Source of the DNA: Flavobacterium sp. LPB0248
GTDB taxonomy: Bacteria > Bacteroidota > Bacteroidia > Flavobacteriales > Flavobacteriaceae
Direction: 5' to 3'
DNA length: 64,000 nt
Assembly: GCF_013388355.1 (NCBI RefSeq)
Contig: NZ_CP058246.1
Coordinates: forward strand, 2,232,001 to 2,296,000
Positions 1 through 64,000 of this stretch are shown piece after piece. The translations under genes were made by a program, and so were the position numbers. The number at the start of each line of letters is the position of its first letter. Position 1 is the stretch's first letter. A model generated the notes under the pieces. The model did not search any database, was not told where the DNA came from, and saw only the letters and a list, made by a program, of their open reading frames with translations.

Positions 1-93
1 ATACTTACACCTCTTATTGTTATGGGTTTAGGAACATTTGGATATTATTCTTTAATTGGAGAATACAACGATACGAAAAGAAAAAATAAATAA
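1..93 (+). CDS. C-terminal end of an unidentified membrane protein (partial)
   Basis: Frame 1 is open from the first base to a TAA at 91-93 and gives about 30 residues. They contain a hydrophobic, glycine-rich stretch (LIVMGLGTFGYYSLIG) followed by a charged tail (EYNDTKRKNK), which fits the last transmembrane helix and cytoplasmic end of an inner-membrane protein. The start lies outside the window, so the family cannot be named. A hairpin with flanking A and T runs follows the stop, which supports a real gene end. Confidence 0.45.
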   Translation: MLTPLIVMGLGTFGYYSLIGEYNDTKRKNK

Positions 94-113
94 ACCCAAT
101 CTTAAAAAATTAG

Positions 114-150
114 AAAAGGGCTGTCTGCAATACACAGAACTGCCCTTTTT
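114..150. terminator. Bidirectional intrinsic terminator
   Basis: AAAAGGGC (114-121) pairs with GCCCTTTT (142-149), with an inner TCTG/CAGA pairing. It lies between the convergent ends of the partial gene on the left and the amylase gene on the right and has A/T runs on both sides, so it can stop transcription from either strand. Confidence 0.75.
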
Positions 151-199
151 CATTACTAACCTAACCAAATTTTTAATCTGTTAAGATTTATTTTTAAGT

Positions 200-3079
200 T
201 TATCTCTTAATAAACTTCATCACCTGAGTTTTGTTATTTTCGTCAGAAGCTTTTACAATGTACAATCCTGATTGCAATTCGCTAACGCCAAATTGAGAAT
301 CGGGAGTTCCTTTTGAATTAAAACTTTTCACCAATTGGCCAGAAGCAGAATAAATTTGAACTTTTACAAAACCAGCATTTAAAGTAAAATAATCTGATAC
401 TGGATTTGGATACAGATTAACAGAATTTCCTTTTTCAAAATCTTCTATCGCTAAATTTGCAACTTTATTCCCGTAAATTCTATACTCTCCTGCTGGAAGA
501 TTTACAGGAGCATTAACATCTGTTACTGTAATAGTAGTATTATCCATTAAATTATACCAAGTTCCCGCATACGGAAAACCAGTTGCTACGTTTTGAGCTG
601 TAGTATCAAAATTGGCTAAGATCAAAACATCTTTTAACTGTGCAGAAGTCAAACTGCTGTTTGTAATTTTAATGTTTATTGTTAACGAGTTCGTATTTGG
701 AATAGTTGATATTCCAGAGAAAACAGGCTCTGTTTTTTTAAGTGTAATCATCTTAGCCCAATCGTTATAAATTTTATTACGATTAGAATCGCCTAACCAA
801 TTTTCTGTCCATTGCGGTTGTGGTTTTGTATCTAATTTACAATCGCCAGGAACAGTTGGTGTTTCATCATTTACGGTTCCGTTATTACAGCTAAATATAG
901 AATCGTCCATACCCAATTCTCCAAAATGCCAGATCATTTTTGGCCCAGGAACTAACAGAGAAACTGCACCAATTGCCGACATTCTAGACAAAGCTGTATT
1001 TAACGTTTTTACATTATAAGAACCATTTACAGCTCCATACTGCACATTTTTATACATTAGACGTTCTTCATCATGACTTTCAGCATAACCCATTAAGCGA
1101 TTGGCAATAAAACCATGATTTACGCTTGACATCCTTGAAATGTTGCTATTAGAAGCATACCCCATAGACAATTGGTTGTAAGGATCTGTCATTTTTCCCC
1201 ACATCATAACTCCTTTGCTAGGCGTTTCGGCAACTCTATAATTTGCCCATTGCTGTTCTTCAACATCATCATTTCCTAGATGCTCAAAAATGGTATAATG
1301 TGTTGGATCTATTGCCCAAGAAAAGTCAGCATATTTTTTCAAAACATCAACACGATCTTGCTGATATGCATTTGTACATGTTTGATCTGAAGCTGTACAA
1401 GCCTGTGTAAAACCTTTTGTCAAATCCCAACGGAAACCATCAATTTTATACTCTTGAATCCATTGTTTGATCACTCGACTTACATAATACTGCGTTTTTG
1501 GTGATTGATGATTAAAATCTTCCCCTACACTATAACTATGTTTTGCTACTGTATTAAAATAAGGATTCTCGGCAGTTGGCGATCCAAAACCGTCTCCATC
1601 AGGATCATTCATCCACATTCTCACCATCGGATTTCTTCCAAAAGCATGATTTAATGCAACGTCAAGAATTACTGCAATTCCATTTTGGTGACATAAATCA
1701 ATAAACTCTTTTAATTTATCCGAAGTTCCGTAGAACTTATCCAAAGCCATATGGAATGACGTATTATACCCCCAACTTTCATTGCCTTCAAATTCCATTA
1801 CTGGCATTAACTCGATTGCGTTTATTTTTAGATTCTTAAAATAATCTATTCGATCAATTAAACTTTGATAGCTTCTAGACGCATCAAAATCACGAACCAA
1901 AACTTCGTAAACAACCAGCTTTTCTTTTTCAGGTTTTTCAAAATTGGTTACTTGCCAATTATATGGAGTCTGTCCTGTTTTTAAAACAGTTACTTCAAAA
2001 TTTTGTCCCGCTGGATAAACGGGCATATTTGGATATTTTGAAGCAGGAATTGAAGGATCATCATAAGGAGACAATACTAATGTAGAATATGGATCTGCAA
2101 TTTTTACCATTGATGGCGAATTGGCAATTGGCGTAGTGTCTACAACCCAATATTGATAGGTATTGTTGACACCAGAAACTAATCCAGTTAATTCCAGCCA
2201 AAACTTACCCGAAGTAGGATCCTTTTTCATTGCATATGCCGATGTTGGCTGCCAATTATTGAAGCTTCCTGCAACATAAACAAAGTCTTTTAATGGAGCA
2301 TCCAGAACCAAAGTTGCTTTTGTAGGATCTGCAGCATTGTAATTAATTCCGTCCTCAAGACCTGCTGGCAAAGCTTCAGAAACTGTATTTGGGTTTACGA
2401 CCACCGCAAATTTCTTAGAAACCGTCGTAGTTCCCTGAGTAGCAATCAATTCATAGCTTTGATTGCTAGTAATATTAGTATGTGTATACGAATAGCTCGA
2501 AGTACTAGCATTTGTATTTATTGTTGTTCCGTTGGCTTTCAAAGTATAACTCCCTGCACCTCCTGTATTTGTTGCCGCAATACTAAAACTTGAACCAGAA
2601 GCAATAATAGTACTACTGTTTTCGACAGGCGAAGTTAGGGTCATCTGAAAAGCCCCAACATTAAGAAAAAAGTCGGTACACGACGGAGCCAATTTTAAAG
2701 TTTGAGAACCGTTGGCGCTTCTAAACACAATTCCCATTTTGGTTGCTGCGGTTTGCTGAGCTGTTGTTAAGGCGAAATAAACACTCGGAGTAATCGTTAT
2801 ACTCCAGGTTCCGTTTGCATTTTTAGTCATTAATCCAACTCCATCATCAGCACCCCAGTTTCCTTTAGTGGTTTGCCATGGACTTGCATCTGTACCTATT
2901 CCTGCATGCATATATACTTTTGTAGGATTGGTTCCCATTGTGTTACAAATGCTAGAGGTAAATGAGGCCGTAATTGTAATAGACTCATTAACTTGAAACA
3001 CAGCAGGAGATACTGAAATCTGCTGAGAATTAGCAACAAATGACAACCAAAAGAAAAATAAAAGTAAAGTTTTTTTCAT
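200..3079 (-). CDS. Secreted multidomain GH13 alpha-amylase with T9SS sorting domain
   Basis: A 959-residue protein with an N-terminal signal peptide (MKKTLLLFFFWLSFVANSQ). Next come beta-rich domains, one resembling a CBM48/E-set module (VYVAGSFNNWQP, about 265-315), and then a GH13 barrel from about 390. The GH13 regions are visible: DVALNH, GFRWDLTKG (nucleophile Asp), a Glu in the IFEHLG segment, and AESHDEE. The last 75 residues (NLYPNPVSDYF ... GLYIVKASD ... KFIKR) are a type A type IX sorting domain, so the enzyme should cross the outer membrane through the T9SS and be released or attached at the surface. Its likely job is the first cut in starch. The promoter region carries the same motif as the susC promoter (3180-3202), which ties it to the starch locus although a peptide operon separates them. 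Confidence 0.92.
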   Translation of the reverse strand: MKKTLLLFFFWLSFVANSQQISVSPAVFQVNESITITASFTSSICNTMGTNPTKVYMHAGIGTDASPWQTTKGNWGADDGVGLMTKNANGTWSITITPSVYFALTTAQQTAATKMGIVFRSANGSQTLKLAPSCTDFFLNVGAFQMTLTSPVENSSTIIASGSSFSIAATNTGGAGSYTLKANGTTINTNASTSSYSYTHTNITSNQSYELIATQGTTTVSKKFAVVVNPNTVSEALPAGLEDGINYNAADPTKATLVLDAPLKDFVYVAGSFNNWQPTSAYAMKKDPTSGKFWLELTGLVSGVNNTYQYWVVDTTPIANSPSMVKIADPYSTLVLSPYDDPSIPASKYPNMPVYPAGQNFEVTVLKTGQTPYNWQVTNFEKPEKEKLVVYEVLVRDFDASRSYQSLIDRIDYFKNLKINAIELMPVMEFEGNESWGYNTSFHMALDKFYGTSDKLKEFIDLCHQNGIAVILDVALNHAFGRNPMVRMWMNDPDGDGFGSPTAENPYFNTVAKHSYSVGEDFNHQSPKTQYYVSRVIKQWIQEYKIDGFRWDLTKGFTQACTASDQTCTNAYQQDRVDVLKKYADFSWAIDPTHYTIFEHLGNDDVEEQQWANYRVAETPSKGVMMWGKMTDPYNQLSMGYASNSNISRMSSVNHGFIANRLMGYAESHDEERLMYKNVQYGAVNGSYNVKTLNTALSRMSAIGAVSLLVPGPKMIWHFGELGMDDSIFSCNNGTVNDETPTVPGDCKLDTKPQPQWTENWLGDSNRNKIYNDWAKMITLKKTEPVFSGISTIPNTNSLTINIKITNSSLTSAQLKDVLILANFDTTAQNVATGFPYAGTWYNLMDNTTITVTDVNAPVNLPAGEYRIYGNKVANLAIEDFEKGNSVNLYPNPVSDYFTLNAGFVKVQIYSASGQLVKSFNSKGTPDSQFGVSELQSGLYIVKASDENNKTQVMKFIKR

Positions 3080-3179
3080 AATTTGATCATTATAATTTAA
3101 AACGAAATTGAGATAATTGACTAAAGATATCTTATTAGAAATACATTTTACTACAGCGTTTTCGAAACAGCATAACGCA

Positions 3180-3202
3180 AACGTTGTAGTGTTTAAAACT
3201 TT
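3180..3202 (-). promoter_or_regulatory. Putative starch-regulon operator upstream of the amylase (site A)
   Basis: AACGTTGTAGTGTT, followed by TAAAACTTT, lies about 100 bases upstream of the amylase start. A near-identical string is upstream of susC (18808-18830) in the same orientation relative to the gene, with ACGnA before it in both cases. A central ACGT is typical of LacI-family operators, and a LacI gene is present at 18921. That the LacI protein binds here is inference. Confidence 0.5.
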
Positions 3203-3296
3203 ATCCTAAATGCCTGAAAACATTTAAAAACCGTAAATTTTTCAGACAGAAAATAAAGTCTTAAATATGGAGAAAGTAGTTTTAGAAAAAAGCTAT

Positions 3297-4595
3297 TTAT
3301 CTTTGAACTAATTTTCTAAATTGATAAAAAACACGTTCAATTAGGCGCATTTCATCAGTGATGATATCTGCCGATCCTGTCAACTCTTTATCAAATTTTA
3401 TATTTCTGCCATAACTAGTTTGAAGTCCTTTAGGCATGGCTACTTCAATAAAATAATTTCCTTCTTTGTCTGCTATTGTAGACATAGACTGCACGCGCCC
3501 TTCCAGCATTCCGTACTCTTGAAAGGGATAATTATCCAATTTGATTAGAACCTTTTGATTTTGCCTTATTTTGCCTGTATTTTGCGACGGAACTTTTAGA
3601 CTACTTACATATTTCCCTTGATCTTCTGGCAAAATAGTCGCAAATAAATCTCCTGCTTTTATGAGTTGGTTTTCCTGCCATGAGTTTTGAAATTTAAAAA
3701 CGCCATCATATGTTGCTTCAAATAAATAACTTTGCTTCCAAATATGAATACTTTTTTTCAACTCATCCAAAGCTTGAAACAAAGACGTTAAATTAGTGAC
3801 ATTTGTTTTTTCTTGAGAAATCTCACTGGCTACAACTTGTTTTTTAGCTTGATTTATAGCTTCTTTTTGTTGCGAAATCGAAGAACTTATCTGGTCATAA
3901 GCTTGTTTGGCTTGCAAGTTATTTGCTTTTTGAGTGTCTAGATCGTATTTTGAAATAACGCCTTTTTCAAACAACTGCAAAGATCTTTTGTATTGTATAT
4001 CACTTAATGAAAGCTTAACTTTTTCAAGCTTTTGCTGTTCGTATAGCGCGGCCAACCTGTTATTGTTTTCTGTTTGAGAACTTTTACCTGCGTTTATTTC
4101 TTCAGAATAAGGATGAAGCTTCTGATTGAGTTCATTCTCAATATATGCCTTATGAAATTGACTAAATGAAGATTGAATATCGCCAAGTTGCACATTACTT
4201 ATTTCTTTAAAAGGGAAATAAAATGTCTGATAATCAGAAGGAATTGATGACACTATTTTATCCAGTTTTAAAACAGCTTCATAATTGGCAGAACTCTCTA
4301 AAATCGCAAGCAAAGTCCCCTTTTTTACTATTGAAGAATTAGCAACACAAAGTTTTACAATTCTAGAATTGACTTTAGATTCGAGCTTTTCTGGAGGATG
4401 ATGTGAAGTCACCACTGCTTTGGCCACAATAACATCTGGATATTTGATAAACCAACAACCTATAACGAACAATAGTATTAATACAAAAACAATTGAAATC
4501 CCATAACGAACAATCCACACTGGCGGATTGGACAATACTTCCTGCACCGACTCAGAGCGCAATTCTATATCTTCTAAAACATTTTTTTGTACCAT
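3297..4595 (-). CDS. HlyD-family membrane fusion protein of peptide exporter
   Basis: A 432-residue periplasmic adaptor. A short cytoplasmic start (LEDIELRSESVQEVLSNPP) leads into one membrane helix at about 32-50, then a lipoyl-like half (PPEKLESKVNSRIVKLCVANSSIVKKGTLLA, split here), a long coiled-coil region of about 130-285 rich in Gln, Lys and Glu, and a beta-barrel C-terminal part. This is the layout of adaptors that pair with peptidase-containing ABC exporters (bacteriocin export). It is the last gene of the peptide operon, 21 bases after the ABC gene. It should link the inner-membrane exporter to an outer-membrane TolC-like channel; no such channel is encoded in the window. Confidence 0.9.
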   Translation of the reverse strand: MVQKNVLEDIELRSESVQEVLSNPPVWIVRYGISIVFVLILLFVIGCWFIKYPDVIVAKAVVTSHHPPEKLESKVNSRIVKLCVANSSIVKKGTLLAILESSANYEAVLKLDKIVSSIPSDYQTFYFPFKEISNVQLGDIQSSFSQFHKAYIENELNQKLHPYSEEINAGKSSQTENNNRLAALYEQQKLEKVKLSLSDIQYKRSLQLFEKGVISKYDLDTQKANNLQAKQAYDQISSSISQQKEAINQAKKQVVASEISQEKTNVTNLTSLFQALDELKKSIHIWKQSYLFEATYDGVFKFQNSWQENQLIKAGDLFATILPEDQGKYVSSLKVPSQNTGKIRQNQKVLIKLDNYPFQEYGMLEGRVQSMSTIADKEGNYFIEVAMPKGLQTSYGRNIKFDKELTGSADIITDEMRLIERVFYQFRKLVQR

Positions 4596-4616
4596 CTTCT
4601 TTTAATTTACCGAACT

Positions 4617-6812
4617 TTAATTCCCTAATTCTAATTGATTTTTAACTAACTTGTAATAGTTTTTTTGAGCTTGAACCAGTTCTTTATGTGTTCCTATTTC
4701 GACAATTTTTCCTTTCTCAAGAACTACAATCTGATCTGCACTTTTTACTGTAGACAATCTATGCGCTATAATTACAGCTGTTTTACCTACTAAATATTCA
4801 TTGAGATTCTCCATTATTACCTTTTCATTATTGGCATCAAGAGAAGAAGTTGCTTCATCAAAAAACAGATAATTAGGGTTTTTATATACTGCTCTGGCAA
4901 TTAAAAGCCTTTGTTTTTGTCCGCCAGAAATTCCCGTGCCTTCGTTTCCAATTTTTGTATTATAAGATAGCGGCAGACTCTCTATAAAGTCTTTAATATT
5001 AGCAATCTCTACAGCATGCAGAAGTCTTTTTTTGTCTACATAGTCTTCACCAACGGCAATATTATTTGCTATAGTATCATTAAAAATAAACCCATCTTGC
5101 ATTACAACTCCACAATTTAATCTCCAGGCACGAGGAGAAATGGTATCAAACTTCATTTTACCTAAACTTATTTCACCTTCATTTGGCTCATAAAACTTCA
5201 TTATAAGTTTAAGCAAAGTTGTTTTTCCACTTCCGCTTGTTCCAACAATTGCCGTTGTTTTTTGTTTTGGAATGATCAAATCTAGTTTTTCCAAAACAAG
5301 AGCTGGATTTCCGTTATATCTAAATGAAAGATTTTTCAAATGAATATCAGAGTGTTCGATGTCCTGAATTTTAGGATTTAAAACATCTTCTTCATTTTCT
5401 TTATCATGAATTTCTCCTAATCTTTCTAAACTTATTTTAGCATCTTGCAATGAGCGTACAAAATCTACCATTTGCATTAACGGACTATTTAACTGTCCAA
5501 TAATATACTGAACAGAAAGCATCATACCTAGTGTAAGTTCTCCTTTTACTACCAAAGTTGCAGCAAAAAAAGTAATAAGTAAATCTTTAAGATGATTGAT
5601 AAAATTTGAACCTACAGATTGCCATTGTTCTAAGGTTAATGCCTGCATGCTCACTTTAAAAAGTCTAATTTGAACAAACTCCCAACCCCAGCGTTTTTGC
5701 TTTTCGGCATTATGCATCTTTATTTCCTGCATTCCATTTATAAGCTCCATTACTTTGGATTGTTCTGTAGCAACCTGAGAAAATCTTTTATAGTCCAGTT
5801 CTTTTCTTTTTTTTAAAAAGAACAAAATCCAAAAAAGATATAATGCTCCTCCGATAAAAAATACCATAAAAAGCTGCATACTATAAAAGGCGAGAACAAA
5901 ACTAAAAACGACTAAATTCATTAACGAAAACACCACATTTAGAGAAGTTCCTGTCAATAATTGCTGTATTCTGTGATTATCGCCAATACGTTGCATAATA
6001 TCTCCTGTCATTCGGCTATCAAAGTAACTTATGGGCAATCTCATTAGTTTAATAAAAAAATCTGAAATGAGCGAAATTTGGATTCGCGTACTTAAATGCA
6101 GCATAATCCAGGAACGTAGAACTTCTATAGATGTTTGCCCTGCAAATAACATTAATTGCGCTAGAAGCATTAAATAAATAAAGTTCAAATCCTGAGTTTG
6201 AATTCCTATATCTACTATACTCTGGGTTAAAAAAGGAAATAATAAGGAGAATAAACTTGCTGTAAGCAACCCAATTATTAATTGAACTACTAATCCTTTA
6301 TATTTAAACAAATATTTTGTAAGATAACTAAACCCTCGTTTGGAATCTTCTGTTTCCCATTCGTTTTCATGGAACTCTGGCGTTGGATCTAAAAACAATA
6401 CAATTCCCTCTTCGGTTTTTTCGTGGGCATTTTTTCCAATCCAAAACTTGATAAAATCATCGTGTGAATAAGAAAGCAAACCGTGGCTGGGATCTGATAC
6501 ATAAACTTTATCTTTAGACACTTTATATACCACAACAAAATGCTGATTATTCCAATGAACAATACAAGGTAATGGCGATTCTGTCTGAAGTGTTTCAAAG
6601 CTAATTTTCATTCCAAGACTTCTAAAGCCTAAGGCTTCTGCCGCATCACTTAATCCCAGTAAACTGCTGCCTTCACGGGTGGTTTCGGCGAGATTACGAA
6701 TTTGTTGCAATTCGATAGCTTTTCCGTAATATTTTGCAATTATACGAAGGCATGTTGGCCCGCAATCTTTAGAATCCGGCTGTTTGTAGAAAGGGAAATT
6801 TCTTATTTTCAA
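4617..6812 (-). CDS. Peptidase-containing ABC transporter (PCAT), C39 leader peptidase
   Basis: A 731-residue bifunctional exporter. The N-terminal C39 cysteine peptidase keeps the oxyanion Gln11, catalytic Cys17 (KDCGPTC), His91 (NQHFVVV) and Asp107 (SDPSHG). A six-helix membrane domain fills about 165-440. The ATPase domain has Walker A GTSGSGKTT (about 525-533), signature ISGGQKQR (about 628), Walker B YLFFDEATS (about 648) and H-loop His near 684. PCATs cut double-glycine leaders and export the core peptide, and both peptides in this operon end their leaders in GG. The start overlaps the stop of the VKOR-thioredoxin gene by 4 bases, so the two are translationally coupled. Confidence 0.95.
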   Translation of the reverse strand: MKIRNFPFYKQPDSKDCGPTCLRIIAKYYGKAIELQQIRNLAETTREGSSLLGLSDAAEALGFRSLGMKISFETLQTESPLPCIVHWNNQHFVVVYKVSKDKVYVSDPSHGLLSYSHDDFIKFWIGKNAHEKTEEGIVLFLDPTPEFHENEWETEDSKRGFSYLTKYLFKYKGLVVQLIIGLLTASLFSLLFPFLTQSIVDIGIQTQDLNFIYLMLLAQLMLFAGQTSIEVLRSWIMLHLSTRIQISLISDFFIKLMRLPISYFDSRMTGDIMQRIGDNHRIQQLLTGTSLNVVFSLMNLVVFSFVLAFYSMQLFMVFFIGGALYLFWILFFLKKRKELDYKRFSQVATEQSKVMELINGMQEIKMHNAEKQKRWGWEFVQIRLFKVSMQALTLEQWQSVGSNFINHLKDLLITFFAATLVVKGELTLGMMLSVQYIIGQLNSPLMQMVDFVRSLQDAKISLERLGEIHDKENEEDVLNPKIQDIEHSDIHLKNLSFRYNGNPALVLEKLDLIIPKQKTTAIVGTSGSGKTTLLKLIMKFYEPNEGEISLGKMKFDTISPRAWRLNCGVVMQDGFIFNDTIANNIAVGEDYVDKKRLLHAVEIANIKDFIESLPLSYNTKIGNEGTGISGGQKQRLLIARAVYKNPNYLFFDEATSSLDANNEKVIMENLNEYLVGKTAVIIAHRLSTVKSADQIVVLEKGKIVEIGTHKELVQAQKNYYKLVKNQLELGN

Positions 6813-8386
6813 AGTACTGCTTTTTTAGTTTTAATTAAACTTTCAAGAAAATAACTGAGTTCGTTAATTTCATATTCTTTAGGCAAAACATATCCGTTTA
6901 CGATAATCGCTGGAGCAAACAAAAGATAATTCTCATAACACCAATTATACTGCTCCTGAATAATCTCTTCAGATACAAAGTCCTTAGTAGTCCCCCATTT
7001 AGATGTCCATTTTTCTAAAGTCATTTTCTCAATATGCCAATCCTTTAATGCATCTTGAACTTTCTCTTTTTCGTCATTAAAATAAAAATGTGCAACCTGA
7101 TGATAGATCTGGTTATTTGGATTATTTTCATTTTTAATATTGACATTAAAAAGCAATCTTACTTTTATTTCATCTGGATTTTTTTCAATCAATTTTATAA
7201 TGTTTTCAAACGCTGAATGGCAATGTCCACATGAGGCGCTTAGTAATGCATAAATTGTAACGGGCGCATCGTATTTACCCATAGAAACAGCTTTCAGCCT
7301 ATTAATACTTTCAGTATCTATTTGCTGAGAATCTTTTAACAAAGCATTAAAAACCAGATTTTTTCTTTTGAACTGATTGTGTTTTATTTCGATTTTTTTT
7401 AATTCAATATTCTTTTTAAAAAGTGTTTTAAATTTAAGCCAACATAACAGCACCAAACCTAAAATAAGGATATAAGAAATCGTATTGATGGCGTTAAAAG
7501 CACCCTTATATCTTGTCAAAAAACTTAAAATCAAAATAATCTGAAACAATAAAACACCAACAATTCCAAGACATAAAACACACCATTTTTTCAGAACAAA
7601 ATACTGATAATAAACAGAATAAATTAAAACTGGAATACTCAATAGTGCTAAACTTGCATAAATAGCAAAACTATTTTCAAAAGCTAAATACAGAGTTGAA
7701 AAAGAGATTGACAAAAAATAAATTATAGAAATATCACTTAAACTTATAGCACCAAAAATTTTCGCTCCTTTTGAAGACAATACTGCTTTACAACTGGTTT
7801 TCTCGTTTACATTACAGATTTTAGAAACAGATTCGTTGTGAATTCCTATTTCCTCTCTAATAAGAAATACACTTGTAATAAGTCCTATTATTGCAGACAA
7901 ATAATAAAAGGTTGCAAAAATTAAATTTGCACCATTATTTATAAAAATCAAAAGCAGTGAAAAAATAAACATGGAGCCGGCAACCCAATTATTTTTTACC
8001 GATAAACTGAATTTTCTTTGTGTTTCATTTTTCTCTATAGCAACTACAATTCCTGTCCAGATGATAAAAAACTCTGCCTCCGAAATTATTTTTTTATAGC
8101 CGTTTGAAAATTCAATTCTTATTTTATGATGCAATTTTTCGGTTAAAACGGTTTCTTTTCCAGTATCAGATTCTACTACAGATATAAAACATTCCGGAAG
8201 GTTTTCAAATTCTCCCTTCTCAACTTTTATCGCTAAATTTTCAATTTCAAGAAAATTAAAAGTATCTATAATAGCATACAAACTCGGGAAATTAGGATGC
8301 GATTCTAATTGTGTCAATATCTCATCTTCAAAATCATAATAATGATTCTTACGTAAGTATCTTTTTAAATAGTTAAAATTATTCAT
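6809..8386 (-). CDS. C39-like / VKOR / thioredoxin fusion, disulfide-forming membrane enzyme
   Basis: A 525-residue protein in three parts. Residues 1-120 resemble a C39 peptidase fold (FPSLYAIIDTFNFLEIENLA ... IIWTGIVVAIE) without the DCGPTC catalytic cysteine, so it is probably a binding domain for leader peptide or exporter. Residues 130-320 hold several membrane helices with the VKOR cysteines: loop pair Cys191 and Cys199, and active-site CVLC (269-272). The C-terminal domain has a thioredoxin-type CGHC (386-389). VKOR-Trx fusions oxidise thiols on the periplasmic side and pass electrons to quinone. Placed between the peptide genes and the exporter, its likely substrates are the 4 and 6 cysteines of the two core peptides. 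A role in quinone-linked disulfide formation is well supported; the substrate is inferred. Confidence 0.88.
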   Translation of the reverse strand: MNNFNYLKRYLRKNHYYDFEDEILTQLESHPNFPSLYAIIDTFNFLEIENLAIKVEKGEFENLPECFISVVESDTGKETVLTEKLHHKIRIEFSNGYKKIISEAEFFIIWTGIVVAIEKNETQRKFSLSVKNNWVAGSMFIFSLLLIFINNGANLIFATFYYLSAIIGLITSVFLIREEIGIHNESVSKICNVNEKTSCKAVLSSKGAKIFGAISLSDISIIYFLSISFSTLYLAFENSFAIYASLALLSIPVLIYSVYYQYFVLKKWCVLCLGIVGVLLFQIILILSFLTRYKGAFNAINTISYILILGLVLLCWLKFKTLFKKNIELKKIEIKHNQFKRKNLVFNALLKDSQQIDTESINRLKAVSMGKYDAPVTIYALLSASCGHCHSAFENIIKLIEKNPDEIKVRLLFNVNIKNENNPNNQIYHQVAHFYFNDEKEKVQDALKDWHIEKMTLEKWTSKWGTTKDFVSEEIIQEQYNWCYENYLLFAPAIIVNGYVLPKEYEINELSYFLESLIKTKKAVL

Positions 8387-8388
8387 GT

Positions 8389-9669
8389 TTAAACTATATT
8401 TAGTGGCAATAAAATTTCATGATAAACGCATCTGTCCATTACAAAAGAGAAGACTTTTTCTTTTAAATCTTCTAATGAAATACTTTGCATAAAGAATTCA
8501 TCTTTTGATATTTCGAGTATTATTTGATTAATTGTATTTTGTTCACGAAAGAAAAGCAATAAAAAATCCCAATCTTCCATTTCTAATTTTTCTTCTGTTT
8601 TATGCTGAGGCGAATAATAGTAAAGTTCTATTTCATCTTCAGAAATTTCATTTAATCGCGTCGTTTTTGAAAGCTGAAATGGTGTTTCTAAAATAGCATC
8701 CCAATCTGTGTTTTCTAACCATGCATAAATTTTAGACAGAAATTCAAAACGTTTTTCATCATCAAGAATTTCCAATTCTGAACTTAAGTTATTCTTTATC
8801 AGATTTCGATTTAGTTTTTCATATTCTAAAGGAAATTCATATTTCAATCTGTATTTTAACTGTTCGCACATTTCGATAGATTTCTTGGCATAACCAACAG
8901 TATGAATATAGCTTTCTTTGATTGGGACCAAATGAAATTTCATTACGTTTGTAAATGCTTCATTCATTTTTGGTTTAAGAAAACTAATCTCAATTTGTTT
9001 TTTTTGTGCCATTTCAAAACCCAACATTTGCTCATAAACCATATTAAAAACGCCAAGATTAATTTTATCTAGCTGCTCTAAATTGTCATCTATAATCTGA
9101 AAAACTGTTGATTTAAACTCTTTAAAAAAGGAGACATTATTTCCTCCTATTATTCCGGCATTAAATGCAAACACGTCATTAGTTTGCTCATAAATTGGGA
9201 ATAAACTCTTAGGGAAATTTTGAAATTCTTTAAAAGTCGTCTCTAAAACTTCTTTATACTTTGGAAAATTAAATTCAAAATTCTGAGCTAACAGATCTGC
9301 ATCCAAAAGCGGTTGCGGAAGTTTATCCCAAACAAAAACATCTGTATCCGCATGAATAAACGGAGCTTCCTGAAGAGAATAAGCCAATATTTTTCCTAAT
9401 GCCCACAACTCTGACGGATAATTTTGCAAAGAATTCAAATCTAATAGCGCTTTAGAATACGGAATCTCAAGTTTATCAATTAATAATTCCTTTCCTAAAT
9501 CATCTGTGTAAAGTAAAACTTCACCATAGTTTTGCTTAAATTTTAAGCAACTCAACAGACAAGAGTAAAAAAAGAAGTTGGCACTGAGCCAACCTCCTTT
9601 AAATCTTGCATTCAAATCGTCATTTTCTTTAAAAAAAGGTTTTGACCAAAAACTTTGAATGATTTTCAT
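8389..9669 (-). CDS. DUF6734-type glycosyltransferase-like protein, partner of peptide A
   Basis: A 426-residue soluble protein starting MKIIQSFWSKPF. Residues 1-290 look like a GT-A glycosyltransferase: a nucleotide-sugar DxD (HADTDVFVW, Asp108 and Asp110) and a later FNAGIIGGN segment, as in GT8/GT32-like enzymes. Residues 331-426 (LSKTTRL ... EDWDFLLLFF ... INQIILEI ... VFSFVMDRC) have the strand-then-three-helix pattern of PqqD-like RiPP recognition elements; this is a judgement by eye. It is about 45% identical by eye to the protein at 10948-12222. Only 3 bases (an extra TAA stop) separate it from the peptide A gene, so the pair is coupled. Likely a sugar transferase acting on the peptide core; the family has no function known to me. 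Confidence 0.7.
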   Translation of the reverse strand: MKIIQSFWSKPFFKENDDLNARFKGGWLSANFFFYSCLLSCLKFKQNYGEVLLYTDDLGKELLIDKLEIPYSKALLDLNSLQNYPSELWALGKILAYSLQEAPFIHADTDVFVWDKLPQPLLDADLLAQNFEFNFPKYKEVLETTFKEFQNFPKSLFPIYEQTNDVFAFNAGIIGGNNVSFFKEFKSTVFQIIDDNLEQLDKINLGVFNMVYEQMLGFEMAQKKQIEISFLKPKMNEAFTNVMKFHLVPIKESYIHTVGYAKKSIEMCEQLKYRLKYEFPLEYEKLNRNLIKNNLSSELEILDDEKRFEFLSKIYAWLENTDWDAILETPFQLSKTTRLNEISEDEIELYYYSPQHKTEEKLEMEDWDFLLLFFREQNTINQIILEISKDEFFMQSISLEDLKEKVFSFVMDRCVYHEILLPLNIV

Positions 9670-9672
9670 TTA

Positions 9673-9888
9673 CTAGCATTTTACACAGTAATAACCATAT
9701 ACATTACCCGTGTATATTGGGCGAGGATCTGTGCAACCATTTGCATTATAAACAGGATTTGTATATGAAGTTCCAGCTGGGCAGCATGGGCGGAAACATG
9801 GACTAACATCATAACCTCCTGAAATAGTTTTTGCTTCTTCTAAAGATAAAATAGCTCCTTTTATTTTGTTTAATAAATTATTTTTCAT
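9673..9888 (-). CDS. Cysteine-rich double-glycine-leader precursor peptide A
   Basis: 71 residues. The leader (1-25) reads LNKIKGAILSLEEAKTISGG from residue 6 and ends in GG, the PCAT cleavage site. The predicted core of 46 residues has six cysteines (31, 35, 36, 52, 68, 71), enough for three disulfides, and is rich in Tyr, Pro and Gly. Cysteines 31, 36, 52 and 68 have the same spacing as the four cysteines of peptide B; 35 and 71 are extra and may form a third bond. Ser29 (SPC) and Thr53 (GCT) are also shared with peptide B and are candidate sugar acceptors. The leader type matches Bacteroidota GG-leader natural-product precursors. Bacteriocin activity is likely but not shown by sequence. 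Confidence 0.85.
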   Translation of the reverse strand: MKNNLLNKIKGAILSLEEAKTISGGYDVSPCFRPCCPAGTSYTNPVYNANGCTDPRPIYTGNVYGYYCVKC

Positions 9889-10080
9889 TTTTTGTTAATT
9901 AAAAATTACCTACTCATTAGCTTTTCGGTATCCGCTTTTGGTTATTTTGAAATCTCCTCTTTACGATTTAAATTTCAAACTTGGTTTAAGGTTGCGCAAC
10001 CTCCTATTTAGAATCCTCTTATTTACATTTGCAACTGTAATTAATCGGATCATAAATCACATCTAATATTTGTTTTTATA
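9889..10080 (-). promoter_or_regulatory. Conserved upstream leader of peptide A with 14-base palindrome
   Basis: About 190 bases upstream of peptide A are clearly related to those upstream of peptide B. Shared elements on the coding strand, in order: AGTTGCAAATG, the perfect palindrome AGGTTGCGCAACCT (9989-10002), and CGAAAAGCTAATGAGTAG near 9910-9927. The palindrome is 101 bases from the start codon (108 in peptide B). It may be a dimeric regulator site, and the downstream block a conserved 5' UTR. No regulator gene lies in the operon. Confidence 0.6.
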
Positions 10081-10100
10081 ATTACTAAGCTTTTTAAAGC

Positions 10101-10943
10101 TTAAAGCATTTTTCGTTTATCGAATACTCTTCTAATTTGATTTTCGTTAAATCGTAATAAATCATCAATATTTTCAACACTTAAAAGCTTTAATTCATTC
10201 CAGATTCCGTTATTGTTTTTTAATGGATGGAAATTTTGAATGTATTTGTAATTATGATCATCCAATGATTTCCATAACTTAAAATAACTCTCTGAATTGA
10301 AATCATTTTTATGTCCCCAATTGGTAATTTTCTGGTAAATTTCAGTCTCTTCTCTTGCCCAAGATTGATGCACTAAAACTGACTCAGATTCAATTTTTTC
10401 ATTGTCTTCGTTGACTCTTCCATAATAGCAAATTGGATTTGAAGTCGCCACCCAACAGTTTTCTTTTACAGGAGAAATCACAAGAAATCCTTTTTCGATT
10501 TTTTTAAACAAATTTGCAAATCTGACTGTAACTGAAATTTGGTTGAGTAATCTGTTTCTTTCCAGATATATTTTCTCTAATTCATTTATAAAGGAGCTAA
10601 AATCGATAAAGTATTCATCACAATCTAGTTGAATATACCAATCGCATTTACCCATTTTTGAATATAAATAATTGCGTTCTACCGTTTCATTTATCATGGG
10701 TGAAAGCGTCGTGTTGCAAAAAGAATCTTCGAGAATTTTGATTTTGCGTTGTGTATCAAATGCTTTTATCCATTCAAAAAAATCATTCGGGATTTCAAAC
10801 TTATTTCCTGACCAGGTTAATCTGTCTTTATCGACAACCAGAATAATCTCCTGCACCTTATTATTGTCATAAATTTTTGGAAGAGAATACTTTAAATAGT
10901 TATAATCATACGAAATTAAATACCCCACTTTTACAATCATCAT
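10101..10943 (-). CDS. Glycosyltransferase (GT2/GT92-like) of the peptide operon
   Basis: 280 residues from the ATG at 10943, which sits 4 bases after the stop of the preceding DUF6734 gene. A longer reading from 11021 overlaps that gene by 74 bases and is unlikely. The start MMIVKVGYLISYDYNYLKYS is followed by a nucleotide-sugar motif WYIQLDCDEYF (Asp107 and Asp109) after a conserved R-N-Y segment, the pattern of GT2/GT92 enzymes that act on a donor sugar with a metal ion. No membrane helix is apparent, so it should act in the cytoplasm before export. A hairpin (TAAGCTTT..AAAGCTTA, 10086-10103) overlaps its stop. Its place right after the peptide B pair suggests a second sugar or a distinct site on the same peptides. 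Confidence 0.72.
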   Translation of the reverse strand: MMIVKVGYLISYDYNYLKYSLPKIYDNNKVQEIILVVDKDRLTWSGNKFEIPNDFFEWIKAFDTQRKIKILEDSFCNTTLSPMINETVERNYLYSKMGKCDWYIQLDCDEYFIDFSSFINELEKIYLERNRLLNQISVTVRFANLFKKIEKGFLVISPVKENCWVATSNPICYYGRVNEDNEKIESESVLVHQSWAREETEIYQKITNWGHKNDFNSESYFKLWKSLDDHNYKYIQNFHPLKNNNGIWNELKLLSVENIDDLLRFNENQIRRVFDKRKML

Positions 10944-10947
10944 ATAA

Positions 10948-12222
10948 TCAATTAGAAATGAATTCTGGTAAAATAATTTCGTGTAGCAAGCATTTGTCAA
11001 ATACAAAAGATAGCAAGACATCTGTCAATGCGTCTTTAGAATATTTAACTTGAATATCTGAATCCAATAGTAATTCGGCACATAATTCTTTTACTGAAAT
11101 GGCCTCCTCAAAATACAGCAGAATATTATCCCAATCTTCAAGTTCTAAAATTTCGGGACCTAAAGTTTGGGGCGAAATATATTCGACTTTATTTAAAGTA
11201 TCATTTTCAATTATTTTAGCTGTTTTATTTAATTTAAATTTTATTGAAGCAATCTGATCCAAAGAATTCGTTCTTACATAGTTAAAAACTGAAAACAAAA
11301 AATCTTTTCTTTTGGGTGATATTTCATAAAACGACTCCCATAAATTATGTTTTATTCCGTTATTTTTAATTCGTTCATATTCCTCGGGAAATTCATACAT
11401 CAATAACGCCTCAATCTGCTCGCAGGCATAAATCGATTTTTTGGCAAATCCAATTGCGTGAATATATTTTGAATGAAAAGAAGCAAGGTGAAAGTTGACC
11501 AATGTTGTAAAATTAGAATCGACATTCTGGAACATTGATTTTGGCTGCACTCCTTTTTTTTCTGCTATTGCAAATCCGAGTTGTTGCTCATAAATCATAT
11601 TAAAAATTCCGACATCTATTTTATCAAACAGCAGTTTGTTTTTGTTAATAAATTCATCAGAGCGAGAATATAGCTTTTTAAAAAAGTCTAAATCAGTTCC
11701 GCCAATAATTCCTGCATTGTAAGCCAATACCGTTTTATGTTTATATAAGGAGTTGATTAATTCTGTTGGAACCCATTCAAAAAGGGTCAAAATCTCATTT
11801 AATGCCTCACCATAAATAGGGAAATTTTCTTCAATATTCTGACAAAATAAAGATGACGAAACTAGATCTTCTGGCAGTTTCTCCCAAATAAAAACATCGG
11901 TATCTGCATGTATAAACGGTTTTTGCTGTACACTGTAAGTATGGATTTTAGGATATGCCCACAGTTTCTCGTTTATATTGTCTAAAGAATCAAAGCAATT
12001 TATGTAATTGGTATATGGAATTCCAAGTTTGTCTTTTAATATTGTTTCTCCATTTGTATCGGTATATAAATTTACTTCTCCATAAAATTCCTTAAACTTT
12101 AAACAGCTTAAAGTCATACTGAAATAAAAATATTTCTCATTTAGCCATCCACCTTTAAATCTGCTGTTAGGATCAATGGAATCACTTAAAAATGGTTTTG
12201 ACCAAAAGCTTTGTACAATCAT
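10948..12222 (-). CDS. DUF6734-type glycosyltransferase-like protein, partner of peptide B
   Basis: A 424-residue paralogue of the protein at 8389-9669, starting MIVQSFWSKPF. It keeps the DxD (FIHADTDVFIW, Asp107 and Asp109), the YNAGIIGGTDLDFF segment, IHAIGFAKKSI and the WSKPF and RFKGGWL blocks near the start. The last 96 residues (from about 329: LNKTAKII ... EDWDNILLYF ... SVKELCAELL ... LLSFVFDKC) again resemble a PqqD-like recognition domain. The gene is 59 bases downstream of peptide B, with a terminator-like hairpin in the gap. Each peptide thus has its own copy, which suggests that the enzymes are matched to their substrates. Confidence 0.7.
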   Translation of the reverse strand: MIVQSFWSKPFLSDSIDPNSRFKGGWLNEKYFYFSMTLSCLKFKEFYGEVNLYTDTNGETILKDKLGIPYTNYINCFDSLDNINEKLWAYPKIHTYSVQQKPFIHADTDVFIWEKLPEDLVSSSLFCQNIEENFPIYGEALNEILTLFEWVPTELINSLYKHKTVLAYNAGIIGGTDLDFFKKLYSRSDEFINKNKLLFDKIDVGIFNMIYEQQLGFAIAEKKGVQPKSMFQNVDSNFTTLVNFHLASFHSKYIHAIGFAKKSIYACEQIEALLMYEFPEEYERIKNNGIKHNLWESFYEISPKRKDFLFSVFNYVRTNSLDQIASIKFKLNKTAKIIENDTLNKVEYISPQTLGPEILELEDWDNILLYFEEAISVKELCAELLLDSDIQVKYSKDALTDVLLSFVFDKCLLHEIILPEFISN

Positions 12223-12244
12223 AATTTTAGAGTATCGAAAAAAT

Positions 12245-12266
12245 AAGAGGTTTTTTCAAACCCCTT
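12245..12266 (-). terminator. Terminator-like hairpin between peptide B and its enzyme
   Basis: On the minus strand AAGGGGTTT, loop gaaa, AAACCTCTT, then ATTTTTT. The stem has 8 of 9 pairs. A leaky stop here would give more peptide B mRNA than enzyme mRNA, as in many bacteriocin operons. There is no such hairpin after peptide A. Confidence 0.65.
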
Positions 12267-12281
12267 AAATCTTTTTATTAA

Positions 12282-12515
12282 TTAAAGAACCACACAATAT
12301 AAAGATGGGTTTGGTTTATAAATGTATAGGTTTCTTGGAGTGCATCCCGCTGGAGTTGCGATTGCTGAGCCTCTGTTTTCTACAGCTCCACAAATAATAA
12401 AAGAGCATGGACTACCATCAATAAACGAACCTCCAGTATAACCACCAGAAATAGTTTTTGCTTCATCTTTGGATAAAATGGCACCTTTGACTCTATTCAA
12501 AACATCTTTTTTCAT
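12282..12515 (-). CDS. Cysteine-rich double-glycine-leader precursor peptide B
   Basis: 77 residues. The leader (1-25) is nearly the same as in peptide A (LNRVKGAILSKDEAKTISGG from residue 6), again ending in GG. The predicted 52-residue core starts YTGG and has four cysteines (37, 42, 58, 74) spaced C-x4-C-x15-C-x15-C, exactly as four of the six in peptide A. SPC, GCT, PR and YCV are shared with peptide A, while the residues between them differ, as expected for cores that diverge on a fixed scaffold. It is first in the operon and has its own conserved upstream leader. Export and leader removal by the PCAT at 4617-6812 are strongly suggested. Confidence 0.83.
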   Translation of the reverse strand: MKKDVLNRVKGAILSKDEAKTISGGYTGGSFIDGSPCSFIICGAVENRGSAIATPAGCTPRNLYIYKPNPSLYCVVL

Positions 12516-12700
12516 TTTAATAAATTTTGATATTTTACATGTCTACTCATTAGCTTTTCGACTTCCGCTTTTTGGTTATTACAAAATCATCTTTTAGTGA
12601 CATCAATTTCAGGCTCGGTCTTAGGTTGCGCAACCTGTATTTAAGAGTCTTTTGATTTGCATTTGCAACTACAAACTAATCAGACTAATAAATCAAATAA
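12516..12700 (-). promoter_or_regulatory. Conserved upstream leader of peptide B with 14-base palindrome
   Basis: Second copy of the leader found upstream of peptide A. It holds the same palindrome AGGTTGCGCAACCT (12623-12636), the AGTTGCAAATG block just upstream and the CGAAAAGCTAATGAGTAG block near 12545-12562. Sequence between the blocks has drifted, so conservation is focused on these elements. It most likely contains the operon promoter; I could not place a convincing flavobacterial TAnnTTTG box. Confidence 0.6.
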
Positions 12701-12750
12701 AATGGGATTTTCTAGCAGTAAAATGCTATTGATTTTTTAAAAATATAAAA

Positions 12751-12779
12751 AATACCTTACCGATTAACGGTAAGGTATT
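12751..12779 (-). terminator. Strong hairpin terminator upstream of the peptide operon
   Basis: AATACCTTACCG and CGGTAAGGTATT form a perfect 12-base-pair stem with a 5-base loop. On the minus strand it is followed by TTTTT and AT-rich sequence, so it stops leftward transcription. The SusE-like gene already has its own terminator at 12941-12968, so this one either insulates the peptide promoter or ends a short transcript starting at 12780-12940. Confidence 0.75.
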
Positions 12780-12789
12780 CCCAAATCAA

Positions 12790-12808
12790 ACTATAACGTT
12801 ATAGTGTT
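12790..12808 (-). promoter_or_regulatory. Third copy of the starch-regulon motif (site C), palindromic
   Basis: AACGTTATAGTGTT (12795-12808) matches sites A and B at 12 to 13 of 14 positions and lies within the perfect 16-base palindrome ACTATAACGTTATAGT (12790-12805). It is 11 bases upstream (minus strand) of the 12751-12779 hairpin. It may be a LacI-family operator that either controls a short transcript or remains from the former amylase promoter junction. Confidence 0.4.
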
Positions 12809-12940
12809 AATAAAAAGAAACAACAATAAAAAAAGGGTTAATTTTTTGAAGTTATTTTAATTTTATTCTTTTCGAAATGAGAAATAATCAAATGGAAAGT
12901 TTTTTTTGATATAAACTTAAATTTCACAAAAAGGCATAAA

Positions 12941-12970
12941 AAAAGGCTATCTTTCGACAGCCTTTTTTAA
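12941..12970 (-). terminator. Terminator of the SusCDE-like operon
   Basis: AAAAAGGCTaTC, loop TTTC, GAcAGCCTTTTTT. The stem is flanked by A and T runs and lies 18 bases past the stop of the SusE-like gene. The remaining 12809-12940 stretch is AT-rich with no gene seen. Confidence 0.7.
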
Positions 12971-12985
12971 AATTTATTCTAATTA

Positions 12986-14164
12986 TTATAATCCTGAAAC
13001 AACAGCTGTTCCATCAAAATTTACAGTTAATTTTGGTTTAGCTCCAGCAGTAACATTAAAGTTTTCTCCTGTTCCACCATCTCCAACAAAAAGTAAATCT
13101 CCTACATTGAATGTCCAATCTTTACCAGCTCCATTAATATAAATACCAGTATTTTTAGATCTGAATTTCATTGGTCCAGCAGTGATATCTGTTCCTGCAT
13201 AAGCCCACGTATTTGTAGCAAAATCATATCCCATGGCGCTTTCTGAATCCCATCCACCATTTGTAGCGGCTCCAATTACACCCCATTGCATTTTAACAAC
13301 TTTAACTTTCATTGCATCCATATCTACACGTACATAGTATAAACCTACTCCGTCTGCTTCAGCAACTTTAAGATCTGAACTTCCTCCATCATTTTTTAAA
13401 CTAAATTCTTGTCCACCAGAAATTGCAGCAACTGCTCCGTCTGTACCATAATTACCGTTATCCCAAGTTTTTCCGTCTCCTGTAAATTTAAATCCATCAC
13501 CAACACTTACTTTCACAAAAGCTTCAAAAATTTTAGTACCTGTTTTTGAATCCCCAATATACTTCATCGAAATACCATTTTTCTCATCCCAAGCAGATTT
13601 TCCATAATAAGCCTGTGGAGCACCAACTAAAAATAATTCTGGAGTAGTAAATACAATTTTTTCGTAAGCATTAATTTTCATTAATTGTGTTGTAGAGTAA
13701 CCAACTACTAAAGATTTTTCAGCAATAGCTTTAACACGAACATCAAATTCAGCCAAAGTACCAAATTTAACTTTTGCTTTTCCATTAGAAACCAATGTAG
13801 TACTTAGTCTATTCACAGCAGCATTTAAATCTCCAAAAGTAAAAGCTTGTGATAAAGTTGAAACACTAGTTGGAAACACATCTACAGCGCTAGAAAAATC
13901 ACTTCCTGCTGGAGCAATTTGAATGTAATAGCTTACTGGCCCGTTATATTGCAATTCTGCTGCAGACCATTTAAAAGTACCTGCTGCCGTATCTTCATTT
14001 ACATCTTGTTGAACAGCGTATTCAGCAGGTGCTGGAAGAGCTTCCAAAACTGGTACGGTTACAATCTTTTCGTTTTCATTTACGATAATATCTGGATCAT
14101 CATCACTACATGATGTTATAGCAAATGCAAGTAGTCCTAGTAATAAAAAAGTTAATTTTTTCAT
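12986..14164 (-). CDS. SusE/SusF-like starch-binding outer-membrane lipoprotein
   Basis: 392 residues with a lipoprotein signal (LLAFAITSC, Cys at 19) followed by acidic DDDP, a common surface-export signal in Bacteroidota lipoproteins. The N-terminal part (about 40-160) resembles the SusE domain (FKWSAAELQYNGPVSYYIQ), and the rest has two beta-rich repeats (ELFLVGAPQAYYGKSAW and MQWGVIGAATNGGWDSE), each like a SusE/SusF carbohydrate-binding module with Trp residues for stacking on glucan. It is third in the susCDE operon, 22 bases after susD, and ends at a clear terminator. Starch binding is inferred from the whole locus. Confidence 0.85.
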   Translation of the reverse strand: MKKLTFLLLGLLAFAITSCSDDDPDIIVNENEKIVTVPVLEALPAPAEYAVQQDVNEDTAAGTFKWSAAELQYNGPVSYYIQIAPAGSDFSSAVDVFPTSVSTLSQAFTFGDLNAAVNRLSTTLVSNGKAKVKFGTLAEFDVRVKAIAEKSLVVGYSTTQLMKINAYEKIVFTTPELFLVGAPQAYYGKSAWDEKNGISMKYIGDSKTGTKIFEAFVKVSVGDGFKFTGDGKTWDNGNYGTDGAVAAISGGQEFSLKNDGGSSDLKVAEADGVGLYYVRVDMDAMKVKVVKMQWGVIGAATNGGWDSESAMGYDFATNTWAYAGTDITAGPMKFRSKNTGIYINGAGKDWTFNVGDLLFVGDGGTGENFNVTAGAKPKLTVNFDGTAVVSGL

Positions 14165-14186
14165 TTTGATTTATATTTTTATATTA

Positions 14187-15704
14187 TTAATATCCTGGAT
14201 TTTGTGGCAATAAATTTTGGTTTGCATTGATTGCAGTTTGAGGAAGAGGAAACAATCTATGATTAGGATCTGTATCTGATTTCTCCCACCATACATTTTC
14301 AAATTTACCGTTACGAATTAAATCCTGACGACGGTGTCCTTCCCACATCATTTCTCTACCTCTTTCAGCTAAAATATCGTTCAAGTTATAACCGCTTGTT
14401 TGAGTAATTCCGGCTCTGCCTTTTATTTCATTAACCAAAGCATCACCAGCACCAGCACCATTTAACCAAACTAAAGCTTCTGCTTTCATAAGTTTAACAT
14501 CTGCCAATCTGAAAATAGGAAAATCATTGCTTAAATTGTCCTTAGCTCCTGGAGCAATTTCCCATTTAACAGGTCTAGCTCCAGCCATTCTAATTTGCTC
14601 CTGAGTATTTTGTCCAAGAGACATTTGAAGATTTGGAATATTAGCTGTAAAAACTAAATTAGCATTTCCAGATTTAGGATCCTGAATAATATCCCCTGCT
14701 TTAGTTCTTTGTTGGCCAATAAGTATACCTGACAATCTTTTATCTCCGGCAGGAAACGTATTATAATGCGCTTCTAAAGTTGCAAAACCATTCCATGGAG
14801 CAGTACTCATATTAAAAGTTTGCTGAGACAAATCGATCAAAGTACGCATGTGAAGGTTAAATCCTTTATATGTATCCTGATCAAAAGGAATTGTATAAAT
14901 ATTCTCTTTACAATTTTCGTTTTGGGTTGCAAATGGGGTTAATGGATTAGATTCTAAAGAATATCCTAATGCCAAAACTTTATCGCAAGCTGCGATTGCC
15001 TTTTCCCACATTGCAGTTCCTGTATATACTTTAGCATTCAAATATAATTTTGCTAAAAGAGTATACCCCATACCTTGTGTAATATCACTTCTAACAACTC
15101 CTTCATCCCCTTGTTTTGGCAATAAAGCAACATTGTCTTCAATATCTTTTACAATAGCTGCAAAAACTTCTGCTCTAGGAGTTTTTGATGGAAATTCATC
15201 TGCACCTGTGAAAGTAGTTGGAAAAGCGACATCTCCAAAGTTGTCAATAGCCAAATAATAATAGAAAGCTCTTGATACCTTTACTTGTGCCAAAACCTTA
15301 GCAACCCTTACATTTGTTTGAGAAGCTGGAGTTAATGTTTCAATTGCGTAGTTAGCTTGCGGCACTGCAGAATAAATCATATTATATAGATTTACTATTG
15401 CTTCAGTTTTCGGTCCCCAAGTATGTCTTGATAAAGCTCTCCATTTACCACTATCATCCCAATCTGCTCCTCTAGTAGGACAAACTGCCTCATCTGTAGT
15501 TAATTCTTGCGCAAACCACCATCCTCCGCCATCAAGCATCGCTTGAGTTTTAGCAAAAACTGGAGTAGCCAAATTTAAAGCTTGTTCTGTCGTTTCTGGA
15601 TATTGTTCTCCAGTCAAATACTCACTATTTGTTGTATCTAGATCAGTACAAGAAAAAGCCAGTAAGCTCAATCCTAATACTGTTATTTTATTTTTTAGTT
15701 TCAT
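14187..15704 (-). CDS. susD: SusD-like nutrient-binding outer-membrane lipoprotein
   Basis: 505 residues with a lipoprotein signal (GLSLLAFSC, Cys at 19). It has the SusD/RagB layout: helical TPR-like N-terminal half with FYYYLAIDNFGDVAFPT (about 150-170), ligand-binding middle, and the typical C-terminal end REMMWEGHRRQDLIRNGKF followed by LFPLPQTAINANQNLLPQNPGY split between segments. It forms the lid of the SusC pore and captures malto-oligosaccharides at the cell surface. It lies 10 bases downstream of susC and upstream of the SusE-like gene. Substrate is assigned from the amylase, GH97 and GH65 genes nearby. Confidence 0.93.
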   Translation of the reverse strand: MKLKNKITVLGLSLLAFSCTDLDTTNSEYLTGEQYPETTEQALNLATPVFAKTQAMLDGGGWWFAQELTTDEAVCPTRGADWDDSGKWRALSRHTWGPKTEAIVNLYNMIYSAVPQANYAIETLTPASQTNVRVAKVLAQVKVSRAFYYYLAIDNFGDVAFPTTFTGADEFPSKTPRAEVFAAIVKDIEDNVALLPKQGDEGVVRSDITQGMGYTLLAKLYLNAKVYTGTAMWEKAIAACDKVLALGYSLESNPLTPFATQNENCKENIYTIPFDQDTYKGFNLHMRTLIDLSQQTFNMSTAPWNGFATLEAHYNTFPAGDKRLSGILIGQQRTKAGDIIQDPKSGNANLVFTANIPNLQMSLGQNTQEQIRMAGARPVKWEIAPGAKDNLSNDFPIFRLADVKLMKAEALVWLNGAGAGDALVNEIKGRAGITQTSGYNLNDILAERGREMMWEGHRRQDLIRNGKFENVWWEKSDTDPNHRLFPLPQTAINANQNLLPQNPGY

Positions 15705-15714
15705 GATTTATGTA

Positions 15715-18684
15715 TTAAAATGAAAGATTTAAACCAAATGTTAAGGTTCTAGTTTTTGGATAATTGTTATAATTATCTATTCCAAAAAAGATTTCTTTAT
15801 TGTCTTTCCCTCCAGAAAAATTAACTTCAGGATCTGCCCCTCCGTAATTAGTCAAGGTAAATACATTATTCATAGAAGCAAAAAAACGAAGTTTTGAAAT
15901 TGCCGATGCAAATGAAGGATTTACAAACGTATAACCTAAGTTAATGTTGTCCAATTTTATAAAACTTGCATCTTCAATATAATATGACAATGCGCTGTAA
16001 GCCCCTTGGATTCCAGCATCATTTAAAATTAAAGCTTCATTATTTACACTTCTTGTTCCTACTTGATCAGGATTACCAAATACTTGGTTTGTTGCATTAT
16101 AAACATCATTTCCAACTACTGCTCTAAATGACATGCTCAAATCCCAATTTTTATACTTAAAGTAGTTACTCCATCCCATTTCAAAATCTGGCAAAGCGTT
16201 ACCAATAACTTTTTTATGCTCATCAGAGTTTGCTACATCCTCTAAGTAATGTAATTGATTGTCATTACCTTTAATAAGCCATTTCCCATTAGATACTCCA
16301 GCATATTCATAACCGAAGAAAGTTCCTAGTTTGTAACCAGCTTGCATTCTTTGAGTTGGAACCCCAACTAGACCTGGTCCAGAAATGTAACCAGTATCAA
16401 TAAATGAATAATTGTAACGTGAATTTCCTAAAGCAATAACTTCTTGTTTATTTTGCGTATATACAACTGTAGTATTATAACTGAATTTTCCGTTATCAAC
16501 TACCTTAGCACTTAAAGTTGCTTCAATACCAGAGTTTTTCATTTCTCCACCATTAATAAATGTAGTATTAGAGAAATTTGTTTCAGTTGGTACGTTCGTG
16601 TTAGCGATCAACATATCAGTAATTTTTTTACTGTAAAACTCAACCGATCCAGATAATCTATTATTGAATAATCCGAAGTCAAGACCAAAGTTTGTTTCAG
16701 TATTTTGATCCCATTTTAAATCTGGATTAGCATTATGGCTATATCCGTAAGCTACTAAACCACCTTGAATAGAAGGTCTAACCGCTAAATCTTTTGCGTC
16801 TACTGGTAAATTACTGTTTCCTGAAATACCCCAACTCCCTCTAAACTTCAATAAGTTTAATGCGCTTACATTATTTTTAATAAAATTCTCATTAGCAATA
16901 TTCCAAGCTACTTGAACAGATGGGAAATAACCCCATTGATTGTTATCTCCAAAGATTGAAGAACCATCTCTACGAATCATACCCGTAACGTAATACTTAG
17001 ATTCGAAATCGTAAGTTGCTCTTGCAAACATACCAATGTCTTTACGCTCATTTTTATAAGATGTCAAATTCCCTAAAACTATAGTTTCGAAATTTTGGAA
17101 ATTGTTTGATCCCAATGTATTAGAAGTAGCATTATTTGCCTCCATGGCAAAACCATCACTACCTGTTTTTCTGTATGAATAACCTCCCAATATTGTTACA
17201 TTATGAGACTCTGCAAAAGTTCTTTTATAAGTCAAAGTAGCTTCAATTAAACCTTGCTCCCAGTTAGCATAAGATCTTTTACCGTATCCTAAATATATAG
17301 GTGTTTCTGTAGTTCCTGTAAAGATATAATTGTAAGTTGGCTCGAAGTAAGTGCTTTCACTATCATTTCTTAAATAACTTCCAGAAACCTTAGCAGTCAA
17401 TCCTCTTGCTAATTCATAAGACATTGCTAAATTACCTGACAAAAATTTAGCATCTCTATTGTTCTGAATATTATTAACAGATTGCAAAGGATTGTAATAA
17501 TTGTTTGTTCCTGGAGATTCAAATAAAGCTCCATCAGGTCTATAAACAGGATCGGTTGGGAGCCTTTGGAAAGCTTGATAGATTACTTGATCTTTTCCAT
17601 CAGAACCATAATTGACATAATCATTGTGCTCGATTGTTGCAGAAAGCCCCATATCGATAATCATTTTATCATTAAATGCTTTTTGAGTTACATTTAATCG
17701 CCCAACAGTTCTCTTTTTTCCAGAATTTCTAATAACTCCTTCAAAATCACTGTTTGAGATAGAGGCTCTATAATTACTAGTTTCATTTCCTCCAGAAACA
17801 GCTAAGCTATTCACTTTTGTAAAACCTGTTCTAAAAATTTGATCTTGCCAATCAACACTTCCTCCATTATCTGTAAAATCGATACTTGGGTGTGCTTTTA
17901 TATAATCTCTATACTGACCTGCAGAAATAAATTTTTGTTCTATTGCTTGGTCTGTAGCAATTGACGAATTAAATTCTATAGTAGTTTTTCCTGATTTTCC
18001 TTTTTTAGTTGTAATAAAAACAACTCCATTAGCTCCATCAGCTCCATAAATAGCGGTTGATGCAGCATCTTTTAAGATATCATAAGAAACAATGTCATCA
18101 GGCGAAATCGTTGTAGGGTCAACACCACGAATTCCGTCTACAACGTACAAAGGCGCTCCTCCAGCTGCAAAACCTGCAGCTCCACGAATACGAACATCGA
18201 AGCCTTTGTTAGGGTCACCACCTTGTTTTGTAATCGAAACACCGGCAGCTTTACCTTGCAATCCTTGAATAGGATCAACCAAAGTTCCCTGATTTAGGTT
18301 CTCTGCAGTAACCTTAGAAACAGCTCCAGTTACGTCCTTTTTCTTTGCAGAACCATAACCTACTTGAACCACTACTTCTTTAAGTTCATTCGAATCTTCT
18401 TCTAGAGTTACTTTTAAGTTTTTTTGAGCATCGTAGATAAACGAGTAAGTTTTGTATCCGATAAAAGAAACTACAATTTTGTCTCCTTTTTTCACATTAG
18501 ATAACTGAAACTTACCATCGAAATCTGTTGAGGCACCTCCAGGTGTCCCTTGTACATTTACATTTACTCCTGGTATTGGCTGTCCTGATTTCTCAACGAC
18601 AGTTCCGCTTAGTGTGCTTTGAGCGAACATACTAAATGGCAACAACAGCAATAAAAATAACAACTTTTTGTAAATTGTTTTCAT
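15715..18684 (-). CDS. susC: SusC-like TonB-dependent outer-membrane transporter
   Basis: 989 residues. Signal peptide MKTIYKKLLFLLLLLPFSM..AQ, then a carboxypeptidase-like regulatory domain (about 22-100: LSGTVVEKSGQPIPGVNVNV), a TonB box region (LKEVVVQVGYG), plug domain (about 115-225, with PLYVVDGIRGVDP) and a 22-strand barrel ending in the aromatic LTFGLNLSF. Length and features are typical of SusC. It imports oligosaccharides with energy from TonB-ExbBD. It is the first gene of susC-susD-susE, diverges from the LacI-family regulator, and has the starch motif 124 bases upstream. Confidence 0.95.
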   Translation of the reverse strand: MKTIYKKLLFLLLLLPFSMFAQSTLSGTVVEKSGQPIPGVNVNVQGTPGGASTDFDGKFQLSNVKKGDKIVVSFIGYKTYSFIYDAQKNLKVTLEEDSNELKEVVVQVGYGSAKKKDVTGAVSKVTAENLNQGTLVDPIQGLQGKAAGVSITKQGGDPNKGFDVRIRGAAGFAAGGAPLYVVDGIRGVDPTTISPDDIVSYDILKDAASTAIYGADGANGVVFITTKKGKSGKTTIEFNSSIATDQAIEQKFISAGQYRDYIKAHPSIDFTDNGGSVDWQDQIFRTGFTKVNSLAVSGGNETSNYRASISNSDFEGVIRNSGKKRTVGRLNVTQKAFNDKMIIDMGLSATIEHNDYVNYGSDGKDQVIYQAFQRLPTDPVYRPDGALFESPGTNNYYNPLQSVNNIQNNRDAKFLSGNLAMSYELARGLTAKVSGSYLRNDSESTYFEPTYNYIFTGTTETPIYLGYGKRSYANWEQGLIEATLTYKRTFAESHNVTILGGYSYRKTGSDGFAMEANNATSNTLGSNNFQNFETIVLGNLTSYKNERKDIGMFARATYDFESKYYVTGMIRRDGSSIFGDNNQWGYFPSVQVAWNIANENFIKNNVSALNLLKFRGSWGISGNSNLPVDAKDLAVRPSIQGGLVAYGYSHNANPDLKWDQNTETNFGLDFGLFNNRLSGSVEFYSKKITDMLIANTNVPTETNFSNTTFINGGEMKNSGIEATLSAKVVDNGKFSYNTTVVYTQNKQEVIALGNSRYNYSFIDTGYISGPGLVGVPTQRMQAGYKLGTFFGYEYAGVSNGKWLIKGNDNQLHYLEDVANSDEHKKVIGNALPDFEMGWSNYFKYKNWDLSMSFRAVVGNDVYNATNQVFGNPDQVGTRSVNNEALILNDAGIQGAYSALSYYIEDASFIKLDNINLGYTFVNPSFASAISKLRFFASMNNVFTLTNYGGADPEVNFSGGKDNKEIFFGIDNYNNYPKTRTLTFGLNLSF

Positions 18685-18807
18685 ACTTTTTGTTTAAATT
18701 AGTTTTGAGTTTTTGAATGTTAGTTAAGTTTTTAATTTTACTTCGAATTTCAAAATTATGAATTTATTAACATGCCCGACGGAAGGCATTTTTTATTGCT
18801 TTACGAA

Positions 18808-18830
18808 AACGTGGTAGTGTTGAAAACTTT
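18808..18830 (-). promoter_or_regulatory. Putative starch-regulon operator upstream of susC (site B)
   Basis: AACGTGGTAGTGTT followed by GAAAACTTT, preceded by ACGA. It lies in the 236-base divergent gap between susC and the LacI gene and is shared with site A. A weaker repeat, AGTGTTAAAA, follows near 18850. Both divergent genes could be controlled from here. Confidence 0.55.
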
Positions 18831-18920
18831 CTATTTTTTGTAATCTTTCAGTGTTAAAATTGCAAATACCAAAAATATTATACACCTTTATTATTAATTA
18901 GATTTTTTTCGATTAACTAC

Positions 18921-19952
18921 ATGAAACGTAAAATAACCCTCAAACAGATTGCAAAGGAACTTGACGTATCCATCTCAACTGTCTCAAAATCACTCAGAAA
19001 CAGTCTCGAAATTGGAGAAGAAACACGTCTAAAAGTGCAGGCTTTTGCAAAGTTTTACAACTACAAACCCAACAATATTGCCCTTAGTTTAAAAAACCGA
19101 AAAACGAAGAGTATAGGTATCATTATTCCAGAAATTGTACACTATTTTTTCTCTACTGTCATCAACGGAGTGGAACAGGTTGCAAATGAATACGGATATA
19201 GCGTAGTAATCTGTGTATCAGATGATTCTTTTGACAAAGAGGTATTAAACATGGAAATGTTAGCAAACGGAAGCATCGATGGTTTCATCATGTCGCTTTC
19301 TAAAGAAACACAGTTTAAAGGTGACTTCCATCATATTACCGAAGTGATCAATCAAGGAATGCCTGTAGTTATGTTTGATCGCGTAACCAATGACATTCTT
19401 TGCGATAAAGTAATCATAGATGATAAAGCGGCGGCTTATGAAGCTGTCCAGAGCTTGATTGATAATGGCCGCAAAAAAATTGCTTTGGTAACTACAGTTG
19501 ATTATGTAAGCGTCGGAAAACTGAGAACAGATGGCTACGAAAAAGCTTTATTAGATAACGGATTACCATTTAATGAAGATTTAATCATAAAAATTGAAGA
19601 TGTAGATACTTGCGAAATAACTATTTCCGAGCTTCTACATGCCAGAGCTTTCGATGCTGTTTTTGCTGTAAATGAACTTTTTGCCGTGACAATTATTAAA
19701 ACAGCAAACAAAATGGGATTAAAAGTTCCCGAAGATTTAGCTGTTATTGCATTTACTGATGGAATTATCTCTAAGTATTCTACTCCAACCATTACAACAG
19801 TAAGCCAGAGCGGTGAAAAAATGGGCAATAAAGCAGCTAAAATGCTTATTGAAAGACTAGAAGCAGAAGATGATGACGATGAAGAACACACCGAAAATTA
19901 CACTACAGAAGTTATCGAAACTCATCTAATAGAACGAGAATCTACTGACTAA
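18921..19952 (+). CDS. LacI-family transcriptional regulator of the starch locus
   Basis: 343 residues. The N-terminal helix-turn-helix is classic (ITLKQIAKELDVSISTVSKSLR, split: residues 5-26), with a hinge helix around PNNIALSLKNRKT (50-62). A periplasmic-binding-protein-like sensor domain follows (IGIIIPEIVHYFFSTVINGV ... DGFIMSLSKET ... MPVVMFDRV ... FTDGIISKYSTPTITTVSQ). The C-terminal end is acidic (EAEDDDDEEH). Transcribed away from susC, it most likely senses a maltose-related sugar and controls susC, the amylase and the MFS operon. A hairpin terminator follows at 19976. Ligand is inferred from context. Confidence 0.93.
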   Translation: MKRKITLKQIAKELDVSISTVSKSLRNSLEIGEETRLKVQAFAKFYNYKPNNIALSLKNRKTKSIGIIIPEIVHYFFSTVINGVEQVANEYGYSVVICVSDDSFDKEVLNMEMLANGSIDGFIMSLSKETQFKGDFHHITEVINQGMPVVMFDRVTNDILCDKVIIDDKAAAYEAVQSLIDNGRKKIALVTTVDYVSVGKLRTDGYEKALLDNGLPFNEDLIIKIEDVDTCEITISELLHARAFDAVFAVNELFAVTIIKTANKMGLKVPEDLAVIAFTDGIISKYSTPTITTVSQSGEKMGNKAAKMLIERLEAEDDDDEEHTENYTTEVIETHLIERESTD

Positions 19953-19975
19953 TTTTCTTAAAATCAGTACGTTCT

Positions 19976-20006
19976 AAAGCCATAAAAAATATTTATGGCT
20001 TTTTTA
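19976..20006 (+). terminator. Terminator after the LacI-family gene
   Basis: AAAGCCATAAA, 5-base loop, TTTATGGCTTT, then TTTTATT. Perfect 11-base-pair stem. It separates the regulator from the maltose operon, which therefore has its own promoter. Confidence 0.85.
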
Positions 20007-20129
20007 TTAGCATATATAAAAAAATAATTTATAATTTTACGCCCGTCAAGGCTTTTACTTTTACTTCGAAAAAACAGTAAGTTTTGATAAGCAAAGCGCT
20101 TATCGTATAATTTTTTACAAATTACGATA
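20007..20129 (+). promoter_or_regulatory. Promoter region of the maltose operon with inverted repeat
   Basis: 123 bases between the terminator and the MFS gene. It holds the inverted repeat GATAAGC-aaagc-GCTTATC (20086-20104), which includes the palindrome AAGCGCTT, about 25 bases before the start. No clear copy of the AACGTnrTAGTGTT motif is seen here. Confidence 0.4.
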
Positions 20130-21485
20130 ATGGAAAAGCGTAAATTAAGTTTCTGGGAAATCTGGAATATGAGTTTCGGTTTCTTAGGAATCCAAATGGG
20201 GTTTGCACTTCAAAATGCAAATGCCAGCAGAATTCTTCAAATCTTTGGTGCCGACGTACATGAACTTTCGTGGTTCTGGATTATTGCTCCCCTAATGGGA
20301 TTAATAGTACAGCCAATCATTGGTCATTACAGCGACAAAACTTGGGGAAAATTCGGCAGACGAAAACCTTTCTTTTTAGTGGGAGCCGTTCTAGCTTCTG
20401 TGGGATTAATTTTAATGCCACAAGCTAACATTTTCATTTCCGTGTTACCCGCTTTATGGGTTGGAGCAGGAATGCTAATGATTATGGATGCTTCTTTCAA
20501 CATTGCAATGGAACCTTTCAGAGCACTTGTTGGAGACAATTTAAGAACAGATCAGCGTACTGCTGGATTTAGCATTCAAACTTCTTTAATTGGTTTTGGA
20601 GCCGTAATTGGTTCTGCATTGCCATACATTCTAACCAAGTATTTTGGTGTGCCAAATAGCACAGTTCCAGGAAGTGTACCGTTAAATTTAACCCTGTCAT
20701 TCATCATTGGCGCGGCGGTTTTAATCGGTTCCATCTTAGTAACTTTATTTACAACCAAAGAATATTCGCCAGAAGAATTGGCAAAATTTGAAGATCCACA
20801 AAGTGATGCGATTTCTGATTCTGAAGAAAAATCAAAAATCACAGACATCTTTACCGATTTTGCAAAAATGCCAACTACCATGCGTCAGCTTAGCTGGGTG
20901 CAATTTTTCTCTTGGTTTGGACTATTTGGAATGTGGGTTTTTACAACTCCTGCGATTGCGCACCATATTTACGGTCTGCCATTAGAAGATACTTCAAGCC
21001 AGCAATATCAAGATGCCGGAGACTGGGTTGGAATTCTATTTGGTGTTTACAACTTAGTTTCTGCTATTGTTGCATTGTTTTTCCTTCCGTACATCGCTAA
21101 AAAAATTGGCCGAAAAGCAACACACTCCCTTTCGCTAATAATTGGAGGAATAGGTTTAATATCTATTTATTTCATGCCAAATGAAGACTGGGTTGTAATA
21201 CCAATGATCTTAATCGGAGTTGCTTGGGCGAGTATCCTAGCAATGCCATACGCTATTCTTGCAGGTTCAATTACACCTAAAAAAATGGGGGTTTACATGG
21301 GAATCTTTAACTTCTTTGTTGTTATTCCACAAATTGTAAATGCTCTAATCGGTGGTCCAATTGTAAAATACCTTTACAATGGAGACGCAATTTATGCCTT
21401 AGTTACAAGCGGAGTTAGTTTTCTAATTGCTGCTGCTTTAGTTTCTAAAGTAAAAGACGTAGACGACTTTACTCAAAAATCATAA
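20130..21485 (+). CDS. MFS sugar transporter (maltose/maltodextrin uptake type)
   Basis: 451 residues with about 12 membrane helices. The early motif GHYSDKTWGKFGRRKPFFLVGA (about 70-90, between helices 2 and 3) is the MFS signature of the GPH/SLC45-like branch to which bacterial maltose symporters belong. A long acidic loop between helices 6 and 7 (SPEELAKFEDPQSDAISDSEEKSK) fits that group. It should bring maltose or short maltodextrins through the inner membrane by proton or cation symport. It heads an operon with pgmB and maltose phosphorylase (gaps of 18 and 45 bases), which defines the substrate better than its own sequence does. Confidence 0.9.
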   Translation: MEKRKLSFWEIWNMSFGFLGIQMGFALQNANASRILQIFGADVHELSWFWIIAPLMGLIVQPIIGHYSDKTWGKFGRRKPFFLVGAVLASVGLILMPQANIFISVLPALWVGAGMLMIMDASFNIAMEPFRALVGDNLRTDQRTAGFSIQTSLIGFGAVIGSALPYILTKYFGVPNSTVPGSVPLNLTLSFIIGAAVLIGSILVTLFTTKEYSPEELAKFEDPQSDAISDSEEKSKITDIFTDFAKMPTTMRQLSWVQFFSWFGLFGMWVFTTPAIAHHIYGLPLEDTSSQQYQDAGDWVGILFGVYNLVSAIVALFFLPYIAKKIGRKATHSLSLIIGGIGLISIYFMPNEDWVVIPMILIGVAWASILAMPYAILAGSITPKKMGVYMGIFNFFVVIPQIVNALIGGPIVKYLYNGDAIYALVTSGVSFLIAAALVSKVKDVDDFTQKS

Positions 21486-21503
21486 TAAAGAATTTTCCAT
21501 ACA

Positions 21504-22160
21504 ATGAGCAAAAAAGCATTCATATTCGATCTTGACGGAGTGATCGTTGATACCGCTAAATACCACTTTTTGGCTTGGCAGAAAATTGCCAAATCGTTAA
21601 ATATCAATTTTAAACATGAAGACAACGAACTTCTAAAAGGTGTTAGTCGCGTTCGCTCGCTAGACATTATACTTGGGTTAGGAAATGTTCAGGCCACTCA
21701 AGAACAAAAAGACAAATGGTTAATTCAAAAAAACGAAGATTATTTATCTTATTTAGTTGACATGGATGAAAGTGAGGTTCTTCCAGGAGTTTTAAAAATT
21801 CTAAAACTATTAAAAGATAAAAACCAAGGAATTGCATTGGGTTCTGCCAGTAAAAATGCAAGACCAATTTTAGAAAAAACAGGGGTTCTGTCTTACTTCG
21901 ACGTTATTGTTGACGGAAACGATGTCAGCAATGCAAAACCAGACCCTGAAGTATTCTTAAAAGCGGCTCAATTATTAAACATTGATCCAAAAAATTCAAT
22001 TGTATTTGAAGATTCTGTTGCCGGAATTCAGGCAGCAAATATTGCAGAAATGGTAAGTGTGGGAATTGGTGAGGAAACAATTTTGCATGAGGCTGATTTC
22101 ATTTTTAAAGATTTCGCTTTTATAGACGAAAACTTTATCGAATCATTAATCACAAAATAA
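21504..22160 (+). CDS. pgmB: Beta-phosphoglucomutase
   Basis: 218 residues, HAD superfamily. Motif I FDLDGVIVDTAKYH (nucleophile Asp8, acid/base Asp10), motif II GSASKNA, the conserved Lys in NAKPDPEVF, and motif III VFEDSVAGIQAA are all present, and a helical cap follows motif I. LKGVSRVRSLDIIL is typical of beta-PGM and binds the sugar phosphate. It converts beta-glucose 1-phosphate to glucose 6-phosphate, the step that follows maltose phosphorylase, whose gene is next in the operon. Confidence 0.95.
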   Translation: MSKKAFIFDLDGVIVDTAKYHFLAWQKIAKSLNINFKHEDNELLKGVSRVRSLDIILGLGNVQATQEQKDKWLIQKNEDYLSYLVDMDESEVLPGVLKILKLLKDKNQGIALGSASKNARPILEKTGVLSYFDVIVDGNDVSNAKPDPEVFLKAAQLLNIDPKNSIVFEDSVAGIQAANIAEMVSVGIGEETILHEADFIFKDFAFIDENFIESLITK

Positions 22161-22205
22161 AATCAATCATAGATCAATCAATCACGAAAAACACTTTAAA
22201 AACAA

Positions 22206-24509
22206 ATGAATCAAGATTATATAAAACCAGACAATTGGTCTATAATAGAAGAAGGATTTGATGCCGAGAGAGTAAAATCTTCTGAAAGTCTTTTTAGTAT
22301 CGGGAACGGCGCTATGGGGCAACGCGCCAATTTTGAAGAAACCTATTCAGCTGAAACTTTTCAGGGAAGTTATATTGCTGGAATCTATTATCCAGACAAA
22401 ACAAAAGTGGGCTGGTGGAAAAACGGTTACCCAAAATATTTTGCCAAAGTACTTAACGCGCCAAACTGGATTGGAATTGACATTGAAATCAACGAAGAAA
22501 ATCTTGATTTAAATACGTGTACCGAAGTAAGAAACTTTCGCAGAGAATTGAATATGAAAGAAGGATGGTACAATCGTTCTTTTGAAGCAGTTTTAAAAAA
22601 CGGAACTGAAATCGCAGTGAACGTTCGTCGTTTTCTTTCATTAGATTTAGACGAAGCCGGAATCATTAAATACGATATTACACCTTTAAACAAAGATGCA
22701 AAAATCGTTTACAAACCTTATATTGACGCTGGTGTAACCAACGAAGATGCGAACTGGGAAGAAAAATTCTGGGAACCGCTTGAAGTTAAAAAAGGCACAA
22801 ACGAAGCTTTTGTAACCGCACAAACCTTTAAAACGCATTTTAAAGTTACAACTTTCATGCACAATACGATTTTGGCAAACGGAGAAAACATCAATGTTTC
22901 GCCATCGACAATCGATTCAACTGTAGATAAAGTTCAGTATACTTACGGAACTATAATTGCAAAAGGACAAACCTCATCAATTCAAAAAATTGGTGGATAT
23001 ACTGTTTCTTTAAACCACGAAAATACTTTGGCTGGAGCCGAAAAAGTAATCAAATCTGCTGTTGCTTTAGGGTACGAAACATTGCTTCAAAATCAAATTG
23101 ATGCTTGGGCAAAAATCTGGGAAATGTCGGACATTACTATTGAAGGCGATGTAAAAGCGCAACAGGGAATTCGTTTCAATATTTTCCAATTGAACCAAAC
23201 CTATTCAGGAAAGGATTCTCGTTTGAACATTGGACCAAAAGGTTTCACTGGAGAAAAATACGGCGGATCAACTTATTGGGATACTGAGGCGTATTGTATT
23301 CCATTCTATATGGCGACAAAGGACCAACAAGTTGCAAGAAACTTATTGACGTATCGTTACAATCAATTAGACAAAGCGATTGAAAATGCTAAAGACAATT
23401 TAGGTTTCAAAAACGGTGCCGCATTGTACCCAATGGTGACCATGAATGGTGAAGAATGCCATAACGAATGGGAAATCACTCACGAAGAAATCCACAGAAA
23501 TGGAGCGATTGCTTTTGCGATTTACAATTACAACCGTTACACGGGAGATTACTCTTATATTCCAGAAAAAGGTTTAGAAGTTTTAATTGGAATTGCGCGT
23601 TTTTGGCATCAAAGAGCCTCTTTCTCAAAAGATAAAAATCAATATGTGATTTTGGGAGTTACAGGACCAAACGAATACGAAAACAACATCAACAATAATT
23701 TCTATACCAATTATATTGCAAAATGGTGTATTGATTTTGCTGCTGAACAAATTGAAAAAGTAGCTTCAGAATATCCTGCAGATCACAAACGTATTTTAGA
23801 CAAAGTAAATCTTTCATCTGAAGAAATTAAAGAATGGAAAAAAGTAGCTGATGATATGTACTTTCCAATTTCAAAAGAACTTGGAATCTACTTACAGCAA
23901 GATGGTTTCTTAGACAAAGATTTAGTTCCGGTAAAAGATTTAGATCGTTCTCAACGTCCAATTAACCAAAAATGGTCTTGGGATCGCGTGTTGCGTTCGC
24001 CATACATCAAACAAGCTGACGTTTTACAAGGTTTTTATTTCTTCGAAGATCATTTTTCTAAAGAAGAATTAAAACGCAATTTCGAGTTCTACGAATCATT
24101 TACAGTTCACGAAAGTTCACTTTCGCCTTGCGTACACTCTATTCAGGCTGCAGCTTTAGATAAAATGGACATGGCATATACATTTTATTTAAGAACTTCT
24201 CGTTTAGATTTAGATGATTATAATAAAGAAGTGGAAGAAGGTTGTCATATCACGTCAATGGCCGGAACTTGGATGAGTATCGTGGAAGGCTTTGGAGGAA
24301 TGCGTGTTAAAAATGACCAATTACACTTCTCTCCAAAAATCCCAAAAGAATGGAACGGTTACTCTTTTAAAATTAATTTCAGAAACCAAATTTTAAAAGT
24401 AGCTGTAAATCACAACGAAACAACTTTTACTGTAGACGGCGATCAAGATTTAACAATTATCGTAAATGGAAATCCTGTAATTGCAAGTAAATTTGTACAA
24501 ATAAATTAA
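22206..24509 (+). CDS. GH65 maltose phosphorylase
   Basis: 767 residues, normal for family GH65. The beta-sandwich N-terminal domain (ESLFSIGNGAMGQRANFEE, split around 25-45) is followed by the (alpha/alpha)6 barrel with YWDTEAYCIPFY and the general acid region TGPNEYENN. The phosphate site is expected near HITSMAGTW toward the C-terminus. The enzyme splits maltose with phosphate to glucose and beta-glucose 1-phosphate, fed to PgmB. Kojibiose or trehalose phosphorylase activity cannot be excluded from sequence alone, but the amylase and GH97 context points to maltose. It acts in the cytoplasm; no signal peptide is present. Confidence 0.93.
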   Translation: MNQDYIKPDNWSIIEEGFDAERVKSSESLFSIGNGAMGQRANFEETYSAETFQGSYIAGIYYPDKTKVGWWKNGYPKYFAKVLNAPNWIGIDIEINEENLDLNTCTEVRNFRRELNMKEGWYNRSFEAVLKNGTEIAVNVRRFLSLDLDEAGIIKYDITPLNKDAKIVYKPYIDAGVTNEDANWEEKFWEPLEVKKGTNEAFVTAQTFKTHFKVTTFMHNTILANGENINVSPSTIDSTVDKVQYTYGTIIAKGQTSSIQKIGGYTVSLNHENTLAGAEKVIKSAVALGYETLLQNQIDAWAKIWEMSDITIEGDVKAQQGIRFNIFQLNQTYSGKDSRLNIGPKGFTGEKYGGSTYWDTEAYCIPFYMATKDQQVARNLLTYRYNQLDKAIENAKDNLGFKNGAALYPMVTMNGEECHNEWEITHEEIHRNGAIAFAIYNYNRYTGDYSYIPEKGLEVLIGIARFWHQRASFSKDKNQYVILGVTGPNEYENNINNNFYTNYIAKWCIDFAAEQIEKVASEYPADHKRILDKVNLSSEEIKEWKKVADDMYFPISKELGIYLQQDGFLDKDLVPVKDLDRSQRPINQKWSWDRVLRSPYIKQADVLQGFYFFEDHFSKEELKRNFEFYESFTVHESSLSPCVHSIQAAALDKMDMAYTFYLRTSRLDLDDYNKEVEEGCHITSMAGTWMSIVEGFGGMRVKNDQLHFSPKIPKEWNGYSFKINFRNQILKVAVNHNETTFTVDGDQDLTIIVNGNPVIASKFVQIN

Positions 24510-24523
24510 ATACAATACTCTAA

Positions 24524-26650
<2,127 letters not shown>

Positions 26651-26661
26651 TTTTAATTAAT

Positions 26662-26737
26662 CATATAAGAAATGTAAGTCCATTTAAATAGAAATCTCCC
26701 CAGTTTTTGTCTTAAATGTTCTTACATTTCTTATATG
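26662..26737. repeat. Inverted repeat, 17 of 17 bases, between GH97 and GH13 genes
   Basis: CATATAAGAAATGTAAG (26662-26678) and its exact reverse complement (26721-26737) flank 42 bases. It would form a large hairpin in the operon mRNA. There is no T run, so it is more likely a dispersed palindromic element than a plain terminator. Confidence 0.8.
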
Positions 26738-26756
26738 GTTTAAATTCATCTTTACT

Positions 26757-28622
26757 ATGAATAACCTAAAAATTAACCACACATTCTATAAAATAGTTTT
26801 AATGGTTTTGTTGTTTTCCGCTTCCGCGAAAGCGCAAATCCAAAAAGTAGAGCCGCCGTTTTGGTACGCAGGAATGAAAAATCCGGAACTGCAAATTATG
26901 TTCTACGGAAAAAATATTGCACAATATGAAACTTCGGTTTCAAACAATGTTGCGATCAAAAATGTAGAAAAAACAGAAAATCCAAACTATCTTTTCGTAA
27001 CCATCGATACGAAAGACGTAAAAGCTTCTGAATTGGTTTTCTCTTTCAAAAACAAAAATAAAGTCGCTTTTACTCAAAAATATGCTCTTAAAGAAAGAAG
27101 AGCCAATTCTGCAGAAAGAAAGAGCTACGATGCCTCTGACCTGATTTATCTAATCATGCCGGATCGTTTTGCTAACGGAAATCCGAAAAACGACAGCGAC
27201 GCTTCTTTAACTGAAAAAGGAAACCGTCAAGATCCAAGCGGACGTCACGGCGGAGATATCGAAGGAATCATCAAAAACTTAGATTATATTTCGTCTCTTG
27301 GCGCAACTACAATCTGGAGCACGCCTTTATGCGAAGACAACGACAAACAACATTCGTATCATACTTACGGACAATCTGATGTTTACAAAATCGATCCGCG
27401 TTACGGAACTAATGACGATTATGCTCGTTTATCTGCAGAAATGCACAAAAAGAACATGAAACTGGTTATGGATTATGTAACCAATCACTGGGGAATTACG
27501 CATTGGATGATGAAAGATATTCCGACTAAAACATGGTTCAATCAATTTGAAACTTTCACTCAAACACACCACAGACGTGAAGTAATAACCGATATTCACG
27601 CTTCTAAAATAGATCAGGAAGTTTGTGTGGACGGCTGGTTTGTACCTTCAATGCCAGACTTGAATCTTAGAAATCCTTTGGTTGCAAAATACTTAACTCA
27701 AAACGCTATTTGGTGGATTGAATTTGCTAATCTTGACGGATTTAGAGTAGATACTTACAACTATTCAGATAAAACGGCAATGGCAAATTGGGCAAAATCT
27801 ATTACAATTGAATATCCTAACTTTAATATTGTGGGCGAAATCTGGATGCACAATCAGGCGAATTTAGCTTTTTGGCAGAAAGACAGTAAAATTGGTGCTA
27901 TCGAAAATTACAATTCGAATCTTCCAAGTGTAATGGATTTTACCCTTCAAAGTCAGATTACTTCTGCCTTCAGTGAAGATGAACCAAACTGGGACAGCGG
28001 ATTGATTAAATTCTACAACAATTTTGCAATGGATTTCTTATATCCAAATACCAATAATATCTTAGTTTTTTCCGAAAATCATGACACAGATCGTATGAAT
28101 CATAACTTTAAATATGATTTCCCAAAATACAAACTGGCAATGACTTTATTGGCAACAGTTCGTGGAATTCCCCAAATCTATTACGGTTCAGAAATCGGAA
28201 TGGGCGGAGATAAAGGAAAAGGCGGTGATGCCGATATTCGTCAAGATTTCCCAGGCGGATGGGCTGGCGATAAAAACAATGCTTTTACCAAAGAAGGAAG
28301 AACTGCAGAACAAGCAGCGTTCTTTGATTTCAGTGCAAAATTATTCAACTGGAGAAAAACAAACGAAGCAGTTCATTTCGGAAAAATGACGCACTATATT
28401 CCTGAAAATAACACTTATGTATATTTCAGACATACTGATAGTAAAACGGTTATGGTAGTTTTCAATAACAATGCAAAAGAACAGGTTGTAAAAACAAACC
28501 GCTTTAAAGAAAGCATCAAAAACTACAAATCTGGTAAAGATGTTATTACAGGAAAAACATTCGATTTAGCCTCTGAAATTACTTTAGAACCAAAATCAGC
28601 TTTGGTTTTAGAATTGGAGTAA
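26757..28622 (+). CDS. GH13 neopullulanase/cyclomaltodextrinase-like amylase (SusA-like)
   Basis: 621 residues with a signal peptide (VLMVLLFSASAKAQ). An N-terminal immunoglobulin-like domain (FWYAGMKNPELQIMFYG, split 35-55) is typical of bacteroidete cyclomaltodextrinases. The GH13 barrel shows YLIMPDRFANG, DYVTNH, GFRVDTYNY (nucleophile), GEIW (acid) and SENHDTDR. A small C-terminal beta domain ends the protein. It should cut malto-oligosaccharides in the periplasm, between import by SusC and trimming by GH97. It lies after the inverted repeat at 26662 and may be expressed separately from the upstream genes. Confidence 0.93.
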   Translation: MNNLKINHTFYKIVLMVLLFSASAKAQIQKVEPPFWYAGMKNPELQIMFYGKNIAQYETSVSNNVAIKNVEKTENPNYLFVTIDTKDVKASELVFSFKNKNKVAFTQKYALKERRANSAERKSYDASDLIYLIMPDRFANGNPKNDSDASLTEKGNRQDPSGRHGGDIEGIIKNLDYISSLGATTIWSTPLCEDNDKQHSYHTYGQSDVYKIDPRYGTNDDYARLSAEMHKKNMKLVMDYVTNHWGITHWMMKDIPTKTWFNQFETFTQTHHRREVITDIHASKIDQEVCVDGWFVPSMPDLNLRNPLVAKYLTQNAIWWIEFANLDGFRVDTYNYSDKTAMANWAKSITIEYPNFNIVGEIWMHNQANLAFWQKDSKIGAIENYNSNLPSVMDFTLQSQITSAFSEDEPNWDSGLIKFYNNFAMDFLYPNTNNILVFSENHDTDRMNHNFKYDFPKYKLAMTLLATVRGIPQIYYGSEIGMGGDKGKGGDADIRQDFPGGWAGDKNNAFTKEGRTAEQAAFFDFSAKLFNWRKTNEAVHFGKMTHYIPENNTYVYFRHTDSKTVMVVFNNNAKEQVVKTNRFKESIKNYKSGKDVITGKTFDLASEITLEPKSALVLELE

Positions 28623-28645
28623 AATTAAACGCAAAGTTTTTTTCT

Positions 28646-28707
28646 GCCACGAATTCACGAATTATTTTTTTACAATCTTTGAGAATAAAAATTCGTGAAT
28701 TCGTGGC
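28646..28707. repeat. Inverted repeat, 18 of 18 bases (GCCACGAATTCACGAATT family)
   Basis: GCCACGAATTCACGAATT (28646-28663) and its exact reverse complement (28690-28707) flank 26 bases between two amylase genes. T runs follow on both strands, so it can act as a terminator. A single arm of the same repeat is at 31325-31342, and a relative is at 48990-48997. Confidence 0.8.
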
Positions 28708-28748
28708 TATTTTTTTCAACACAATCCATCCTAAAATATTCTAAAATA

Positions 28749-30410
28749 ATGAAAAAATACACTTTCCTTTTTTTACCTTTAGTATTCTTAATAATGAGTT
28801 GTTCTGGCTCAAAATCAGTTACAATGAATAATACTTCAAAGACACCTTTCGTTTGGGAAGGAGCAAATGTTTATTTTTTACTTACAGATCGTTTTTACAA
28901 CGGAGATACTTCAAACGACGTCAATTTCAACCGAACTAAAACTCCCGGAAAACTTCGTGGATTTGAAGGCGGTGACATTATCGGAATTACTAAAAAAATC
29001 GAATCAGGATATTTTGAAAAACTAGGAATCAATGCCATTTGGCTTACGCCGATTGTCGAACAGATTCATGATGGAGTTGACGAAGGAACTGGATTGAGTT
29101 ATGGTTTTCACGGCTATTGGGCAAAAGACTGGACTGCTTTAGATCCGAACTTTGGAACAAAAGAAGATTTAGCTAATCTGGTAAAAAAAGCACACGAAAA
29201 AGGCATCAGAATCATTCTTGACGGAGTTATCAATCATACTGGACCAGTAACTCCAGAAGATCCTGTTTGGCCTTCAGATTGGGTTAGAACTGGCGTTGTC
29301 TGCGATTACAAATCGTTCGAAAATACAACGATGTGTACTTTGGTTGATAATCTTCCAGATGTTAGAACAGAAAGTACTCAGGAAGTAGCGCTCCCTCCTT
29401 TTTTAATTGAAAAATGGAAAAAAGAAGGTCGTTATGAAAAAGAAACCGCCTCATTGGATGAATTTTTCAAAAGAACAGGTTATCCAAGAACTCCAAAGTA
29501 TTACATTATAAAATGGCTTACAGACTACATTCTTGAATTTGGAGTTGACGGTTACAGAGGAGATACTGTAAAACATACTGATGAAAACGTTTGGGCGGAT
29601 TTCAAAAAAGAATGTGAGTACGCTTTTGAAACTTGGAAAAAACATCATCCGATGCAAGTTCTAGATCAGAATCCGTTTTACACCATTGCCGAAGTTTACG
29701 GTTACGGAATCAATGGCGGTCAGGATTATGATTTTGGAGATCGAAAAGTCAATTATTTTAAAAATGGTTTCAACAGCATGATCAACTTTGAATTTAAATG
29801 GAATGCTGCTCAAAACGATTATGAAGGTTTATTTTCTAAATATTCCAATGCATTAAATAATGATTTAAAAGGCTATTCTGTCCTTAATTATATGTCTTCT
29901 CATGACGATGGACAGCCTTTTGATGCCAACAGAACAAAAAGCATTGAAACAGCAAACAAACTATTGCTTTCTCCTGGAATGTCTCAGGTTTATTATGGAG
30001 ATGAATCGGCAAGATCTTTAGTTGTTGAAGGGACTCAAGGTGATGCAACATTACGTTCTAATATGAATTGGGAGGATATTCAGAACAATCCAGAAACACA
30101 GAAAACGCTTTTGCACTGGCAGAAATTAGGTCAGTTTAGACGAAATCATCCTGCTGTTGGAGCTGGAATACACAAACTGATTAATCCGTATCCTTATACT
30201 TTCTCCAGAACGTTTACAAAAGGTTCTTTTACAGATAAAGTGGTGATGGGAGTAGATTTACCAAAAGGCAGAAAAGAACTTCCAGTTGGCGAAATCTTTC
30301 CAAACGGAACAAAACTAAAAGATACATATTCGAATCAAGAAGTTGAGGTTGTTGATGGAAAAGTGATTATAGACAATGATTTTGATATTGTTTTATTAGA
30401 AGAGATTTAA
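28749..30410 (+). CDS. GH13 alpha-amylase lipoprotein (SusG-like role)
   Basis: 553 residues from the ATG at 28749; an upstream reading from 28695 would place a repeat in the protein and hide the signal. The lipobox LIMSC (Cys at about 18) followed by SGSKS marks a lipoprotein, probably at the cell surface. GH13 motifs: YFLLTDRFYNGD, DGVINHTGP, GYRGDTVKH (nucleophile), IAEVYGYG (acid) and MSSHDDGQPF. Its role is likely surface amylase or maltogenic hydrolase working beside SusC/D. It is the last gene of the starch locus. Confidence 0.92.
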   Translation: MKKYTFLFLPLVFLIMSCSGSKSVTMNNTSKTPFVWEGANVYFLLTDRFYNGDTSNDVNFNRTKTPGKLRGFEGGDIIGITKKIESGYFEKLGINAIWLTPIVEQIHDGVDEGTGLSYGFHGYWAKDWTALDPNFGTKEDLANLVKKAHEKGIRIILDGVINHTGPVTPEDPVWPSDWVRTGVVCDYKSFENTTMCTLVDNLPDVRTESTQEVALPPFLIEKWKKEGRYEKETASLDEFFKRTGYPRTPKYYIIKWLTDYILEFGVDGYRGDTVKHTDENVWADFKKECEYAFETWKKHHPMQVLDQNPFYTIAEVYGYGINGGQDYDFGDRKVNYFKNGFNSMINFEFKWNAAQNDYEGLFSKYSNALNNDLKGYSVLNYMSSHDDGQPFDANRTKSIETANKLLLSPGMSQVYYGDESARSLVVEGTQGDATLRSNMNWEDIQNNPETQKTLLHWQKLGQFRRNHPAVGAGIHKLINPYPYTFSRTFTKGSFTDKVVMGVDLPKGRKELPVGEIFPNGTKLKDTYSNQEVEVVDGKVIIDNDFDIVLLEEI

Positions 30411-30419
30411 AGTTTTTTT

Positions 30420-30593
30420 CTCTCGCAGATTTAGGAGATTGAGCAGATAATTAAAAGAAAAATCTGCAAAATCTGCAAAATCTGCGAGAGACATAATTTA
30501 TCACGGATTTAAAAATCACTTTAATCCTTTTAATCTGTGGCTATTATTTTTCCTTTGCTCCTTTGTACCTTTGCAACTCTGAACCTTTATAAA
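30420..30593. repeat. Cluster of intergenic repeats before the GDPD gene
   Basis: CTCTCGCAGATTT (30420-30432) and its exact reverse complement (30478-30490) form a 13-base inverted repeat. After it come an AATCCTTTTAATCTGTGGC arm (30523-30541), related to 48918-48964, and a CCTTTGTACCTTTGCAACT segment (30556-30574), related to 60457-60483. These are pieces of several dispersed repeat families packed into one gap. Confidence 0.7.
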
Positions 30594-31277
30594 ATGAATG
30601 TTTTAAAGATTGCACATCGAGGTGCCAAAGCCTACGAACCTGAAAATACTTTACAAGCTTTTCAAAAAGCCTTAGATCTAAATTCTGACGGAATTGAACT
30701 TGATGTTCATTTGAGTTCCGATGAACATTTAATTGTAATTCACGACGAAACTATCGACAGAACCACAAACGGAAAAGGTTTTGTAAATGATTTTACTTTA
30801 GCAGAATTAAAATCATTTTTAATTGATGGAAAATATCAAATCCCAACTTTAAATGAAGTTTTTGATTTGGTTGACAAAAGATGCTTAATCAATATCGAAT
30901 TAAAGGGTTTAGGAACTGCGCCTAAAGTTGTTGCATTAATTGAGAAATATATCTCCGAGAAAAACTGGAAATACGATCATTTCATCATTTCAAGTTTTGA
31001 TTGGAATATGTTGGAGGAAACATCAAACTTAAACCCGAACATTCTGATTGGTGTTTTAACAGAAGAAAATATAGATACTGCTTTGGCTTTCGCCGAAAAA
31101 ATAAAAGCAAAAGCAATTCATCCTGATTTTAATTTATTGAATGAAGAAAATATTCAACAAATGCAGGAAAAAGGATTTTTGGTTTTGCCGTGGACAGTAA
31201 ACTCAGAAGAAGACATTCAAAAAGTAAAAAGTTACAATGTAAACGGAATTATCTCTGATAATCCAGATAAAATATAA
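30594..31277 (+). CDS. Glycerophosphodiester phosphodiesterase family protein
   Basis: 227 residues from the ATG at 30594, just before MNVLKIAHRG. The longer reading from 30537 consists of repeat sequence and is rejected. GDPD motifs are intact: HRGAKAYEPENTLQAF (metal His and Glu), ELDVHLSSD, VIHDETIDRTTNG. No signal peptide, so cytoplasmic. It hydrolyses glycerophosphodiesters to glycerol 3-phosphate and an alcohol. The length is that of small UgpQ-like enzymes rather than periplasmic GlpQ. It stands alone between repeat-rich gaps. Confidence 0.9.
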   Translation: MNVLKIAHRGAKAYEPENTLQAFQKALDLNSDGIELDVHLSSDEHLIVIHDETIDRTTNGKGFVNDFTLAELKSFLIDGKYQIPTLNEVFDLVDKRCLINIELKGLGTAPKVVALIEKYISEKNWKYDHFIISSFDWNMLEETSNLNPNILIGVLTEENIDTALAFAEKIKAKAIHPDFNLLNEENIQQMQEKGFLVLPWTVNSEEDIQKVKSYNVNGIISDNPDKI

Positions 31278-31324
31278 AAAACGTCACGAGAAACTTTGTC
31301 AAAGTTCATCAGAGTTCAATAAAA

Positions 31325-31342
31325 AATTCGTGAATTCGTGGC
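31325..31342. repeat. Single arm of the GCCACGAATTCACGAATT repeat
   Basis: AATTCGTGAATTCGTGGC is identical to the right arm at 28690-28707, 2.6 kb away. No matching left arm is present here, so it is a half copy. Confidence 0.75.
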
Positions 31343-31354
31343 TAACAAAAAAAT

Positions 31355-32563
31355 ATGATCAAAAATTTCGACATAATCATCGTTGGCGGAGGCGCTGCTG
31401 GTTTTTTTACTGCAATTAACATTGCAGAGAAAAATCCGAAACTTAAAATTGCCATTTTAGAAAGAGGAAAAGAAGTCCTTTCTAAAGTCCGTGTTTCTGG
31501 TGGCGGAAGATGCAATGTAACACACGCCTGTTTTGAACCCAACGAATTGGTTAAATTTTATCCGCGAGGCGAAAAAGAACTTCGTGGACCCTTTCACCAA
31601 TTTTGTTCGGGCGATACAATTGAATGGTTCGAGAAACATGGCGTAGAATTAAAAATTGAAGAAGACGGAAGAATGTTTCCTGTTTCCAATTCATCACAAA
31701 CGATTATCGATTGTTTCTTAAAAGCAACCGAAAAATTAGGCATAAAAGTTTTGACAGGACAAAGTGTACAATCCATTTTCAAAAAAGAAAATCATTGGAA
31801 AATTGATACACAAACTGATAATTATGCTGCCGAAAAATTAGTAATGGCAACGGGAAGCAATCCTAAAATCTGGGAAATGCTTCAGGAACAAGGCCATGCG
31901 ATTGTGAGCCCCGTTCCTTCCCTATTTACTTTCAATATCAAAGATTCCAGAATTAAAGAATTACCAGGCGTTGCCGCACAAGTTACCGTAAACGTAAAAG
32001 ATACAAAACTGGAATCAACAGGGCCTTTGTTAATTACGCATTGGGGAATGAGCGGTCCAGCAATTTTAAAACTTTCGGCTTGGGGCGCACGCATTCTGCA
32101 CGACAAAAATTATCAATTTACCATTTTCGTGAATTGGTTAAATGATGTTGATTTTGAAGATGCCGAAAAAATCCTAAAAGACTTAAAACAAGAACACGCT
32201 AAAAAAGCCGTTTCTAAAAAATCTCCTTTTGACTTTCCGAATCGTTTATGGGAAAGTCTCGTTCTCGCTTCAGGAATTGATTCTGAAACGAAATGGGCAG
32301 ATTTATCTAAAATTCAATTGCAAAATCTAGCTTCACAACTAACAAAAGCTGAATTTAAAGTAAACGGAAAAAGTACTTTTAAAGAAGAATTTGTAACGGC
32401 TGGCGGAATCGATTTAAAGGAAATCAACTTTAAAACCATGGAAAGTAAAATTCACGAAAACCTTTATTTTGCTGGCGAAATTGTAAATATCGACGCTATT
32501 ACAGGCGGATTTAATTTTCAGAATGCCTGGACAAGCGGGTTTATTCTGGCTCAAAATATTTAA
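31355..32563 (+). CDS. HI0933/BaiN-type flavoprotein (NAD(P)/FAD oxidoreductase)
   Basis: 402 residues. FAD-binding Rossmann motif IIVGGGAAGFFTAINIA near the N-terminus, SGGGRCNVTHA (about 47-57), a MATGSNPKIWEM segment, and the C-terminal AGEIVNIDAITGGFNFQNAW (about 372-391) are the hallmarks of the HI0933 family. Members are cytoplasmic flavoproteins with largely unknown substrates; some relatives reduce bile-acid intermediates. It is followed 6 bases later by a HAD phosphatase gene, so the two are probably one transcript. Confidence 0.9.
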   Translation: MIKNFDIIIVGGGAAGFFTAINIAEKNPKLKIAILERGKEVLSKVRVSGGGRCNVTHACFEPNELVKFYPRGEKELRGPFHQFCSGDTIEWFEKHGVELKIEEDGRMFPVSNSSQTIIDCFLKATEKLGIKVLTGQSVQSIFKKENHWKIDTQTDNYAAEKLVMATGSNPKIWEMLQEQGHAIVSPVPSLFTFNIKDSRIKELPGVAAQVTVNVKDTKLESTGPLLITHWGMSGPAILKLSAWGARILHDKNYQFTIFVNWLNDVDFEDAEKILKDLKQEHAKKAVSKKSPFDFPNRLWESLVLASGIDSETKWADLSKIQLQNLASQLTKAEFKVNGKSTFKEEFVTAGGIDLKEINFKTMESKIHENLYFAGEIVNIDAITGGFNFQNAWTSGFILAQNI

Positions 32564-32569
32564 TACAAA

Positions 32570-33217
32570 ATGAAATTTAAAGGAATTATTTTTGATTTAG
32601 ATGGAACGCTAGTCGATTCATTACACGATATTTCAGATGCGATGAATAAAGTACTTACCGCTCTAAGTTACCCAACGCATGATTACGATACTTACCAATA
32701 TTTTATCGGAAGTGGTTTACGAAATTTGGTAAGCAAAGCATTGCCAACCACAAACAATTCTGATGATGAAATCGAAAGTTGTTTTGAATGTATGGTTGAT
32801 GAATATACTAAAATCTGTACACTCAAAACAAAACCGTATGACGGAATTGTTGAACTGCTTGAAAAACTGACTTCTCAAAACATCAAAATGGCGGTTTTCT
32901 CCAACAAAGCCGATGAATTAACGAAGAAAATAGCCTACGAATTATTTCCAAAGCAATTCGACACAGCGATTGGATTAAGTACGGAAGCACTTAAAAAACC
33001 AAATCCGTTTGAAGCGATTGAAATCAGTAAAAAATGGAATTTAAAACCAGAAGAAATTCTTTTCGTGGGCGATTCTGATATTGATATGAAAACGGCTGTA
33101 AACGCCAATATGTTTCCTGTTGGCGTAACTTGGGGTTATAGAACGGAAGATGAATTGAAATCTAGCGGGGCAAAAGTGGTTATTAATAATGCTTCAGAAT
33201 TAATTGAGATACTTTAA
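32570..33217 (+). CDS. HAD hydrolase, phosphoglycolate phosphatase-like
   Basis: 215 residues. HAD motif I FDLDGTLVDS (Asp10 and Asp12), motif II VFSNKAD, conserved Lys in KKPNPFEA, and motif III VGDSDIDMKTAVNA. The cap and the GSGLRNLVSKAL segment resemble Gph-type phosphatases. It probably removes phosphate from phosphoglycolate or a similar small metabolite. Tightly packed between the flavoprotein (6 bases) and the Crp-like gene (3 bases). Confidence 0.88.
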   Translation: MKFKGIIFDLDGTLVDSLHDISDAMNKVLTALSYPTHDYDTYQYFIGSGLRNLVSKALPTTNNSDDEIESCFECMVDEYTKICTLKTKPYDGIVELLEKLTSQNIKMAVFSNKADELTKKIAYELFPKQFDTAIGLSTEALKKPNPFEAIEISKKWNLKPEEILFVGDSDIDMKTAVNANMFPVGVTWGYRTEDELKSSGAKVVINNASELIEIL

Positions 33218-33220
33218 ATC

Positions 33221-33793
33221 GTGAACCCTTCATTACAAAAACAAATATTATCGATTGCCTCTTTTTCTGAAAATGAAATCAGGACAATTGATTCTTGTTT
33301 TGAATATGAAAGATTTACGGCTAAAGAATTTCTTTCTTCAATGGGAAAAACCAGCAGTAAAATCTTTTTTATTGTTGAAGGTCTGGCTCGTGTTTATTAC
33401 TTAAAAGACGGAAAAGAAATTACCACTTATTTAAGTTGTGATGAAGGTTTTATTGCTTCATATTCTAGCTTCATAAATCAATCTCCTTCTTTTGAAAATA
33501 TTCAATGTATTGAAGATTGCGATGTGCTTTCGATTACTTTCGAAAAAATGCAGTTTTTGTATAACAAAATTCCGAATTGGGAACGTGTCGGAAGAATCTT
33601 AGCAGAACAAAATTATCTTTGCATGGCAGATCGCGTTTTAAAGCTACAAATGATTCCAGCTAAAGAAAAATACCAGACTTTTTTAGCTTCGGCTCCAGCC
33701 AAAATAATGCAGCGAACACCTTTAATTTACATCGCTTCTTTTCTCGGAATTACGCCCGAATCTTTAAGCAGAATCCGTCAGGACATTTCTTAA
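33221..33793 (+). CDS. Crp/Fnr-family regulator
   Basis: 190 residues from a GTG start 3 bases after the HAD gene; no closer ATG precedes the conserved fold. Residues 20-120 form a cyclic-nucleotide-binding-like domain (FFIVEGLARVYYLKDGKEIT). The C-terminal helix-turn-helix is visible as IYIASFLGITPESLSRIRQ. This is the short Bacteroidota type whose ligand is usually unknown. The following MBL-fold gene may be its target. Confidence 0.87.
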   Translation: MNPSLQKQILSIASFSENEIRTIDSCFEYERFTAKEFLSSMGKTSSKIFFIVEGLARVYYLKDGKEITTYLSCDEGFIASYSSFINQSPSFENIQCIEDCDVLSITFEKMQFLYNKIPNWERVGRILAEQNYLCMADRVLKLQMIPAKEKYQTFLASAPAKIMQRTPLIYIASFLGITPESLSRIRQDIS

Positions 33794-33854
33794 CATTTAT
33801 CAAGTGTATTGAAAAACGGAATTCGAATCTTTGTCAAAATAAAATTTGAAAAAG

Positions 33855-34520
33855 ATGAAGAATATTACCAAAGACGTTTACCAAATTTCATTATTTCCAA
33901 GAAATGCTATCAATTGTTATTTGCTTGAAAATGTTTTAATTGATGCAGGAATTCGAAGTTCAGCAAATACAATTTTAAAAGCTTTAAAAGACAAAACGGT
34001 AACCAAACATGTCTTAACGCACGCCCACGCCGATCATCAAGGAAGTAGCAAAACAATCTGCGAAACCTTGAACATTCCTCTTTTATGCAGTGAACTTGAA
34101 AAAGAATTTACAGAAAATGGAAATGTAATTACAGAATACCCAAATCCAAATCATATTATTTCGAAGTTTCAGAAAAACTTTTGGGCAGGAAAAGGACATC
34201 CAGTTTCTCAAACATTAAAAGAAGGCGATCAAATTGGGGGATTCACAGTTATTGAAACTCCAGGACATTCAAGCGGACATATCTCTTTTTTCAGAGAAAA
34301 AGACGGGATCTTAATAGTAGGTGATGTGATGACCAATATGAATTTATTGACAACAAAAGTGGGCTTGCATGAACCTCCCCATTTATTTACCACTGATAAA
34401 GAAACCAATAGAAAATCGATTCTAAAATTGGCTTCGCTAAAACCAAAAATACTTTGTTTTGGTCACGGACCTGTTTTATTTAATAATGGAGAACTGGAAA
34501 AATTTGTTCAAAACATGTGA
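33855..34520 (+). CDS. MBL-fold metallo-hydrolase
   Basis: 221 residues from the ATG at 33855 (a TTG three codons upstream is possible). The zinc motif THAHADHQGS (HxHxDH), the GHSSGHISF His, GDVMTNMN Asp and the GHGPVLF His complete a two-metal site. The size fits glyoxalase II-like or lactonase-like hydrolases; the exact substrate cannot be told. It is 60 bases after the Crp-like gene on the same strand, a pairing often seen with stress or detoxification genes. Confidence 0.88.
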   Translation: MKNITKDVYQISLFPRNAINCYLLENVLIDAGIRSSANTILKALKDKTVTKHVLTHAHADHQGSSKTICETLNIPLLCSELEKEFTENGNVITEYPNPNHIISKFQKNFWAGKGHPVSQTLKEGDQIGGFTVIETPGHSSGHISFFREKDGILIVGDVMTNMNLLTTKVGLHEPPHLFTTDKETNRKSILKLASLKPKILCFGHGPVLFNNGELEKFVQNM

Positions 34521-34605
34521 TGGCTTTATTAACAAGAATTTACATATTCCGTAAGTTTTCATTAAGACTATTCTAATAATTTTACTCTCAACTAATTAAT
34601 CCTAT

Positions 34606-35322
34606 ATGAGAGTAAAATTACTTACCACAATTTCTATTTTTACTTATCAACTCAGCGTTTCTCAAACAGAAAAAGTATTAAACGGAAAAGTTCTTGCGCA
34701 AAACATTCCGCTTAATAAAGTAGAGGTGATTAACAAAACAGCTAAAACTAGCACCAGAACAAATGAACTAGGTGAGTTTTCAATTTTAGTTCGTCCACAA
34801 GACAGCCTTCTCTTTTACTCCAAAGACTATTTCTTTAAAAGATTTAAAATTTCTCAGGAAAACATAGACCAAAACAACATGGTTGTAAATATGATTTTGA
34901 AGCCTGAAGAACTAGATGAAATCCTAATTACAAACATAAAATTTCCAAAAGTCGGTCCAGCAGACGAGAATTCTACTGTTGTGCCAGTGGGACCGATATC
35001 TACAGGAGTGTACAACGGAACTATCCCAAATGGAATGGATTTAATTGCTATTTTCAATTTGTTTAGAGGAAAAAGAAAAAAAGAGCAATTTAAGTTCAAA
35101 GAATTGGATTTTAAAAAATTAGCCGAAGCAACTGTTCCATTAGATTTCTTTACAAATGATTTGAAAATAAAGCCAGAAGAAAAAGAACTGTTTTTACAAT
35201 TTTGTGATGCTGATCCGCAGGCTAAAGTTCTTGTACAGCAGAAAAATTTACTTTACACAATGGATTTTCTGCATACTAAAAACAAAGAGTTTCAAAAATT
35301 AAATTCAGGAATTAAAAACTAA
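34606..35322 (+). CDS. Secreted carboxypeptidase-regulatory-like protein, tandem copy 1
   Basis: 238 residues. A weak signal-like start (LLTTISIFTYQLSVSQ) precedes a CarboxypepD_reg-like beta domain (LNGKVLAQNIPLNKVEVINK ... TNELGEFSILV ... DSLLFYS, about 23-100). The middle (about 105-165) is low in complexity, and the C-terminal part (DLKIKPEEKELFLQFC) is helical. This layout is common in Flavobacteriia and has no known function. The neighbour at 35333 is a paralogue, so the pair arose by tandem duplication. Confidence 0.75.
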   Translation: MRVKLLTTISIFTYQLSVSQTEKVLNGKVLAQNIPLNKVEVINKTAKTSTRTNELGEFSILVRPQDSLLFYSKDYFFKRFKISQENIDQNNMVVNMILKPEELDEILITNIKFPKVGPADENSTVVPVGPISTGVYNGTIPNGMDLIAIFNLFRGKRKKEQFKFKELDFKKLAEATVPLDFFTNDLKIKPEEKELFLQFCDADPQAKVLVQQKNLLYTMDFLHTKNKEFQKLNSGIKN

Positions 35323-35332
35323 AAGTCATTAC

Positions 35333-36055
35333 ATGAAAGTAAAATTACTTACTACAATTTCTTTTTTAACCTATCAGCTTAGTATTTCTCAAACCGAAAA
35401 ATTACTTCATGGGAAAGTTGTTTCTCAAAATTTAATTTTAAAAAATGTCGAAGTCATCAATAAAACAGCCAAAATAAGCAGCCGAACAAATGAATTTGGA
35501 GAGTTTTCAATTTTAGTAAAGGAGCAGGACAGTTTATTGTTTTTTATAAAGGATCACTTATTTACAAGATTGAAATTAACTTTGAAAGATTTAGAAAAAA
35601 ACTATCTTATTGTTGAAATGACTCCAAAAGCTGAAGAATTGGAGAATGTTATAGTTTCAAGATCTGTTTTTAATAAAGCTGATATTAAAAAAATCGGCAA
35701 TAATAAGGAAGAAATAAATAAGATTAAAAATCGAAAACAATTTGATGAAGTAACTTCAAAAGTGAATGTTTATGACGGGAGGATCAAAAATGGACTAGAT
35801 TTTAGTTACTCCATTTTTGATAAACCGAAGAAAAAAATTGAGCCACGTGATGACCGTTTTAAGAAACTTGTTATTGCTTCTTGCTCTCCTGATTTTTTCA
35901 TCGAAAATTTGAAGATAAAACCCGAAGAGAAAGAGATTTTCTTAAAATTTTGTATTGAAGACCCAAAATCTAAAACTCTTTTAGAAAAATCAAATGATTT
36001 AGAATTAATAGACTTTCTATATTCTAAAAATGAAGAGTTTAAGAAGTTGAAGTAG
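35333..36055 (+). CDS. Secreted carboxypeptidase-regulatory-like protein, tandem copy 2
   Basis: 240 residues, paralogue of the previous gene and 10 bases after it. The first 100 residues (LLTTISFLTYQLSISQTEKL, HGKVVSQN, VEVINKTAK, TNEFGEFSILV) and the NLKIKPEEKEIFLKFC end are closely alike. The middle segment differs in sequence and is rich in Lys and Asn. Divergence focused in the middle suggests that this part sets specificity, which is inference. Probably exported to the periplasm or outer membrane. Confidence 0.75.
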   Translation: MKVKLLTTISFLTYQLSISQTEKLLHGKVVSQNLILKNVEVINKTAKISSRTNEFGEFSILVKEQDSLLFFIKDHLFTRLKLTLKDLEKNYLIVEMTPKAEELENVIVSRSVFNKADIKKIGNNKEEINKIKNRKQFDEVTSKVNVYDGRIKNGLDFSYSIFDKPKKKIEPRDDRFKKLVIASCSPDFFIENLKIKPEEKEIFLKFCIEDPKSKTLLEKSNDLELIDFLYSKNEEFKKLK

Positions 36056-36075
36056 CTTAACCTGAAACAAAGAAA

Positions 36076-36093
36076 AACCTGAAACTTGAAACT
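36076..36093. repeat. Copy of the AAACTTGAAACCTGAAAC repeat
   Basis: AACCTGAAACTTGAAACT in the gap between two convergent genes. Other copies are at 44477-44510 (inside a gene) and 45752-45777. Confidence 0.6.
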
Positions 36094-36098
36094 AAATT

Positions 36099-36575
36099 TT
36101 ACTTATTTAGCCACCAAATACTAGCATTCAAAACTGTCGCAAATCCGACCCAAGCCAAATATGGAATTAATAAATAACCTGAAATTTTATTGATTTTGAT
36201 GAATTTCAAATAGGTTTCATAAATCATCAGCCATAAAAGCACGATTTCGATTAAAGCCAACATCGGATTTTTTAGTCCGAAGAATAAATAAGACCAAATT
36301 GAGTTTAAAATCAATTGAATGATAAAGAACAACAATGCTTTTTTAACTTCTTCTGTATTTTCTTTTATTCTGTCCCAAACCAACGCAGCTGCAATTGCCA
36401 TTAAAATATAGATCACAGTCCAAACTGGCATAAAAATCCAATTCGGCGGATTAAAAACTGGTTTTTCCAGCATTACATACCAAGTTTCGATACTTGGTTT
36501 TGTAACCACTCCGGCAGAATAACCTACTGTTAAACAAATTACTAAAGCTATAGCGATTTTTACGAACTTATTCAT
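36099..36575 (-). CDS. tspO: TspO/MBR-family membrane protein
   Basis: 158 residues from the ATG at 36575; the seven residues of a longer reading need a TTG start and are unlikely. Five membrane helices and the family pattern KPVFNPPNWIFMPVWTVIY (about 38-56), ALVWDR, LNSIWSYLFFGLKNP and NASIWWLNK. TspO proteins bind porphyrins and help control tetrapyrrole or light and oxygen responses. The length of about 158 residues is normal. Confidence 0.93.
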   Translation of the reverse strand: MNKFVKIAIALVICLTVGYSAGVVTKPSIETWYVMLEKPVFNPPNWIFMPVWTVIYILMAIAAALVWDRIKENTEEVKKALLFFIIQLILNSIWSYLFFGLKNPMLALIEIVLLWLMIYETYLKFIKINKISGYLLIPYLAWVGFATVLNASIWWLNK

Positions 36576-36685
36576 GAATTCTAATTTTGAATTCAAAAAT
36601 AGTCAAAAGAAAAGTTTAAACCATTATGGATAAAAAATTATCCCTTTATGGCGAAAAAACTATCTTTGCCAAAATTTTGTAATTC

Positions 36686-37768
36686 ATGTTAACAGCAGCC
36701 GATTTTATACCAAATCCATATACTTCAACAATCGAAAACGGAAACTTTGAATGGAGCGCTCCAAGCAACATTGCATTGGTGAAATACTGGGGAAAAAAAG
36801 ACAACCAGATTCCAGCAAATCCTTCTGTTAGTTTTACTTTAAATAACTGTAAAACAATAACAAAACTTGCCTTTTCTAAAAAAGAGGCTCAAGAAAACTT
36901 TTCTTTTGATTTACTTTTTGAAGGAAAACCAAAAGAAGATTTCAAACCGAAAATTCAGAAGTTTTTAGAAAGAGTTGAAGTTTATCTGCCGTTTTTGAAA
37001 GAGTATCATTTTACAATTGATACGCAGAATACTTTTCCGCATAGTTCAGGAATTGCATCATCAGCTTCTGGAATGGCTGCATTGGCAATGAATTTTATGA
37101 GTTTAGAAAGGAAACTAAATCCTGAAATGACTGACGAATATTTCTATCGAAAAGCCTCATTTCTAGCTCGTTTAGGTTCTGGAAGTGCTTGCCGAAGTGT
37201 AAAAGGAAATGTGGTAGTTTGGGGAAATCAGGAAAATATTGAAGGAAGTACAGATTTATTTGGAGTTGAATTTCCGTATACAATTCACGAGAACTTCAAG
37301 AATTATCAAGATACTATTTTATTGGTTGACAAAGGCGAAAAACAAGTTTCCAGCACCATTGGGCACGATTTAATGCACAATCATCCGTATGCAGAAAGAC
37401 GTTTTACACAAGCACACGAAAATCTAGATAAATTGATTGCCATTTTTGAAAGTGGAAACTTAGATGAATTCATCAAAGTTGTAGAAAGTGAAGCATTGAC
37501 TCTTCATGCTATGATGATGACATCGATGCCGTATTTTATTTTAATGAAACCAAATACGCTTCAAATCATAAATGCAATCTGGAAATTCAGAAATGAAACC
37601 AAGATTCCCGTATGTTTTACGCTTGATGCTGGTGCCAATGTACATGTTTTGTATCCTGAAAACGTTAGCGAAAAAGTACTTCAATTTATTCAGGACGAAT
37701 TAGTTGTATTTTGTCAGAATAGTCAATACATTTGCGACAAAATTGGGAGCGGTGCAATTGCATTATAA
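36686..37768 (+). CDS. mvaD: Diphosphomevalonate decarboxylase
   Basis: 360 residues of the GHMP kinase superfamily. PSNIALVKYWGKKD (about 26-39), the ATP loop HSSGIASSASGMAAL (about 118-132) and RLGSGSACRSVKGNVVVW (about 158-175) are diagnostic of mevalonate 5-diphosphate decarboxylase. It makes isopentenyl diphosphate with use of ATP. The next gene is a mevalonate kinase-like GHMP kinase, so the mevalonate route, normal for Flavobacteriia, is grouped here. Confidence 0.93.
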   Translation: MLTAADFIPNPYTSTIENGNFEWSAPSNIALVKYWGKKDNQIPANPSVSFTLNNCKTITKLAFSKKEAQENFSFDLLFEGKPKEDFKPKIQKFLERVEVYLPFLKEYHFTIDTQNTFPHSSGIASSASGMAALAMNFMSLERKLNPEMTDEYFYRKASFLARLGSGSACRSVKGNVVVWGNQENIEGSTDLFGVEFPYTIHENFKNYQDTILLVDKGEKQVSSTIGHDLMHNHPYAERRFTQAHENLDKLIAIFESGNLDEFIKVVESEALTLHAMMMTSMPYFILMKPNTLQIINAIWKFRNETKIPVCFTLDAGANVHVLYPENVSEKVLQFIQDELVVFCQNSQYICDKIGSGAIAL

Positions 37769-37818
37769 TTTTCCGTATCTTTAGTTAAATTTTTTATTAG
37801 AAAGACATAAAATAAATC

Positions 37819-38757
37819 ATGAAAGGACCACTATTTTACTCAAAAATATTACTATTTGGAGAATACGGAATTATCCGCGACTCTAAAGGACTTTCTATCC
37901 CTTATAACTTTTACAATGGCGCTTTAAAAAAATCTGAAGAGCCTACAGAAGAAGCAATTTCATCAAACAGAAGCTTAAGAAGTTTTGCTTCTTATCTTGA
38001 AGTGCTACATACTCAGCAACCAGAATTGGTTACTTTCGATTTAGAAACTTTAAAAAATGATGTTGAAACTGGAATGTATTTCGACTCTAGTATTCCTCAA
38101 GGGTACGGTGTTGGAAGCAGCGGTGCGCTTGTTGCGGCTATTTACGATAAATATGCTACAAACAAAATCACTGTTCTGGAGAATCTGACTCGTGAAAAAT
38201 TATTACACTTAAAGAATATATTTTCTCAAATGGAAAGCTTTTTCCACGGAAAAAGTTCAGGTTTAGATCCGTTAAACAGCTATTTGAGTATTCCGATCCT
38301 GATTAATTCTAAAGATAACATTGAAGCAACTGGAATTCCGACTCAGAGTTTTGACGGAAAAGGTGCTGTCTTTTTGTTAGATTCAGGAATTGTAGGCGAA
38401 ACTGCTCCTATGGTTAGCATTTTTATGGAAAACCTAAAAGATAAAGGTTTCCGTGCCATGCTTAAAAACCAGTTTGTGAAATATACAGATGCCTGTGTAG
38501 AAAACTTCCTGCACGGTGATATGAAGTCTTTGTTTACTAATACTAAAAAGCTTTCTAAAGTTGTTTTAAATCATTTTAAACCAATGATTCCAGAACAATT
38601 TCACGGAATCTGGCAACACGGAATTGATACAAACGATTATTACCTAAAACTTTGCGGTTCTGGTGGTGGAGGTTATATTCTAGGTTTTACGGAAGATTTA
38701 GAAAGAGCCAAAGCGTCCTTGAAAGACTATAAATTAGAAGTAGTTTATCAGTTTTAA
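37819..38757 (+). CDS. GHMP kinase, mevalonate kinase type
   Basis: 312 residues. KILLFGEYGII near the start, the GHMP ATP loop QGYGVGSSGALVAAI (about 94-108), HGKSSGLDPLNSYLS (catalytic Asp region) and the C-terminal LCGSGGGGYILGF are visible. In this position after mvaD it most likely phosphorylates mevalonate or phosphomevalonate; sequence alone does not decide which. A gap of 50 bases separates it from mvaD. Confidence 0.88.
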   Translation: MKGPLFYSKILLFGEYGIIRDSKGLSIPYNFYNGALKKSEEPTEEAISSNRSLRSFASYLEVLHTQQPELVTFDLETLKNDVETGMYFDSSIPQGYGVGSSGALVAAIYDKYATNKITVLENLTREKLLHLKNIFSQMESFFHGKSSGLDPLNSYLSIPILINSKDNIEATGIPTQSFDGKGAVFLLDSGIVGETAPMVSIFMENLKDKGFRAMLKNQFVKYTDACVENFLHGDMKSLFTNTKKLSKVVLNHFKPMIPEQFHGIWQHGIDTNDYYLKLCGSGGGGYILGFTEDLERAKASLKDYKLEVVYQF

Positions 38758-38827
38758 AGTTAAACCTCTTAAAATATTGCTATTGAATACCATTTCCTAA
38801 ACATTTAATCTTAAAAAATTATTGCCT

Positions 38828-39418
38828 ATGAAAAGTATTTTAAAGATTCTCAAAGCAACTTTTTTAGGAGGAATTCTGTTCTTAGTACCGCTCGTTGTAC
38901 TATTAATCGTTTTAGAAAAAGGATATGGTCTTGTACAAAAAACTACACTGCCACTTGTAAGCACTTTACCAAAAGTAAGCGTTTTAGGCCTTGCAATTCA
39001 GGAGCTTGTTGGAATATTAATTATAATTCTAATTTGTTTTATTGCTGGATTACTGGCAAGAACTGCAGCCGCTGAAAAATTAGTTCAGAAATTAGAAGAT
39101 GGGATTTTAAGTTTTGTTCCTGGCTATTCATTTATGAAAAGCATGAATGAAAATATATTAGGTTTAGAATCTAAAGACGATTTAAAAGTAATTTTAGTTC
39201 CTACAGATGCTGGTTTGCAATTTGCTTTTTTAATAGAGCAAGTCAGCGATGAGAAATTTACAGTTTTTATACCAGATGCTCCAAATCCGTGGAGCGGATC
39301 GGTAGTTTTTGTAGATAAAAAAGATATTACAGAAATCGATATTACACAAAAACAAGCTCTAGCCTGCATTCGAAAATTAGGTTATGGATCTGAAGAATTG
39401 TTAAAAAACAAGCTCTAG
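38828..39418 (+). CDS. DUF502-family membrane protein
   Basis: 196 residues from the ATG at 38828. Two membrane helices near the N-terminus (ATFLGGILFLVPLVVLLIVL and GILIIILICFIAGLLA) and a soluble part with FVPGYSFMKSMNE, VFIPDAPNPWSGSVVFV and LGYGSEELL match DUF502. The function is unknown. Same direction as the isoprenoid genes on both sides, 70 bases after the kinase. Confidence 0.85.
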   Translation: MKSILKILKATFLGGILFLVPLVVLLIVLEKGYGLVQKTTLPLVSTLPKVSVLGLAIQELVGILIIILICFIAGLLARTAAAEKLVQKLEDGILSFVPGYSFMKSMNENILGLESKDDLKVILVPTDAGLQFAFLIEQVSDEKFTVFIPDAPNPWSGSVVFVDKKDITEIDITQKQALACIRKLGYGSEELLKNKL

Positions 39419-39480
39419 TTTTCAGAATCAAAAAATATACTTTAACTTCCCTAAATTAAATCAATACCACTGTATCATCT

Positions 39481-40437
39481 ATGTTAAGCAGACAACAAAA
39501 ACTTTTAGTAATGAAAATTGTTAGTCTGTTCTCTGTAGTTCGAGGTTACAATATTCCTATCATTGTTTTAGCACAATATTTATCAGCAATTTTTATACTT
39601 GCTCCAGAAATTAGAGCACTAGATATCTTGCTTGATTTTCATTTGTTTTTAATTGTCTTTGCTTCCGCTATTACAATTGCTTCAGGATATATCATCAATA
39701 ATTTTTACGATAATCAGAAAGATTTGATTAATCGTCCGAATAAATCAATGCTGGATCGTTTGGTAAGTCAGAAAACTAAACTGAATGTTTATTTCAGTTT
39801 GAATTTTCTTGCGGTTCTAATGGCTTTTATAGTTTCGTGGAGAGCTTTTTTGTTCTTTTCGGGCTATATTTTTATGATTTGGTTCTATTCGCATAAAATT
39901 AAAAAGTATCCAATTATTGGAAATTTAATGTCTGCGTTGCTTGCTGTGACGCCGTTTTTTGCCATTTTACTTTATTTCTATAATAAGATTTCGTTTGAAG
40001 AAATTGAGAATCACATGAGTCATTTTGTGGTGATTTCGGCACATGCGGTTTTCTTATTCCTTCTTTTATTGATTCGCGAAATGATAAAAGATCTTGAAAA
40101 TCTAAAAGGTGATTTGGTAAGTGAATACAGAACAATTCCGGTTTTATACGGAGAAAAAATTTCTAAGCAAATTATAACGGTTTTAACTTTGCTTACCGTT
40201 TTACCAGTTTATGTATTGGTTAACATCTATGATGTGGGCTATATGGACATTTATTTTTACGTCTGTTTTGGCGTTTTACTTTTCTTCCTGATTTATTTAT
40301 GGAAATCTGATTCTAAAGAACAATATCTAAAACTTCATAATGTTCTTAAGTTCCTAATTGTATCTGGCGTTTGCTGCATTGTTCTGATTAATCCAAGCGT
40401 CTTATGGCATGGTCGCGAATTGATTTCTAATTATTAA
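39481..40437 (+). CDS. UbiA-family prenyltransferase
   Basis: 318 residues with about eight membrane helices. The two Asp-rich motifs of UbiA enzymes are NNFYDNQKDLINRP (about 80-93) and REMIKDLENLKGD (about 199-211). The pattern NxxxDxxxD followed by NRP resembles geranylgeranylglycerol-phosphate geranylgeranyltransferases and related enzymes of Bacteroidota. It joins a prenyl diphosphate to an acceptor in the membrane. Being near mvaD and the kinase fits use of isoprenoid products. Confidence 0.85.
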   Translation: MLSRQQKLLVMKIVSLFSVVRGYNIPIIVLAQYLSAIFILAPEIRALDILLDFHLFLIVFASAITIASGYIINNFYDNQKDLINRPNKSMLDRLVSQKTKLNVYFSLNFLAVLMAFIVSWRAFLFFSGYIFMIWFYSHKIKKYPIIGNLMSALLAVTPFFAILLYFYNKISFEEIENHMSHFVVISAHAVFLFLLLLIREMIKDLENLKGDLVSEYRTIPVLYGEKISKQIITVLTLLTVLPVYVLVNIYDVGYMDIYFYVCFGVLLFFLIYLWKSDSKEQYLKLHNVLKFLIVSGVCCIVLINPSVLWHGRELISNY

Positions 40438-40439
40438 GT

Positions 40440-40515
40440 TTTTCTCTTTCACAGAGATTCGCAAAGTATTTTTGTGTAACTCCGTGAAATTCTTTGTGAA
40501 TCTTTGCGCAATAAT
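40440..40515. repeat. Imperfect inverted repeat of the CACAGAGATTCGCAAAG type
   Basis: CAGAGATTCGCAAAG near 40452-40466 and CTTTGTGAATCTTTG near 40491-40505 are imperfect reverse complements. It is another dispersed element with no T run; the 40516-40638 remainder is AT-rich and should hold the promoter of the next gene. Confidence 0.5.
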
Positions 40516-40638
40516 CTATTTTAAAAAGCCAATTACATTGCTCCTAAACATCTTAAAATAAACCGCTATTAATCTAAGAACATTGAACTTAAGATTTATT
40601 AGCAGGAAAAAACTATCTTTGCACAAATTAATGATTCT

Positions 40639-41547
40639 ATGAACAACAAGGAAGGCAACAATAAAAGAGGCGGATCGAGACCAAACAGCTCAAGACCAAA
40701 CTCTAACAAGCCAAAACCTCCTATGGCTAAGCGCGCGCAAGGGCCTAAAAAAGTAAAACCTGAAGTTAAAGCTGCTCAGGAAGCTGCTGCTGAAAAATTT
40801 AGAAAACAAAATCAGCCAGCTAAGAGACAAAAGGCTTCAGATGAAATTCGTCTGAACAAGTACATCTCTAATTCTGGTGTTTGTTCTCGTCGTGACGCCG
40901 ACATTTATATTCAGTCTGGAAACGTTAAAGTTAACGGTACTGTGGTTACAGAAATGGGTTATTTGGTAAAACTGAATGATGTTGTAAACTTTGACGGTGT
41001 GACATTAACTCCTGAAAAGAAAGAATATATTTTATTAAACAAACCTAAAAACTTTACAACTGCCTTTGATGAAGGCCAGGAATATCGTAACGTTCTAGAA
41101 CTTGTTCGTGGTGCTACAAATGCAAAAATTGCTGCTGTAGGAAGAATGGACAAGAATACAACTGGTTTATTATTGTTTACTAACGACACTGATATGATTC
41201 GTAAATTTACATTGCCGAATCAGAAATCGTCTAAGATTTATCAGGTTTCTTTAGACAAAAACTTAAAATTTGAAGATTTAGAAAAAATCAGCAAAGGTTT
41301 AGTTCTTGACGGACACCGTGTTTTTGTTGAAGAAGTAAGCTATATTGATAACGAACCAAAAAGTGAAGTTGGTCTTAAGTTGCGTACTGCTAACGTAAAA
41401 GTGGTGCGTTCTATTTTTGAATCCTTTGAATATAATGTTCTTAGAATTGACCGTGTTTCATTTGCTGGATTGACCAAAAAGAATCTTCCTCGCGGAAACT
41501 GGCGCTTTTTGACCGATCAAGAAGTTATCAATTTGAAAAACGTATAA
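40639..41547 (+). CDS. rRNA pseudouridine synthase (RsuA/RluB/RluF family)
   Basis: 302 residues. A basic, disordered N-terminal tail of about 65 residues (GGSRPNSSRPNSNKPKPP) precedes an S4 RNA-binding domain (IRLNKYISNSGVCSRRDAD) and the catalytic domain with GRMDKNTTGLLLFTND, whose Asp is the catalytic residue. Family members modify one uridine of 16S or 23S rRNA; the RluF-type target (U2604) is plausible but not certain. Tails of this kind are common on Bacteroidota RNA-modifying enzymes. A terminator follows at 41574. Confidence 0.92.
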   Translation: MNNKEGNNKRGGSRPNSSRPNSNKPKPPMAKRAQGPKKVKPEVKAAQEAAAEKFRKQNQPAKRQKASDEIRLNKYISNSGVCSRRDADIYIQSGNVKVNGTVVTEMGYLVKLNDVVNFDGVTLTPEKKEYILLNKPKNFTTAFDEGQEYRNVLELVRGATNAKIAAVGRMDKNTTGLLLFTNDTDMIRKFTLPNQKSSKIYQVSLDKNLKFEDLEKISKGLVLDGHRVFVEEVSYIDNEPKSEVGLKLRTANVKVVRSIFESFEYNVLRIDRVSFAGLTKKNLPRGNWRFLTDQEVINLKNV

Positions 41548-41573
41548 GCGTTTTTCAAATTTAAGTCATAAAT

Positions 41574-41610
41574 AAATCCTGTTTTCTTATTGAAAATGGG
41601 ATTTTTTATT
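41574..41610 (+). terminator. Terminator after the pseudouridine synthase
   Basis: AAATCCTGTTTTC (41574-41586), loop ttatt, GAAAATGGGATTT (41592-41604), then TTTATTTTT. All 13 pairs form if two G-U wobbles are counted. It also lies at the end of the convergent DUF937 gene. Confidence 0.8.
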
Positions 41611-41611
41611 T

Positions 41612-42220
41612 TTAAAAACTAAAGAAATTATGTCCGAAAAGGGTAAAAATAGATCTTCCGATAGATTGGTTTTTGTCTTCTACTGTTTCGTAATTTGAAA
41701 AACCTAGGATGATTTTGATTCCGGGCGGAATGCTGTTTAAAATATCTCTTTTTTGATCTTCTAAAAGGAGTTTTAAACTTTCTATTAATTGAAGATTGTA
41801 TCTTAAATAAGACATTACAAGTAATGCTGAAAAGTTAAGTATTTCTCTGGCTGTTTCGCTTTTGATGCCAACTTCGTTAGAAACCATTTCTGAAATTCTG
41901 CCTTTCTTGTTAGAGAACAATTCTTTCAGCAATACATTTCCTTCTAAACGGTAGCAGTCGTCGACTGATAAAATTCTGCCTGCATTAAAATCTACTTCTT
42001 GGTAAAAAGTGGAATCTTCTTGGATAAGGGAAACAATTTCGGAATAAAAATCAGATTCTTCGGCTTTGTTGTAGAGTCCCATCAAAATTGTGCCGATCGA
42101 GACGTCTATTCCCTTAATTAAAAGTGCATCATTCTCAAAATAAAACTTGTTTAACTTGGAGACAACATTAGAAGAAATAAAGCGTCTAAGTTCAATTTGT
42201 AGGTTTGGGGTCATACTCAT
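41612..42220 (-). CDS. DUF937-type protein
   Basis: 202 residues. Helical, with no signal peptide or membrane segment. The pattern (GTILMGLYNKAE, then a GRISEMVSNEVGIKSETAREILNFSALLVMSYL stretch, split, at about 105-140) resembles DUF937 domains, which occur alone or before OmpA-type domains. The function is unknown. Two M codons (MSM) offer alternative starts two codons apart. Upstream, 42221-42497 is AT-rich with a 10-base palindrome TTAGCGCTAA (42361-42370) and no gene. Confidence 0.6.
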   Translation of the reverse strand: MSMTPNLQIELRRFISSNVVSKLNKFYFENDALLIKGIDVSIGTILMGLYNKAEESDFYSEIVSLIQEDSTFYQEVDFNAGRILSVDDCYRLEGNVLLKELFSNKKGRISEMVSNEVGIKSETAREILNFSALLVMSYLRYNLQLIESLKLLLEDQKRDILNSIPPGIKIILGFSNYETVEDKNQSIGRSIFTLFGHNFFSF

Positions 42221-42497
42221 AACTTAAAAAATGATTATTTATACTTATTTAAAATAACCGATAAAGTGAGGCTTTTCATCGATTATCGAGATAAAAATAT
42301 AAAATATTTTAACATTTCCAAAAATTAAGTTAAAAATTTAGGTGGTCGATTTTCAAGCATTTAGCGCTAAAAAATAAGGAAATGAGGAAATATAAAGCTT
42401 GGCGTAGTTATAAGATACGAAAATTATATTTAAAATTTTAAGAGTTTTTTTCAAAAAATCAAAAATATAAGAAAAAGCTTAAAGTCAAAATTACCAT

Positions 42498-42998
42498 TTA
42501 GAAAATAAGCTGCCTATTTTGCCAAAGGATAGTGAGAAAAATCCCGAGATAAATTACTGAAAAAAAGAAGTTCACAAAACTCGAAGCTAAGAATCCAAGA
42601 ACTGAGCCAGTAGCTGCTTTCAAAGCGCGTTTGTGATTTTGAGAATCGTATAATAGCTCGCCAATTAGCGCACCAGCAAACGGCCCTATAATAACTCCAA
42701 ACGGAATTGGCGCAAGAATTCCCACAATTAAACCAATATTAGTTCCCCAGACTCCGTAAGAACTTCCTCCAAATTTTTTAGTCCCTTTTGATGGAATGAT
42801 GTAATCTAAAACTGTGATAATTACCATTACAACAAAAGTAATCCCAAGAACCCAATAATTGTTTTCTACGGCCTTAGTCAGATATAGCAACAGTAGTCCT
42901 ACCCAACAGCTTGACAATCCAGGCAAAACAGGGAGAAAACTCCCAAAAACACCAACGATTACACATATAAATCCCAGCAGTACTAAAAGTAAATCCAT
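42498..42998 (-). CDS. DUF456-family membrane protein
   Basis: 166 residues with about five membrane helices. VGVFGSFLPVLPGLSSCW (about 15-33), VLDYIIPSKGTKKFGGSSYG and GPFAGALIGELLYDSQNHKRA are typical of DUF456. Glycine-rich repeats suggest packed helices. The function is unknown. It stands alone, in the opposite direction to the small lipoprotein gene that follows. Confidence 0.87.
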   Translation of the reverse strand: MDLLLVLLGFICVIVGVFGSFLPVLPGLSSCWVGLLLLYLTKAVENNYWVLGITFVVMVIITVLDYIIPSKGTKKFGGSSYGVWGTNIGLIVGILAPIPFGVIIGPFAGALIGELLYDSQNHKRALKAATGSVLGFLASSFVNFFFSVIYLGIFLTILWQNRQLIF

Positions 42999-43152
42999 AT
43001 CATTTTGTAAATTTGTTTTTACAAATTACTACTTTATTTTTTTCCGTACAAACGTTAAAATATGTATCTTTAAAATATGAAGATTCGTAAGCATCTAAAA
43101 GCTTCACAAAAAAATAATCCGTATTTTTGTTCATTCATTCAATTTTAAAACT

Positions 43153-43638
43153 TTGAGGCAGTTTTTCCCTTTTTTTATATGTATTCTTTTTAATTCTTGT
43201 CAATATTTTGAGAAGCAGGTTCCGTCTGAAAAAGAGTTACTTCAAAAAGAGTTAAAATCGATCAACTGGAAGGAAGTAGACGAATATCCTTCTGTTCCTA
43301 ATTGTGATAAAATCGCTAATAAAAAACTACGTCAGCAGTGTTTTTTTGAAGTCATGTCGGGTCTTATTCAAGAAAAACTAAACATCGATACTTTGTCTAT
43401 AATGTATCCAGAGTTGGACACAATCGAAGTCAAAGTAACCGTTTTTCCAAACTCAACCATGAAGTTTGAGCCTCAGTTCCCTAAAGATTCTGTAGCTTAC
43501 GATACCATAAAAATAGACAGTATTCTGCATGCTCGTCTAGTCGATTTCCCGAAAGTAAATCCAGCTATAAAAAGAGGTATTCCAGTAAAAACGCAATTTA
43601 TTCTGCCTGTTATCATAAAAGCAAAAGACGAGAAGTAG
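43153..43638 (+). CDS. Small lipoprotein of unknown function
   Basis: 161 residues from a TTG. The frame is open from 43099 without ATG or GTG, and the TTG at 43153 starts exactly at a lipoprotein signal (MRQFFPFFICILFNSC, lipobox Cys at 16), which supports this unusual start. The mature part has Cys-containing CDKIANKKLRQQCFFEVM and a C-terminal VKTQFILPVIIKAKDEK, similar in shape to TonB C-terminal-like domains of flavobacterial energy-coupling proteins. Its end faces the glycosyltransferase gene, with only 12 bases between. Confidence 0.7.
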   Translation: MRQFFPFFICILFNSCQYFEKQVPSEKELLQKELKSINWKEVDEYPSVPNCDKIANKKLRQQCFFEVMSGLIQEKLNIDTLSIMYPELDTIEVKVTVFPNSTMKFEPQFPKDSVAYDTIKIDSILHARLVDFPKVNPAIKRGIPVKTQFILPVIIKAKDEK

Positions 43639-43650
43639 TTATATAAGTAG

Positions 43651-44754
43651 CTATTTTCTAAATTGGCGATCTTTCCATTTATAAGGACCAAACAAACTGT
43701 ATAACGCAACCGTAGAACTAAAAAACGGATACAGCAGACTACTCAACAAAAGGCTTTTAATCCTGGCTTTTGTCAAAAATTGATTCGTTATAAAAAGCAA
43801 AACATAATCGATTGCAAACTTAGAAAAAGCAAAAATCACAAAAATGGGATAATACCAATTTCCTAAAACCACAAAGAAAAATCCAATTACAAAACTCAAA
43901 TTTCCAAAGAAAACAATTAAGCCTAATAGTTTTCCAAAAGAACTCCTGTACGAACTAGTTTTCGCCGCCCAACGCACTCTCTGATGAAATAATCCTTTCC
44001 AATTTTCAGTTGGTTTTGTAACTACAATTGCTTCTTGAGCTTTTAAATAATGAACTTCATCCGGAAATTTTTCGACTGCTTTCTGAAGTAAAAACACATC
44101 ATCTCCACTGGCAATTTTGTCATTTCCTTCAAAGCCATTCAGCTCTTCAAACAATGATTTTGTATACGCAAAATTGGCTCCATTACACATAAAACCTTTT
44201 TTTAAACCAAAACTCCCAATTGTAGCACCTTGCAAACTGGTTAAATCCAATTGCTGAAAATGATCTAAAAAAGAACTCTCACATTTGTACGAAACTGCTC
44301 CTGCCAACATCGAAACTTTATTTTCCTGAATATAATTATCAAACGTTAAAAGCCAGTTTTCAGGAACAATACAATCGGCATCGGTTGTAATAACCCAATC
44401 GGTTTTTACACGCTGCATTGCCGTTGTAATGGCGTCCTTTTTGGGAGAACTGGAAATTCTAATGTTATCAATTATTGAAACTTGGAACCTAAAACTTGAA
44501 ACCTGAAACTTTTCAATTGAAGCGTCATCAACCAAAATCACTTCAAATAAATCCTTGGGATAATTAAGTTTAGAAATGCTTTTTAAAAGATTGGGTAGAT
44601 TTTCTTCTTCATTCCGAAACGGAACTATAATCGTAAAACTAGTCTTCGGCTTTAAATCTCTTTTCTGATATTGCTGCACTTTGAAAAAACCATAAATCAG
44701 CAAAAAAATGCTAACAATATAAATGGCTAATATGGCAAACAATCCGAAAATCAT
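43651..44754 (-). CDS. GT2 glycosyltransferase with an in-frame repeat insertion
   Basis: 367 residues. An N-terminal membrane helix precedes a GT2 domain: FTIIVPFRNEEENLPNLL (about 42-59), VILVDDAS, TTDADC (the DxD), GDDVFLLQKA and the HQRVRW motif of processive-type enzymes, then two or three C-terminal helices. Between VDDAS and the conserved SSPKKDAI region is the oddity EKFQVSSFRFQVS, encoded by a copy of an intergenic repeat (44477-44510). The stop overlaps no gene, and the start overlaps the flippase-like gene by 4 bases. Probably adds a sugar to a lipid or surface glycan. Confidence 0.88.
   Translation of the reverse strand: MIFGLFAILAIYIVSIFLLIYGFFKVQQYQKRDLKPKTSFTIIVPFRNEEENLPNLLKSISKLNYPKDLFEVILVDDASIEKFQVSSFRFQVSIIDNIRISSSPKKDAITTAMQRVKTDWVITTDADCIVPENWLLTFDNYIQENKVSMLAGAVSYKCESSFLDHFQQLDLTSLQGATIGSFGLKKGFMCNGANFAYTKSLFEELNGFEGNDKIASGDDVFLLQKAVEKFPDEVHYLKAQEAIVVTKPTENWKGLFHQRVRWAAKTSSYRSSFGKLLGLIVFFGNLSFVIGFFFVVLGNWYYPIFVIFAFSKFAIDYVLLFITNQFLTKARIKSLLLSSLLYPFFSSTVALYSLFGPYKWKDRQFRK
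44477..44510. repeat. Copy of the AAACTTGAAACCTGAAAC repeat inside a glycosyltransferase gene
   Basis: 34 bases made of two to three GAAACTTGGAACCT-like units, translated in frame as FQVSSFRFQVS. The same unit is intergenic at 36076-36093 and 45752-45777. Confidence 0.7.
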
Positions 44755-45695
44755 GCAGCTGTTTTGGTTTTAAAATTCAGTACAAAATAACTTCCTAAAA
44801 CAACTGGTAAAACGACATTCAGAAACCACATTAAGGTGCTGATGAAAATTACAATCCATTCGTTTACACCTAAAATTCCGAAGAAATATATCGCAACACT
44901 TCCTTTTACCGCAAAATCCAAAAACTGAAATGTTGGTAGCGAAGAAGCCAAAAAGTAAACCGATGTTATTGCCGCCATTAAAGTCAAATAAGGCAGATCG
45001 ACATCAAAACCTAAAAACAAAAAATAATATTGATGCGAGAAAACCAAGTAACGGCAGATTCCTAAAAAAATATTTTTCTGATGAACCGATTTCGGAATTT
45101 CATTGATTTTATGAATCAGTTTTTCGATTGAATATCCTTTTACTTTTATCTTTTTAATGGAGAATAATAGAATTAAAAGTAGTGCAAATCCGCCAAAAAG
45201 AATCAGAACCGTTTTAGTTGTAATTACATTAAATTCAGCATTAAAATACAACAGTCCGAAGATTCCAAAAATGATGGTTAAAATCATCTGGATTCCATTG
45301 CAAATTAGGTTTAAGAAAACCACTCTTTTGGCTTCAGATTTTGGATAATACAACGCTTTTCCAGCATACTCTCCTACTCCGTTTGGCGTAAAAATTCCAG
45401 CCGTCAAAGCAGCCAAAACTTGTTTTGTAGCTTCGTAAACCGATATTTTATGAATTACTTGAGCCAGATTCTGCCATTTCAAAATCTCAAAATAACGGTT
45501 CAAAACACTCAAAAGCAAGATAACCGAAATCCCTAAAACCGATTGGTTTTTCTTGAACAAAACAATAAACTTCTGCCAGTCCAATTTGTCGTTGTTAGCC
45601 AACTGATTGTAAATAAAATAAAATGCACCGCCAACAATTAAAAGTTTGGCCAGAAGAACTAGGAATTGCTTAGCTTTGTGAGGAATTGAAATCAT
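44751..45695 (-). CDS. Lysylphosphatidylglycerol synthase-type membrane domain protein
   Basis: 314 residues with about eight membrane helices and the GVGEYAGKALYYPKS segment (about 107-121) that is typical of LPG_synthase_TM/UPF0104 proteins, which move or present lipid-linked substrates. It has no catalytic GNAT-like domain, so it is not a full MprF. It is transcribed together with the GT2 enzyme (4-base overlap), which suggests a glycolipid or surface-polymer pathway. Confidence 0.85.
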   Translation of the reverse strand: MISIPHKAKQFLVLLAKLLIVGGAFYFIYNQLANNDKLDWQKFIVLFKKNQSVLGISVILLLSVLNRYFEILKWQNLAQVIHKISVYEATKQVLAALTAGIFTPNGVGEYAGKALYYPKSEAKRVVFLNLICNGIQMILTIIFGIFGLLYFNAEFNVITTKTVLILFGGFALLLILLFSIKKIKVKGYSIEKLIHKINEIPKSVHQKNIFLGICRYLVFSHQYYFLFLGFDVDLPYLTLMAAITSVYFLASSLPTFQFLDFAVKGSVAIYFFGILGVNEWIVIFISTLMWFLNVVLPVVLGSYFVLNFKTKTAA

Positions 45696-45751
45696 GCCGC
45701 AAAAGTAATCAAATGTGGCAATTAGGAAGTGAGAAAATGAGTCAATTTTCT

Positions 45752-45777
45752 AAACTTGAAACCTTAAACTTGAAACC
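45752..45777. repeat. Copy of the AAACTTGAAACCTGAAAC repeat before ruvC
   Basis: AAACTTGAAACC, TTAAACTTGAAACC: two units in tandem, ending 8 bases before the ruvC start. It lies in the 90-base divergent gap, so it may overlap the promoter. Confidence 0.6.
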
Positions 45778-45785
45778 ACAATCTC

Positions 45786-46340
45786 TTGACACAAGAACGC
45801 ATCATATTAGGTATTGACCCTGGAACCACGATTATGGGGTTTGGATTGATTAAAGTAATCAATAAAAAAATGGAATTTCTGCAATTAAACGAATTGCAAT
45901 TGTCCAAATACGATAATCATTACCAAAAACTAAGAATCATTTTTGAACGAACCATCGAATTAATTGAAACACATTGTCCCGACGAAATTGCAATTGAAGC
46001 ACCTTTCTTTGGCAAAAACGTGCAATCAATGCTGAAACTAGGACGCGCACAAGGCGTTGCAATGGCAGCAGGGCTTTCGAGAGGAATTCCGATTACGGAA
46101 TACGAACCTAAAAAGATAAAAATGGCAATTACCGGAAATGGAAATGCCAGCAAAGAACAAGTTGCCAAAATGCTGCAACAGCTTTTAGGCTTAAAAGAAT
46201 TACCAAAAAATCTCGATTCAACAGATGGTTTGGCAGCTGCGGTTTGTCATCACTTTAATTCTGGAAAAGTTGTTGCAGGAAAAAGCTATTCGGGTTGGGA
46301 TGCTTTTGTGAAACAAAACGAGGATCGAGTTAAGAAATGA
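45786..46340 (+). CDS. ruvC: Crossover junction endodeoxyribonuclease RuvC
   Basis: 184 residues from a TTG; no ATG lies before the conserved start ERIILGIDPGTTIMGFG, so TTG is the likely initiator. The catalytic acidic residues are Asp in GIDPGT, Glu in IEAPFFGKN, and Asp in NLDSTDGLAAAVCHH. RuvC cuts Holliday junctions as a dimer, with RuvAB. The gene stands alone, followed by short AATTATCTAATT repeats. Confidence 0.95.
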   Translation: MTQERIILGIDPGTTIMGFGLIKVINKKMEFLQLNELQLSKYDNHYQKLRIIFERTIELIETHCPDEIAIEAPFFGKNVQSMLKLGRAQGVAMAAGLSRGIPITEYEPKKIKMAITGNGNASKEQVAKMLQQLLGLKELPKNLDSTDGLAAAVCHHFNSGKVVAGKSYSGWDAFVKQNEDRVKK

Positions 46341-46386
46341 GTTAATGTACCAATTTGATAATTAGACAATTCTGTAGACAACCATA

Positions 46387-46422
46387 AATTATCTAATTGA
46401 CATATTCTCTAATTATCTAATT
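46387..46422. repeat. Short direct repeat AATTATCTAATT before hemW
   Basis: Two copies (46387-46398 and 46411-46422), 24 bases apart. A related AATTATCTAATT is at 50117-50128, spanning the end of the MmcQ-like gene. Weak, AT-rich element. Confidence 0.45.
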
Positions 46423-46427
46423 AAAAA

Positions 46428-47555
46428 ATGAGCGGTATCTACATCCATATTCCCTTTTGCAAGCAGGCTTGCCATTACTGCGACTTTCATTTCTCAACTT
46501 CGATGAAAAAGAAAGACGATATGGTTTTGGCTTTGGCTAAAGAAATTGCTATGCGCAAAACCGAAAGTGATGGTGAAATTGAAACTATTTACTTTGGCGG
46601 CGGAACCCCTTCCGTTTTATCAAATGAGGAAATCAATTTTTTAATTTCTGAAATTTACAATAATTATAAAGTTGTCGAAAACCCGGAAATTACGCTTGAA
46701 GCCAATCCAGACGATTTGTCTGCTGAAAGAATTTTAGAATTATCTAAAAGCCCAATAAATAGGCTAAGCATCGGAATTCAGTCTTTTTACGAAGAAGATT
46801 TGAAGATGATGAATCGCGCTCATAATTCGGCGGAAGCCAAAAAATGTCTTGAAGAAGCGACCAAATATTTTGACAATATTTCCCTGGATTTAATTTACGG
46901 AATTCCAGGAATGAGTGACGAAATGTGGAGACAGAATATTCAGACTGCTTTGGATTTTGGCATTCCGCATATTTCAAGTTATGCTTTGACGGTTGAGCCT
47001 AAAACAGCTTTAAGTAAATTAATTCAAACTGGTAAAATTGCTGAACCGCAAGACGAAGTCGCTTCCAACCATTTTATGATTTTGGTCGAAATGCTGCAAA
47101 AGAATGGTTTTATTCATTACGAATTATCCAATTTTGGAAAGGAGAATTATTTCTCCAAAAACAATTCGGCTTATTGGCTAGGCAAAAAATATATCGGAAT
47201 TGGTCCTTCGGCACATAGTTATGATGGTGAAAAAAGAGGCTGGAATATTGCCAATAATTCATTGTATTTAAAAGCGATTCAAAACGACGAACTTCCTATT
47301 GAAACGGAAACATTAACCATTTCAGATCGTTATAATGAATATATTATGACAGGTTTACGAACCATTTGGGGCGTTTCTTTAGAAAGAATTGAAAAGGAAT
47401 TCGGAGCAGAATATTTAAATTATTTACTAGAACAATCTCAAAAGTTCTTAAACGACGATTTACTTTCGATCGAAAATAATATTTTAAAACCAACTCCAAA
47501 AGGAAAATTTTTAACGGATGGAATTGCTTCAGATTTGTTTTATGTTGAAAGTTAA
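46428..47555 (+). CDS. hemW: Radical SAM protein HemW
   Basis: 375 residues. IHIPFCKQACHYCDFHF contains the radical SAM CxxxCxxC at the very start, preceded by GIY, as in HemW and not the longer HemN. YFGGGTPS, LEANPD, RLSIGIQSF and GIGPSAHSY follow. HemW binds heme and inserts it into target proteins; older names call it oxygen-independent coproporphyrinogen oxidase, an activity it lacks. It is 5 bases shorter in spacing to no other gene and ends next to an inverted repeat. Confidence 0.93.
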   Translation: MSGIYIHIPFCKQACHYCDFHFSTSMKKKDDMVLALAKEIAMRKTESDGEIETIYFGGGTPSVLSNEEINFLISEIYNNYKVVENPEITLEANPDDLSAERILELSKSPINRLSIGIQSFYEEDLKMMNRAHNSAEAKKCLEEATKYFDNISLDLIYGIPGMSDEMWRQNIQTALDFGIPHISSYALTVEPKTALSKLIQTGKIAEPQDEVASNHFMILVEMLQKNGFIHYELSNFGKENYFSKNNSAYWLGKKYIGIGPSAHSYDGEKRGWNIANNSLYLKAIQNDELPIETETLTISDRYNEYIMTGLRTIWGVSLERIEKEFGAEYLNYLLEQSQKFLNDDLLSIENNILKPTPKGKFLTDGIASDLFYVES

Positions 47556-47556
47556 G

Positions 47557-47595
47557 TTTAACCGCAAAGTTCGCTAAGGTTTACGCAAAGAACGC
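47557..47595. repeat. Left arm of 39-base inverted repeat around the GxxExxY gene
   Basis: TTTAACCGCAAAGTTCGCTA and on to 47595. It matches the reverse complement of 48063-48101 at 36 of 39 positions. Both arms are related to the dispersed GCAAAG-type intergenic repeats. Confidence 0.8.
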
Positions 47596-47674
47596 AATCT
47601 GTTTTTTTTTTGTAGGAATAAATCTATATCTTTAAGACGCAAGTATTATATTTGAAGCTTTAAATATTGATTTT

Positions 47675-48052
47675 ATGTCAGAAAATGATTTGTCACGAAT
47701 TGTGTTTCATTCAGCTTTGAAGGTTCATCAAACTTTAGGACCTGGACTTTTAGAAAGCGCTTATGAAGAATGTCTATTTTATGAGTTAAAAAAATTTAAC
47801 TTGACAGTTGAAAAACAAAAGGCTCTACCATTAATTTACGAAGATGTAAAATTAGATGTTGGTTATCGATTAGATATTTTAGTAGAAAATAAACTAATTT
47901 TGGAAATAAAGTCTGTAGATTGCTTAAGTGAAGTTCATTTTGTTCAACTATTGACTTACTTAAAATTAACAAATTGCAAACTAGGCTTATTAATAAATTT
48001 TAATGTTGCATTACTAAAACATGGAGTTAAAAGAATAGCAAACAATCTTTAA
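47675..48052 (+). CDS. GxxExxY-family PD-(D/E)xK-like protein
   Basis: 125 residues. The name-giving motif is GPGLLESAYEECL (Gly, Glu and Tyr, about 22-34), and YRLDILVENKLILEIKS has the D-x(n)-ExK pattern of PD-(D/E)xK nucleases (about 68-84). Members occur widely and in scattered fashion in Bacteroidota; none has a firm function. The gene is boxed by 39-base inverted repeats (47557-47595 and 48063-48101) and could be a small mobile or captured unit. Soluble. Confidence 0.9.
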   Translation: MSENDLSRIVFHSALKVHQTLGPGLLESAYEECLFYELKKFNLTVEKQKALPLIYEDVKLDVGYRLDILVENKLILEIKSVDCLSEVHFVQLLTYLKLTNCKLGLLINFNVALLKHGVKRIANNL

Positions 48053-48062
48053 TAAAATCCTA

Positions 48063-48101
48063 GCGACCTTTGCGTAAACCTTAGCGAACCTTGCGGTTAA
48101 A
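48063..48101. repeat. Right arm of 39-base inverted repeat around the GxxExxY gene
   Basis: GCGACCTTTGCGTAAACCTT and on to 48101, ending 2 bases before the start codon of the cyclase gene. The repeat must therefore also serve as the leader of that gene. Confidence 0.8.
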
Positions 48102-48103
48102 TT

Positions 48104-48871
48104 ATGATAGCAAAAATCCACAACTTCGAAATTGACTTATCAAAACCCATTGATATTTCTATTCCATTAACCAATACAGATGAAAATCCGATTGCTTGGT
48201 ATATTGAAAAACCAGTCATTGAACCAGTAGTTTTTGGCGATTGGATTGGGAAAGTTTCTGAAGGAAAATCATCTACTAATTTCAATAATATTTTCTTCAA
48301 TCCGCATGGACATGGAACGCATACGGAATGTTTAGGTCATATTACGAATGATTTTTATAGCATTAATCAATCGCTGAAACAGTTTTTCTTTTTTGCTAAA
48401 CTGATTACAGTTGAACCTGAAAAAAATGGAGATGATTTTGTGATTACGAAAGAACAGGTTCAAAAAGCTTTAAGCGCTTCGACTTCGCTCAGCGTGACAA
48501 ATGAGGCTTTAATTATAAGAACAGTTCCAAATCAAAAAGAAAAGAAATCAAGAAAATACTCTAATACAAATCCACCATATTTGTCTGAAGAGGCTGCGAT
48601 TTTCATTCGTGAAAGCGAAACTCAGCATTTATTGATCGATTTGCCAAGTGTAGATAAAGAACATGATGAAGGGAAATTATTGGCTCACAAAGCGTTTTGG
48701 AATGTAAAAGACACGCATAATGTTAATCCAGATGCAAGATTTAATGCCACAATTACCGAAATGATTTACGTTTCGGACGAAATTGAAGATGGAAATTATA
48801 TACTAAATCTTCAAATCGCTTCGTTTGAAAATGATGCAAGTCCAAGCAAACCAATTTTATATAAGATTTAA
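48104..48871 (+). CDS. Cyclase/kynurenine formamidase-like hydrolase
   Basis: 255 residues. The metal-binding HGHGTHTECLGHI (about 64-76) and LLIDLPSVDKEHD with HKAFW are the pattern of the cyclase family (Pfam PF04199), which includes kynurenine formamidase. The substrate is unknown. A 24-base segment (48477-48500, KALSASTSLSVTN) is a copy of the CTTCGACTTCGCTCAGCGTG repeat found in many Bacteroidota intergenic regions and is translated in frame. The start is 2 bases after the right repeat arm. Confidence 0.8.
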   Translation: MIAKIHNFEIDLSKPIDISIPLTNTDENPIAWYIEKPVIEPVVFGDWIGKVSEGKSSTNFNNIFFNPHGHGTHTECLGHITNDFYSINQSLKQFFFFAKLITVEPEKNGDDFVITKEQVQKALSASTSLSVTNEALIIRTVPNQKEKKSRKYSNTNPPYLSEEAAIFIRESETQHLLIDLPSVDKEHDEGKLLAHKAFWNVKDTHNVNPDARFNATITEMIYVSDEIEDGNYILNLQIASFENDASPSKPILYKI

Positions 48872-48917
48872 AAAGTTGCCACAAATTACACTAATTTTCG
48901 CTAATTTCTTTTTTTTG

Positions 48918-48964
48918 TTTTGCCACAGATTAAAGGATTAAAAATGATTTAATCTGTGGCAAAA
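48918..48964. repeat. Inverted repeat, 17 of 17 bases (TTTTGCCACAGATTAAA)
   Basis: TTTTGCCACAGATTAAA (48918-48934) and its exact reverse complement (48948-48964), loop of 13 bases. An outer, weaker pairing (GCCACAAATT with AATTCGTGGC) surrounds it. It may double as terminator of the cyclase gene. Confidence 0.8.
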
Positions 48965-49010
48965 AAATTAGTGCGAATTCAAGCAATTCGTGGCAAAAAA
49001 AACAACTCCA

Positions 49011-49412
49011 ATGATAACAGTATCTACAGATAAGACCAAACTTGACGTTCCGTTTATACAAAACTTCCTGAAAGACATTTACTGGGCTGCGGGACGAACT
49101 ATAGAAGAAGTGCAACGAACAATTGATGCTTCGGTTTGTTTTGGAATTTATTTAGATGGCAAACAAATTGGTTTCGCACGTGTGATAACCGATTATGTCG
49201 TTTTTGCTTATTTAATGGATGTTTTTATTGATGAAGCATATCGTGGAAAAGGTTATTCATCCATTTTAATTGATGCCATGATGAATGAACCTCAATTGCA
49301 AGAAGTTAAAATTTGGAGATTAGCCACAACCGATGCTCACTTTTTATACGAAAAATTCGGATTTACAAAACTGAATCATCCCGAAAAGATGATGGAAAAA
49401 ATAGTGAAATGA
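49011..49412 (+). CDS. GNAT-family N-acetyltransferase
   Basis: 133 residues from the ATG at 49011; a GTG reading from 48990 lies in the repeat. The acetyl-CoA loop is DEAYRGKGYSSILIDAMM (Q/RxxGxG/A type, about 80-97), and the C-terminal TTDAHFLYEKFGF is a usual GNAT ending. Length is normal for a small acetyltransferase. The substrate is unknown. The stop overlaps the next gene by 4 bases (ATGA). Confidence 0.9.
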   Translation: MITVSTDKTKLDVPFIQNFLKDIYWAAGRTIEEVQRTIDASVCFGIYLDGKQIGFARVITDYVVFAYLMDVFIDEAYRGKGYSSILIDAMMNEPQLQEVKIWRLATTDAHFLYEKFGFTKLNHPEKMMEKIVK

Positions 49413-49759
49413 AAACAGTCTTAAAACTAGAAGAAGTCGCTTTATTTATTCTCGGAATTTTCCTTTTTAACCGTTTAAACTATGAATGGTGGTGGTTTTT
49501 GGCTTTAATTTTGACTCCCGATTTATCTATGATTGGATATGCTTTTGGAAACAAAGCAGGTGCATTTGCTTATAATTTATTTCATCATAAAGGAATTGCG
49601 CTTTTAATTTATGCTTTAGGATGTTATTTAAGCATTGAGAGTATTCAATTAGCTGGAATTATATTATTTTCACATTCAGCAATGGATCGTATTTTTAGAT
49701 ATGGACTGAAATATGAAAAAGGTTTTAAATACACACATTTAGGTGAAATTGGAAAATAA
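49409..49759 (+). CDS. DUF4260-family membrane protein
   Basis: 116 residues from the ATG at 49409, which overlaps the GNAT stop; a longer reading from 49313 would run back into that gene. Three or four membrane helices with WWWFLALILTPDLSMIGYAF, NLFHHKG and SHSAMDRIFRYGLKY are typical of DUF4260. The function is unknown. It belongs to a three-gene run with the GNAT and the MmcQ-like gene. Confidence 0.87.
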   Translation: MKTVLKLEEVALFILGIFLFNRLNYEWWWFLALILTPDLSMIGYAFGNKAGAFAYNLFHHKGIALLIYALGCYLSIESIQLAGIILFSHSAMDRIFRYGLKYEKGFKYTHLGEIGK

Positions 49760-49765
49760 ACAATT

Positions 49766-50125
49766 ATGAATTTAGAAACGTTTTACGAATATTGTCTTTC
49801 TAAAAAAGGTGTAAGCGAGCATTTCCCTTTTGATGAAAACACTTTGGTTTTTAAAGTGGGCGGAAAAATGTTTGCTTTATCTTCTCTTTCTCAATGGGAA
49901 AAAAACGAGCAATCTGTCAATTTAAAATGCGATCCAGACCGCGCACAAGAACTCAGAGCCGAATATGACGAAATTCAACCGGGTTATCATATGAGCAAAG
50001 TCCATTGGAATACGATCGCTTTAAACGGAAATCTTCCAGACAGATTAGTCAAAGAATTGATAGACCATTCGTATGATTTGGTTTTCAAAAGTTTGACAAA
50101 GAAAATTCAGAACGAAATTATCTAA
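49766..50125 (+). CDS. MmcQ/YjbR-family DNA-binding-like protein
   Basis: 119 residues. GVSEHFPFDENTLVFKVGGKMFAL (about 15-38, split), VNLKCDPDRAQELR, GYHMSKVHWNTI and DHSYDLV match the MmcQ/YjbR fold of small double-wing proteins, often suggested to bind DNA; the physiological role is unclear. It is 6 bases after the DUF4260 gene, third in a small operon. Confidence 0.9.
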   Translation: MNLETFYEYCLSKKGVSEHFPFDENTLVFKVGGKMFALSSLSQWEKNEQSVNLKCDPDRAQELRAEYDEIQPGYHMSKVHWNTIALNGNLPDRLVKELIDHSYDLVFKSLTKKIQNEII

Positions 50126-50209
50126 TTAAAAAATTAGGCATTACATTTGCAGGGTGAGATCAAAACTTAACAACCCGAATCAGTTTGCAAATTAGCATTT
50201 TATAGCATC

Positions 50210-50923
50210 ATGAAAGAACAATTTAAAAAATTTCTAAACGAAGAACAAGATCCAAAAGCGATTGAAAAAATCACTTCGAAACTCACAGATTTATTGATGA
50301 AAGGCGAAGAAGTTGGATACATTGCAGTGCAAAAAAAACCTGCAATCACTGTTTTTCCTGATAGTATTGTATTAACAAACAAACGTATCATTATCTGCAA
50401 ACCTAAAAATCTAGGTCTTTCTATGGATTTTACAGATTATACTTGGGATGATATTGCAAGTACTTTTGTAAAAGAAAACATTTTAGGTTCTGAATTTTCA
50501 TTTGGCACTAAAACAGATTTAGCCGTTTCTATTGATTATATTCCAAAAATTCAGGCTAGAAAAATTTATACTTACGCTAAAGAACAATTAGATTTATTAA
50601 AAAATCCGGTTCAAACGGCAGCTCCAATTCAAGAAACTGCTGAACCTGTTTTTGAAGAAGAAGCAGAGGAAGAAATCGAAGAAGTAGAAACAGAAGAAGT
50701 AACAAGCTTTGCTGAAATTTTACCAGCTGCTCCTGCTGTTACAGAAACTTACGAACCGCTTCCAACTCAACCAGCTCAACCAACAGGAGAACGTAAATTA
50801 AGCGATTTATCTAAAGAAGAGCTTTTTGATAAATTACAGAATTACAAAAAACTTCTTGATAATGGTTTAATCATGCAAGGAGAATATGACGCATACAAAA
50901 AAGAGATATTAAGCTATATGTAA
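50210..50923 (+). CDS. PH-domain/SHOCT protein
   Basis: 237 residues. A bacterial PH domain (GYIAVQKKPAITVFPDSIVL with TNKRIIICKP, about 35-130) is followed by an acidic and Pro-rich linker (EEEAEEEIEEVETEEV ... PTQPAQPTGE) and a C-terminal SHOCT helix pair (LSDLSKEELFDKLQNYKKLL, LIMQGEYDAYKKEIL). SHOCT domains often mediate oligomer formation next to a membrane or lipid-binding unit. Function unknown. A strong terminator is downstream. Confidence 0.83.
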   Translation: MKEQFKKFLNEEQDPKAIEKITSKLTDLLMKGEEVGYIAVQKKPAITVFPDSIVLTNKRIIICKPKNLGLSMDFTDYTWDDIASTFVKENILGSEFSFGTKTDLAVSIDYIPKIQARKIYTYAKEQLDLLKNPVQTAAPIQETAEPVFEEEAEEEIEEVETEEVTSFAEILPAAPAVTETYEPLPTQPAQPTGERKLSDLSKEELFDKLQNYKKLLDNGLIMQGEYDAYKKEILSYM

Positions 50924-50983
50924 TTTTAAAGTACAAAGTTCTGAGTACAAAGTACAAAGATTATTGACTTTGTCTAAAATAAA

Positions 50984-51016
50984 AAAGCCCGAAATAGAGA
51001 TTCTATTTCGGGCTTT
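50984..51016. terminator. Bidirectional terminator
   Basis: GCCCGAAATAGA, loop gat, TCTATTTCGGGC: perfect 12-base-pair stem (50987-51013) with A and T runs. It separates the convergent PH-SHOCT and DUF4407 genes. AAGTACAAAGT-type repeats flank it on both sides (50932-50959 and 51028-51058). Confidence 0.9.
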
Positions 51017-51058
51017 GCATTTTTATAACTTTGTACTTAGAAACTTTGCACTTTGCAC

Positions 51059-52159
51059 TTATAAAGTCGCTTTCTGCTTTTCTACAAATTTGTGCGATTG
51101 CAGTTCTAGTAACTCTTTTGCATTTTTTCGCTGCAGATCAAACAGACCTTTATCTTCTGCGATATCAGCGTAAACTTTATCATGCATTTCAGCGCTGGTT
51201 TTAACTAATAACTCACGTTGGTATTTGTTTTGAGCTAAAGTCGCTTTCATTGCTGTTTCAGCTTCTTCTTGCTTAAAATCGAATTCCCCTTTTGGAGCTA
51301 ATAATTTAGCAATAATAGGCGATGTTTCAATTGCCAGAAACAAAAGCATAATGAAAAATGACGGCAGCCAAGGCAGTTTGTTCAATGCATTAATACGCGC
51401 CATTAGTCCGTCGAAACCTTCAATGATTGGCTGTGTTTGCGAAACCTTTTTATCTAAATCGGCTTGAAGCTGTACGCCTGCTTTTTCTTTTTCGGCAATT
51501 TTAGCTTCGTTGGTCTTTTTCAGCGTTTCGAATTCTTTTAGAGCAGCATCGTGTTTTTCGCGTTTCTCTTTATAAACTGGCCCTTTGCCTAACTTTTTAG
51601 TTCCGGCTGTTCCTTCGGCTTCGGTAATATAAACCGAATACAGATCGTTTACTTCTTTTTCTTTCTTTACAATATCAGCTTTTAATGCCGCAATCTCAGC
51701 TTTATTCTTATCTAAGTCTGTTTTGAAATACGTTCCGATTTGTTTTTTGTTGGCCAATTCCATTTCGTTTTTCTCTTTCAGCAAAACGGTATTGATTTCT
51801 TTTTCGAAAATTTTAATCTCCAAAGGTTTCGAAATTACAATAGCAATAATAATAGCCAAAGCAATACGCGGAGTTGCTTGCAGAAATTCATCTAAAAAAC
51901 GATCTCTTTTCTTAATAGTAGAAACGATAAATCGGTCTAAATTGAAGATTAGTAAACTCCAAACAAATCCAAAAATTAAAGCTGGATAAATAGAATCGAA
52001 AACGGTAAAAAGCGCATAAGCACTGGCTAGAAAAGCCATAACTGCTGTAAAAAATACAGTGGCGCCAATACCAACATATTTGGTTTGTTCGCCTTCTGAG
52101 CAGTCTTTCAAGAGATCACGGTCGGCTCCTGAACATAGGATGAAAAATTGTTTTAACAT
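51059..52159 (-). CDS. DUF4407-family membrane protein
   Basis: 366 residues from MLKQFFILCSG; a longer reading (52204) adds an unconserved tail. CSGADRDLLKDCSEGEQTKY, then two membrane helices (GIGATVFFTAVMAFLASAYA and YPALIFGFVWSLLIFNLDRF), a third, a long coiled coil of about 140-275 (Lys/Glu-rich) and a last helix (LPSFFIMLLFLAIETSP) match DUF4407. The function is unknown; the coiled coil suggests contact with other proteins. Transcribed alone and divergent from the TonB receptor. Confidence 0.88.
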   Translation of the reverse strand: MLKQFFILCSGADRDLLKDCSEGEQTKYVGIGATVFFTAVMAFLASAYALFTVFDSIYPALIFGFVWSLLIFNLDRFIVSTIKKRDRFLDEFLQATPRIALAIIIAIVISKPLEIKIFEKEINTVLLKEKNEMELANKKQIGTYFKTDLDKNKAEIAALKADIVKKEKEVNDLYSVYITEAEGTAGTKKLGKGPVYKEKREKHDAALKEFETLKKTNEAKIAEKEKAGVQLQADLDKKVSQTQPIIEGFDGLMARINALNKLPWLPSFFIMLLFLAIETSPIIAKLLAPKGEFDFKQEEAETAMKATLAQNKYQRELLVKTSAEMHDKVYADIAEDKGLFDLQRKNAKELLELQSHKFVEKQKATL

Positions 52160-52280
52160 GATTGATGATTTTTGATTAAGATGATACGGCAAATTTAGCG
52201 CCAAAAATTTAATTCTCAGGTAAATAGTTGATTTGTTTTTACTTGACTCTATAAAATTCCTTTTTTTATTAAATGTTATT

Positions 52281-52307
52281 TTAACATTAATCTATTTCTA
52301 ATGTTGA
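52281..52307 (+). promoter_or_regulatory. Inverted repeat upstream of the TonB receptor
   Basis: TTAACATTA (52281-52289) and TAATGTTGA (52299-52307), 8 of 9 pairs, spacer of 9 bases. It lies 95-120 bases before the receptor gene and is a candidate operator, perhaps for phosphate control since a phytase follows. Confidence 0.35.
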
Positions 52308-52400
52308 CTAGGAATCATAACACTATGTTAATTTTTTTTCAAGGCTTTAGTAATACGCAGGCCTTAGTTTCGCAATCGAAAATCAAACTAAACACACACA

Positions 52401-55211
52401 ATGAAAAAATTTTATCTATTAACCGCATTCTTTTTATTCGCCTTTACAGGTTTTGCTCAGAAAGCGATTATATCTGGAAAGATATTGGATGCTGATGACA
52501 AACTGCCTCTTCCTGGAGCTATGGTTCAAATTGTAGGCGAGAAAAAATACACCGTTTCTGATTATAACGGTCGTTTCGAATTATTAAATATTAATGAAGG
52601 AACTTACAAAGTTGAAGTAAAGTATATTGGATATACTACTTTAACACAAGAAATAAAAGTGGAGCAAGGAAGAAACAATGTAATCGACTTTGCACTTAAA
52701 GCTTCTGAAAATGAATTGAAAGAAGTTGTTGTTGGAGACATCTTAAAAGGTCAAGCAAAAGCGTTGAACCAACAAAAGAACAACAAAAACATCGGAAACG
52801 TAATCTCTTCTGATCAAATGGGACGTTTTCCTGATGCTAACGTTGGAGACGCTTTAAAACGTGTTCCTGGTATTACCATGCAGAATGACCAAGGTGAAGC
52901 GCGTAACATTATTATTAGAGGTTTGGCTCCGTCTTTGAACTCTGTAACTTTAAATGGTGACAGAATTCCATCTGCAGAAGGAGATAACAGAAACGTACAA
53001 ATGGACTTAATTCCATCTGACATGATTTCTACAATCGAAGTAAACAAAACGCTTACATCAGATATGGATGCTGACGCAATTGGAGGTTCTGTAAACTTAA
53101 TTACAAGAGCAACTCCAAACGGAGAAAGAATTTCTGCAACTCTTGCTGGAGGATATTTACCAATTCGCGATCACGCCTCTTATACAGCTGGATTGGTTTA
53201 CGGTAACCGTTTTGCTAACGATAAATTAGGAGTAGTTTTTAGCGGATCATACAATAATGTGGATTACGGTTCTGATAACATCGAAAACGAATGGGTTAAA
53301 GATGATTTTGGAAATGAGTATTTACAAGCATCTGAAATTAGAAAATACGATGTACAACGTATTCGTCGAAGCGGATCTGTTGCTTTAGATTATAAATTCA
53401 ACGAGAACAATACCATTTTTGCCAATGCAATCTATAACTGGAGAGATGATAGAGAAAACCGTTTCAGAACTACTTACGATGATATTGAGCCACTTTATAA
53501 TGGTGAAGAAATTGTTGGTTTTGAAGGCCGTGTAAAACGTCAGACAAAAGGTGGTTTAGACAACAGCAGAAATAAAAACAGAAGATTAGAAGACCAAAGA
53601 GTACAAAACTATTCTATTCGTGGAGAGCACTTAATCAATTCTACATTAGATTTAGATTGGTCTGCTAACTATGCAAAAGCTAGAGAATACCGTCCAGGTG
53701 AGCGTTATATCGAATACCGTCAAAAAGGTTTAGAAATGTTTGAAGATTTATCAGATATCAGATTTCCTCTAATGACAACTGTTGGAGAATCTGTTGACAA
53801 ATTTAAATTTGATTCTGTTACTGAAAACACAGACGAAACAAGCGAAAGCGAGTTTGGCGCTAAAGTAAATATCCGTTTCCCATTCTCTGTAATTGCAGGA
53901 GAAAAAGGAAGATTGAGAACTGGTCTTAGACTTCGTTTAAAAGAAAAAGAAAGAAACAATATGTTCTATTCTTATACTCCGCTAAACGACGATATGGAAT
54001 TGTTATCGCAAGTTCCAACAAGTTATTACGATGGAAAAGATTTTAATCCAGGAAATAAATATGTGCCGGGAACTTTCGCTTCAGCTTCTTTCTTAGGAAG
54101 TTTAGATTTGAACAATGCTTCTCTATTCGAAAAAGAAGCAGATCCAGCAGAATATTTAGCGGTAAACTATAATGCTAAAGAAAGAATTACTGCTGCCTAC
54201 GTAAGATGGGATCAGGATTTTAACGATAAACTTTCTATGGTTTTAGGTTTCCGTGTTGAAAATACGCATATCGATTATACAGGAAACCGTGTATTAGATG
54301 AAGAAGAATTAGAAAGCAAAATCAACAACACTAACTCTTACACTAATTTATTGCCAAGTATTTCATTACAATACAACGCAACAAAAGATCTAGTTTTAAG
54401 AGCTGCTGCTACAACAGCATTGGCTAGACCAAACTACTACGCATTGGCTCCTTATGTAAATAACATTGCGGCCGATAAAGAAATCACAGCTGGAAATCCA
54501 GATCTTAATGCTACATATTCATACAATTATGATTTCATGGCAGAGAACTATTTCAAATCTGTTGGTTTAATTTCTGGAGGTGTTTTCTACAAAAGATTAA
54601 ATGATTTCATTTACAACTACAGTGACAACCAATATACTGCTGAAAAATTTGCTGCCGATTTTCCAAATCAGGCAAATCCAATTCCAGCGGGAGAAAACTG
54701 GTCATTTTTACAATCAAGAAACGGAGAAAATGTTGATGTTTACGGATTTGAAGTTGCTATTCAGCGTCAGTTAGATTTCTTGCCTGGTAAGTTCTTAAAA
54801 GGTTTTGGTATCTACTTAAACTATACTTATACAAAATCTAAAGCAAGCGGAATTGCTGACGAAGATGGAAATGAAAGAAACAACATTAGTCTTCCTGGAA
54901 CAACGCCTCACATGTTTAACGGATCTTTATCTTGGGAAAACAAACGTTTCTCTGCTAGAATCTCAACCAACTTTACTTCTGATTATTTAGATGAATTAGG
55001 TTCTGAGTCTTACAAAGACAGTTACTATGACAAACAGTTTTTCTTAGATGCAAATGCTTCTTATAAGATCACAAAGCAATTACGTGTTTTTGCTGAAGCA
55101 AATAACTTAACAAACCAGCCGTTACGTTACTACCAAGGAGTTGCGGCTCATACAAAACAAGCAGAATACTACCAGCCACGTTACAATTTCGGATTGAAAT
55201 TAGACTTGTAA
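52401..55211 (+). CDS. TonB-dependent outer-membrane receptor, probably for phytate or its products
   Basis: 936 residues. Signal peptide MKKFYLLTAFFLFAFTGFAQ, carboxypeptidase-like regulatory domain (about 22-108), TonB box region (LKEVVVGDI), plug (about 125-235, with GDALKRVPGITMQNDQGEAR and NIIIRGLAPSLNSVTLNG), then IGGSVNLITR and a large barrel ending YNFGLKLDL. It lacks a SusD partner and belongs to the branch of receptors like TIGR01782. The phytase gene 76 bases downstream suggests uptake of inositol phosphates or phosphate complexes; this is inferred from context only. Confidence 0.9.
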   Translation: MKKFYLLTAFFLFAFTGFAQKAIISGKILDADDKLPLPGAMVQIVGEKKYTVSDYNGRFELLNINEGTYKVEVKYIGYTTLTQEIKVEQGRNNVIDFALKASENELKEVVVGDILKGQAKALNQQKNNKNIGNVISSDQMGRFPDANVGDALKRVPGITMQNDQGEARNIIIRGLAPSLNSVTLNGDRIPSAEGDNRNVQMDLIPSDMISTIEVNKTLTSDMDADAIGGSVNLITRATPNGERISATLAGGYLPIRDHASYTAGLVYGNRFANDKLGVVFSGSYNNVDYGSDNIENEWVKDDFGNEYLQASEIRKYDVQRIRRSGSVALDYKFNENNTIFANAIYNWRDDRENRFRTTYDDIEPLYNGEEIVGFEGRVKRQTKGGLDNSRNKNRRLEDQRVQNYSIRGEHLINSTLDLDWSANYAKAREYRPGERYIEYRQKGLEMFEDLSDIRFPLMTTVGESVDKFKFDSVTENTDETSESEFGAKVNIRFPFSVIAGEKGRLRTGLRLRLKEKERNNMFYSYTPLNDDMELLSQVPTSYYDGKDFNPGNKYVPGTFASASFLGSLDLNNASLFEKEADPAEYLAVNYNAKERITAAYVRWDQDFNDKLSMVLGFRVENTHIDYTGNRVLDEEELESKINNTNSYTNLLPSISLQYNATKDLVLRAAATTALARPNYYALAPYVNNIAADKEITAGNPDLNATYSYNYDFMAENYFKSVGLISGGVFYKRLNDFIYNYSDNQYTAEKFAADFPNQANPIPAGENWSFLQSRNGENVDVYGFEVAIQRQLDFLPGKFLKGFGIYLNYTYTKSKASGIADEDGNERNNISLPGTTPHMFNGSLSWENKRFSARISTNFTSDYLDELGSESYKDSYYDKQFFLDANASYKITKQLRVFAEANNLTNQPLRYYQGVAAHTKQAEYYQPRYNFGLKLDL

Positions 55212-55287
55212 TGCTGCACTTTTATAAAATTCTTAAATTAGACAGAGTTTAATGCTCTGTCTAATTGCATTAAAATATACTATACAA

Positions 55288-56346
55288 ATGAAAAATAAAT
55301 CTTTAGTCGCTTTTTTACTTTTAAGCTTAGCCTTTACAGCTTGCAAAAACGATAAATTAGCGCCAGTTCAGCCAAACGCAGTAAAACCAACAATTGTTAC
55401 AGAAGCACTACCTCACGATACAGATGACCCTTCAATCTGGATCAATCCAACAGATGCTTCAAAGAGTATTATTGTTGGAACAGATAAAGATACAGACGGA
55501 GGTTTGTATGCTTTTGATTTGAATGGAAAAATCCTTAAAAAATCAATTCCGTTAAAACGTCCTAATAATGTTGATATCGCTTACGGATTGATTATTGACG
55601 GGAAAAAAGTAGATGTTGCCGTAACAACTGAACGCGAAGAAAACAAAATCAGAATTTTCAGTTTACCAGATTTAGAGCCAATTGATAACGGCGGAATTCC
55701 TGTTTTTGAAGGAGAAACGCAACGCGATCCAATGGGAGTTTCATTATACACTCGCCCAAGCGATGGAAAGATTTTTGCCATTGTAGGAAGAAAAACGGGG
55801 CCTTCTGGAAGTTATTTATGGCAATATGAACTTTCTGGAAACGGAAAATTCGCGACAGCAAAAGTGGTTCGTAAATTCGGAACATATAGCGGTAAAAAAG
55901 AAATTGAGGCTATTGCAGTAGACAACGAATTAGGCTTTGTGTACTATTGTGATGAACAAGCCGGAATTAGAAAATACAAAGCAGATCCAGCTTTAAACGA
56001 TAATAAAGAATTGGCTTTCTTTGGTCAGAAAGATTTCAAAGCAGACCACGAAGGAATCGCGATTTACAAAAAAACAGATTCTACAGGATATATTTTAGTA
56101 TCTAACCAGCAGGCAAATTCTTTTATGGTTTATCCAAGAGAAGGCGCCAACGGAAATCCAAACAATCATCCGTTATTAGCTGAAGTTCCAACTTCTACAA
56201 TCGAATGTGATGGTGCTGATGCTACTAGTGTAAATTTAGACCCAAAATTCAAAAACGGACTTTTTGTAGCGATGAGTAACGGAATGACTTTCCACTATTA
56301 TACTTGGGATTTGATTCAAAAACGCATTGACGAAGCTAAGAAATAA
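55288..56346 (+). CDS. Beta-propeller phytase lipoprotein
   Basis: 352 residues from the ATG at 55288; the 12 extra upstream residues of a longer reading hide the signal. Lipobox LAFTAC (Cys about 19). The mature part has the BPP pattern: HDTDDPSIWINPTDASKSII, GTDKDTDGGLYAFDLNGK, RPNNVDIAYG, REENKIRIF, EAIAVDNELGFVYYCDEQAG, and DHEGIAIY. The acidic residues bind calcium and substrate. It releases phosphate from phytate at the cell surface or in the periplasm. Downstream of the TonB receptor, likely one transcript. Confidence 0.92.
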   Translation: MKNKSLVAFLLLSLAFTACKNDKLAPVQPNAVKPTIVTEALPHDTDDPSIWINPTDASKSIIVGTDKDTDGGLYAFDLNGKILKKSIPLKRPNNVDIAYGLIIDGKKVDVAVTTEREENKIRIFSLPDLEPIDNGGIPVFEGETQRDPMGVSLYTRPSDGKIFAIVGRKTGPSGSYLWQYELSGNGKFATAKVVRKFGTYSGKKEIEAIAVDNELGFVYYCDEQAGIRKYKADPALNDNKELAFFGQKDFKADHEGIAIYKKTDSTGYILVSNQQANSFMVYPREGANGNPNNHPLLAEVPTSTIECDGADATSVNLDPKFKNGLFVAMSNGMTFHYYTWDLIQKRIDEAKK

Positions 56347-56416
56347 AGATTCAAGGTTTTCGGTCGCAGTCCCGTGTTCAGTGTCTATTTTTTTTTACTG
56401 CGATTGGAAACCAACT

Positions 56417-56450
56417 AAAAAAAGCTGTTCATTTCTGAACAGCTTTTTTA
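56417..56450. terminator. Terminator between phytase and pckA
   Basis: AAAAAAGCTGTTC, loop atttct, GAACAGCTTTTTT (GCTGTTC 56424-56430, GAACAGC 56437-56443). It serves both convergent genes. Just before it, GGTTTTCGGTCGCAGT (56354-56369) and ACTGCGATTGGAAACC (56397-56412) form an imperfect dispersed-type inverted repeat. Confidence 0.88.
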
Positions 56451-56471
56451 TTTTGAATTAAATAATTCCTT

Positions 56472-58076
56472 TTATTCTGTAATCGGTGCACCTGCTAAGA
56501 TTTCAGCATTTGCAAACTCTTCAAATTTGGCAAAATTAGCTTTGAATTTATGTGCTAATTCTAACGCTTTTTTATCGTATAAATCTTTATGTTCCCAAGT
56601 ATTTCTAGGATTTAAAATCTCGTTTGGCACATTTGGACAATCTTGAGGAATTTCAATTCCAAATACTTCATGATTTTTAAACGCTACATCGTTTAATTCT
56701 CCTTTTAATGCAGCAGTAATCATAGCACGAGTATATTTAAGCTTCATACGGCTTCCTGTTCCGTAAGCTCCTCCAGTCCATCCTGTATTGATTAACCAAA
56801 CTTTTACGTCTGCATCTTTCATTTTTTTGCTCAACATTTCAGCATAACGCGTTGGGTGCAAAGGCATAAATGGCGCTCCAAAACAAGCAGAGAAATTAGG
56901 TTGCGGCTCTGTTACACCCGCTTCTGTTCCAGCAACTTTTGCTGTATAACCAGAAATAAAGTGATACGCTGCCTGACCTGGAGTCAATCTTGAGATTGGA
57001 GGCAGAATTCCGAAAGAATCGGCTGTTAAGAAAAATATATTTTTTGGATTGTGTCCAATCAAACCTGGCTGTACATTATCAATATGTGTAATTGGGTAAC
57101 TTACACGTGTATTTTGTGTAATAGAAACATCGTCAAAGTCAACTACGTTTGTTCCTGCTTTGAAAACCACATTTTCTAAAAGCGCTCCTTTTTTGATTGC
57201 TCTAAAAATGTCTGGTTCATTTTCTTCCGTTAAATTAATCACTTTTGCATAACATCCGCCTTCAAAATTGAAAACAGTGTTTTCGTTTGTCCATCCATGC
57301 TCATCGTCACCGATTAATTTACGCTCTGGATCTGCAGATAAAGTTGTTTTACCAGTACCAGACAATCCGAAGAAGATTGCTGTATCTCCTGCCTCACCAA
57401 CATTGGCGCTACAGTGCATTGGAAGTGTATTTTTGAAAACTGGAAGAATAAAGTTTAATGCAGAGAAAATTCCTTTCTTCATTTCTCCTGTATAACCTGT
57501 TCCACCAATTAAAGCAATTTTTTTAGTAAAATCTAAAATAGCAAAATTAGACTGGCGTGTTCCGTCTACAGCAGGATCTGCCATAAAGCTTGGAGCACAA
57601 ACTACGGTCCATTCTGGAGTAAAATTAGCCAGTTCTGAATCTTCTGGTCTTAAGAACATATTGTAGCAAAACAAGTTTGACCAAGCAGTTTCTGTTACAA
57701 CACGTACATTCAATCTATAATTTGGATCAGAACAAACATAAGAATCGCGAACAAAAACTTCTTTGTCTGATAAAAATGCTGTTACCTTATTATAAAGCTT
57801 TTCAAAAGCTTGGGGCTCAAATGGGATATTTACATTTCCCCACCAAACTTGATCTTTTGTAATATCATCTTTTACGATAAAACGATCTTGTGGAGAACGG
57901 CCTGTAAATTCACCTGTATTAATTGCTAACGCTCCAGTAGAATTTTCAACACCTTGACCTGACTGCAAAGTAATCGCATGTAATTCATCTGCAGATAGTT
58001 GATAACGAACTTTTGCATTTTCAATTCCTAACTCTTTTAACGAAATCGATTGCGCGAAAACTGTATTAGTGTCCAT
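56472..58076 (-). CDS. pckA: Phosphoenolpyruvate carboxykinase (ATP)
   Basis: 534 residues, normal for the ATP type. RSPQDRF (about 55-61), the kinase P-loop GLSGTGKTTLS (about 236-246), IGDDEHGW and the metal and PEP residues in HCSANVGEAGDTAIFFG are intact. It converts oxaloacetate to phosphoenolpyruvate for gluconeogenesis. Alone between a terminator and a regulatory region with a direct repeat (58151-58195), in line with control by carbon supply. Confidence 0.96.
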   Translation of the reverse strand: MDTNTVFAQSISLKELGIENAKVRYQLSADELHAITLQSGQGVENSTGALAINTGEFTGRSPQDRFIVKDDITKDQVWWGNVNIPFEPQAFEKLYNKVTAFLSDKEVFVRDSYVCSDPNYRLNVRVVTETAWSNLFCYNMFLRPEDSELANFTPEWTVVCAPSFMADPAVDGTRQSNFAILDFTKKIALIGGTGYTGEMKKGIFSALNFILPVFKNTLPMHCSANVGEAGDTAIFFGLSGTGKTTLSADPERKLIGDDEHGWTNENTVFNFEGGCYAKVINLTEENEPDIFRAIKKGALLENVVFKAGTNVVDFDDVSITQNTRVSYPITHIDNVQPGLIGHNPKNIFFLTADSFGILPPISRLTPGQAAYHFISGYTAKVAGTEAGVTEPQPNFSACFGAPFMPLHPTRYAEMLSKKMKDADVKVWLINTGWTGGAYGTGSRMKLKYTRAMITAALKGELNDVAFKNHEVFGIEIPQDCPNVPNEILNPRNTWEHKDLYDKKALELAHKFKANFAKFEEFANAEILAGAPITE

Positions 58077-58150
58077 AAGTTTTTAAGTTGTGTGTGATTT
58101 TTTGTTTAAAGCAAAATTACAGATTTATTTTTATTTCTTTTAAAATACTT

Positions 58151-58195
58151 AAATTTCACTTTAATTTATATGAAAAAAGAGAAATTTCACTTTAA
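58151..58195 (-). promoter_or_regulatory. Direct repeat AAATTTCACTTTAA upstream of pckA
   Basis: Two identical 14-base copies (58151-58164 and 58182-58195), spaced 31 bases, near three helical turns. They lie 75-119 bases before pckA and could be a paired regulator site. The rest of 58196-58298 is AT-rich with no gene seen. Confidence 0.4.
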
Positions 58196-58298
58196 AAATT
58201 ATAAAAAGAAAAAAATAACCGCCTCTAATTTGTTTATTTACAACCTTATACGCGAATTTGTTATATTATTTTTGTTTGACAACAGAAAATACAAAAAA

Positions 58299-58333
58299 GT
58301 CACACAAATAAAGTTATATGTTATTTATGTGAC
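58299..58333 (-). terminator. Terminator of the DUF423 gene
   Basis: GTCACACAAATAA (58299-58311) pairs with TTATTTATGTGAC (58321-58333) at 12 of 13 positions, and on the minus strand it is followed by TTTTTTG. It lies 45 bases past the DUF423 stop. Confidence 0.75.
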
Positions 58334-58377
58334 AAAATTAAAGATTAATTCTTAGACAGAATTTTTTTTTCGGGATT

Positions 58378-58764
58378 TTATGATTTTCTCTTCAAAATCG
58401 TAAAGAATAATAGCGCCCAAGCAATAATTAATAAGAAACCACCCAAAGGTGTTGCGAATACGATAATTTTAGATTCAAAAAGTGTATAGTCTTTTGTTGC
58501 CAATAAATAGATCGAACCACTGAAAAGCAAAACGCCTGCAACGACTAAATTATAGATCGTTTTTAAGGTCTTCTCTGCGATATCTTTTTGGGTAGATAAA
58601 AATAGAAGAAAAAGAGCATGATACATTTGGTAGCGAACACCAACTTCAAAAGTATTTAATTGGTCAACCGAAAGATATTTTTTCAATAAATGAGCACCAA
58701 AAGCGCCCAAAATAATAGCTAACATACCAGTAAAAGCTCCAGTTAAAACGATTCTTCTTTTCAT
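58378..58764 (-). CDS. DUF423-family membrane protein
   Basis: 128 residues from the ATG at 58764; a longer reading from 58803 adds a charged, unlikely start. Four membrane helices with GMLAIILGAFGAHLLKKYL, YHALFLLFLS, LLFSGSIYLLA and PLGGFLLIIAWALLFF are typical of DUF423 (YgdD). The function is unknown. Divergent from the dehydrogenase-like gene. Confidence 0.92.
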   Translation of the reverse strand: MKRRIVLTGAFTGMLAIILGAFGAHLLKKYLSVDQLNTFEVGVRYQMYHALFLLFLSTQKDIAEKTLKTIYNLVVAGVLLFSGSIYLLATKDYTLFESKIIVFATPLGGFLLIIAWALLFFTILKRKS

Positions 58765-58951
58765 AATATATCTCTTTTGAAATTTCAAACAAAAATACTT
58801 CAAACGAACTGAAAAACCGCCTTTGTTCCTAGATTATTTAGAACAAAATCAAATTATTTTTGGGGTTTTGCGAAAAAAATAATTTTATTTTCTTTAATTT
58901 GAATTGTTATATTTATAACATTTAAATATATTTGTGTTAAATATTTAAGAC

Positions 58952-60316
58952 ATGAGAAACATTTTAATATTTGGAGCGGGAAGATCTGCATCTTCTTTGA
59001 TTCGATATTTACTATCAAAATCTAATGAAGAAAAGCTGCATTTAACGGTAGCTGACCTTTCATTGCATCTTGCGAAAGCAAAAACACAAAATCACCCAAA
59101 TGCCACTCCGCTTGCCTTAGATATTTTTAATGCCGACGAAAGAAAAAAAGCTATTGCAAATGCGTCAATCGTAATTTCAATGCTTCCCGCACATCTGCAT
59201 ATCGAAATTGCAAAAGACTGCCTTGAATTCAAAAAACATCTTGTTACAGCTTCTTATATCAGTGATGCCATGCAGGCTTTAAACGAAGAAGCGATCAAAA
59301 ACAATTTGATTTTTATGAATGAAATTGGTCTTGATCCAGGAATTGATCATATGAGCGCCATGAAAGTTCTTGACGAAATTAGATCAAAAGGCGGTAAAAT
59401 GCTTTTGTTTGAATCTTTCTGCGGCGGACTTGTAGCTCCCGAATCTGACAATAATTTATGGAACTACAAATTTACTTGGGCGCCAAGAAATGTTGTTTTG
59501 GCGGGACAAGGCGGTGCCGCAAAGTTTATTCAGGAAGGAACTTATAAATACATTCCGTATAGCGCTTTGTTTAGAAGAACTGAATTTCTGGAAGTAGAAG
59601 GCTACGGGAAATTTGAAGCTTATTCTAATCGCGATTCGCTTAAATACAGATCAGTTTACGGTTTAGATGATATTCTTACCTTATATAGAGGTACAATCAG
59701 AAGAGTGGGATATTCTCGCGCTTGGAATATGTTTGTACAGCTCGGGATGACTGATGATAGCTATGTTTTAGAGGGGTCAGAAAATATGAGTTATCGTCAG
59801 TTCATCAATTCTTTTCTTCCGTATCACCCAACAGATTCTGTCGAAATTAAAACTCGATTGATTCTAAAAATCGATCAGGACGATATTATGTGGGATAAAC
59901 TTTTGGAACTGGATTTATTTAACCCAAACAAAAAAGTAAATCTGCCAAATGCCACTCCTGCTCAAATTTTAGAGAAGATCCTATCTGAAAGCTGGGCTCT
60001 TGAACCAGATGACAAAGATATGATTGTGATGTATCATAAATTTGGTTACGAACTGAATGGAAAGAAGAAACAAATCGATTCTAAAATGGTTTGTATTGGC
60101 GAAGACCAAACTTATACTGCAATGGCAAAAACAGTCGGACTTCCGGTTGCAATTGCCACTTTATTAATCTTAAACGGGAAAATTACAACTCCAGGCGTTC
60201 AGCTTCCAATTAAAAAGGAAGTTTACGAACCTATTTTGAAGGAGTTAGAAGAATACGGGGTCATTTTTAACGAACAAAATGTACCTTATTTTGGATACAA
60301 TCCAGACTTGTTTTAG
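58952..60316 (+). CDS. Saccharopine dehydrogenase-like enzyme
   Basis: 454 residues. N-terminal Rossmann motif NILIFGAGRSASSLIRYL, then NASIVISMLPAHLHIEIAK, GLDPGIDHMSAM and SFCGGLVAPESDNNLWNYKF, the typical parts of bacterial saccharopine-dehydrogenase-like reductases. Family members act in lysine breakdown or unknown redox steps; no partner gene lies nearby to decide. Cytoplasmic. A terminator follows at 60370. About 190 bases upstream are AT-rich and hold the two divergent promoters. Confidence 0.85.
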   Translation: MRNILIFGAGRSASSLIRYLLSKSNEEKLHLTVADLSLHLAKAKTQNHPNATPLALDIFNADERKKAIANASIVISMLPAHLHIEIAKDCLEFKKHLVTASYISDAMQALNEEAIKNNLIFMNEIGLDPGIDHMSAMKVLDEIRSKGGKMLLFESFCGGLVAPESDNNLWNYKFTWAPRNVVLAGQGGAAKFIQEGTYKYIPYSALFRRTEFLEVEGYGKFEAYSNRDSLKYRSVYGLDDILTLYRGTIRRVGYSRAWNMFVQLGMTDDSYVLEGSENMSYRQFINSFLPYHPTDSVEIKTRLILKIDQDDIMWDKLLELDLFNPNKKVNLPNATPAQILEKILSESWALEPDDKDMIVMYHKFGYELNGKKKQIDSKMVCIGEDQTYTAMAKTVGLPVAIATLLILNGKITTPGVQLPIKKEVYEPILKELEEYGVIFNEQNVPYFGYNPDLF

Positions 60317-60369
60317 TCTAGATTGCATGTTTATTTTTAGAATTTTTTTTTTAATTAGTTTTTAATTTT

Positions 60370-60400
60370 ATCCGCTTCTCCCATCAAGAAGCGGATTTTT
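60370..60400 (+). terminator. Terminator after the saccharopine dehydrogenase-like gene
   Basis: ATCCGCTTCT (60370-60379), 7-base loop, AGAAGCGGAT (60387-60396), then TTTTTT. Perfect 10-base-pair stem. Confidence 0.88.
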
Positions 60401-60409
60401 TTATTTTGA

Positions 60410-60483
60410 GGTGCAAAGAGGCAAAGGTTCAAAGGCACAGAGAAAAACCTTTGAACCTTTGAACCTTTGCTACTCTGAACCTC
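60410..60483. repeat. Inverted repeat of the GCAAAGGTTCAAAGG type
   Basis: GCAAAGGTTCAAAGG (about 60420-60434) and CCTTTGAACCTTTG with a second CCTTTGAACC tandem (60448-60470), then TACTCTGAACCTCT. Its relative is at 30556-30590. It overlaps the stop end of the M56 gene. Confidence 0.65.
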
Positions 60484-61697
60484 TATTTCTCACTTTGAAG
60501 CGTTATAGGCAATGAATACAGCACTCGAACAGCCTGACCATTTTCAGTTGCAGGAATCCATTTTGGTGAAAGTTTCAAAACTCTTATTGCTTCATCTGAT
60601 ACTCCATAACCTAAATCTTTTACGACATTAAACTCAGACAGACTTCCATCTTTTTCGACCATAAACTCAATAAAAATTTTGCCATCCTTTTTTTGTTTCG
60701 AAAATTCTTCTGGCATTTTAAAATTTTGCCCCACAAACATATAGAACTTTTCTATTCCGCCAGGAAATTGTGGTTGTTTAACATCTGCCTTTTCATTAAC
60801 ACCAAGACTGTTTTTTCCATTAAAACTGGTTTGCGCAGTAGCTTCCGAATTAAAAGCAATTAACAATAAAAAAGAAACAACAGTTACAGAAGTCACTTTT
60901 AAAACCATTGCAATTGGCGATTTTTCTTTTGTCATCATAAGCAAACGTTTTTTGGTTATTTGATAATTGAGAGTACTTGCCAAAACGACAGTATGTTTAT
61001 TTGAAGCAAATTGCAACAATAAGTTCTGATAGCTTTTAACTTCATCAAATTGTTTGTTTACGGCTTCATCGGCCAAAAATTCATGATTGAGCTTTATGGC
61101 TTTTTCAAACAAAACAAACATCGGATTAAACCAAAATACGATTTGCAAAACCTCAACAAAAAGAATATCCAAAGTATGTTTTTGCTCTAAATGTGCTTTT
61201 TCATGAGCGATTAATTCTGATGGAATTTTTCCATTTGCAAAATCTTCTTTGCTAATAAAAATAGCATTCCAGAAAGAGTGTGGCAAAATCGATTCTTTCA
61301 TTAAAACAAGTTTCTGATTGTCTATAAATTGTACCGAATTCTTTTTCATTTTCAAGAAAAAAGAAGAAACATTTATAGCAAATCGAATCAGTAAAATTGT
61401 TGCAATAAGAACATAAATTGCACCTAAAAAGAAATATAGGATTTCATTGTATGACACTTCATTTAAGATTGATTGATTAGACACAATCATTATTTCATCC
61501 AGCTGAATTGTTTTAATTTTTGACGGAAAAAATGATGCAATCGAAAACAATTGCAGCGGAATAACCAAGCTAAAAATCAAACTTCCGAGAAGATAAGCAC
61601 GATTAAAGCGAAACATTTTTTCGTTTTCTAACAACAATTTATATACTGCATAAAAAACAGCAAGCAATAAACCTGATTTTAAAAGATATGTTATCAT
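60483..61697 (-). CDS. BlaR1-like M56 peptidase with TonB C-terminal domain
   Basis: 404 residues. Four membrane helices interleaved with an M56 metallopeptidase domain: zinc motif in AHEKAHLEQKH (about 167-177) and NHEFLADEA (about 206-214). After the last helix a TonB_C-like domain (FIEFMVEKDGSLSEFNVVKD, GYGVSDEAIRVLKLSPKW, about 345-400) replaces the penicillin-binding sensor of BlaR1. Such proteins act with BlaI repressors as signal-sensing proteases. It is 52 bases after the second M56 gene. The signal is unknown. Confidence 0.9.
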   Translation of the reverse strand: MITYLLKSGLLLAVFYAVYKLLLENEKMFRFNRAYLLGSLIFSLVIPLQLFSIASFFPSKIKTIQLDEIMIVSNQSILNEVSYNEILYFFLGAIYVLIATILLIRFAINVSSFFLKMKKNSVQFIDNQKLVLMKESILPHSFWNAIFISKEDFANGKIPSELIAHEKAHLEQKHTLDILFVEVLQIVFWFNPMFVLFEKAIKLNHEFLADEAVNKQFDEVKSYQNLLLQFASNKHTVVLASTLNYQITKKRLLMMTKEKSPIAMVLKVTSVTVVSFLLLIAFNSEATAQTSFNGKNSLGVNEKADVKQPQFPGGIEKFYMFVGQNFKMPEEFSKQKKDGKIFIEFMVEKDGSLSEFNVVKDLGYGVSDEAIRVLKLSPKWIPATENGQAVRVLYSLPITLQSEK

Positions 61698-61749
61698 TTT
61701 TTATTTTTTTCTGAATCGATTATTTACCTTTTTTAAGAATATTTTATTC

Positions 61750-62949
61750 TCAATGATTTTGTGGTCTTCTAAACATTGTAGTATCAAACTTCATATCTTG
61801 ATAACCATAAGATTTTCTTCGTTCTTTTACTCTTCCTTCACTTTCACTAATTATAGCACTCACCTCAGAGCCAGATTCTTGTTTTTTATTTAAAGCTTCA
61901 TTCTCTTTTACATCCTGCGTTTTTTTTGAAGCAACTGCTGGCCGAGACGAAACTTTGGCTTTCTTCTTGTCTGTTAACTTAACAGATTTTTCCTTTACAA
62001 CCACGTTTTGTTTATCTTTTGAAACAACTGTTTTCTCATTAGAAGAATTTTTACTTGCACTACTTTTTACTTCTGTTTTCACTTCTTGCGCAACTGTTTT
62101 CATGCATAACAGCAACATTAAAATCGTGACTAGAGGCACTACAGCAATTTTCTTTAAAAACGCTGTGTTTTTTGATGTTCTTTTTTTCATCATTATTAAT
62201 CGTTTTTTTGTTACTAAATAATTCAAATTACTGGCCAAGTAAATCGTTTGTTTCTCGCTTCCTTTTGTTAAAAGTAAATTTTGGTAAAACGGAACATTAT
62301 TATAAGTTTTCACAATTTCCTGATCGGCAAGAAATTCGTGATTGAGTTGTATTGCTTTTTTATAAAACAAAAAGATCGGGTTAAACCAAAAAACAACTTT
62401 TAAAAACTCTATAAAGAGAATATCCAAAGTATGTTTTTGATGCACATGAACCAATTCGTGCGTGTACAATTCGGCTTCAATATTTTGCTTTTTATAATCT
62501 TCTAAATTGATAAAAATGTAATGCAAAAAAGTATGTGGCACTATTTTTTCTTTTACCAAAACCAATTTTGAATTCTCAAATTCTACATTTGGAGAATTGC
62601 CAATTCTGGAAAAAATCTTCCAAATGTTTCTTCCAAACCTTATTGCCATCAACAGCGTTACGATTGCGTATAAAGTCCATAAAAGAATGAATTTATAATC
62701 TACTTTTTCTGCTGTTTGATGAATCGACGTATTTAGTGCATAATGACTAATAGCAACTTGTCTTGAAAAATCTACAGGAATTTCTTTGATAGTTTCAAAT
62801 GAAATAAACGGAATTGCAAAGGAAATCACAATTACAAAAAGCAAAAAGAATCTATTAAACTGATGCATTTTTTCTCGCTCTAATATCAAATGATAAAAAG
62901 CTAGAAAAACACATAAAGCGACTGTCGATTTTACAATAAAAGCTATCAT
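61750..62949 (-). CDS. BlaR1-like M56 peptidase
   Basis: 399 residues, paralogue of the neighbour. Membrane helices, zinc motif THELVHVHQKH (about 165-175) and NHEFLADQE are kept. The C-terminal 115 residues are Lys/Ser/Glu-rich and disordered in appearance (KTEVKSSASKNSSNEKTVV) instead of a TonB_C domain. Its start overlaps the BlaI gene by 4 bases, so the two are co-translated. Cleavage of the repressor is the usual role. Confidence 0.9.
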   Translation of the reverse strand: MIAFIVKSTVALCVFLAFYHLILEREKMHQFNRFFLLFVIVISFAIPFISFETIKEIPVDFSRQVAISHYALNTSIHQTAEKVDYKFILLWTLYAIVTLLMAIRFGRNIWKIFSRIGNSPNVEFENSKLVLVKEKIVPHTFLHYIFINLEDYKKQNIEAELYTHELVHVHQKHTLDILFIEFLKVVFWFNPIFLFYKKAIQLNHEFLADQEIVKTYNNVPFYQNLLLTKGSEKQTIYLASNLNYLVTKKRLIMMKKRTSKNTAFLKKIAVVPLVTILMLLLCMKTVAQEVKTEVKSSASKNSSNEKTVVSKDKQNVVVKEKSVKLTDKKKAKVSSRPAVASKKTQDVKENEALNKKQESGSEVSAIISESEGRVKERRKSYGYQDMKFDTTMFRRPQNH

Positions 62950-63320
62950 TTTTTCTTTTTTTGAATTTCTGAATCGATTATTTTTTTAAGATCTTCCAAT
63001 TCCGAAGACGATAAATTGGTTTCGGTCGTAAAAAACGAAGCAAATTGCGAAGCCGAATTATTAAAGAAATTACTAATTAGTCCTTTTACGTGTTTTGCAA
63101 AATAGTCTGTTTTCTTTACCAGCGGATAATATTCTCTCGAATTCCCAAATTCGTTATACGCTACAAACTTCTTATCGATCATTCGTTTTAAAAGCGTTGC
63201 CACGGTTGTTGTTGCCGGTTTTGGTTCCGGATACGCTTCCAGCAAATCTTTCATAAAAGCCTTTTCAAGCTTCCATAAATGCTCCATTAACTGTTCTTCT
63301 GCATTTGATAATTGTATCAT
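62946..63320 (-). CDS. BlaI/MecI/CopY-family repressor
   Basis: 124 residues. Winged-helix part NAEEQLMEHLWKLEKAFMKD, TTTVATLLKRMIDKKFV and REYYPLVKKTDY, then a dimer helix region, as in BlaI. It is expected to repress its own operon until the M56 protease cuts it. Starts 4 bases inside the end of the DUF6624 gene and ends inside the M56 gene, so all are one operon. Confidence 0.93.
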   Translation of the reverse strand: MIQLSNAEEQLMEHLWKLEKAFMKDLLEAYPEPKPATTTVATLLKRMIDKKFVAYNEFGNSREYYPLVKKTDYFAKHVKGLISNFFNNSASQFASFFTTETNLSSSELEDLKKIIDSEIQKKKK

Positions 63321-64000
63321 GGTTTGATATTTTCAAGTTTTTCTATTTCTGGCAATTCTTTTTTATACTCTTCTAAATTCCAATCAATGTTTAATTTTAC
63401 CGCATAGTCCGCCATTGTACCAAGTCCAACCTCAGCACGTCTTTTATCTACATTATCTGGATCTATCATTGGCGATATATACATTTTATTAGTCTTTTTA
63501 TTCTTGGCAGCCTGACTTCCATAAATTTGCGGCCTTCCTTCTCTCAAAGCAACTCTATCTTCTAAATAAGCCAGATTTCCTGGATTGGCATTACCGTTTT
63601 TAACCGCCTCTCTCATCATAGGCAGATATTTTTGCTGATATTCTAAATCGGCATGCTGAATCACCAGAAACAAAGTCTGATTTCCCTGAGAGCCAACAAC
63701 ACTTTTCCCTAACCAGCCTTTTTCGTCCAATATTTTCATCACCTTAATAAGGTTAATACTGTCTTTTCTCTGCATGATTTTACCAATGCTGTCAATTTTC
63801 TTTTTATCAGGTTTTGAGGCTCTATAAACATTCATAAATTCTCCGCGAATTTCCTGATCTTCGGTATAAATTTCTGCAAGTTGTTTTTCTAGCACCTTAT
63901 CGTAATTTGCTCCAATAACGTCTAATTTCTTCTGCAGTTTGTCAATTGTTTTATTCCATTCTTTTTCTGAGTACAAAGGTTTTAAATCATTGTCAATTTT
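63317..64000 (-). CDS. DUF6624-type protein (5' end outside the window)
   Basis: The frame stays open to the right edge: eight more residues (KIDNDLKP) precede the TTG at 63976, so the gene continues beyond 64000 and that TTG is not a start. About 227 residues are present. The visible part has IGKIMQRKDSINLIKVMKIL, GWLGKSVVGSQGNQTLFLVI with QHAD, and AALREGRPQIYGSQ-like (here VALREGRPQIYGSQ) segments, which match DUF6624, found in many Bacteroidota secreted proteins. Function unknown. The link to BlaI and M56 genes (4-base overlap) is a clue to envelope stress. Confidence 0.8.
   Translation of the reverse strand, partial: KIDNDLKPLYSEKEWNKTIDKLQKKLDVIGANYDKVLEKQLAEIYTEDQEIRGEFMNVYRASKPDKKKIDSIGKIMQRKDSINLIKVMKILDEKGWLGKSVVGSQGNQTLFLVIQHADLEYQQKYLPMMREAVKNGNANPGNLAYLEDRVALREGRPQIYGSQAAKNKKTNKMYISPMIDPDNVDKRRAEVGLGTMADYAVKLNIDWNLEEYKKELPEIEKLENIKP

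What the first reader, a model, noticed from the sequence alone, without database searches (positions are those of the whole stretch)
3297..12720. Candidate new class of glycosylated, disulfide-bonded peptide (glycocin-like) system in Bacteroidota
Seen: two Cys-rich peptides with double-glycine leaders, two DUF6734 proteins with a DxD, a third glycosyltransferase, a VKOR-thioredoxin, a PCAT with an intact C39 triad, and an HlyD adaptor, all packed on one strand with gaps of 2-60 bases or overlaps (one 212-base gap holds a promoter-like leader). Known: the glycocin sublancin uses the same kind of parts (peptide, glycosyltransferase, PCAT, thiol-disulfide proteins). Not seen: LanM/LanB/C, radical SAM, YcaO or ATP-grasp enzymes, so common RiPP classes do not apply. 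Inference: the DUF6734 proteins and the GT glycosylate the cores, disulfides form on export. I know of no described system of this composition.
Basis: partly seen in the sequence, partly recalled or inferred. Interest (0 to 1): 0.95.

Follow-up and report, generated by a model that had tools for sequence, protein, structure and literature searches.

The report
Peptide-sugar enzyme with leader-docking domain
A Flavobacterium gene cluster appears to make two small cysteine-rich secreted peptides that receive a sugar from an undescribed enzyme carrying its own peptide-docking domain, which would be a new route to glycosylated peptides in this group of bacteria.

Summary
Observation confirmed: eight co-directional genes (window 12515-3297, minus strand) encode two Cys-rich double-Gly peptides, two DUF6734 proteins, another glycosyltransferase, a VKOR-thioredoxin, a C39 exporter (PCAT) and HlyD.

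New evidence sharpens the interpretation. DUF6734-B models at pLDDT 94.6. Residues 1-292 are GT-A, nearest glycogenin (Z 12.5, 3.8 A, 211 aligned), with DxD and HxxGxxK conserved in 49-50 of 50 sequences. Residues 322-426 fold like a RiPP recognition element (TbiB1 with leader: Z 10.2, 2.0 A, 84 aligned). So DUF6734 looks like a leader-docking peptide glycosyltransferase.

Of 77 related loci, 53 have the long DUF6734: 41 carry a GG peptide within 3 kb, 50 a GG peptide or PCAT. Of the 24 short-form loci none has such a peptide, but 13 have a LanC-like gene. Core-peptide and enzyme divergence correlate (r 0.82, 17 pairs).

It works like a glycocin system but has no SunS-family enzyme: a new variant. 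RRE-glycosyltransferase fusions were noticed before; no held paper names DUF6734. Sugar, acceptor and bioactivity are unknown.

The parts
12282..12515 (-). precursor peptide 1 (77 aa; leader ending ...KTISGG, core with 4 Cys)
   Evidence: ORF; homologues in 8 further rows of the 21-peptide alignment with the CSF..C pattern
9673..9888 (-). precursor peptide 2 (71 aa; same leader, core with 6 Cys)
   Evidence: ORF; leader repeat with peptide 1, 79% over 81 nt; alignment
10948..12222 (-). DUF6734-A, predicted peptide glycosyltransferase with C-terminal RRE-like domain
   Evidence: PF20508 324.5 bits; 44% identical to DUF6734-B
8389..9669 (-). DUF6734-B, GT-A glycosyltransferase domain (residues 1-292) + RRE-like domain (322-426)
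   Evidence: PF20508 313.2 bits; models and fold searches
10101..10943 (-). third glycosyltransferase-like protein (DCDEY motif), accessory
   Evidence: no Pfam hit; paralogue at G000:C1:3464288 inside what reads by eye as a surface-polysaccharide locus; homologues in 56 of 199 genus genomes; in this cluster type only in window, L110, L111, L114
6809..8386 (-). VKOR-thioredoxin disulfide-forming protein; N-terminal region weakly like a C39 domain
   Evidence: VKOR 59.9 bits, Thioredoxin_4 29.9 bits over cut-offs; Peptidase_C39 E 0.014, under cut-off, residues 21-121
4617..6812 (-). PCAT: C39 peptidase + ABC exporter (leader cleavage and export)
   Evidence: Pfam; catalytic Cys, His, Asp read in the sequence
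3297..4595 (-). HlyD-family adaptor
   Evidence: HlyD_3 44.5 bits
9907..9938 (-). DUF805b RNA in the leader of peptide 2
   Evidence: Rfam RF02914 37.7 bits
12540..12571 (-). DUF805b-like RNA in the leader of peptide 1
   Evidence: RF02914 32.4 bits, below the gathering score; 73% leader repeat over 101 nt
12244..12267 (-). terminator-like hairpin between peptide 1 and DUF6734-A
   Evidence: pattern scan, 6 found against 4.2 sd 2.7 in shuffles: weak

Best explanation
A RiPP biosynthesis cluster for two glycosylated, disulfide-bonded secreted peptides. Proposed steps: (1) each precursor is docked through its double-Gly leader on the RRE-like domain of its neighbouring DUF6734 protein; (2) the GT8-like, probably retaining and metal-dependent GT-A domain of DUF6734 transfers a sugar from a nucleotide sugar to a side chain of the core; (3) the third glycosyltransferase, where present, may extend or add a sugar; (4) PCAT cleaves after GG and exports with HlyD; (5) VKOR-thioredoxin forms two or three disulfides outside the cytoplasm. 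The product is probably a bacteriocin-like or signalling peptide. Shown computationally: gene set, folds, conserved catalytic motifs, recurrence. Inferred: sugar transfer, leader docking, order of steps, disulfides, role.
For: GT-A fold nearest glycogenin: Foldseek best E 2.4e-5; VIA Z 12.5, 3.8 A, 211 aligned to 4ueg_A. K93, H106, D108, D110, N170, G172, G175, G176, E213, Q214, H256, K262 in 50 of 50 and G259 in 49 of 50 sequences (50 of 62 long proteins were aligned). C-terminal domain: pLDDT 89.8; the best-scoring rows are RRE or RRE-containing proteins: 3dee Z 10.6 (3.2 A, 96 aligned), TbiB1 with leader Z 10.2 (2.0 A, 84), TigE 8.8, NisB 8.6, MibB 8.2, TbtB 8.0, PqqD 7.7 (3dee is called a DUF2063-associated RRE in PMC12710340). 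Neighbourhood: GG peptide in 41 of 53 long-form and 0 of 24 short-form loci; PCAT 30, HlyD 26, VKOR 28 of 53; 57 pattern peptides near DUF6734 against 7 elsewhere in the same loci; peptide + PCAT + VKOR in 17 of 53. Core distances follow DUF6734 distances, r 0.82, Mantel p 2e-4, 17 pairs; nearest neighbours agree in 14 of 17. Cores are 11% Cys, with even Cys number in 46, odd in 9, none in 2 of 57.
Against: No biochemical data. The GG-peptide pattern was written after seeing peptides of these loci, so 41 of 53 is partly circular; short-form loci and distant positions, scored with the same pattern, are the control. The 77 loci are the best-scoring part of 140 confirmed stretches found with patterns from long-form proteins. 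The Mantel p does not correct for shared ancestry. Foldseek alone gave no match at E <= 0.001 for the C-terminal domain (best TigE 9.2e-3), Pfam found no PqqD, the window-type profile had no PDB hit, and the C-terminal domains of the window-type and the other long subfamily are not related by profile comparison; for the latter only marginal PqqD-chaperone matches exist (E 0.15 and 0.22). No Ser or Thr is invariant in the cores. Some DUF6734 proteins sit with no peptide or exporter (e.g. L006, L106-L109).
Confidence: 0.77

Rival explanations
1. The GT-A domain binds the peptide through the RRE but catalyses another transfer (for example sugar-phosphate or nucleotidyl transfer), so the product is not a simple glycopeptide.
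For: GlcNAc-1-phosphotransferase (7sj2_A, Z 11.9, 4.4 A, 254 aligned) is tied with glycogenin within 1 Z; no sugar donor or acceptor is identified.
Against: Foldseek's best matches are glycogenin and LgtC; the DxD and HxxGxxK set fits GT8 glycosyltransferases (motif recalled).
Confidence: 0.1
2. The peptides are ordinary disulfide-bonded double-Gly bacteriocins, and the DUF6734 proteins glycosylate something else or serve as chaperones or immunity.
For: PCAT, HlyD and VKOR alone would suffice for such peptides; NCBIfam's nearest weak hits for the peptide leaders are bacteriocin-like and TIGR04149 leaders; DUF6734 also occurs without peptides.
Against: RRE-like fold on DUF6734, catalytic residues kept in 50 of 50 sequences, peptide-DUF6734 adjacency and co-divergence.
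Confidence: 0.1
3. A member of the glycocin family with a merely diverged SunS-type enzyme.
For: Same parts list: peptide, glycosyltransferase, PCAT, thiol-disulfide protein.
Against: None of the three glycosyltransferases matched SunS TIGR04195 at E <= 0.1; the 6 weak TIGR04195 matches in the genome, none over cut-off, lie elsewhere; DUF6734 is nearest glycogenin by fold and has an RRE-like domain.
Confidence: 0.03

Closest known systems
Glycocins (sublancin, glycocin F, pallidocin, enterocin F4-9)
   Same: GG-leader Cys-rich peptide, glycosyltransferase, PCAT, thiol-disulfide protein (glycocin side from PMC12457901 and PMC9576775 passages and from recall)
   Different: SunS-family enzyme absent; here a GT8-like GT-A domain fused to an RRE-like domain; Gram-negative export with HlyD; VKOR-thioredoxin instead of separate thioredoxins (recalled); known glycocins were reported from Bacillota (passage)
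RRE-glycosyltransferase fusions noted by RRE-Finder (PMC7470986, PMC12710340; passages seen)
   Same: Glycosyltransferase joined to an RRE
   Different: The 2025 paper names PF00535 (GT2); DUF6734 is named in neither paper's passages, and neither passage reports a product. The 2020 figure S7 was not seen, so overlap with DUF6734 is not excluded
Glycogenin / LgtC (GT8)
   Same: GT-A fold, DxD, HxxGxxK; glycogenin also glycosylates a polypeptide (on Tyr, recalled)
   Different: About 10% identity in structure alignments; no PF01501 hit; extra RRE-like domain
Lanthipeptide-type loci with LanC
   Same: Short DUF6734 beside LanC-like genes in 13 of 24 loci
   Different: The window cluster has no LanB, LanM or LanC

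Membership tests
Glycocin | Double-Gly leader peptide with Cys-rich core | tested here: met
Glycocin | SunS-family (TIGR04195) peptide glycosyltransferase in the cluster | tested here: not met
   no hit at E <= 0.1 for any of the three enzymes; no TIGR04195 match within the cluster
Glycocin | PCAT exporter and thiol-disulfide protein | tested here: met
Glycocin | Sugar on a core Cys, Ser or Thr, and disulfides in the product | not testable with these tools
   needs mass spectrometry
GT8-like GT-A glycosyltransferase | GT-A fold with glycogenin/LgtC as nearest structures | tested here: met
GT8-like GT-A glycosyltransferase | DxD and C-terminal HxxGxxK (motif recalled) | tested here: met
   D108, D110, H256, K262 in 50 of 50, G259 in 49 of 50
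GT8 (Pfam PF01501) | Match to the GT8 profile | tested here: not met
   only PF20508 at E <= 0.1
RiPP recognition element | PqqD-like winged fold: three strands then helices | tested here: met
   Foldseek alone weak
RiPP recognition element | Sequence match to PqqD/RRE profiles | tested here: not met
   no PqqD in Pfam scan of 18 domains; the RRE-Finder models themselves are not on hand
RiPP recognition element | Binds the leader peptide | not testable with these tools
   needs a binding assay or a complex model
Lanthipeptide | LanB/LanC or LanM in the cluster | tested here: not met

The most novel reading that the evidence does not exclude
DUF6734 defines a new RiPP class in Bacteroidota: RRE-guided, GT8-like (probably retaining, alpha-linking) peptide glycosyltransferases, in one branch acting on disulfide peptides and, without the RRE, on LanC-associated peptides. 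As in glycogenin the acceptor could be an aromatic hydroxyl: the residue after GG is Tyr in 21 of 21 window-type peptides and Tyr or Ser in 42 of 57 cores of the wider set.
Probability: 0.45. Interest if true: 0.88.

Novelty: new variant of a known kind. Interest (0 to 1): 0.75.

Why it matters
It gives an unnamed Pfam family (DUF6734) a specific, testable job and shows a second solution, unrelated to SunS, for putting sugars on exported bacterial peptides. The family recurs across many Bacteroidota genera, so the peptides are a minable set of probably new glycopeptides in a phylum with few characterised RiPPs. A leader-docking glycosyltransferase would also be a convenient tool for sugar-tagging peptides.

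Tried and rejected
Named classes considered and rejected for the window: lanthipeptide, sactipeptide/radical SAM, YcaO and graspetide, because none of their enzymes is among the eight proteins. SunS-type glycocin rejected on sequence. In VIA's second look SunS was not among the 50 listed rows; that is not evidence of absence.

Sequence-only routes that gave little: PDB profile searches with the third glycosyltransferase (none) and the window-type DUF6734 (none); Pfam on the C-terminal domain (no PqqD); PHROGs (none); NCBIfam on peptides (weak leader hits only); profile comparison of the two C-terminal subfamilies (no relation). RNA folding of the two leaders was no better than shuffles (z -0.52 and +0.80), so structure of the leader rests on the Rfam match alone. 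Sigma-70 and terminator scans were at chance level. Plasmids: 2 of 72,556 records hold a relative, neither covering 80% of the query. Whether the acceptor is Tyr, Ser, Thr or Cys could not be decided: 4 Cys and the Tyr after GG are the only invariant core residues in 21 peptides.

Literature: DUF6734 and PF20508 in no held paper; DUF805b in none. Paper searches were confined to the held open-access library. Singh and Rao 2021 on glycocins beyond Firmicutes is not held and was not read; it could contain overlapping loci.
Full report
WHAT IS THERE. The window lies in a 3.98 Mb genome, of the genus Flavobacterium to judge by its genus mates (G707 contig 8 and the named F. taihuense contig L111 have the same length, 110,325 bases). 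Eight genes run together on the minus strand from 12515 to 3297: peptide 1, DUF6734-A, a third glycosyltransferase, peptide 2, DUF6734-B, VKOR-thioredoxin, PCAT, HlyD. Peptide-plus-DUF6734 is a duplicated unit: leaders, peptides and enzymes repeat at 72-80% DNA identity in ungapped blocks spaced about 2.6 kb. The island sits between a SusE gene (12986-14164) and an alpha-amylase gene (200-3079). In two genus mates without DUF6734 in the genus search list, SusE and amylase homologues are directly adjacent, about 45-55 bases apart (L226, L227; SusE 41-42%, amylase 59-66% identity), while F. branchiicola and F. taihuense have the island at the same place. So it is a discrete unit of about 9.9 kb.

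WHAT DUF6734 IS. AlphaFold2 on 50 aligned sequences gave pLDDT 94.6, pTM 0.93 for DUF6734-B. Foldseek's best match was human glycogenin-1 (E 2.4e-5), with LgtC in fifth place. VIA-align: glycogenin-2 4ueg_A Z 12.5, 3.8 A, 211 aligned, over residues 1-291; GlcNAc-1-phosphotransferase 7sj2_A Z 11.9, 4.4 A, 254 aligned, is tied. Residues equivalent in motif to GT8's DxD (D108, D110) and HxxGxxK (H256, G259, K262; motif recalled) are kept in 50, 50, 50, 49 and 50 of 50 sequences. The last 105 residues alone were modelled at pLDDT 89.8 with three strands followed by helices. Foldseek gave no match at E <= 0.001, best TigE at 9.2e-3; the VIA re-alignment put RiPP leader-binding domains on top: 3dee Z 10.6 (3.2 A, 96), TbiB1-leader complexes Z 10.2 (2.0 A, 84) and 9.8 (2.6 A, 87), TigE 8.8 (3.0 A, 83), NisB 8.6 (3.8 A, 92), MibB 8.2, TbtB 8.0, PqqD 7.7, MccB 7.5. 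Unrelated winged-helix proteins (PKMT, MINA53, NO66) follow at 5.5-7.0. I take the domain to be an RRE.

HOW GENERAL IT IS. DUF6734 over E 0.001 was found in 12 of 299 genomes of the family, 16 of 395 of the phylum and 25 of 199 of the genus, own genome included each time. A scan of named genomes gave 191 pattern stretches, 140 confirmed, best 80 kept, 77 loci, nearly all Bacteroidota by title. Of these, 53 have a DUF6734 protein of at least 400 aa. Within the 20 kb loci: GG-peptide on the same strand within 3 kb in 41, PCAT in 30, HlyD in 26, VKOR in 28, peptide or PCAT in 50 of 53; lacking both L148, L149, L174, of which L148 has a GG peptide by eye. The same peptide pattern hits 0 of 24 short-form loci (Fisher p 2e-11), and 57 hits lie near DUF6734 against 7 elsewhere in long-form loci. 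Peptide + PCAT + VKOR occur together in 17 of 53. For scale, the own genome has 6 C39 matches in 3.98 Mb, i.e. about 0.03 expected within 10 kb of a random gene. The pattern was written after viewing peptides, so the contrast, not the raw number, is the evidence. Short DUF6734 (24 loci) has a LanC-like gene in 13, in 11 of them within 38 bases, against 1 of 53 long-form loci; Pfam found LANC_like in 16 and lantibiotic dehydratase in 2 of 67 short-form neighbours scanned (67 of 115 listed). Of 78 long-form neighbours scanned (of 138 listed), the commonest families were thioredoxin/redoxin-like, then DUF6625 in 7; LANC_like and SPASM in 2 each; only 25 of 76 families are shown.

THE PEPTIDES. 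57 pattern peptides beside long DUF6734 have cores of 11% Cys, even count in 46, odd in 9, none in 2, as expected for disulfides; odd counts would leave a Cys for another use, as in sublancin (recalled). In 21 window-type peptides the invariant core residues are the Tyr after GG and four Cys. Across 17 cognate pairs, core distance follows DUF6734 distance (r 0.82), leader distance less (r 0.52), all Mantel p 2e-4, not corrected for ancestry; nearest neighbours agree in 14 of 17.

OTHER GENES. The third glycosyltransferase has no Pfam or PDB profile hit; a paralogue lies in a locus that by eye is for surface polysaccharide, and relatives occur in 56 of 199 genus genomes. Within this cluster type it is present in 4 of 78 loci (window + 77), so it is optional. 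The VKOR protein has an N-terminal stretch weakly like C39 (E 0.014, under cut-off) without the catalytic Cys, perhaps a second leader-binding part (inference).

THE LEADER RNA. RF02914 (DUF805b) lies 18 bases before peptide 2 and, below the gathering score, 24 bases before peptide 1. The genome search listed 9 matches, 2 over the gathering score; 3 of the 9 precede GG peptides. It also precedes peptide genes in L110, L111 (both), L114 and L117 at the gathering score; none was reported in L115 and L118. No paper held names it.

COMPARISON. It works like a glycocin system (peptide, glycosyltransferase, PCAT, thiol oxidation) but fails the SunS membership test. RRE-Finder's authors reported RRE-glycosyltransferase fusions in 2020 (PMC7470986, one passage seen) and fusions to PF00535 in 2025 (PMC12710340, passages seen); neither passage names DUF6734. 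A RiPP survey of Bacteroidales (PMC10352776, passages) lists peptide S-glycosyltransferase-like genes with radical SAM/LanC, not this composition. My verdict: a new variant of glycosylated RiPP systems with a new enzyme type, supported by folds, motifs and neighbourhood, with chemistry unproven.

Noticed in passing
window 9907-9938 and 12540-12571; G000:C1:3121732, 3827234, 3343860, 3912160, 2881393, 2882304, 3338586: DUF805b RNA occurs at 9 listed places; 3 precede GG peptide genes (one is 1.5 kb upstream of another C39 exporter), others precede DUF805-, TM2- or DUF308-like genes by eye. A shared regulatory RNA for RiPP and membrane-stress genes is possible.
   Followed up: partly
L121, L125, L126, L127, L129, L130, L136, L141, L158, L180 and others: Short DUF6734 (no RRE) directly beside a LanC-like gene of about 580-670 aa, mostly without a LanB in the scanned neighbours; perhaps a second peptide-glycosylation system.
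   Followed up: partly
L005 (G000:C1:1565000-1584000), 8214-10112: A third long DUF6734 (443 aa) of the same genome stands by a 51-aa GG peptide with 2 Cys, without exporter nearby; near-identical pairs in other Flavobacterium (L168, L179, L184).
   Followed up: partly
L006 (G000:C1:1335500-1354500): A 281-aa DUF6734 follows genes that read by eye like tail-fibre/chaperone-domain proteins, with no peptide or exporter found.
   Followed up: no
G510:C18:303406-304966 and similar places in other genus genomes: Tandem pairs of divergent DUF6734 proteins (75-87 bits, about 280-300 aa) recur in many genus genomes, no GG peptide seen in the loci fetched.
   Followed up: no
L167:8826-9995, L135:8829-10004 and others: DUF6625 proteins stand immediately upstream of long DUF6734 in 7 of 78 neighbours scanned; perhaps another modifying enzyme.
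   Followed up: no
L115:6848-7495: A hexapeptide-repeat acyltransferase-like gene lies between two peptide genes of the Aquimarina cluster.
   Followed up: no
L148: A contig titled Lachnospiraceae MAG carries long and short DUF6734 and a GG peptide; either transfer outside Bacteroidota or a misassigned bin.
   Followed up: no
L082:6579-8839 and L103:6303-8886: Short DUF6734 with PCAT and HlyD beside peptides sharing a long leader and an ILGACH start of the core with a single Cys.
   Followed up: no
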